DNA of 29,183 nucleotides from a virus. The position numbers and the translations under genes are program-made. Below are positions 1 to 29,183 of the stretch, in pieces. The notes below the pieces were generated by a model. It saw only the letters and a program-made list of their open reading frames with translations. It was not told the origin of the DNA and did not search any database. The stretch covers positions 1 through 29,183 of IMG/VR virus record IMGVR_UViG_3300044625_000244. One strand, 5' to 3'. How positions within the stretch are numbered: the first letter of the stretch is position 1; the number at the start of each line of letters is the position of its first letter.

Positions 1-401
1 TTACGAATCTGCCAATCTCTAGCTTTAATTTGACCAAGTATAGACTCTAGCGCTTCGATTATACCTTTTATATATTCACACTTAATGACGATCTTGTTTA
101 GATCGTTATCACCTTCTAGGAACTCATCCATCTCATTCTTTAAAGGTTTATTACCCTGCCATTGAGACCAACCAGTTTCACTAAGTTCAGTCTGTCCCAT
201 CTCACCGCGATACCATCTAAACTTACGTTGACGAAGAATCTTATAATCTGTTTGAAGCGCAGCAAGCTTCATCTTATGCTGAATAAGAAATCGTAGATAT
301 TTTGCGTGAATGTTAGGAGTCTTAACTGATTCGCGATCTAGATGATCGCTATTGATAACACAGTCTTGATCCCATAGATCGTGTAGTTCTTCAAGTGTCA
401 T
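1..401 (-). CDS. uvsY: UvsY recombination mediator (3' end beyond window)
   Basis: This is the T4 UvsY family, the mediator that loads the UvsX recombinase onto single-stranded DNA coated by gp32 during phage recombination and recombination-dependent replication. The ATG at 401 opens 133 visible codons, starting MTLEELHDLWDQDC and reaching the conserved C-terminal segment ILGQIKARDWQIR. In T4 the equivalent segment lies close to the C-terminus, so probably only a few codons are missing at the left edge. The protein is charged and mostly helical, with the family's basic patch (KILRQRKFRWYRGE, about residues 54-67). The ribosome site TTTGGAG lies about 8 bases upstream. It sits downstream of the capsid genes, as in other aquatic T4-like phages, but has its own sigma70-like promoter and palindrome just upstream, so it is probably not expressed only with the late genes. 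Family assignment is from recognised sequence and synteny. Confidence 0.92.
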   Translation of the reverse strand, partial: MTLEELHDLWDQDCVINSDHLDRESVKTPNIHAKYLRFLIQHKMKLAALQTDYKILRQRKFRWYRGEMGQTELSETGWSQWQGNKPLKNEMDEFLEGDNDLNKIVIKCEYIKGIIEALESILGQIKARDWQIR

Positions 402-414
402 AATATATCTCCAA

Positions 415-440
415 ATTTGTCTATTATATCATAGACAAAT
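415..440. repeat. Perfect 10-bp inverted repeat over the uvsY -10 box
   Basis: ATTTGTCTAT (415-424) and ATAGACAAAT (431-440) are exact reverse complements around a 6-base spacer. The -10 box of the proposed uvsY promoter overlaps the spacer and the left arm. There is no T-run after it on the minus strand, so it is not a standard terminator. It could be an operator for a dimeric regulator or an mRNA stem just upstream of the ribosome site. Confidence 0.6.
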
Positions 441-452
441 AAGATTGTACAA
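423..452 (-). promoter_or_regulatory. Sigma70-like promoter for uvsY
   Basis: On the minus strand a perfect -10 TATAAT (428-423) lies 18 bases downstream of TTGTAC (452-447), which matches four of six positions of the -35 consensus. The site is in the short gap between the gp19-like gene and uvsY. A host-type promoter here fits the early or middle timing of UvsY in T4. No T4 MotA box was seen. Function is inferred from motif and position. Confidence 0.55.
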
Positions 453-989
453 TTAAATGAATTGGTAGTAGGTGTATCTGAATGAAGCACGTCCAACTAA
501 ATACTGAACGTCTTGAGAAGTGGAAGTAAACGTTAGACTTCCGAGTGAAACCGGAACCATGTCAATGAACTGAATAGTCTGTATAGGATTAGACATATTG
601 TCTAATATAATTAAAGTTCCGTCTGAATGAACTTTACCAGCATCTGATATGTCAGGTTGAGAAGAAGAACCTAAGAGATTTTGATACTGATTATTATCCT
701 GAGGAAATCCAAGACCAACGACCCAATTATATAATGCTTTATAATTAGACATCTTATTGTCTATTAGAAATGATACTTCTAATGGACTATATGCAACTTG
801 ATCTCCTGGAAGAGCAATGTTTGTAAGAGGGTTGGCCTGCAATATATCACCTAGAATTAAATCTGGTAATTGCACCTCTTGACAGAAGTAACTTAACTCA
901 GGAATTTTTTGAATAGAGAACCTATAGCCATTAGGTGATAATGGACTAAGATTTTCTGGGAATGGGCAGGAAAGAATTCTGTTTGTCAT
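453..989 (-). CDS. gp19-like tail-tube family protein (possible tail-completion or tube-initiator role)
   Basis: This 178-residue protein (from MTNRILSCPF) parallels the true tube protein gp19 in this window. 'YFCQEVQLP' matches gp19 'FLCKAAQLP'. The segment around residues 70-92 (VAYSPLEVSF...YKALYNWV) matches gp19 TFAPWTITVY...IRNAMENW. The C-terminal 'FIDMVPVSLGSL' and 'FRYTYY' match 'FVDAYPTEIGAI' and 'FQYNYW'. That makes it a tube-fold virion protein, perhaps a tube initiator like T4 gp54 or a tail-completion protein like gp3, which I recall near this position in cyanophages. The open frame extends to a TTG at 1037, but that extension would translate the gp23 terminator. The ATG at 989, just after a TATAAATA late promoter, is preferred. 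No ribosome site separates promoter and ATG. Exact role is uncertain. Confidence 0.65.
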   Translation of the reverse strand: MTNRILSCPFPENLSPLSPNGYRFSIQKIPELSYFCQEVQLPDLILGDILQANPLTNIALPGDQVAYSPLEVSFLIDNKMSNYKALYNWVVGLGFPQDNNQYQNLLGSSSQPDISDAGKVHSDGTLIILDNMSNPIQTIQFIDMVPVSLGSLTFTSTSQDVQYLVGRASFRYTYYQFI

Positions 990-994
990 ATTAC

Positions 995-1002
995 TATTTA
1001 TA
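995..1002 (-). promoter_or_regulatory. T4-type late promoter TATAAATA before the gp19-like gene
   Basis: The minus strand reads TATAAATA from 1002 to 995, an exact match to the T4 late-promoter element recognised by the gp55 sigma factor. With the usual T4 spacing the transcript would start at or within a base or two of the ATG at 989. It directly follows the T-run of the gp23 terminator. Confidence 0.8.
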
Positions 1003-1029
1003 AAATAAAAAGGGAGGCCGAAGCCTCCC
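1000..1029 (-). terminator. Intrinsic terminator after gp23 (UUCG tetraloop)
   Basis: On the minus strand a 7-bp GC-rich stem GGGAGGC / GCCTCCC (1029-1023 and 1018-1012) closes the loop TTCG and is followed by TTTTTATTTTAT. UUCG loops with a U-run are the classic form of T4 terminators. It lies 30 bases after the gp23 stop codon, isolating the highly expressed capsid message from the genes below. Confidence 0.92.
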
Positions 1030-1059
1030 ATAAACAACCCGGAGGTTGAACCACATCAA

Positions 1060-2337
1060 TTACATGATGTTGGTAACTGCTACCTTACGATAGTAGATGT
1101 TCTGACCAGAAGACAAGCTAGTGAATGGGTTTGCAACCATTCCGTAACGAGTCTTGAAGCCAATCTTTGGTTGGAAAGTTGCTGGGTCGATAGCACGTAC
1201 TTTCTCTAGTGGAACGTATGGGCAATAGAATAGACCAGCATCAAACGCTGAAGTTCCCTTGTAACCAACAACGAAGAATTGTGTTGCGTTAGAAGCGTTA
1301 GCATTTGCAGAGTATGGATCAACATACACTTTGTACTTACCGTTTAGAACACCAGCAAAAGTGGTGCTTGATTCGTCAACATTTAGACCAGTGCTCAATG
1401 CTGGAGCGTAGTCTAGAACACCAGCCATTGCCAATGCGCTTGCAACATCTGAAGAACAGATGATGAAGTTACCACGGCCACGACGTGTTGTTTGTGCGAT
1501 AGCGTTAGCTTCACGTTCGATTTGGAACATTAAGCCCTTGAACTTCTCAACAGACCAACGACCGTTAGAGTCAACGTCTAGGTCAAAGGTACCAGCAGCT
1601 GCTGTACCTGCTTGTGCACCAGTTCTAGCAGCGGTGTATACGGTACGAACAACTTCACGGTTGATCTCACCAAGAATTTCGCTTGAAAGAATGTTGCTTA
1701 GTTCGCCTTCAGCATCAAGACCATGAACTGCTTTCAAGTCTTGTGCAAGTTCAACTGAATATTCTGCCTTTAAAGCACGTGTCTTAGCAGTAACAGTTGT
1801 CTTTTCGATACTGAATGCCATCTGACCGAATGCAGTACCAGCGCCAAGATCTTCAGCAGTTGCTGTAGACATACCAGTACCAGTTGTGTAAGTACCAGAA
1901 ACTGGGTTAGCGCCAGCGTGAGTACCTGTACCTGCGAAGTCAGTGTCTGCTTCGTTGAACAATGCTTCTGTACCGTCTTGAGTAGCATAACGGCTCTTCA
2001 TTGCGAAGATAAGACCAGTTGGTTGTGTCATTGGCTGAACACCAGCGATGTCATAAGCGATCATCTGTGGAGCTGCACGACGTACTAGGGAGATTAGAAC
2101 TGGATCGTAACCTGCCATGTTTGCGTTAGTACCTGCACCACCTAGAGCAATACCGTCACCACCAGAGTTGGTTGGAACTGCTTCGTTAAGAGCTTGTGCG
2201 GTTTCGCGCATTGCACGCTCTTGGTTCTCTAGAAGTTGTGCGGTAACTTCTTTACGATACGAATCCTTGATTGGAGAAGCGCCTTCTGCTTCTAAAATAG
2301 GACCCCATTTTTTAACTAATTCAGGACGTGTAGTCAT
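1060..2337 (-). CDS. gp23: Major capsid protein gp23
   Basis: This is the T4 gp23 major capsid protein, with an HK97-type fold, that forms the hexamers of the head shell. At 425 residues it is shorter than T4 gp23 (about 521) and similar to aquatic T4-like versions. The segment LISLVRRAAPQMIAYDIAGV (residues 81-100) is the hallmark N-terminal part of the mature domain. The C-terminus carries GFKTRYGMVANPF. A likely gp21 cleavage site, with the T4 L-x-E pattern, is ALNE/AV after E52, which would remove the N-terminal propeptide. It follows gp22 with a 25-base gap and ribosome site AAAGG, and is followed by a strong terminator. No late promoter is visible directly upstream, so transcription may come from the gp22 promoter. 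Confidence 0.97.
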   Translation of the reverse strand: MTTRPELVKKWGPILEAEGASPIKDSYRKEVTAQLLENQERAMRETAQALNEAVPTNSGGDGIALGGAGTNANMAGYDPVLISLVRRAAPQMIAYDIAGVQPMTQPTGLIFAMKSRYATQDGTEALFNEADTDFAGTGTHAGANPVSGTYTTGTGMSTATAEDLGAGTAFGQMAFSIEKTTVTAKTRALKAEYSVELAQDLKAVHGLDAEGELSNILSSEILGEINREVVRTVYTAARTGAQAGTAAAGTFDLDVDSNGRWSVEKFKGLMFQIEREANAIAQTTRRGRGNFIICSSDVASALAMAGVLDYAPALSTGLNVDESSTTFAGVLNGKYKVYVDPYSANANASNATQFFVVGYKGTSAFDAGLFYCPYVPLEKVRAIDPATFQPKIGFKTRYGMVANPFTSLSSGQNIYYRKVAVTNIM

Positions 2338-2362
2338 TTTAATTTTCCTTTAAATGTGGATG

Positions 2363-3295
2363 TTACTTCTTACCTAACAGACGAAGAGTTGCCGCAATAT
2401 GTGGCGACATTGTAGTTTCTTCTGTTAGAGATACGGGTTCATCGGTTACAACCGAGCTAATGCTAGGTGTAGCCTTCTTACCAAAATAATTTTCTTTAAT
2501 AGTTTGAAGCTTAGCTTTAAAGCTATCTGCATCTTCGTATGCAAGTTCTTCGGCAAGACCGTTAAACTTTTCTACGTCGGTGTCAGCCATACCAGCAGAG
2601 AACTCTCCGATTGCTGCAATACGCTTCATCTCATTGACTTGTTTAGTCAACTCAACGTTAGCAGCTAATTGCTCGTCAAGCTTAGCCTTGGTAGACTCTG
2701 CTTCTTCTTGCAAATCTGCTAAAACATCGAACTTTTCTTCTGGAACATCGATGTGGTGTTGCTCGAAAAGACCCTTCATACCAGCAATAAAGCTTTCAGT
2801 AATCTCAGTCTTCATACCATTTTCAAGGGCAAGCTCATTATCTGTCATCCACTGCTCAACTACGTAGTTGAGATATCCATCAACTTTTTCAACAAGACCC
2901 TCTTTGATTGATTCTACTTGCTCAGCAAGTTTTTCATCAAACTCTTCTTCGAGTTTAGCAATTTCTTGCTTAACTCTTGAAACTACTGCTGCTTCAAAAA
3001 TCGTAGCAGCCTTAGTCTTAAATTCTTCTGTTAGATCTTCGCCGTTAATTAGAGCAGCAACGTCTTGTGAGACATCAACTGTTAACTCTTCTTTAACTTC
3101 CTCGATCTTTTCTTCTTTCATTGCTTTTTTCTTGTAGCATGAAGAAGCTTCATCAAGTTCATATTCGCTTTGCTCTTCTTCGGAAAGAGCTTGGAATTGT
3201 TCTTCAGTTAGATCTTCTTCAGACAAACTGTTTTCTTCTGCTTCTAACTTCTTTGATTCCTCAAGAAGTTGTGCAATTTTTTGTTCGATTGACAT
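2363..3295 (-). CDS. gp22: Prohead core scaffold protein gp22
   Basis: This 310-residue, highly charged, Glu/Lys-rich, largely helical protein has strong coiled-coil character at about residues 1-70, 105-140 and 190-225. It matches the T4 gp22 scaffold, which fills the prohead core and is degraded by gp21 during maturation. Conserved-looking segments are VVEQWMTDNELALENG (145-160) and FEQHHIDVPEEKFDVL (177-192). Many L-x-E or I-x-E tripeptides offer cleavage sites for gp21. The ATG at 3295 has the strong ribosome site TTAGGAG. It lies between gp21 and gp23 as in T4, with tandem NATAAATA boxes upstream. Confidence 0.94.
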   Translation of the reverse strand: MSIEQKIAQLLEESKKLEAEENSLSEEDLTEEQFQALSEEEQSEYELDEASSCYKKKAMKEEKIEEVKEELTVDVSQDVAALINGEDLTEEFKTKAATIFEAAVVSRVKQEIAKLEEEFDEKLAEQVESIKEGLVEKVDGYLNYVVEQWMTDNELALENGMKTEITESFIAGMKGLFEQHHIDVPEEKFDVLADLQEEAESTKAKLDEQLAANVELTKQVNEMKRIAAIGEFSAGMADTDVEKFNGLAEELAYEDADSFKAKLQTIKENYFGKKATPSISSVVTDEPVSLTEETTMSPHIAATLRLLGKK

Positions 3296-3329
3296 CGTGT
3301 TCTCCTAATAACTGGATGAGTTCTATAAT

Positions 3330-3345
3330 TATTTATCTATTTATT
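3330..3345 (-). promoter_or_regulatory. Tandem late-promoter boxes before gp22
   Basis: The minus strand carries AATAAATA (3345-3338) and GATAAATA (3337-3330) in the gap between gp21 and gp22. Cyanophage late promoters are described as NATAAATA, so either box may serve. The downstream copy would give a leader of about 29 bases with a good ribosome site. It probably drives gp22 and gp23. Confidence 0.6.
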
Positions 3346-3998
3346 TATTTCAGATTTTTTAGAAAATTCTGAAAAGCCATGATAGAGGCTTCATTTAATT
3401 TCTTAGATGGAGTACGCTGAATAAGCTTCTTAGTATCCTCTATCTGTCTTTGCTCAAATTTTCCATCAACAAAAACCCATTCCACCGACTCCATAATACC
3501 TCTTACGAAAGCATCGGGAGCGGAAGGGTCGGCGACGATGTCCGCTGCGGTTGACAACATAAAATCGTCTTGAACAATTTGAACTCCCTCGTTGTTAGAC
3601 TTAAGAGATCCAAGTGCTCGACTGGAAACGCCTAGGTTAGCACCACCATCTAAAAGACCGCGTGCAATATTACCCATTGGTGTTTCCATAATCTTCGCCT
3701 TACCAATCCAATTGGTACCTTCTTTACGAAGGTCGACGATAAGGTGTGAGACACGATCTAAATTAATAGATGGTGTATCTGGGTGTCCTAATTCACCATA
3801 AGCGCGATTTTGCTTAACTAGTGATTCCATATAACGACCTACTTCTTTATCCATCACTTGTTCTGGATACATACGGCCATTACGATTCTTTAATTCTGAT
3901 TGAAGGAATACGCCTTCAATGAAGTAATCTTTACCCTTACCAAGTTTGTTTTCGGTAAAGAACTTAGTTTGTTCTACTGTTTCTTTAATTAGATACAT
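3345..3998 (-). CDS. gp21: Prohead core protease gp21
   Basis: This 217-residue protein is the T4 gp21 prohead protease (family S80, herpes-assemblin-like serine protease), which cleaves scaffold and capsid proteins at L/I-x-E sites during head maturation. The catalytic His is in GELGHPD (H72) and the nucleophile Ser is in GVSSRALG (S125 or S126). The later acidic stretch STAADIVADPSAPDAF (149-164) probably supplies the third residue. The N-terminal NGRMYPEQVM segment is typical. Length is close to T4 gp21 (212). Ribosome site AGGAAG overlaps the end of the upstream gene, so the two are translationally coupled. The gene sits next to its substrates gp22 and gp23. Confidence 0.95.
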   Translation of the reverse strand: MYLIKETVEQTKFFTENKLGKGKDYFIEGVFLQSELKNRNGRMYPEQVMDKEVGRYMESLVKQNRAYGELGHPDTPSINLDRVSHLIVDLRKEGTNWIGKAKIMETPMGNIARGLLDGGANLGVSSRALGSLKSNNEGVQIVQDDFMLSTAADIVADPSAPDAFVRGIMESVEWVFVDGKFEQRQIEDTKKLIQRTPSKKLNEASIMAFQNFLKNLK

Positions 3999-4000
3999 GA

Positions 4001-4417
4001 TTAACTTCCTACTGCATTTACGTTATCGTAAACGCTAAATTCTGCAGTTTCAATCTTGCTTGAATAACCAGATTGTTTTCTTAACGACATCCATACTTCC
4101 ATCTGACCACCAGTGATTGTTACAACGAGGTCGTTAGAATTGTTTATATTATCAACAAACTCTGCATCATTGAATAATAATTCACCGCCAGTAGCACCCA
4201 ATAACGTTGCAATGACTACACTGTTTCGTGTAATAGTAGCAACACCAGCTGCAGCTCCTGTCCAATGTAAAGCAAGAATATTTACAAGTGGAGTTCCGCT
4301 AACAACTTCTGTCGAATGTAAGCAATCGGTCGCTAACGTGATAGTCTCACTACCACTAGCTCCATATATCTTTACAGCTACTTTAGCTGGCGTTTTTCTT
4401 AAAATTGTCTTGGCCAT
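4001..4417 (-). CDS. Unassigned small beta-rich protein in the head operon
   Basis: This 138-residue protein starts MAKTILRKTPAKVAVKIYG and is rich in Thr, Val, Ile and Gly with alternating patterns that suggest beta strands (ITLATD, VATITRNSVVIATLL, DLVVTITGGQMEVWMSL). There is no signal peptide or membrane segment and no catalytic motif I recognise. It lies inside the prohead operon between the 180-residue protein and gp21, with spacers of 1-2 bases on each side and ribosome site GGGGAA. Position and composition suggest a virion or head-surface protein such as a decoration protein, but this is inference. It is not one of the named T4 genes in this interval. Confidence 0.75.
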   Translation of the reverse strand: MAKTILRKTPAKVAVKIYGASGSETITLATDCLHSTEVVSGTPLVNILALHWTGAAAGVATITRNSVVIATLLGATGGELLFNDAEFVDNINNSNDLVVTITGGQMEVWMSLRKQSGYSSKIETAEFSVYDNVNAVGS

Positions 4418-4418
4418 C

Positions 4419-4961
4419 TTATTCCCCGAGTTGCTTTATAACATACATAAAATTATGTTTAGATTCACGCATGTAATCTATTATCTCATATTTATTCTTC
4501 AGGAGTACATTCAAATGATTCTGAGTGTCTTCATCTATTGCAACAACGCTGTTATCATTTAACGTATACTCTAACTTATTATTGAAATTGCTAGCGCTTT
4601 GCAGTTTAATCTCCGTTATAACGGGATCAACAGAGAATATGTTAGAAGAAGCAAGTTCGATATAGGATTCTACTAATGTATCGGTAATTTTATTAACTTC
4701 GTGATATTTTCTTATTAACGTAGCTATCTTTTCTTCTGGAATTATATTGTCTATATCGTTTATTAACTTGCTATTCTTGATATAACTTACTACATCTTCC
4801 CTTGCTTCTTCTAAACTCTTTAGAACTAAATTAGTTTTTTTATCATTAACGTATACTGTTAAGTCATTATGTACAGCAACACGATCTCCTTGATATACAA
4901 AACTATCAAGGAGATTATTTTCTGCTAATACATTCGACTTAAACTTATTGTACGTTATCAT
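4419..4961 (-). CDS. Unassigned prohead-operon protein (gp68 position)
   Basis: This 180-residue protein starts MITYNKFKSNVLAENNLL. The central part (about residues 48-110) is charged and likely helical (LEEAREDVVSYIKN, EEKIATLIRKYHEV). The N- and C-terminal parts look more beta-like. It overlaps the end of gp67 by 17 bases and ends 1 base before the next ATG, so it belongs to the head-assembly operon. In T4 the prohead core protein gp68 lies between gp67 and gp21, so a gp68-like role is the positional guess. I do not recognise clear sequence similarity. The alternative is a phage-group-specific head protein. Confidence 0.75.
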   Translation of the reverse strand: MITYNKFKSNVLAENNLLDSFVYQGDRVAVHNDLTVYVNDKKTNLVLKSLEEAREDVVSYIKNSKLINDIDNIIPEEKIATLIRKYHEVNKITDTLVESYIELASSNIFSVDPVITEIKLQSASNFNNKLEYTLNDNSVVAIDEDTQNHLNVLLKNKYEIIDYMRESKHNFMYVIKQLGE

Positions 4962-5118
4962 CTACTTCTGATTCTTGTGCGTTAAACATACTTTGTGCAA
5001 CCTTAACTCTATAGTCATCTAATGCTGCTGAAACTTTTTGTGACATTGCAGTATTAAACGTGTCCTCAATTGCAATAGAATCTCCTGCTACTAGTGCATC
5101 AACTAATTCACGTGTCAT
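4945..5118 (-). CDS. gp67: Prohead core protein gp67 (57 residues)
   Basis: A short overlooked frame reads MTRELVDALVAGDSIAIEDT and ends DDNVQ. It matches the pattern of T4 gp67, the small internal prohead core protein: a short helical N-terminus with a 'lvdAlvaGDsiaiedtFntAM' pattern like T4 'liEAIksNDLvaArKLFaeAM', then a segment like 'VAQSMFNAQE' matching T4 'IARNFLIEGE' and an acidic tail. Its tail is much shorter than T4's acidic one. The ATG overlaps the gp20 stop codon as ATGA (5118-5115), and its 3' end overlaps the next gene by 17 bases. The position directly after gp20 is that of gene 67 in T4. Confidence 0.8.
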   Translation of the reverse strand: MTRELVDALVAGDSIAIEDTFNTAMSQKVSAALDDYRVKVAQSMFNAQESEVDDNVQ

Positions 5119-6680
5119 TGTTTATCTCCATACTTTTGATCAATTTGTGCTGACATTTCAGCCGATTGTGCATTCACTTCAGCTTGGGCTGCGCCTTTAG
5201 CTTTAATGTTTTCAACTTCATTCTTTAGTTGTTCAGCATTATGTTCTTCGTTTTCTGCATCAATCTCTTCAATTTCTTCTTCACTTAAACGAAGGATGTG
5301 CTTTTTAATATACGAAGGAGAATAATACTTACCAACAAATGGATCCATCGTTGCAAGTAAGGTCATTCTAGCTTGCATGATTTCACTATCTTTAATTTCA
5401 GCGAAGTGATTATCCTTAACAAAGTCAAACCTAATATCTTTTGATATTTCTTCCCAGTCATCTATGTTAATAACACCTTTAAGTACTAATTGTATCTTTA
5501 AAGTGTCTAGGAATAATGACGCAAATTTCTTACGAATTCTTTGTACAAACTTAGTAAACTTAATTTCATCACGAGTAATCTCTGATGAACGACCAAGATT
5601 AAATGTACTATCTGACTTTAGTCTACTTGCTGGAACATTGAGTGCTTGATATAATTTATCTTGGAAGTACTCGATGTCTTCGATTTGTCCAAGTGTTTGT
5701 CCACCTGGAAGTGTTGTGATCTCTGTACCTTTACCGCCTTCTCGACGTGGCATCCAGAAATCTTCCATAAGAGACATGTGTTTACGATCATCTCTTACTT
5801 CACCGGTTGTAGCATCATAAACAACTTTATTACGAAACTTGTTCATGATGTCGTTAACGTATTGCTCTGCCTTTTGTTTTGGCAGGTTACCTACGTCAAC
5901 ATAAAAAATTCTGCGCTCTGGTGCTCTACTAATTCTATAGATGACCAATGCGTCTTCCATCATCTTCAATTGATTAACTATCTTAATAGCCTTATGCAAA
6001 TATGATAGCATTAATCCAGAATTAGAATCTGTTACACCAGATGGCGTATAGATGATGGAATCTAAAGGAAGTTTAATCCCCTGCATTCCGCCTTCACTAA
6101 TTCCTTTATCATTATAAAGATAATATTCTTCTATACCTTTAATGATATCTACGCCAGTAGCATTCTTTTCTTTCTGAACATTCTTAATCTTACGAATCTT
6201 TCGTGGATCAACTTGGCGCAATTCAGCAATGCCATTTTTAGTATTAGCTTCATCTACTAAAATCTGATAATATAGTCTACCATCGATATACCATGATCTG
6301 AATATATCATGTCCTCTTTGATCAAACTTTAGCAAAGACAAGACTTGCTTAAATTCATCGGTAATTTTTGTCTTTATAGATGCAGATAATTTCACATCAT
6401 CTAAAACGATCTCAACTGGTGCGGTATCTTCTTCTGAAACAATAGCTTCATTAGTAATATCATCAATAGCACTATCACAATCTGAGTATTGCGATATTTC
6501 TCTATATCTACGAATAAGATCATTCTCATTCTTAATTTGAGCCTCAAGGCTCATCACTTGAGCGTAATAACCAGACGCAGCTGAAGAAATGACAGTTGAA
6601 CCATCATCTTGTGATGGTGATACGACTGTCACTTGCTGAGACTGTTTTTTACGCTTTATCTCAAAACCAAAAACCTGCAT
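5115..6680 (-). CDS. gp20: Portal vertex protein gp20
   Basis: This 521-residue protein is the T4 gp20 portal. It forms the dodecameric ring at the head vertex through which DNA is packaged, and it starts prohead assembly. Length matches T4 gp20 (524). Family-like segments are YREISQYSDCDSAIDDITNE (residues 60-79), VDPRKIRKIKNV, RISRAPERRIFYVDVGNLP and FWMPRREGGKGTEITTLPGG. The C-terminus is Gln/Glu/Ala-rich and helical (about 465-515), as in portal crown or barrel regions. The start ATG at 6680 has only a weak GGA 8-10 bases upstream. It follows gp19 by 16 bases and overlaps gp67 by ATGA. Confidence 0.97.
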   Translation of the reverse strand: MQVFGFEIKRKKQSQQVTVVSPSQDDGSTVISSAASGYYAQVMSLEAQIKNENDLIRRYREISQYSDCDSAIDDITNEAIVSEEDTAPVEIVLDDVKLSASIKTKITDEFKQVLSLLKFDQRGHDIFRSWYIDGRLYYQILVDEANTKNGIAELRQVDPRKIRKIKNVQKEKNATGVDIIKGIEEYYLYNDKGISEGGMQGIKLPLDSIIYTPSGVTDSNSGLMLSYLHKAIKIVNQLKMMEDALVIYRISRAPERRIFYVDVGNLPKQKAEQYVNDIMNKFRNKVVYDATTGEVRDDRKHMSLMEDFWMPRREGGKGTEITTLPGGQTLGQIEDIEYFQDKLYQALNVPASRLKSDSTFNLGRSSEITRDEIKFTKFVQRIRKKFASLFLDTLKIQLVLKGVINIDDWEEISKDIRFDFVKDNHFAEIKDSEIMQARMTLLATMDPFVGKYYSPSYIKKHILRLSEEEIEEIDAENEEHNAEQLKNEVENIKAKGAAQAEVNAQSAEMSAQIDQKYGDKQ

Positions 6681-6696
6681 TATATATTCCGATTAA

Positions 6697-7284
6697 TTAT
6701 AGAGGGAACGATCCGATTGGAGTATCAATACTTACATTAACTCCGATACCTGCTCCTTCAGCAGTATCAGATGTCCAGTAATTGTACTGGAATGTGACAT
6801 CAAAAGTTTCAACGGTATTTGCTGAATCAAAGTCGAGAGCGATTGCACCAATTTCAGTTGGATAGGCATCAACAAACTTATAAGTCTTAACGATTGCGCC
6901 GTTACGATCTAACTGATGCACTAATAGATCTACTTGATAGTCACGTGGATTTACACGGCCATTCGTTGTAGTTAGATTCTGGATACCATTAGACCAGTTT
7001 TCCATAGCGTTACGAATTGCAAAATCCGTATCGTTATATACTGTAATAGTCCAAGGGGCGAATGTACGCTCACCAGCGATGTTTACTGCGCGACCACGAT
7101 ATTGAAGTGGAACGTTTTCAACAGTAGAAGCTGGAAGTTGTGCAGCCTTGCAAAGGAATTGGCTCTTAACACCAACTACTGGTCCTGCAGCTACGTATGT
7201 AGGGAAAGCTAACTCTACTCTGAATTGGTTGGCACGAGCACCGCCACCAATTAGCTGAGCTTTAAAATCTGAAATATTAGCCAT
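6697..7284 (-). CDS. gp19: Tail tube protein gp19
   Basis: This 195-residue protein is the T4 gp19 tail tube subunit, which stacks as hexameric rings to form the inner tube driven through the host envelope. Typical segments are MANISDFKAQLIGGGARANQ at the N-terminus, FLCKAAQLPAS, TFAPWTITVYNDTDF, and YKFVDAYPTEIGAIALDF with FQYNYW near the end. It is somewhat longer than T4 gp19 (163), mainly through an added C-terminal stretch. It has its own exact late promoter TATAAATA and ribosome site AAGGAG, as expected for a protein needed in many copies. It lies between sheath gp18 and portal gp20, as in T4. Confidence 0.97.
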   Translation of the reverse strand: MANISDFKAQLIGGGARANQFRVELAFPTYVAAGPVVGVKSQFLCKAAQLPASTVENVPLQYRGRAVNIAGERTFAPWTITVYNDTDFAIRNAMENWSNGIQNLTTTNGRVNPRDYQVDLLVHQLDRNGAIVKTYKFVDAYPTEIGAIALDFDSANTVETFDVTFQYNYWTSDTAEGAGIGVNVSIDTPIGSFPL

Positions 7285-7308
7285 TAATGACTCCTTGTTG
7301 TTCTTTAA

Positions 7309-7316
7309 TATTTATA
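7309..7316 (-). promoter_or_regulatory. Late promoter TATAAATA before gp19
   Basis: An exact TATAAATA reads from 7316 to 7309 on the minus strand. With T4 spacing the start site would be near 7303, giving a leader of about 19 bases that contains AAGGAG before the gp19 ATG. It lies directly after a stem-loop. Confidence 0.85.
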
Positions 7317-7318
7317 AG

Positions 7319-7345
7319 ATTGGCGAGAGGATTAGTCTCGCCAAT
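7319..7345 (-). terminator. Stem-loop between gp18 and gp19 (terminator-like, no U-run)
   Basis: ATTGGCGAGA (7319-7328) and TCTCGCCAAT (7336-7345) form a perfect 10-bp stem with a 7-base loop, starting just after the gp18 stop codon. On the minus strand it is followed by CTTATAAATATT instead of a T-run. It may be a weak terminator or a 3'-end stabiliser of the gp18 message. Confidence 0.6.
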
Positions 7346-7348
7346 TTA

Positions 7349-9718
7349 TTAGCCACCAATTTCGTCAAAGCTTACACTTGAGCGAGCAGCGATGAAGTTA
7401 AGTGTGATGAAGTTGATAGAACGATTTGGCTTAATAAAGATATCAGCAACGAATTCGTTACGATCAATTACTTCACCAGTGTTGTTAGACTCATCACACT
7501 TAACGCGGAAGTCTGTTACGCCGCGACGACCTTGTACATCGCGTAAGAACGGTTCAACCAAGTTCTTGAACTGTGCACGAGTAAATGAATCATTGAATTC
7601 AAACATCTGATAGCGTGCTGCAATCGCAATAGATTTTTCAAGAACAATAAACAAGCGACGTACGTTAACACGATCAAAGGCGCTTGGTCTTGCCAACATC
7701 GTCTTATCGCCGTAAAGGATGGTTCCTTGACCTGGGAATGCTGTAACTGGATTAATACCATTCTGATACAATATATCGCGATCTGCTTGACTTGGGTTCA
7801 ATCCAAGCTTAACGATATTCTTAATCTGACCGCGATTGAAACCGCCTGGAGAGAACCAAGGATCTGCGGTGTAATCAGTACGAGCACATAGACCAGCTAC
7901 GTCTCCGTTTAGTGGAACCCAACGATATGCATCGTTATAGCGATCATACTGGTACTTGAATCCAGAATCCATTACTGCATAAGAACTATTGATCGAAGTA
8001 TCATTCTTATAACTAATCATTGCATTAGTTGCAGTAGAACCTAAAGAAGTAATTGGTTCTCCGCCTGCATTTGGAGAAATAAACACAATACAATCTTTAC
8101 GTGGCTCTAGTAAATCTAGAATCTGTTTAGCAGTTGAAGCTGCTACGTTACCAACCGGAACTAAAGAGATATCATATTGTTCTGAGTTAGTTAGTGGAGT
8201 GTATGCAGTTACGATATTTGCAGCAGTAGAATTGAAATCATCTACACCGCCAGATAGCGTTACATCGTTTGTAATGATGTTTTGTGCAAATGCAACCATA
8301 ACCGCAACAGCCTTAGAAGATGTTGCTGCTACTTGTGCACGGGTTAGACCCCATCCGCTCTTAGCTATAGAAGTTAATTGAAGATTAGTAACACTCTCGC
8401 TTGATAATCCTTGAGCTACTTTAATAATGTAACCAGTAACAGTTGGAGAACCTGTCGTAGTAATACTTACAATGGTGCATGCTTTATTATTATTAACTGA
8501 TCCGGAAATCTGTAATTGGCGTGATGCTTTATCTGGTGCTAAATCCCACCATGTTTTGAAAGCAGCAAGTGTAGTGAAACCATCGCTATCTGTAATGGTA
8601 ATACTTCCACCTACACCAGTTTCATTACCTACAGGAGCTAAAGTACCAGATACACCAGTTGCAGCAGTAATTACTGAACTGTTTGGTTCTGATGTCGTAT
8701 CAGTTGCGTGATCCATCCACCAGATGTATCTAGAACTAGAATTGATAACACTCTTGTAATAATTATTAGAACCATCTGAATTCTTAGCATCAGATAGTTT
8801 AGATAAGAATGAGTATTTTTCTATAACTGATCCAGGTACACCACTGAAATCACCTTTATCATTATCGTATATTACGATATGTATCTCGTCGTTTGTAACA
8901 CCAACTTCACTAGCCCATTTACTTGTTCCAGGTACACCTTGGAATAATGCTTTAATCTTAACATCAGCTGTAGCCCAGTTACCAGCATCTAGGCGTACAA
9001 CGCGTAATCCATTTCCCATATCACCAGGAAACTTAGCAGCCCATGTACCAAATGTACCAGCTCCGCTATTATATGATGCTAGATATTGAGTAACGTTTTT
9101 AATCTTTGGTGCACCAGCTGTTGCCGAAAATACTGCTTGTGCTGTTGCTGCAGTACCACTTGCTGGTGCCGAAATGGTAATTATTGGAGCAGAGGTATAA
9201 CCACTACCTAGTGTTTGAACTGTGATACCAGTGATAGTACGTGTTCCGGTTTGATTAGGAGCAGTACCGGTAACGTTATCTGTGTAGGTAACAATTGCTG
9301 TTGGTGCAATACCACCACCAATTTGAGGAGCGCTAAATGAAACAGTTGGAACTTCACCTAATTGTGAATTCATAGCTGGAGCATATCCGCTACCCGGTGT
9401 AAAGTTAATAACTCCACTTATACCACCGCTTGCAACTGATACGGCATTTCTTATACCAGGAGCATCACTTCGTACAACCAACATGTTGTTAGTATAAGAT
9501 AAGAAATTCGCGGCGGTAAAGAAAGACTGATAGTTTTCATCGGTTGGTTTACCGAATCTCGATACTAAATCGGTTTCTGAAGAAACTCTAACTGGATCTT
9601 CAACCGGACCCCAAGCAAATGGTCCAGCGAAGGCTCCAGCCGAAGAAGAAACTGCTGGCACGATTGAAGAAAAATCTTTTTCTACAACGGCTACTCCTGG
9701 GCTTAGTTGAAAAGGCAT
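7349..9718 (-). CDS. gp18: Contractile tail sheath protein gp18
   Basis: This 789-residue sheath protein (from MPFQLSPGVAVVEKDFSS) is the gp18 family. It surrounds the tube and contracts at infection. The N-terminal FQLSPGVAVVEKD and AGPFAWGPVEDPVRVSSETD are typical. The C-terminal domain carries NFITLNFIAARSSVSFDEIGG. It is longer than T4 gp18 (659). About residues 100-205 hold glycine-rich repeats of an 'SGYTSAPIITISAP' type also found in gp14, and a further variable insert lies at about 355-470. The frame opens at 9742, but the ATG at 9718 with ribosome site CAGGAG is the better start. The upstream codons would cover the leader of the GATAAATA promoter. Confidence 0.96.
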   Translation of the reverse strand: MPFQLSPGVAVVEKDFSSIVPAVSSSAGAFAGPFAWGPVEDPVRVSSETDLVSRFGKPTDENYQSFFTAANFLSYTNNMLVVRSDAPGIRNAVSVASGGISGVINFTPGSGYAPAMNSQLGEVPTVSFSAPQIGGGIAPTAIVTYTDNVTGTAPNQTGTRTITGITVQTLGSGYTSAPIITISAPASGTAATAQAVFSATAGAPKIKNVTQYLASYNSGAGTFGTWAAKFPGDMGNGLRVVRLDAGNWATADVKIKALFQGVPGTSKWASEVGVTNDEIHIVIYDNDKGDFSGVPGSVIEKYSFLSKLSDAKNSDGSNNYYKSVINSSSRYIWWMDHATDTTSEPNSSVITAATGVSGTLAPVGNETGVGGSITITDSDGFTTLAAFKTWWDLAPDKASRQLQISGSVNNNKACTIVSITTTGSPTVTGYIIKVAQGLSSESVTNLQLTSIAKSGWGLTRAQVAATSSKAVAVMVAFAQNIITNDVTLSGGVDDFNSTAANIVTAYTPLTNSEQYDISLVPVGNVAASTAKQILDLLEPRKDCIVFISPNAGGEPITSLGSTATNAMISYKNDTSINSSYAVMDSGFKYQYDRYNDAYRWVPLNGDVAGLCARTDYTADPWFSPGGFNRGQIKNIVKLGLNPSQADRDILYQNGINPVTAFPGQGTILYGDKTMLARPSAFDRVNVRRLFIVLEKSIAIAARYQMFEFNDSFTRAQFKNLVEPFLRDVQGRRGVTDFRVKCDESNNTGEVIDRNEFVADIFIKPNRSINFITLNFIAARSSVSFDEIGG
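9107..9421 (-). repeat. Two copies of the SGY-x-PTVTIS module inserted in gp18
   Basis: Within gp18 two related protein repeats lie in tandem: GVINFTPGSGYAPAM...VPTVSFSAP and ITVQTLGSGYTSAPIITISAP, each followed by an alanine-rich strand. They match the two repeats in gp14. The first copy is more diverged and carries a small insertion. Confidence 0.7.
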
Positions 9719-9765
9719 GTTAAAACTCCTGTTATTATGCAATAAACATCTTATGATGTCTATAT

Positions 9766-9773
9766 TATTTATC
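9766..9773 (-). promoter_or_regulatory. Late promoter GATAAATA before gp18
   Basis: GATAAATA reads from 9773 to 9766 on the minus strand, in the gap after gp17. T4 spacing predicts a leader of about 42 bases to the gp18 ATG. It differs from the T4 consensus only at the first base. Confidence 0.6.
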
Positions 9774-9785
9774 TATAATCAGTTT

Positions 9786-11405
9786 TTAGAAGTTAGCAAG
9801 TACTTGCTCACTGTCTGTATTTCCATCATTATAAAATCCGAATGGTGTTAGTTGATCTTCGATCATCTTAATTCTATTTTCGTATATCACTTGTCTAATA
9901 TTTATATTACTCAATTCTTTAAAGTATGAATTGGTAGTCGCCCACGAAAATAAAACAAGAGGCATAACTAGATCATCATGATAGCCATCGTCGGCTTCAA
10001 AAGAATTCTTCTTTTGTATGAAAGTTGATATTTCGGATATGATATCAGCATCAGGAATTAGAAGTTTCTTCTCTTCGACTAGTGTCTTAAAGTTAGAACA
10101 TCCAATTCTTTTAACCTTCTTATCAGTAGTAACTCCGAACTGAGTTTTACCACCGCCAAATCCGCCCGATATTACCTGTCCGTCTGTGTTTCTGTTCACC
10201 ATTATAAGATTGTCATACTCATATTCATTATAAAGAATATCTGCAACTTGCTCTGAACTATTAATTTCAACTAGAACATATGCATTATTGAATTCCTTAG
10301 CCACCGTATATATGACTGTAGGATACAACAATGGACTAATCTTGTTATCACGATATTTACCAACTACCTTATATGGCATAGAAGACATATCCACTATGAC
10401 AAATGCAGAGTAATCTCCATCAACTCCCTTTGCGGTATCTGCTATTAGACAATATGTTCTGTCTTCTTGAGCATCACCGTTAGAAACTTTAACTGGCTTT
10501 TCATATACATCTAAGCCATCCTTACTATATATTATATCTCCAGGAGACATCTGAGAGATAGCATTAGCAGATATAAGTGTAAGACTTGATCCAAGGAACT
10601 TACACAATACTTCTTGGTTAAACTTAAGATCACCGAGCAATTTGTGTTGCGCTGCTGCCCACTTCTCGTCTCGACCTGGAATGTCTGTGTATGGAATGAA
10701 TAATGGAACGAAACCGTTACGTCCTTTTTCCGCATCATTCCAGAATTTCCAGAAATGATTATATCCAAGAGGAGTAGAACTTAATAGAATCTTTGTGGTT
10801 TGACCTGCAGAGATTGTAGGATAAACAGAAGTAAAGAACTGTTCTGCAACTGTGTTTGGAATAATTGCGGCCTCGTCGACATATAACATGTTAACGGATT
10901 TACCACGAATACCCGATGTTGTAGTTGCTGAGGTGAATACCTTAGATCCATTCTCAAGTTCAATATCACCTTTGTTCCATGTTACTACACCTTGTTGCAT
11001 CCACTTAGGAAGCATTTCGTACATAACCTGATAGCGATCTAAAACTTCTCGAGCTGCACTAGCTTTGTTAGCAAGAATAGCAACAGACTTATTTGCTTGA
11101 AATAAAGTGTACCAAAGAATGTATGCTGCAGATGTTGTAGTCTTACCTTGCTGACGTCCTTCCATAAGAATAACCATGCGGTTATTATGAATAACATTTA
11201 GCTTATTGACCTGACAAGGATAGAGACTGAACTTCTGAAGACCATGATCGAGAGTAACGATATAGCAATAATTACTAATGAAGTATATGTGATCTTCTGC
11301 ACACTTCATATACTCTTCAAGTTGATCCTTGTCAAAGGATATGACTTGACCAGCACTCTTTAGATTAGAGTTAGAATTATAAAACTTTACATCATTTGTT
11401 GCCAT
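9786..11405 (-). CDS. gp17: Large terminase subunit gp17 (packaging ATPase and nuclease)
   Basis: This 539-residue protein is the gp17 motor that cuts concatemeric DNA and pumps it into the prohead through gp20. The ATPase domain has the Walker A motif GRQQGKTT (83-90), Walker B MLYVDEAA (173-180, D177 and E178) and coupling motif LLSSTP (207-212). The RNase H-like nuclease domain has IADTAKGVDGDYSAF (D323), VLVEIN (E380) and GYHDDLVM (D477/D478), which align with the T4 acidic triad. Length is close to cyanophage gp17 and shorter than T4 (610). It starts 6 bases after gp15, with no intervening gp16. No strong ribosome site precedes the ATG. Confidence 0.98.
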   Translation of the reverse strand: MATNDVKFYNSNSNLKSAGQVISFDKDQLEEYMKCAEDHIYFISNYCYIVTLDHGLQKFSLYPCQVNKLNVIHNNRMVILMEGRQQGKTTTSAAYILWYTLFQANKSVAILANKASAAREVLDRYQVMYEMLPKWMQQGVVTWNKGDIELENGSKVFTSATTTSGIRGKSVNMLYVDEAAIIPNTVAEQFFTSVYPTISAGQTTKILLSSTPLGYNHFWKFWNDAEKGRNGFVPLFIPYTDIPGRDEKWAAAQHKLLGDLKFNQEVLCKFLGSSLTLISANAISQMSPGDIIYSKDGLDVYEKPVKVSNGDAQEDRTYCLIADTAKGVDGDYSAFVIVDMSSMPYKVVGKYRDNKISPLLYPTVIYTVAKEFNNAYVLVEINSSEQVADILYNEYEYDNLIMVNRNTDGQVISGGFGGGKTQFGVTTDKKVKRIGCSNFKTLVEEKKLLIPDADIISEISTFIQKKNSFEADDGYHDDLVMPLVLFSWATTNSYFKELSNINIRQVIYENRIKMIEDQLTPFGFYNDGNTDSEQVLANF

Positions 11406-11411
11406 GCTATA

Positions 11412-12134
11412 TTAATATTCGTCCCAAGAAGTTGTTACATTTCCTGTAGTAGTATTGCCTTGTTGTTCTAAATCTGCAAAAGATGCTAAATCGGGGTCAT
11501 CGGTGTTAATGAATATAGTCTTAATGATATCACCATTTTGAACTGGTCCATACATCCATGCCTTCATCGTAAAGTTGAATGTATATGTTACAAATCTTCT
11601 GGTCTGAAAGTCACCATCATATTCATCGCTCATGCTCACTGAATTTAATATGACTGGAATATCGCTCTTGATGTTTGAGTCAGGAATTGTATTGATAGTC
11701 ATCGTTAATTCTGGAGAGAAGTACGGAACTATCTGTTCCATAATCTGAAGACCATCTTCTGATGTCTTAGCGAGTGCGTATAAACTTATCTCAATATTAT
11801 ATGGTACTGGCGCGTAAGTCTTTTTAGTAAGGTTAGGAGTTGAACACGTTATAAAGGATGTTCTATTAAACTTACGTTGAGCATCATAACTAAATCCTGT
11901 AATTTCAAATGCCATTCTTGGTAATACTGTATATACATGATTCTCGAGAGAAGAATCTTGCTCAATTCTGACTAACCATTTTTCCTTTGGTGCATACGTA
12001 ATAGGCACTGCTATCGTCTGTTGCTGACTCTTATCGGCATTCTCACGCTTGATTTTGATGTCACTGAATAGACTACCGAACGCTACAATAGTTTTTCTCG
12101 TAATTCCGTGATAGAAGATATCGTTGTTTAGCAT
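11412..12134 (-). CDS. gp15: Tail terminator / sheath stabiliser gp15
   Basis: This 240-residue protein is the T4 gp15 family, a hexamer that caps the tail tube and last sheath ring and joins the tail to the neck. The start MLNNDIFYHGITRKTIVAFG, followed by LFSDIKIKRE, is characteristic, as is the PVPYNIEISLYALAKTSEDG segment in the middle. Length is near that of T4 gp15 (272). The open frame can be read from a TTG at 12140, but the ATG at 12134 with GGAG eight bases upstream is preferred. It follows gp14 almost directly and precedes gp17. Confidence 0.93.
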   Translation of the reverse strand: MLNNDIFYHGITRKTIVAFGSLFSDIKIKRENADKSQQQTIAVPITYAPKEKWLVRIEQDSSLENHVYTVLPRMAFEITGFSYDAQRKFNRTSFITCSTPNLTKKTYAPVPYNIEISLYALAKTSEDGLQIMEQIVPYFSPELTMTINTIPDSNIKSDIPVILNSVSMSDEYDGDFQTRRFVTYTFNFTMKAWMYGPVQNGDIIKTIFINTDDPDLASFADLEQQGNTTTGNVTTSWDEY

Positions 12135-12136
12135 AA

Positions 12137-13045
12137 TCAATCTCCAAACGGATTAGATGTATCAAACACATGAGTCACTGCTTCTTGTTTGAATGATGTA
12201 TTGCTGCCAAATGAATTTGGATTATCTACATTAATATGTATTGTTGCTACAGCTACAGCTGTAACTCCTGATGCTGGAGATGATATCGTCACAGTTGGAA
12301 TAGAAGTATATTGAGATCCCGCATTAGTGATGGTAATTGCAATTACTTTTCCAGCATTAGATCCAGTTCCTAAAGTTGCCACTGCAGTAGCACCTAAACC
12401 TCCTCCACCACTTATCGTTACAGTTGGAATAGAAGTATAACCAGAACCATTATTAGTTACATTTATGCTCAACACTTCACCATATACAGATCTTGTGACA
12501 TCAGTGGAAAAAGTTTTAAGACTTTCGAACGTGTCAATTTCCTTATATCCAGTTTCAATCTTCTCAGAACTATACTGGAATAGTTCTACTTGTAAACGAT
12601 ATACGTACAGTTTCTTGAGTTGATAGAATGGATCTTGATGATCTACAAACTTAATCTCGAATAAACCTTTTGTTAATGGGAAGTACAATAGATCGCCTTC
12701 GGCTGGACGATTTGGTAGGATGATGTCGGTATGCTTTCCTACAAACTTTTCCCAAGTTCTGCGAGCCACTGTAAGTGTTGCGGATTGCTCCATCATTAGA
12801 CCAAACTTCTGAATGAAAGCTCCTTGGCCTGCAAATCCATCTACAGTTTCGAGATACATATCGATTGGATAAGCATCTTGAAACTTTGACATACGATCTT
12901 CACCAAGAATTTCGTCTTTAGCTACTAGAGTTCTAGGAATGTAAAACATTTCCTGGCCATAGATAGAGATTGACTCTATCGTAAGGTCTTCTAGTAGGTA
13001 CTGTTCGTTCTTAGTACCGTGAGAAAAGTAAACGTTGCGTGCCAT
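12137..13045 (-). CDS. gp14: Neck protein gp14 with inserted repeat module
   Basis: This 302-residue protein is the gp14 neck protein, which joins with gp13 to complete filled heads and make the collar where the tail docks. The N-terminus [20 protein letters not shown], with [14 protein letters not shown] next, and [19 protein letters not shown] (117-135) are family segments. Residues about 190-270 contain two tandem copies of an '[12 protein letters not shown]' beta module that T4 gp14 lacks. After them the conserved C-terminal part resumes ([18 protein letters not shown]). Order gp13-gp14-gp15 matches T4, and it starts 1 base after gp13 ends. Confidence 0.93.
12236..12478 (-). repeat. Two tandem copies of the SGY-x-PTVTIS module in gp14
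   Basis: Residues 192-228 and 236-270 of gp14 repeat the pattern I-x-I/V-T-N[14 protein letters not shown] followed by an Ala/Val strand. At DNA level the string ACAGTTGGAATAGAAGTATA occurs in both copies on the plus strand (near 12291 and 12420), so the duplication is fairly recent. Confidence 0.85.
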
Positions 13046-13046
13046 T

Positions 13047-13787
13047 TTATCCCATGAAGAATTCTAAAGGAGCTGACTTTGTTAATAGGCCATCTTCTAG
13101 TTTTTCTATTTCTGTAACAGCTTCTTGGTATAATTTATCTCCATCGATAGTTACACCACCTGGAAGTTGCATCCCTTGGAATTTCTTGATGTTAGTTGCC
13201 CACTGCTTTTTAATTAATGCAGCGGTGTAGTGCTTGAGCCACGAATCGCCATACATTCTTGGCGCATCAGCAGGATCTAAAACTCTATAACATTCAACAA
13301 GAAGATAGGTACCAGGTTGAATATTTTCTTGCCATTGTTCTTCAATATAAAGCTTGTTTGTTAATCGATTGAAGCGATACAATGGATGACCATTTAGTGT
13401 TAAATCAAGCAAGGATAGGTGTGCCATCACTTGAGTATAATAGATGACCGAAGTAGCAGTTAGATCATATAGATCGTTTAGTCTTAATTGATATTGTAAG
13501 TCAAAGATAGACTTAGATGTTGAGGTCCCTGATGCAATTGGGAATACACGAGTTACACCATACACTAAATCTGGTATAGGAATATATCTGTTAGTCACAT
13601 CTGTTGGAGTGACCAGATGTTTTAGGTAAACCTTTTCAATACCATCATGATGGTATTGACGGAAATACTCAATAGCCTCATCTACTCGATCTTCGATCTG
13701 AGCATCGTCAATATTGATCTCAACGACGGGTTCTCCAAGTTCTCTTAGGCACCAATCGATTAATCCTTGTCTTGTTGTTACCGGCAT
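13047..13787 (-). CDS. gp13: Neck protein gp13
   Basis: This 246-residue protein is the gp13 neck protein, partner of gp14 in head completion and tail attachment. The N-terminal [20 protein letters not shown] and the following [20 protein letters not shown] (helical, acidic) are the recognisable start of this family. [20 protein letters not shown] (170s-180s) and the C-terminal SAPLEFFMG are also typical. It is shorter than T4 gp13 (309), as is usual in aquatic T4-like phages. It begins the conserved neck-to-capsid series right after the fibre cassette, behind a CATAAATA late-promoter box and ribosome site AAGGAA. Confidence 0.93.
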
Positions 13788-13807
13788 ATTATTCCTTAAT
13801 TATTTTA

Positions 13808-13815
13808 TATTTATG
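13808..13815 (-). promoter_or_regulatory. Late-promoter box CATAAATA before gp13
   Basis: CATAAATA reads from 13815 to 13808 on the minus strand, overlapping the stop codon of the upstream 1021-residue gene. T4 spacing gives a leader of about 15 bases with AAGGAA before the ATG of gp13. It would start the neck and packaging transcript. Confidence 0.6.
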
Positions 13816-16800
13816 CTGATTCACTAACTAATCTATTATAAAGAGTAGAACCAAGAAGACTGCTTAAGGTAGTGCCTTGATTGAATAGTAGTGAATTCGT
13901 TGCATTAGTTGAAGTAACTGAGTTCAGAGTTAAACTACCTGCAATAATGCGTGTAGAATCTGCAAACGTTCCATTTCTACTTAAATAATACCCAGCTAAG
14001 TTGATTGTATAATTACCGCCACTATAAGTGACGTTAAGATCGGCAGTAGATGCTACTCGTGCTCCATTCGATCTGAATAATAAACTCAAATCAACTCTAT
14101 CGCCAGAGGTAGATAGCAAACCAGTAACTGCAGTATATTGATAACCAACCGAATATCCTATAGCACCGGCAATTACAATTCTGTCTGCTCCGCTACCACC
14201 GTTCATAACAACGCGCCCCATTCCTATAGATGCATTAATGAGTTTATCATCTCCATTACTGGTATTTAAGAACACATTCGAAGCACTACCTTCATTTCTT
14301 CCAATTATTATTGTGGTATCAGCCCCAATTTCAGGATATGCTCTACCAGAGTTAATTTCGGTTTGAGGACCACCAGTTCCACCAACTGGATACGTAGAAT
14401 TATCGCGCGATATAATAATCGTATCATTAAGATCACCACTAATTACAATGTCTATAAGATTATTTCCATACATCGTAGCAATGTGAGGTATTAATGTAGA
14501 TCCTCCATAGTTGGGACTTTGAGGAATATTGTCATAGTGAATTCGTTGGGCAAACAAAATACCACTTAAAATACTTGAACTTACACCTTGTTCAACATAA
14601 ACATTCCAAGAGAAAGATGCTGGAGGTGAATATGGTGCAACGGTATCAACAGTAGTATAAAAAACTCTGGCTTCTGCTCCCCAAGTGGGATCAATTTCAT
14701 AATATTTTGTTACATATATTATCTCACGATCTTCATAGTTTGGAAAAATACTCATATTAACTAAACCACCTGTATTGCTCCAAGTAGGAATATTTGCGCC
14801 ACCATAAAAAGCGCCTTCTATAGTTCTGAATTCTGCTTTTGATCCAATGGGTCTAATTTTTAAAGTGTTAGTTCCATCCGTAATAGTTATGCGCGCAATC
14901 TTTTCACCATTTGGATTAATAATTTGTGTTTTTCCCGTCAATGGATCTGTGACACTAAATAATATTTTATCATATAGTGGATCAGTAGGATGTTGCTCAT
15001 ACGATGAAGATATTAATCTTTCTAAATAATTGGGAAGTGCTTTTAGTGGACGATTATAAGATACTGGACCTAAATCAAATGTATGTCTCGTGAAAGTACC
15101 AATATAATAATTTTCAACAAGCGCATCTGCATTATAAGTACTAGGACTTGTTATCATGCCACCAATTGTATTAGAAGGAGATGTATAAGTAGTCGTTTGA
15201 CAAAACGCATGAAAAGTATCATAATTAACACTAGATATCGCGTATGTCATTAGTGTTAATTGCGCACCCAGACCTCCCGAATCGCCCCCTCCATACGGTC
15301 TTTCATTCTTACTGGTATACGTGAATGAAGTGCCAAATTTATATTTTCCGTTGTCGCTCGTTAAGCCAGGTTCTAGTTGAAGTGAAAAATACGCAGGTGT
15401 AACGTTATAGTTATAATCATTACTATTTATTACAGCTTGTCCTCTTACATTATATACCACATAGCGTGTGCTAACATCAGATTCTGCAGTATATTCGAAT
15501 GACGCTGAAGAATAGCCCCCAACTTTAGCAGAAACTCCACGCAATACATTTGAACTCCCAGTATTAACACCGGCACGAACACTTAATCCTACTGCTACTG
15601 CAGTTGCACTAACACTATTAACTACATAACCTTTATTAACAGAACACATATATGATGTAGTATCATAATCAGGACTTTCCAGTTGACTAGTATCGGAAAC
15701 ACTTGACGTCATACTAATAAAATATGCAGTATTATATAAAAGATCAGATGAACTAGTCGCATCTGGATGAGGATCTCCTATAGAAATACCAGTTGCCCAA
15801 CTTGGTCTTACACCTCCTCCTACAACAGGATGAAAGTAATGAGGAGAAGTTGAAATATTAGTTCCAGTACTTGGATCTAACAAAAATAATACAGCACCAG
15901 AATTAAAACTATAGTTCGAGTCATTCGGTATAGTGGCATCACCAAAAAATGTAAGTGTAGTATCAACATAATTAGCTAAGACTACTACTTTTCCAACATG
16001 TTTATCATATCGTATTGCAACCGGAGCATACGTGAATCTATTTCCGGTTCCGCCAGTGGCTGCGCTAAATGGAGCATACTTCTTTGACCATACTACTGCT
16101 GGAGAAGCAGAAGCAGGACCTATTTTATATACTACAAGATCTTTTGTAGCATTGCTATCACGACCAGCAATATAATAGTACTTTTGTCCAGATTCTATAA
16201 CTTCACATGCACACGTAATTTCACTTAACGTAGAAAATGTAAACGTTGTATTTGCGATATATTTTCTACTATTGTCGGGATAGAAGTCAAAAAATATTGG
16301 AGCACCATTAACTTTGCCGAATACTCCTACAGTATCAGTTACGTTTTCATATGTAGTCTGACTAGTAGTAGTATTCCATGCGCCATTTCTTTCTGGTATC
16401 GCGATACCAGAAAGAAATGTATAAGGATTAGAAGCAGTATTAGAAGAGTAAAATCTAGTACTACTTAAATTGTTTCCATCAGCGTCGAACATATCAAGTC
16501 TAGCATAGGTGATACCACCACCCTGACTTTCAGTACCTACTGCTATTCGTCTTGTGCTAGTACTTACTGACGACATATAAGAACTAACTCTTCCTGGATT
16601 GTTAGAGCTTACATTAGACAAAGGTTTTTGTGTCCATCTAATATCACCTTTTGATGTCGTAGATATTAAGATGCCTCGATACGTGCCATCTCCGTTTACA
16701 GTATTACTGATACTACTGTTCATATTTGGAAATGGCAAATAGTCCTCACTTGAATAAGAATTTATGTTCTTCACAGGCCCATATATCTTAAACCAAGAAT

Positions 16801-16876
16801 TAGAAATTCCAGACTTAAGAGTGTCTTTTCTGTTCTCGCTAAAAGCTGATAGCGCTAAAGATGAGATTGCTGGCAT
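13811..16876 (-). CDS. Large tail-fibre or virion surface protein with RTX-like C-terminus
   Basis: This 1021-residue protein starts MPAISSLALSAFSENRKDTL. The N-terminal half has repeated strand blades (ARLDMFDADGNNLSSTRFYS, YYYIAGRDSNATKDLVVYKI, GKVVVLANYVDTTLTFFGDA) that look like a beta-propeller. The C-terminal part holds an RTX-like region: NTSNGDDKLINAS and NGGSGADRIVIAG (about 871-904), then SGDRVDLSLLF. This resembles the calcium-binding repeats and C-terminal domain of secreted bacterial RTX proteins. No signal peptide is seen. It lies at the end of the fibre cassette, directly before gp13, and starts 4 bases after the 235-residue fibre gene with no clear ribosome site. A receptor-binding or surface-adhesion role is inferred from position and domain type. 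Confidence 0.75.
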   Translation of the reverse strand: MPAISSLALSAFSENRKDTLKSGISNSWFKIYGPVKNINSYSSEDYLPFPNMNSSISNTVNGDGTYRGILISTTSKGDIRWTQKPLSNVSSNNPGRVSSYMSSVSTSTRRIAVGTESQGGGITYARLDMFDADGNNLSSTRFYSSNTASNPYTFLSGIAIPERNGAWNTTTSQTTYENVTDTVGVFGKVNGAPIFFDFYPDNSRKYIANTTFTFSTLSEITCACEVIESGQKYYYIAGRDSNATKDLVVYKIGPASASPAVVWSKKYAPFSAATGGTGNRFTYAPVAIRYDKHVGKVVVLANYVDTTLTFFGDATIPNDSNYSFNSGAVLFLLDPSTGTNISTSPHYFHPVVGGGVRPSWATGISIGDPHPDATSSSDLLYNTAYFISMTSSVSDTSQLESPDYDTTSYMCSVNKGYVVNSVSATAVAVGLSVRAGVNTGSSNVLRGVSAKVGGYSSASFEYTAESDVSTRYVVYNVRGQAVINSNDYNYNVTPAYFSLQLEPGLTSDNGKYKFGTSFTYTSKNERPYGGGDSGGLGAQLTLMTYAISSVNYDTFHAFCQTTTYTSPSNTIGGMITSPSTYNADALVENYYIGTFTRHTFDLGPVSYNRPLKALPNYLERLISSSYEQHPTDPLYDKILFSVTDPLTGKTQIINPNGEKIARITITDGTNTLKIRPIGSKAEFRTIEGAFYGGANIPTWSNTGGLVNMSIFPNYEDREIIYVTKYYEIDPTWGAEARVFYTTVDTVAPYSPPASFSWNVYVEQGVSSSILSGILFAQRIHYDNIPQSPNYGGSTLIPHIATMYGNNLIDIVISGDLNDTIIISRDNSTYPVGGTGGPQTEINSGRAYPEIGADTTIIIGRNEGSASNVFLNTSNGDDKLINASIGMGRVVMNGGSGADRIVIAGAIGYSVGYQYTAVTGLLSTSGDRVDLSLLFRSNGARVASTADLNVTYSGGNYTINLAGYYLSRNGTFADSTRIIAGSLTLNSVTSTNATNSLLFNQGTTLSSLLGSTLYNRLVSESA

Positions 16877-16880
16877 AATA

Positions 16881-17588
16881 TTATGTGTATGAAGAACGTG
16901 CTGCCAGAACAGTATAAGTTGGATTATATGTTAATCCAGTTGGCGTTCCTGCAGTTGTCGTAACACCAGATCCTGCAACAGTAGTAGAAATTGTTGCAGT
17001 GCTTGTGCCATTAGTTGCTATGATATAGTATAGCGTTCCACTAGAAGAATAACCAGTGATAGAACCGGTTCCACCAAGTGTGCCAGTTATAAAGATGCTT
17101 TGACCTACGGCAACAGTACCTGAAGTAGTCGTAAAAGAGATTTGTCCTGCAGTACCAGTTATAGCTACTGAAGATAATGTAGGCCCAGTTCTTAAAACCG
17201 TATATGAATATATGTCACTACTATTGGTATTACCATATGCCGCAGTTCCACCAAGCCATTTTAGAAACACACCATTATTAGTACCGTCAATCGTAATGCC
17301 TGTATTATAATAGGAATTATTTCCTATAGTTACGCTGCTTACTGCAGTTACGCTTTCGCCAACACCAATTAAACTTGCTAGAGAAGTAGAGCTATCACCT
17401 CTGATGTTTAATACCCAATTTGCTCCAGGAGTATTTACATAGTGCTGAATGCTACCACTTCTAACGTCAAACTGAACAGTTCCGGTTATAGCAGTATTGG
17501 AAATGCTAAACTTTTCTTTTAAAGACGAAATGTTTTGTAAGATACGGCTGTCATCTATAACCGTAGTGCCTGATATTTTGATTGCCAT
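16881..17588 (-). CDS. Tail-fibre-type virion structural protein
   Basis: This 235-residue protein starts MAIKISGTTVIDDSRILQNI, a fibre N-terminus common in aquatic T4-like phages, probably the part that attaches to the virion. The rest is Thr/Ser/Gly-rich beta sequence. Residues about 138-205 (SSVAITGTAGQISFTTTSGT then VAVGQSIFITGTLGGTGSIT) resemble the 'HGL-x-VGD-x-IYITGT' modules of the 949-residue protein. It has its own exact late promoter and ribosome site AAGGAG. Exact location on the virion is not known. Confidence 0.75.
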   Translation of the reverse strand: MAIKISGTTVIDDSRILQNISSLKEKFSISNTAITGTVQFDVRSGSIQHYVNTPGANWVLNIRGDSSTSLASLIGVGESVTAVSSVTIGNNSYYNTGITIDGTNNGVFLKWLGGTAAYGNTNSSDIYSYTVLRTGPTLSSVAITGTAGQISFTTTSGTVAVGQSIFITGTLGGTGSITGYSSSGTLYYIIATNGTSTATISTTVAGSGVTTTAGTPTGLTYNPTYTVLAARSSYT

Positions 17589-17623
17589 CTTCGTTCTCCT
17601 TTATTTGAACTCGGCTTATTCTT

Positions 17624-17631
17624 TATTTATA
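17624..17631 (-). promoter_or_regulatory. Late promoter TATAAATA before the 235-residue fibre gene
   Basis: An exact TATAAATA reads from 17631 to 17624 on the minus strand, 7 bases after the end of the 1743-residue gene. T4 spacing gives a leader of about 30 bases including AAGGAG. Confidence 0.8.
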
Positions 17632-17637
17632 TGTATT

Positions 17638-20600
17638 TTAGAAGAATGCTAGAAAATTACCTAGCGGCTTCTGTCTGACTGTCGTTGGAAATATAAATCC
17701 CAGCGTACCGGCAGTAGTAGAATTTTCTCCAACATTCCAAGTATTTGTTAATGGATATGCTCTAACAGAACTAAGAGTAACATGATTAATATTAGAAATT
17801 GCGCCTGCACCAGTATAAATCAACGTAGCGGGACTACCGCTTATTGTTAAGATACGTCCTACCTGACCAGAAGCTGTAAACGCATTTGCAAGAGTTTGTG
17901 TAGTAGTTCCGAGTGATATACTCGTAGGACCAGTTGAAGCATATGTATTGGTAATATTCTTAAAAGTGTTGTTACCGCTAATGGTCAACGAACTACCGCC
18001 CAGATTAAGCGTGATGCCCGAGTAGGATTTATCGCCGCCAGAAAAACTTTGACTAGAGGCAATCAAGTTAATGGTGCCTGTGCCTGTGACAGTAAGGTTG
18101 GTAGATGTTGCTGCATTAAACGCATTACCACCTGCACCCATTGTCCACGTGCCTGACCCAAGCGCTAAAGTTCTTACTGCGGTTCCAGACGCATTTACTT
18201 GTCCAGCATTAAAAGTAACGTTATATGAAACGGCATCAAAAGTTCCGGCGATAAATGAATATCCCGCACCTTGAGAAGCTGTAAGAGCATCTTGCAGCGT
18301 AACTGATCCGCCAGGTGTATTAATAGTAAAAACCTGCGTAAACGTTTTGCCCGCACTTGTAATCGTTTGATTACCACGACCAGCAAACGTTATATTGCCA
18401 CTACCTGATAGAGTTGTACCAGTGCCATTAATCCAATTACCATATACTGCAATTCCATTTCCGCCGTTTGCAAGCGTCATCGTATTGCTAGTTCGTGCAC
18501 TCATATCAATAGTGCCGATATTGAAAGGCCCACCAATGTTGGCAGTTGAGCCATTTGGTGGATTAGTAGTGAAAGCTGCTGTGTCCTGAGGCAATGGATA
18601 TGCCGTCGCATCTGCCGATCCACCACTAGTTAATGCCCATGATCCATTTCCAGAAGACAGCCAATTAGCGCCAGCACTACCCGTATAATAGACCGTCTTT
18701 GCTGCAGGAAACGTAATCCCACTGTTACCCCTACAGTTTCCAAACCTAGTCCCAGTCAAAGGCGCAGCACTTCCAGTAATTGCAATATCTCTGAAGTCAC
18801 AGTCAGTGATAGACGCCGAGTTAACCGTTAATGTACGTTGTGTGCCAATGATGTCAGAGGAAAGAAAGGTGCGGTATGCCGAATTAGTACCAGAGGTTAT
18901 TGACAAAGTGCTTATCGTTTGGTTGGCATTAAATGTCACTTGATTAATACCAATTCCTGGTGATGTTTGTCCGGCAATAGATAGTGTATTAAATGTGTTT
19001 GCGCCAGTGATCACAGTTGAAGTACAACTCGTGTTAGTGAAGTTAGCATTCCAAAAAGCAAGTCCAGGACTTGTTATACCAGCATTTGAAGCGTTTGTTC
19101 CAGTTATAGTTGATGTTCCTGCGTCAAATGTAAAATTGGCGCCAGAATTTACCGTAAATCCAATTGTAATGTTAATTATATTTGATGCACCAAGAGTTAA
19201 ACTTCTTCTTGCTGTTCCATTCACTGACATACGTGCAGCGGTGACAGTGAACCCAGCAGTATTAAGTGAACCACGTTCTAATAGAAAATTCTTTCCGGGA
19301 CCAATTGTTACGGCACCGCCTAATGTCCACGAGCCAAATCCAATAAAGTGAATATCATCAACATTTAAAGAAGCGCCATTACAATTTAACGTATAGCTTC
19401 CACCTTCTGCACCAGTTAAATTCAGTCTCCCAAGATATGAATGTGTTATACCTGTTGCAGCAAAAGTTGTGCTACCATGGATAGCAATAGGTGCAGATGA
19501 AGCACCAGCAAATGTTATGTTACCGGATGCAGGACCATCCATTGTGAATGCAGCACAACGAGCCATAGCCCCAACACCAGCATCAATTGTCGCGGTATAA
19601 GCTGTAGCGTTAGATGCGGAATTGAATACAACATTATCTAAAGAAGTTGGAATAGCAACACCACCGCCACCACCAGATGTAGTGTCCCACTTGGTGGTGG
19701 ATGACCAGTTGCCCGTGCCGCCTACCCAATATAGTGTGCGAGGTGCAGGAGCAGCAGTTCTAAAGACTGGTGCTGTTGCAGTTCCTGTACTATTAGCACC
19801 AGCGTAAAACTCCCCAGGACTAGTAGTAGAAACACCCCACGAACCCATTGCAAGATAATCGACGCCAGTGACAGCAGGACCAGCAATTACGTTTGTAGTG
19901 CTTGAGGAGCTTGTAATAGTTACTACATTACCCGCAGTACCAGTAACAGACCATTTTCCAATCGTGTTAATATTTGAACCAAAAGCAATTGTATGAGCCA
20001 CTGTTTTTGTAGAAGCCAATTCACCAAATGTATTATTTCCATTAATTGTAGTGGTTGAAGTTGAAGTCGTTCCTCCAATAATCAGTTTTTGAATATATAC
20101 ACCAACGTTTCCACCAAAATTTCGCGATGTAGTTGTATTATTTGACAACACAAGTGTTGCAGAACCTTCTACAACTACGGTTCCTTGAATAAAAAATGTA
20201 TCAATAGTTCCAGTTAACGTCCATGTTCCAGTGCCGAGTTTTAATTTTAACGCTAGTGGAGTTGTACTTGCAGACACCCCGGATACTGTTACGTTGTATG
20301 TAACAGCATCAAACGTACCTGAACCAAATGATATACTACCGTTAAAAGTAAACGCATCTGCTAATTGCACATACGATCCTGGTCTGAACATTAAAAAAGT
20401 CCCACCAGAAAAAGCGGTTCCATTACTAGTAATAGTTTGTGTTCCAATTTTCGAAAATGCAAAAGCCCCTAAGCTACCTGTCCAAGTAACACCAGTTCCA
20501 TTTTTCATGTCACCGTAAATATTAAGCGTAGTATTTGTAGTTGCAATTGTCATTGCAGTTGTTCGCGCTGACATATCTAAAGTGCCAATATTAAAACTGG

Positions 20601-22869
20601 CATCGATCGAGACTGTGCCAGCTGCTCCAGCGTTGTTAAACACTGCAGTGTCTTGTGCTAGTGGAAAGTTATTGATGTCAGGCGTACCACCAGATGTTGG
20701 TGCCCAACCCGTTGAGCTCAAGCTTTGAGCACCAGCAAGATTCCAATAAACTGTCTTGGCAGCAGGAAACGTAATTCCAGCATTATTGCCGCAATCTCCC
20801 GCTCGTGTGAGTGACGCGCCTATCGCTGCTCCGGCTAGGTTTATATCGCGAAAATCACAATCAGTAGAGGATATGCTGTTAACTGTTAATGTGCGTTGCG
20901 TGCTCATCGTGTCAGAGCGCAAAAAGACACGCCTTCTTGGAGATGATCCTGAACAGGTTAATGTACCAATAATTTGATCAGCAGAAAAAGCAACACCACC
21001 AATGCGGTCTGCATTCGGCGCAGCAAAAGATAAACTATTAAAAGTATTTGCACCACTAATTGAATGAGGTGTTAGAGGGGCGTTTGTAAAAGAAACGCTG
21101 TTAAAAGTATAACCACCACCACTAAATCCAATACTAGTTGAATTACTCATCGTAATCTGCGATGTTCCAGCGGAAAACGTTAAGTTAGGATTCGTTAAAG
21201 AATTTGGCAAAGAGAAAACTGTAGCGAGTAATGATATAACACTAGAACCTAAACTAATTGATCGAACGTTTGTTCCCGGACTTGAAAGACCACCGCCGTC
21301 AATGCTATTATTATTTGTGATGAAATTACCGGTGGTTACAGTAATTGTACTATTATAATCATATCTAAAAAAGTCAGCAAGCTGAACAGTACCACCATAA
21401 GTATCAATAGTAACACCACCTGGTAATCTCTTACCTGCGCTAGTGATCGTTTGTGTGCCGCCACCAGAAAACGTCAGTGCAGAACTTCCGCCGAATGATA
21501 TTCCACTTCCATTTGTCCAATTACCATAACAAGTATAAGCGTTACCAAATGACAATGTCAGTGCAGTTGTTCGCGCTGACATGTCCATAGTCCCCATATA
21601 GTTTCCCGATGCTATAGCATTTAACGAGATAAGAGAGAGGGAGTTATTTTGTATTATTATAGTATCTTGCGCTAATGGAAAATTGTCTAAACTTGCAGAT
21701 CCTCCTGGTGAGTTAGACCATATATTATCATACCAGTTAACTGAAGCAGTTCCGTTAAATACAGGATATACATTCTTAGCTGGAGTGAAAGATATTCCTG
21801 TATTATTTCCGCGATTACCAATGCGAGTTCCACTTATAGGAGTATTTGAACCAATTGCATAGATATCGCGAAAATCGACATCAGATAAGTTTGTCGTTGC
21901 ATTGATTGCAATAGTTTGTCCTATTCCATAAGTGCCAGAGGCAATAAGTATACGTCTATTTGGTGCAGTAGATTCAGTATAGAAATTTCCATTAATTGTT
22001 GGATACCCAGTAGTATTTCCATTGAAACTAACAGTTTGCTGCCAGGATTGAGTGACGCTTGATGGCCCAACTATCGTACAAGAACCAAGCGTAATATTGC
22101 CAGTAATTGAAGCAGGAGTTATAATTCTTAATCCGCCAATCCTAGCAGCACTACCAGAGCTAATGACTATATTAGTGTTGGCAGTTGGATTACTAAATCT
22201 ATTAACTAGTATAGTGGAAGCTTCCCATGCTGCACTACTAGCGTTATTAAATCGTATATTGCCTGCTTGAATATTGAATACACTAGATCCAAATCTACTA
22301 TTATTACCCATATTAAAAGTAGTAATAGCATTTCCGTTATCGGTTCTAATCTGAACATTATAATTGTTAGTTATAAGCGTGCCATTGATAGAAAACTCAA
22401 CTCCTGTTCGAGCAGGGTCGTGTGTTATATTGCTTAATAAATTAACAATGCTACCACCGCTGCCCAAAGTAAAAGTATAGGTAGTACCCATACTCTTACC
22501 AGCAAAATTTACATTCCAACTGCCAGTTCCTTGACATATAGACATATATACAAGTTGGTTCATGTCGAGAGTCATGGAAGGACTTAGAATAAAGTCCCCT
22601 TGCGAACTGAAGGCAAATTGGAAAGCACCTGTTCCTATTCTTAGTGTTCCACTATAACTTCCCGTAGTTGGATTGGTGCAATAAAAAGATCTAGATGATG
22701 CAGTAGTGGTTGTTGTTATAACGCCAACACCAGAATTTGAATCTAAATATACGTCATCAGAAATTGTCGGTGCACTAGCGCCACCAGCACCACCCGATGT
22801 TGCAGACCAGTTGGCTGTGGATGATGTATCCCAAGTGCCTGTGCCACCTACCCAATAGCGATTTGGCAT
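17638..22869 (-). CDS. Giant repetitive beta-rich fibre or tailspike-like protein (1743 residues)
   Basis: This is the largest gene in the window. The protein is Ser/Thr/Gly/Asn-rich with regular short strands, as in beta-helix adhesins. It begins MPNRYWVGGTGTWDTSSTAN, and the same opening recurs internally as LYWVGGTGNWSSTTKWD (1046-1061), suggesting two large halves. A hinge-like module recurs three times, at about residues 331-445, 670-780 and 1356-1470: DCDFRDI, then GITFPAAKTVYW, NFPLAQDT, IGTLDMSART. 'ISGANTFNSLSF' and 'GTQTITSAGK' also recur. No enzyme motif or signal peptide was seen. Ribosome site GCGGAG lies over the stop codon of the preceding gene. It is probably a surface fibre or spike; attachment point and ligand are unknown. 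Confidence 0.8.
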   Translation of the reverse strand: MPNRYWVGGTGTWDTSSTANWSATSGGAGGASAPTISDDVYLDSNSGVGVITTTTTASSRSFYCTNPTTGSYSGTLRIGTGAFQFAFSSQGDFILSPSMTLDMNQLVYMSICQGTGSWNVNFAGKSMGTTYTFTLGSGGSIVNLLSNITHDPARTGVEFSINGTLITNNYNVQIRTDNGNAITTFNMGNNSRFGSSVFNIQAGNIRFNNASSAAWEASTILVNRFSNPTANTNIVISSGSAARIGGLRIITPASITGNITLGSCTIVGPSSVTQSWQQTVSFNGNTTGYPTINGNFYTESTAPNRRILIASGTYGIGQTIAINATTNLSDVDFRDIYAIGSNTPISGTRIGNRGNNTGISFTPAKNVYPVFNGTASVNWYDNIWSNSPGGSASLDNFPLAQDTIIIQNNSLSLISLNAIASGNYMGTMDMSARTTALTLSFGNAYTCYGNWTNGSGISFGGSSALTFSGGGTQTITSAGKRLPGGVTIDTYGGTVQLADFFRYDYNSTITVTTGNFITNNNSIDGGGLSSPGTNVRSISLGSSVISLLATVFSLPNSLTNPNLTFSAGTSQITMSNSTSIGFSGGGYTFNSVSFTNAPLTPHSISGANTFNSLSFAAPNADRIGGVAFSADQIIGTLTCSGSSPRRRVFLRSDTMSTQRTLTVNSISSTDCDFRDINLAGAAIGASLTRAGDCGNNAGITFPAAKTVYWNLAGAQSLSSTGWAPTSGGTPDINNFPLAQDTAVFNNAGAAGTVSIDASFNIGTLDMSARTTAMTIATTNTTLNIYGDMKNGTGVTWTGSLGAFAFSKIGTQTITSNGTAFSGGTFLMFRPGSYVQLADAFTFNGSISFGSGTFDAVTYNVTVSGVSASTTPLALKLKLGTGTWTLTGTIDTFFIQGTVVVEGSATLVLSNNTTTSRNFGGNVGVYIQKLIIGGTTSTSTTTINGNNTFGELASTKTVAHTIAFGSNINTIGKWSVTGTAGNVVTITSSSSTTNVIAGPAVTGVDYLAMGSWGVSTTSPGEFYAGANSTGTATAPVFRTAAPAPRTLYWVGGTGNWSSTTKWDTTSGGGGGVAIPTSLDNVVFNSASNATAYTATIDAGVGAMARCAAFTMDGPASGNITFAGASSAPIAIHGSTTFAATGITHSYLGRLNLTGAEGGSYTLNCNGASLNVDDIHFIGFGSWTLGGAVTIGPGKNFLLERGSLNTAGFTVTAARMSVNGTARRSLTLGASNIINITIGFTVNSGANFTFDAGTSTITGTNASNAGITSPGLAFWNANFTNTSCTSTVITGANTFNTLSIAGQTSPGIGINQVTFNANQTISTLSITSGTNSAYRTFLSSDIIGTQRTLTVNSASITDCDFRDIAITGSAAPLTGTRFGNCRGNSGITFPAAKTVYYTGSAGANWLSSGNGSWALTSGGSADATAYPLPQDTAAFTTNPPNGSTANIGGPFNIGTIDMSARTSNTMTLANGGNGIAVYGNWINGTGTTLSGSGNITFAGRGNQTITSAGKTFTQVFTINTPGGSVTLQDALTASQGAGYSFIAGTFDAVSYNVTFNAGQVNASGTAVRTLALGSGTWTMGAGGNAFNAATSTNLTVTGTGTINLIASSQSFSGGDKSYSGITLNLGGSSLTISGNNTFKNITNTYASTGPTSISLGTTTQTLANAFTASGQVGRILTISGSPATLIYTGAGAISNINHVTLSSVRAYPLTNTWNVGENSTTAGTLGFIFPTTVRQKPLGNFLAFF
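18478..21879 (-). repeat. Three copies of a hinge module inside the 1743-residue gene
   Basis: Protein-level copies lie at about 21553-21879, 20548-20862 and 18478-18804. Copies one and two still share exact DNA words: TGCAGTTGTTCGCGCTGAC on the plus strand starts at 20554 and at 21562, and TATCGCGAAAATC occurs near 20847 and 21866. Copies two and three share GCAGGAAACGTAAT. The third is more diverged. The span given runs from the last to the first copy, with unrelated modules between. Confidence 0.8.
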
Positions 22870-22872
22870 GCG

Positions 22873-23064
22873 TTACTCCGCTTGTGGTTCTTCAGTAGGA
22901 AGTTCTTCAGCAGGCGGTGGGTTAACGATAGCCCACCAGTTGTCGTAGCGTTGTTGTTTCATTGCTGTGATTTCATCTTCTGTAAATATATGATCGTCTG
23001 GCAAGTGAAGAGCATCACGAAATACACCATATGGCGATTCAAATTCAAAATCAATTTTAATCAT
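22873..23064 (-). CDS. Small acidic protein in the fibre cassette
   Basis: This 63-residue protein reads MIKIDFEFESPYGVFRDALH at its start and ends in a Pro/Glu-rich tail (NPPPAEELPTEEPQAE). It has a strong ribosome site (AAGGAGAAAAC) and sits 3 bases before the giant repetitive gene. Small proteins with this start are common next to fibre genes in aquatic phages, from memory, but no function is known to me. Its size, acidity and position would fit an assembly helper for the giant fibre, which is only a guess. Confidence 0.75.
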   Translation of the reverse strand: MIKIDFEFESPYGVFRDALHLPDDHIFTEDEITAMKQQRYDNWWAIVNPPPAEELPTEEPQAE

Positions 23065-23080
23065 GTTTTCTCCTTAACAT

Positions 23081-23560
23081 TTAGAACCCGGTGTTTTTCG
23101 CTAATAGATGCCATCTACCAGTAACTGAGTTATAAATGAAACCAAAATAATCTGTTCTATTGCCACCAGTTGTGAGAGTTGATAGAGATACGTCAAATGA
23201 GCCTACGAAAGTAGCGTTCCATACGAATGTTTGCACATTCGTAGAATTTATTCTTAATACTAATTTTTGTCCATCAGATGGAGATCCCACGGGTGCATTA
23301 ATAGTTAATGTTCCAGCTGCTTGCGTATTTACTTGCGCAACAACATCACTAGTATCACAGTTTGGAGTGATACTAGTACCAGTTGGAACTACGACTGTGT
23401 TTTGAGAAACTCCAGGTGTTCTCCATACCGCAGTAGTATTACTAAGAAATACTCTTTGTCTAATACTATTTGTGCTTGGATTATGCCAAATATCACCAGC
23501 ATTAGCACCTATTGGTTCAGTCGTGCTTGACGTAAATATTGGATAACTTCTAGTAGACAT
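23081..23560 (-). CDS. Small virion or fibre protein
   Basis: This 159-residue protein starts MSTRSYPIFTSSTTEPIGAN followed by AGDIWHNPSTNSIRQRVFLS, an N-terminal pattern seen in phage fibre proteins (a line-up of 'GDIWyn' then a Trp-ending strand). The C-terminal half (about 85-159) is a jelly-roll-like domain typical of fibre tips: SPSDGQKLVLRINSTNVQTF, then DYFGFIYNSVTGRWHLLAKN and final TGF. It starts 3 bases after the 949-residue gene with only a weak ribosome site, so it is probably coupled to it. Confidence 0.75.
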   Translation of the reverse strand: MSTRSYPIFTSSTTEPIGANAGDIWHNPSTNSIRQRVFLSNTTAVWRTPGVSQNTVVVPTGTSITPNCDTSDVVAQVNTQAAGTLTINAPVGSPSDGQKLVLRINSTNVQTFVWNATFVGSFDVSLSTLTTGGNRTDYFGFIYNSVTGRWHLLAKNTGF

Positions 23561-23563
23561 TTA

Positions 23564-26413
23564 TTAGGCCTGTGCTTCAGTCCAGCTTAGACGACTGTTA
23601 ATCGAGTTTGTTGAGATAGCAGTAATGTTTGTAGCACAAACCGTAATCACATCTGGTCCATCTGGATAGACATTAGCTGCTGTTGCACTAGCCGTAAGTG
23701 TAGTTCCACCACCTAAGATACTATTACCAATGTCTCGAACCTGTGAAAGATCTTGCGAAACTGTACCAGAGTTAGACGTAAAGAATCCAAAGATATTTTC
23801 ACCACCAGTGATTGTCTGTCCACCCGTATGGAAGATATATTGTGCAAGACTAGATCCACCAACTGGTGTCCATGTACCTGCGCTTAATCTACCATTTAGA
23901 AAAACTTCAATACGGAAGGCTGCACCTGTTGTATATGCACCCATTGAACGTAGCGTTAACTGCATACGATTTATAATTTCTCTAGCACCTAACAAACCAG
24001 TCAAACCATTGTCAACACTAGGTGCAATACGTAGACTTAAAATAGGTTGACGAACGCCGTTTGCTAAGTTCGATAGAGCAGTATTAGAACCAACGTTAAA
24101 CACCAAACTCTTATCGTCATCATAACGACCGTCCATAATTACAGAACTACCCCAGTGACTAATCGTTGACGCTTGTCCAGGACTATAAGACTCAACCGTA
24201 ACAGGTGCCGTTGCAGAGAATGTAAAGGTTGTTGCAGAAGCTGTACCTCCACCAGAAGTAAATCCTATACCAGATAAGTTTACAATATTACGAGTCAATC
24301 CAGTGAACGTTGTTGCAGTTTTACCAGTATATGAAATATATTCAATTGCACCGCCAGTGTCAGCCGCTGCAGAAACTAACAGTGTTCCAGCAGATGGAAA
24401 TAAACTAGTATCAGCAACAGTCATTGAACCGGTTGCTCCACTTGCAAGAGTTGCCGTTAAGTTTGTTCTAATTGATAATGTATTAGTTTCATAACGTGCA
24501 GGCAAGTTACCAGAACGCATATATGCTTCTGTGTTTACGTTATTATTTGGAATACGATGGCAGTAAGCTACCTCACCACGATTGTTCTTAAATCCAAAAC
24601 GAACCGCACCAGCGCCATACCACGAATAATCAATATAGAACATCTGCATCTTGGTTAAATCTAGGTTATACAAACTAGAACCAGTGCCATCCATTTTATC
24701 AATGTTCCATTGATTAGCGACTCCAGATAAACTTGGACCGGCATATCTTTGATCAATTGTCTTACTAACTTGGCAATTAGTTGTAGTTGCTCCTCTATAT
24801 TCTGGGTAAATGTTCATAGCAGTATTGCTAGTAATAGTCTGAACAAGATAACTCATACCACGAATTACAATATAATCACCGGGTTTTAATTGTTCAGAAA
24901 ATTTTGTATTTGTTCCAGTAACAGAATTTGAATTGGCAGTAAGTCCTACAACACCAGATATTTGTGTTGTACTACTTCTTTTAACACAATAAATCGTCTG
25001 TCCATCATATTCAAAAAATACACCATTTTGTTGATCAAACAATCCAATGCGATTAGAAGAGCCAAACCATGACCATGGACTTACCGTTAATGGGAAGCCA
25101 GTAGCTGGTGCTGCAGAAGGTGTACTTAATGCAGTATACGTAAAGGTTAATCGCGTTGGTGCAGTAACAACTTGGAATATTCCATTATAAGCAGTTTCAG
25201 TACAACCCTGCACTCTTATGAATGAACCAACTTCAATACCGTGAGCAACTTTTGTTGTAACTGTGATTGTTGTTCCCGAACCACCATTGGTTATGTTATC
25301 AACAGATAGCGCTGGTTTAATAATAGAACCAGTAGAGAACTGCATCGCTTTACCAGACTGATAGCGGAACTGTCTACGCGTTTGTCTAATAACCTGATAA
25401 CCGTGTTGTGGTGATACGTTAGTGAATTGAACTCCACCGTCGAATGCACGATGTTGTATATAACCTAATGAGCGTGCATAAACTGATGCATTTAACGTTG
25501 CAGTGATTGTACCAGTTGCAGTACAAGCAAACGTAAATGTATTTGTTGTTGGGGTTGTAGCTACAACCCATGAACTATTTAATGTGCCTGTAGCACCAGT
25601 CGTACCAGTGATATAGATACCATCACCGACGCGTAATCCGTGAGCAAAAGTTGTCGTTACTGTAGCAATCGTACCGTTTAGTGATATTGCGTTTGTAGGT
25701 GCAGGTATTGCTGCACCTGTGAAGAATGTGCCAGAATAAACATATGTTTTTGTTGCATCATAAAGTGGTGCAGTTGGAGTAGTTATAGTAGTAAAGGTGA
25801 AACTCGTACCGGCAGAAACAGTTTCAACTATCCACCATCCACCAACGTCTTCGTCATCTAAAGTGCCTTGCACGAAGACTGGTGTTCCTGCTACTGGAGG
25901 AGTTGCCGTTGATACCGTTACAACTCTTCCAGAAACAGTCATGTTCGTAATTACTAATGGTGCTGTTACATCATAGAAAGCAGAAGGACGATTGTTTAGT
26001 AGATTCAAACCTTCCCACTTTGTAGGTTGTGAACCATATTCAAAGTCAGTGTCGATCAAAGACTGTGGTGTTGATACGCGAAGTTTATCAACAGGATCCC
26101 TAAAAGTTTCAGCGGGAACCATTTCTTGATATATCTCTTCCGCAAGTATAGATAACTTATGCGTAGATAACATACCAGCAGTATTATACGCAAGAACTAT
26201 GGTTGTAGTTTCTTGACCCGTAATTGGATCAATAGTTACAGCAACTGTAGTACTTGTGGCAAGGGAGGGATCTGAGAAGTTATAAATTACAGTACCAAGA
26301 GTGGTATTTGTAATTAATAACAATTGTTCTTGTCGAATTGCCTTACCAGTGACTACAATAGTTTTCGTAGATGGTGTGAAGGTGTAACCTTCTGATATTA
26401 CATGTTTTGCCAT
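23564..26413 (-). CDS. Large virion structural protein with repeated beta modules (949 residues)
   Basis: The protein starts MAKHVISEGYTFTPSTKTIV. Residues about 100-150 (PVDKLRVSTPQSLIDTDFEY, then GSQPTKWEGLNLLNN) are a recognisable segment of large structural proteins of aquatic T4-like phages. Three 60-residue modules follow at about 156-216, 243-305 and 369-432, with the pattern 'V-x-TVTTT-x-AHGL-x-VGD-x-I-x-ITGT ... NG-W-x-V ... TFTF'. A later part (about 650-720) has SMTVADTSLFPSAGTLLVS and EYISYTGKTATTFTGLTR, another small virion module. The C-terminal third looks like a receptor or carbohydrate-binding beta domain. Ribosome site TTAGGAG is good. It probably belongs to the baseplate or fibre apparatus. 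The T4 equivalent is not clear. Confidence 0.8.
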   Translation of the reverse strand: MAKHVISEGYTFTPSTKTIVVTGKAIRQEQLLLITNTTLGTVIYNFSDPSLATSTTVAVTIDPITGQETTTIVLAYNTAGMLSTHKLSILAEEIYQEMVPAETFRDPVDKLRVSTPQSLIDTDFEYGSQPTKWEGLNLLNNRPSAFYDVTAPLVITNMTVSGRVVTVSTATPPVAGTPVFVQGTLDDEDVGGWWIVETVSAGTSFTFTTITTPTAPLYDATKTYVYSGTFFTGAAIPAPTNAISLNGTIATVTTTFAHGLRVGDGIYITGTTGATGTLNSSWVVATTPTTNTFTFACTATGTITATLNASVYARSLGYIQHRAFDGGVQFTNVSPQHGYQVIRQTRRQFRYQSGKAMQFSTGSIIKPALSVDNITNGGSGTTITVTTKVAHGIEVGSFIRVQGCTETAYNGIFQVVTAPTRLTFTYTALSTPSAAPATGFPLTVSPWSWFGSSNRIGLFDQQNGVFFEYDGQTIYCVKRSSTTQISGVVGLTANSNSVTGTNTKFSEQLKPGDYIVIRGMSYLVQTITSNTAMNIYPEYRGATTTNCQVSKTIDQRYAGPSLSGVANQWNIDKMDGTGSSLYNLDLTKMQMFYIDYSWYGAGAVRFGFKNNRGEVAYCHRIPNNNVNTEAYMRSGNLPARYETNTLSIRTNLTATLASGATGSMTVADTSLFPSAGTLLVSAAADTGGAIEYISYTGKTATTFTGLTRNIVNLSGIGFTSGGGTASATTFTFSATAPVTVESYSPGQASTISHWGSSVIMDGRYDDDKSLVFNVGSNTALSNLANGVRQPILSLRIAPSVDNGLTGLLGAREIINRMQLTLRSMGAYTTGAAFRIEVFLNGRLSAGTWTPVGGSSLAQYIFHTGGQTITGGENIFGFFTSNSGTVSQDLSQVRDIGNSILGGGTTLTASATAANVYPDGPDVITVCATNITAISTNSINSRLSWTEAQA
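25118..25948 (-). repeat. Three HGL-VGD beta modules in the 949-residue protein
   Basis: The protein modules NMTVSGRVVTV...VFVQGTLDDEDVGGWWIV, LNGTIATVTTTFAHG...IYITGTTGATG and GTTITVTTKVAHGIEVGSFI share strand order and key residues (H-G, V-G, I/F-x-x-x-G, W or F, TFT). They are diverged at DNA level. A related stretch occurs in the 235-residue fibre protein. Confidence 0.65.
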
Positions 26414-26417
26414 TTAT

Positions 26418-27245
26418 TTAATCTCCTAATGCTATTGTAGTAGCTGAATATGGATACTTTCTCGTTTGTATAGTAGATGAATTATTTATAATTGTCACCA
26501 AAGCAGAATCTCCTATTGCCGGTGCATTATAAATGATAAGATTTGCGCTAGTAGCCGTTGTCACTACTTTAAATCCCTTAAATGAATCATACGGTGTCAA
26601 CCATGGATATGTTAGTTGAGTTACATATGGGCTTAGTCTAAGACCATTAATAATAACTTCGAGATTTTTAGAATCGATGATGTTACTATTTGTGATATTG
26701 CTTTGTTCCAATCTTAATGGAAACACACAATTCATATTATTAAATTGATTTGAAATATCATTTAATATTACGGGGTTAAATGCACTGCCGCCACCACCTG
26801 AAATTGTGACAGTTACATCATTTCCCGAATTTGTTGCAGTTACGCCAGATCCTACAAAATTAAAACTGGTAACGCCTGACGTAAGAGCAGTGCCTTCATC
26901 GCTTACTGTGATAGCACTACCACCCCCACCACCCGTTCCATTAGCTGCTGAAGTAATACGACCCTGTGAATCAACTGTAATATTAGCATTAGTATAAGAG
27001 CCGGCGGTAACCGCAGTATTAGCTAGTGCAATAGTAACTGCTGATGATCCATTATAAGAAGAACCTGATAATCCGGTACCGATCGTAAGAGCATTAGCAA
27101 CTGACGCAGTAATAGTCGCAGTACCTCCTAAACTTACAGAGGTACCGTTAATCGTAACAGAACTGTTTGTAAGACCGGCGTTATTCACAGTACCGGTCGC
27201 ACTTACATTAGGTGTTAGTAGCGATAGATTTCTATTGATGGTCAT
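26418..27245 (-). CDS. Tail-fibre protein with polyglycine-linked domains
   Basis: This 275-residue protein starts MTINRNLSLLTPNVSATGTV. Residues about 28-108 are phage-fibre repeat sequence ([57 protein letters not shown]) as in shaft regions of many marine phage fibres. Two glycine runs (104-109 and near 152) separate it from a C-terminal domain (about 155-275) with IINGLRLSPYVTQLTYPWLT. The shaft segment closely repeats that of the partial gene at the right edge, at protein and DNA level. It has an exact late promoter and ribosome site AAAGG. A role as fibre shaft plus binding tip is inferred. Confidence 0.78.
   Translation of the reverse strand: MTINRNLSLLTPNVSATGTVNNAGLTNSSVTINGTSVSLGGTATITASVANALTIGTGLSGSSYNGSSAVTIALANTAVTAGSYTNANITVDSQGRITSAANGTGGGGGSAITVSDEGTALTSGVTSFNFVGSGVTATNSGNDVTVTISGGGGSAFNPVILNDISNQFNNMNCVFPLRLEQSNITNSNIIDSKNLEVIINGLRLSPYVTQLTYPWLTPYDSFKGFKVVTTATSANLIIYNAPAIGDSALVTIINNSSTIQTRKYPYSATTIALGD
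26483..26490 (-). promoter_or_regulatory. Possible internal late promoter upstream of the 949-residue gene
   Basis: An exact TATAAATA reads from 26490 to 26483 on the minus strand, inside the 3' end of the 275-residue fibre gene and 70 bases before the next ATG. It could boost the 949-residue structural gene. It lies in coding sequence, so chance is possible. Confidence 0.4.
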
Positions 27246-27263
27246 GTTCTAGCCTTTATGCTA

Positions 27264-27271
27264 TATTTATA
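27264..27271 (-). promoter_or_regulatory. Late promoter TATAAATA before the 275-residue fibre gene
   Basis: An exact TATAAATA reads from 27271 to 27264 on the minus strand, in the gap after the 108-residue gene. T4 spacing gives a leader of only about 13 bases that still contains AAAGG before the ATG. Confidence 0.8.
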
Positions 27272-27278
27272 GTAAAGA

Positions 27279-27605
27279 TTATGCTAATTTTTTCCATGAA
27301 AGGGTAGGCTCATCCCAATTGTAATATTCATCAATAGAAGCATTTTCCGGAAAAGGCACTGGAGATTTCCATTGGCAATGGTTATCTAAGATCCAACTAG
27401 GATATGGTTGTGGAGGAATAAATGCATTTAGGTTTTCATCATAAGTGTATCCAACACCTGCATAATTTTTTCTTGGGTTGTTAGTAGTAGTATCGGCCCA
27501 TGTTTCAATCCATCCGGTTCCAAATGCACCAGAGTCTATAACTTCCTGTGAAGCAACTATCACATTAATAACAATACCATTTTCTACTTTTGCAAATAAC
27601 GACAT
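27279..27605 (-). CDS. Small fibre-associated protein
   Basis: This 108-residue protein starts MSLFAKVENGIVINVIVASQ and continues with RKNYAGVGYTYDENLNAF, IPPQPYPSWILD and a final WDEPTLSWKKL. This Trp/Tyr/Pro-rich pattern is very common in aquatic phages beside fibre genes. It is usually left as hypothetical or called a fibre-related or fibre-assembly protein. Ribosome site AAGGAG lies just after the stop codon of the polyglycine gene, so the two are probably translated together. I cannot tell from the sequence whether it is a virion component or a chaperone. Confidence 0.8.
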   Translation of the reverse strand: MSLFAKVENGIVINVIVASQEVIDSGAFGTGWIETWADTTTNNPRKNYAGVGYTYDENLNAFIPPQPYPSWILDNHCQWKSPVPFPENASIDEYYNWDEPTLSWKKLA

Positions 27606-27615
27606 TAACTACTCC

Positions 27616-28599
27616 TTAGAATGTAATTGATCCTGAAGAAGTCCATTGATAAACTCTCCAGCCACCAGACACAGTAATTGTTGGACTACCCGTGACTGCT
27701 GTTGCAGCTGGGAATGTATCTGCATATCTAATAATACAAACTCCAGAACCACCACGACCTCCGGCGCCAGCATTTGCTCCGCCGCCTCCACCGCCACCAC
27801 CTAAACCATCTGTGCCAATCCCTGCAGCAGGCGTTACGTCGCTAGTTCCATTACCTCCTCCACCAGTACCACCAACACCAACTGTGCGTCCTAAATATGT
27901 GCCACCGCCACCACCGCCAGCATAAGTAATTCCGGAACCAGTAATAGATGACGTAGTTCCGGAACCCCCGTTACCTCCAGCGCCTGTACTTGAATTGGCA
28001 TTAAATCCAGAAACACCAGAGGCGCCGCCTCCACCTCCGCCACCACCCGCTGCAAGCACGCCTCCAGAACTGCCAAGACCACCACCTGTTCCTTGACTTG
28101 GTGTTGTTGATGGAGTGTTACCAGAACCACCAGTGTTCGTAGTTGAATCATTACCGCCACCGCCGCCGCCAGAACCACCAGCAATGCCAAGATGTCCACT
28201 TGGTAATTGGTTGCCGTCATGTCTAGTACCACCACCGCCACCACCGGCTGCAGTTATAGTTGAAAATGTAGTATTTCCACCAGAAGAACCTCTAGCAAAT
28301 ACAGAAGTTGCGCCTCCACCACTTGCGCCTATTGTTACAGTAATAGCGGTTCCCGCTGAAACGGCAAAACCACTTGCTGTTCTCATACCACCGCCGCCTC
28401 CTCCGCCAGCGTGGTTACATCCGCCTCCGCCTCCGCCTCCAACTACAAGATATTCAACAGTTGGAGTAGGACTGCCTGGCCAAGTGCCTGCAGCTTTAGC
28501 TTGAGCTTGTGTATTAGTTGTCCATATCCCTACTGCTACAGACGCCGTTGTTGTTGGCGCTGTTGATGAAATTCTTCCACCCGGCCATCTTAAACTCAT
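27616..28599 (-). CDS. Polyglycine-rich adhesin-like protein (possible receptor-binding tip)
   Basis: This 327-residue protein has a short N-terminal part (MSLRWPGGRISSTAP...), then TVEYLVVGGGGGGG, which opens a glycine-rich region of about residues 53-286 with more than ten runs of four or more glycines broken by short variable loops (TRHDGNQLPSGH, NDSTTNT, GTYLGRTV). It closes with GRGGSGVCIIRYAD and a C-terminal strand pair ending WRVYQWTSSGSITF. This is the layout of glycine-rich phage domains that form polyglycine II sandwiches, as known for the T-even gp38-type adhesins, where loops between glycine runs bind the receptor. The start overlaps the upstream stop as ATGA. A receptor-binding role is inferred from the fold type and cassette position. 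Confidence 0.82.
   Translation of the reverse strand: MSLRWPGGRISSTAPTTTASVAVGIWTTNTQAQAKAAGTWPGSPTPTVEYLVVGGGGGGGCNHAGGGGGGGMRTASGFAVSAGTAITVTIGASGGGATSVFARGSSGGNTTFSTITAAGGGGGGTRHDGNQLPSGHLGIAGGSGGGGGGNDSTTNTGGSGNTPSTTPSQGTGGGLGSSGGVLAAGGGGGGGGASGVSGFNANSSTGAGGNGGSGTTSSITGSGITYAGGGGGGTYLGRTVGVGGTGGGGNGTSDVTPAAGIGTDGLGGGGGGGGANAGAGGRGGSGVCIIRYADTFPAATAVTGSPTITVSGGWRVYQWTSSGSITF
27742..28443 (-). repeat. Low-complexity GGN repeat tract
   Basis: The glycine-rich region is encoded by runs of GGN codons, seen on the plus strand as stretches such as CCACCGCCGCCTCC near 28390. Local composition is far more GC-rich than the neighbours. Such tracts are prone to slippage and recombination. Confidence 0.85.
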
Positions 28600-29000
28600 G
28601 TTATTACCTCAAAGCTTGCAACGAAATTTAATGCATTTGCAACACTTGATTGAACTCCAATAGATTGGTTTTCAGTGACATAAAGAGCATTAGTTTTATC
28701 TGTAACGACAATAGAAGCATTGGGAGGAACTGTTACGTTAAACGCAATATGAAAAGCTGTTCCAGAACCCCATGTAGCATTGTTTGAAATCGAAACAGTG
28801 CAGTTAGCATTATTGCCAGTAACATTTGTTGCTACAATACTGTTTATTTTGTTTACACTATTTACTGCTGGAGTTAATCCCGTAAGTGCAGTAGTACCAT
28901 TGTGCGTCCAAGCAGTTTGACCAGCTGTGGTAACAGCTGGTATGATATATGCCGTATTTCCACGAATAGCTGTTACGCTAATTAAATTTGGGTTTGCCAC
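28596..29000 (-). CDS. Small virion structural protein
   Basis: This 134-residue protein starts at GTG (MANPNLISVTAIRGNTAYII) with ribosome site GGAGGAATATAAA just upstream, overlapping the end of the partial fibre gene by none and lying 1 base after its stop codon. The pattern, with NKINSIVATNVTGNNANCTV, FHIAFNVTVPPNASIVVTDK and ALYVTENQSIGVQSSVANAL, is a beta-sandwich seen in small structural proteins of cyanophage fibre regions. It has no enzyme motif. It is probably a fibre-associated or baseplate-associated surface protein; exact location unknown. Confidence 0.78.
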   Translation of the reverse strand: MANPNLISVTAIRGNTAYIIPAVTTAGQTAWTHNGTTALTGLTPAVNSVNKINSIVATNVTGNNANCTVSISNNATWGSGTAFHIAFNVTVPPNASIVVTDKTNALYVTENQSIGVQSSVANALNFVASFEVIT

Positions 29001-29001
29001 T

Positions 29002-29183
29002 TTATATTCCTCCGAAAATCATTGATATAATAAAACTTTGTCCTGTAGTAACGCCACCACCGCTTCCATTGGATGCTGCAGTAATACGCCCTTGAGCATC
29101 AACCGTAATATTTGTATTAGTATAAGATCCTGCAGTAACTGCTGTATTTGCTAGTGCAATTGTACCACTAGTACTAATTGTAC
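29002..29183 (-). CDS. Tail-fibre protein, C-terminal end only (starts beyond window)
   Basis: The last 59 codons of a gene entering from the right edge read [20 protein letters not shown], then [17 protein letters not shown], and end [11 protein letters not shown]. This is the fibre-shaft repeat also present in the 275-residue fibre gene, followed by a glycine linker and a short hydrophobic end. Such short hydrophobic C-termini after a glycine linker are familiar from cyanophage fibre proteins. Only the 3' end is seen, so size and full function are unknown. Confidence 0.8.

Follow-up and report, generated by a model that had tools for sequence, protein, structure and literature searches.

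A predicted beta-domain of two repeats shared by the neck protein gp14 and the tail sheath protein gp18 in a T4-like virion gene block

Introduction

Phage tails are already known to carry mobile beta-domains, and sheath proteins to carry extra domains (PMC9230969; PMC10684548); the additional sheath domains have been proposed to aid adhesion (PMC9230969). For contemporary domain mosaicism, a published criterion asks for at least 50 aa common to otherwise unrelated proteins at an identity of at least 50% (PMC10684548). In the sheath protein gp18 of phage T4, domain I (aa 98-188 in the literature) is a six-stranded barrel, which sticks out of the tail, makes no contacts between subunits, and binds the baseplate and the retracted fibres; the gp18 mutations G106S, S175F, and A178V inhibit fibre retraction (PMC3004832). 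In the T4 neck, aa 178-256 of gp14 contact gp15 when the tail docks (PMC12270204).

The DNA analyzed here (the window) is a 29,183-base virus contig from IMG/VR, which carries a T4-like virion block on its minus strand. The block includes genes for the major head protein, scaffold, protease, portal, tail tube, gp18, gp17, gp15, gp14, and gp13, as well as large structural ORFs. An initial annotation, made from the sequence of the window, had proposed that gp14 and gp18 share a small repeat module as a mobile decoration of the virion surface. We have compared this module with those of related contigs, with T4 gp18 domain I, and with other phage and cellular proteins.

Materials and Methods

Default tblastn searches with the module or its consensus gave almost no matches, probably because of the low-complexity filter, and therefore profiles were used. 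E-values from the HMM of the window repeats are circular, since these repeats seeded the model, and have been excluded as homology evidence. Bacterial genomes were searched with a single natural module as the query. The gp14 tree was built on the core with the insert removed. AlphaFold2 models were built with alignments from related contigs; in the gp14 model the core was poor (pLDDT about 30-68), and only the well-modeled module part was used. For the T4 gp18 mutations, mature numbering (without the initiator Met) was taken because it alone fits all three mutated residues. The term "gp8-like" is our own label for a set of wedge proteins, and the match to PHROG 438 was tested on one of them, that of L206.

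Results

Two inserts with the same repeat

According to Pfam models, gp14 and gp18 of the window belong to the T4-type neck and sheath proteins, respectively. Each contains one insert composed of two copies of a repeat of about 42 aa, GSGY...P, whose strands follow the consensus GxVxxIxVTxxGSGY / PxVxI / GxGAxAxAxV and which has invariant G, Y, P, and A columns in the module alignment (Table 1). In gp14, the insert is placed between the beta-core and the C-terminal arm.

Table 1. Positions of gp14, gp18 and their inserted modules in the window
Feature	Position	Strand	Evidence or remark
gp14, head-closure/neck protein, 302 aa	12137..13045	-	Pfam T4_neck-protein E=3e-34; PHROG 460 head closure Hc2 E=6e-82; Foldseek to T4 gp14 9mkb E=2e-9
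gp14 insert, one two-repeat module, aa 187-272	12230..12487	-	Six predicted strands, pLDDT 81-89; relatives with clean flanks and no module
gp14 repeat 1, aa 189-228	12362..12481	-	Repeat motif
gp14 repeat 2, aa 229-271	12233..12361	-	Repeat motif
gp14 C-terminal arm, aa 273-302	12140..12229	-	Conserved in relatives with and without module; placed like the gp15-binding tail of T4 gp14
gp18, tail sheath protein, 789 aa from ATG	7349..9718	-	Pfam Phage_sheath_1, Phage_sheath_1C, Gp18_domIII_N; PHROG 23 E=1e-122; Foldseek to T4 gp18 E=8e-40
gp18 insert, one two-repeat module, aa 96-203, slot of T4 gp18 domain I	9110..9433	-	Relatives have 0, 2, 4 or 6 repeats flanked by NAV and KIKN
gp18 repeat 1, aa 97-150, diverged, with 8-aa loop insertion: GSGYAP(8-aa loop)VPTVSFS	9269..9430	-	Repeat motif; BLASTP
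gp18 repeat 2, about aa 156-199, GSGYTSAPIITIS	9122..9253	-	Repeat motif

The proposal that the two proteins carry the same module has been borne out. When gp14 was compared with gp18 by BLASTP with compositional correction, the inserts gave the only significant match (E=1e-7, 38% over 96 columns), and tblastn within the contig also joined them (E=7.6e-5). Alignment of a 64-member family of gp14 inserts with a 13-member family of gp18 inserts by hhalign gave P=2.3e-16 over 80 columns. These comparisons show that the two inserts are homologous. Recent copying within the genome was rejected, since the DNA of the gp14 module and that of the gp18 module are well diverged and the nearest kin of gp14 modules are other gp14 modules. 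The interval 9107-12478 originally assigned to the repeat also takes in gp15 and gp17, neither of which plays a part.

The initial annotation had also suggested a search of other virion genes. Among all ORFs of the window, the GSGY module was found in none besides gp14 and gp18; its occurrence in virion proteins of other phages is described below. Two large ORFs lie near gp13 (window 13811-16876, 1021 aa, and 17638-22869, 1743 aa); they lack the module, had no Pfam match at E<=10 and no PHROG match at E<=0.01, and may encode fibre or other virion proteins.

Predicted fold and the repeat pair as a unit

In the AlphaFold2 models, both modules have six predicted beta-strands, i.e., two repeats of three strands. 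They span aa 189-198, 208-212, 220-226, 234-241, 251-254, and 264-270 in gp14, and the main strands in gp18 span aa 98-107, 126-128, 140-150, 157-169, 180-182, and 192-198. In Foldseek comparisons, other proteins matched the module over 82-100 columns with deviations of about 1.2-3 A. Judging from copy numbers, repeats are gained and lost in pairs: among 59 distinct gp18 slots, nine were empty and 49 of the 50 occupied slots held two, four, or six repeats. The sheath of Klebsiella phage KA2-1 has exactly four repeats and those of its relatives have two.

Presence and absence among relatives

Alignment with relatives disclosed clean empty sites in both gp14 and gp18. The gp14 module is absent, with clean flanks, in L086-L089, L091, L097, L103, and L160, and in the module-less relatives the core runs straight into the conserved tail ...D.SFGDNNxFKEEA...NPFG. 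On the gp14 core tree there are at least three changes of presence, all forced by well-supported branches; the window's own gp14 clade is nested inside a clade of empty gp14s, and the module is kept throughout one large clade. The gp18 tree has six presence changes. The two genes are uncoupled in this respect, with the module only in gp14 in L050 and L060 and only in gp18 in L088, L089, and L097. Since close relatives lack the module in gp14 or in gp18, it is essential in neither, and the idea that these segments are core parts of the two proteins was rejected because of the relatives without them.

Sheath proteins of other phages have the pair at different places. In gp18 of Xanthomonas phage X1, it is found at aa 238-319, and in the sheaths of Persinger, PPpW-3, ep3 (the E. 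coli phage vB_EcoM-ep3), and FoX1 it lies within the subtilisin-like domain PF04984, at about aa 148-226. The sheaths of P2, Wolbachia WO, and AcaML1 have no pair at the latter site, where those of P2 and Wolbachia WO are about 90 aa shorter. The X1 module is 68% identical to gp18 modules over 74 aa, and the Persinger sheath module is 66% identical to gp14 modules over 79 aa, which exceeds both values of the mosaicism criterion (PMC10684548). Empty sites, as used to recognize a mobile (mosaic) virion domain, were thus found in close relatives of gp14, gp18, and other sheaths.

Two observations concern other sheath insertions. In two relatives (L130:1825-3993 and L131:18-2195), an unrelated domain of about 70 aa occupies the slot of the module, and therefore this slot takes different domains. 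A second, different insert is present in gp18 of the window at 8354-8686 (aa about 345-455); among the relatives' loci compared, it is confined to gp18 of the clade that includes the window (L002-L005, L083-L094, and L097), and it sits in the sheath region where phage X1 has its GSGY module.

Other proteins with the module

Searches of PHROG and BFVD located the module in baseplate wedges, hub-lysozymes, fibres, endosialidase proteins, and other virion proteins. Repeat regions within PHROG 460 (Hc2), 438 and 708 (wedges), 701, 19630, 5342 (fibre), and 1922 (hub-lysozyme) contain it, which means that virion proteins of other phages with the module are already on record without a name for it. 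The gp8-like wedge proteins of three related contigs (L203:1093-4056, L205:641-3304, and L206:969-3551), have been enlarged to 861-988 aa by up to five repeat pairs. Because the same pair is present at other sheath sites and in wedges, hubs, and fibres, the module is a mobile one. Mobility, which the initial annotation had suggested, is strongly supported by these comparisons: there are clean empty sites, several independent gains or losses, separate slots in distant sheaths, and identities of 66-68% across host proteins and slots.

The module was also detected in bacterial genomes and one archaeal genome (L217-L296; Verrucomicrobia, Planctomycetes, Chloroflexi, and others), often in large proteins, which have up to 19 repeats and some of which carry fn3, Big_7, or RCC1 domains beside them. 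One DUF3383 protein (L295) has the module, and a protein of the giant virus Sylvanvirus (BFVD A0A3G5AH46) matched the module model, with 54% identity across 96 columns. Searches with the inserts and the module found no Pfam or NCBIfam family, neither the module nor its profile had a sequence match in PDB, and the motif was not found printed in the literature searched.

Comparison with T4 gp18 domain I

The gp18 insert starts where T4 domain I starts, namely after the N-terminal stretch of domains III/II and before the remainder of domain II; on T4 gp18, Pfam PF22639 (Gp18_dom_I) covers aa 96-188. Alignment by phmmer pairs T4 PGSNYA with PGSGYA. The hhalign match between T4 domain I and the gp18 module is weak (probability 13.6%, P=0.002, score 23.0), and this score is higher than the maximum of 17.4 in 200 column shuffles, the 9.3 of the reversed profile, and the scores of sheath windows not overlapping domain I. 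The residues changed by G106S, S175F, and A178V belong to PGSNY (its glycine) and SSGLAA, and the profile alignment places them opposite the module's GSGY and SG-x-A motifs. The Pfam Gp18_dom_I model matched none of 46 gp18 relatives at E<=0.1, and the module profile had no match in the T4 genome. Six strands are predicted in the gp18 module, and the Foldseek match to T4 gp18 is one of the whole chain.

The statement that T4 gp14 and gp18 lack the module therefore stands for gp14, in which motif and profile searches did not find it, and is doubtful for gp18, since domain I fills the same slot. Common descent of T4 domain I and the module appears to us fairly probable, and the T4 sheath probably has a worn-down version of the module.

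Discussion

The module looks like an optional add-on on the tail exterior, since relatives have it in other tail parts or nowhere. We consider it probable, if by no means certain, that we are dealing with a mobile domain that folds independently and likely serves as an outward-facing surface for the docking or decoration of other parts of the virion itself. It would be a domain of about 85 aa, with two repeats of about 42 aa and three beta-strands each, which has entered surface loops of several virion proteins in phages with contractile tails. By analogy with T4 domain I, whose place it occupies and which is probably a diverged member, the gp18 module would form the outermost knob of the sheath. 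Because T4 gp14 aa 178-256 touch gp15, a knob at the gp14 insert would sit at the neck-tail joint. The location on the outer surface, which the initial annotation had assumed for both, is thus supported indirectly, by the slot of T4 domain I in gp18 and, in gp14, by the adjoining C-terminal arm, which in T4 grips gp15, and the external position of both modules is inferred from these analogies.

The likeliest job of such knobs would be to provide a docking or decoration surface, first of all for folded-up tail fibres and the baseplate, as T4 domain I does. T4 genetics, i.e., the fibre-retraction mutations, points to the phage's own fibres and baseplate as partners rather than the host, and with moderate confidence we favor this role over host binding, which would also be possible. 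In T4, the sheath exterior and the neck-tail joint would both lie along the path of the folded fibres, and gp8 is near the fibre root. It is conceivable, though in our view improbable, that copies in the gp8-like baseplate wedge, the sheath, the neck, and the fibres of related lineages would form a strip of matching docking knobs from baseplate to neck for the fold-back of long fibres, with T4 domain I as a degenerate single-barrel remnant.

The modules might instead be weak adhesins for host or particle binding, a use that the initial annotation had thought possible, and resemble in this the Ig-like domains of other virions; many copies of the module on the tail would raise contact with cell-surface sugars or particles. 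Bacterial proteins with long module arrays, some beside fn3 or Big_7, would fit such a use, and the occurrence of the module in many bacterial proteins makes a general adhesive or purely structural role possible. The presence of the module in tail-fibre, endosialidase, and hub proteins, as well as the adhesion proposed for extra sheath domains (PMC9230969), points the same way. However, the neck lies a long way from the cell during adsorption, and in T4 the partners of the counterpart are fibres and baseplate (PMC3004832); we hold this reading to be rather unlikely.

Somewhat less likely still is that the modules are neutral or mildly stabilizing additions, with insertion-tolerant external loops gaining and losing an easily folded beta-domain to little effect. 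The frequent changes of presence, the copy numbers of 0-6, and the uncoupling of gp14 from gp18 (L050 and L060 versus L088, L089, and L097) would be expected of such additions, whereas the retention of the invariant G, Y, P, and A of the repeat motif, and of the gp14 module over a large clade, suggests that at least the fold is under selection. That beta sequences rich in Gly, Ser, and Thr should resemble each other through low complexity by coincidence is hardly credible and was rejected: the module sequence is biased and filtering probably hides it in default searches, but the compositionally adjusted BLASTP match, the collinear full-length profile match (P=2e-16), the shared six-strand prediction, and the Foldseek matches contradict it.

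With docking or decoration as the preferred reading, the present analysis has identified an uncurated yet very common mobile domain of phage virions, the folding unit of which is a repeat pair and which enters sheath proteins at three separate sites. It accounts for much of the difference in size among the gp14, gp18, and gp8 proteins of related uncultured T4-like phages, and suggests where the outer domain I of the T4 sheath, the site of the fibre-retraction mutations, may have come from and what docking role it may have.

The module is a new and widespread addition to the known mobile beta-domains of virions, unnamed and, by sequence, with no structure solved. PHROG 460, 438, 708, 701, 19630, 5342, and 1922 contain it, yet no entry names it. 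In Prochlorococcus phage P-SSM2, gp14 has at least three copies of the module in the same region as in the window, while gp18, unlike that of the window, has none. T4 gp18 domain I resembles the module in its sheath slot, its six strands (predicted ones in the module), its size of about 90-100 aa, and the succession of PGSxY and SG-x-A; it differs in having an extra helix, in forming just one barrel within the T4 group, and in not being found in gp14 or other T4 proteins. The Ig-like domains of phages are likewise beta-domains that virion proteins of unrelated kinds may or may not carry on their surface parts, and they are horizontally exchanged. No Pfam match to the Ig, Big, or fn3 families was obtained in gp14 or gp18 of the window, and the module differs from the Ig-like domains in consisting of two like three-stranded repeats and in being carried also on gp14 and gp8.
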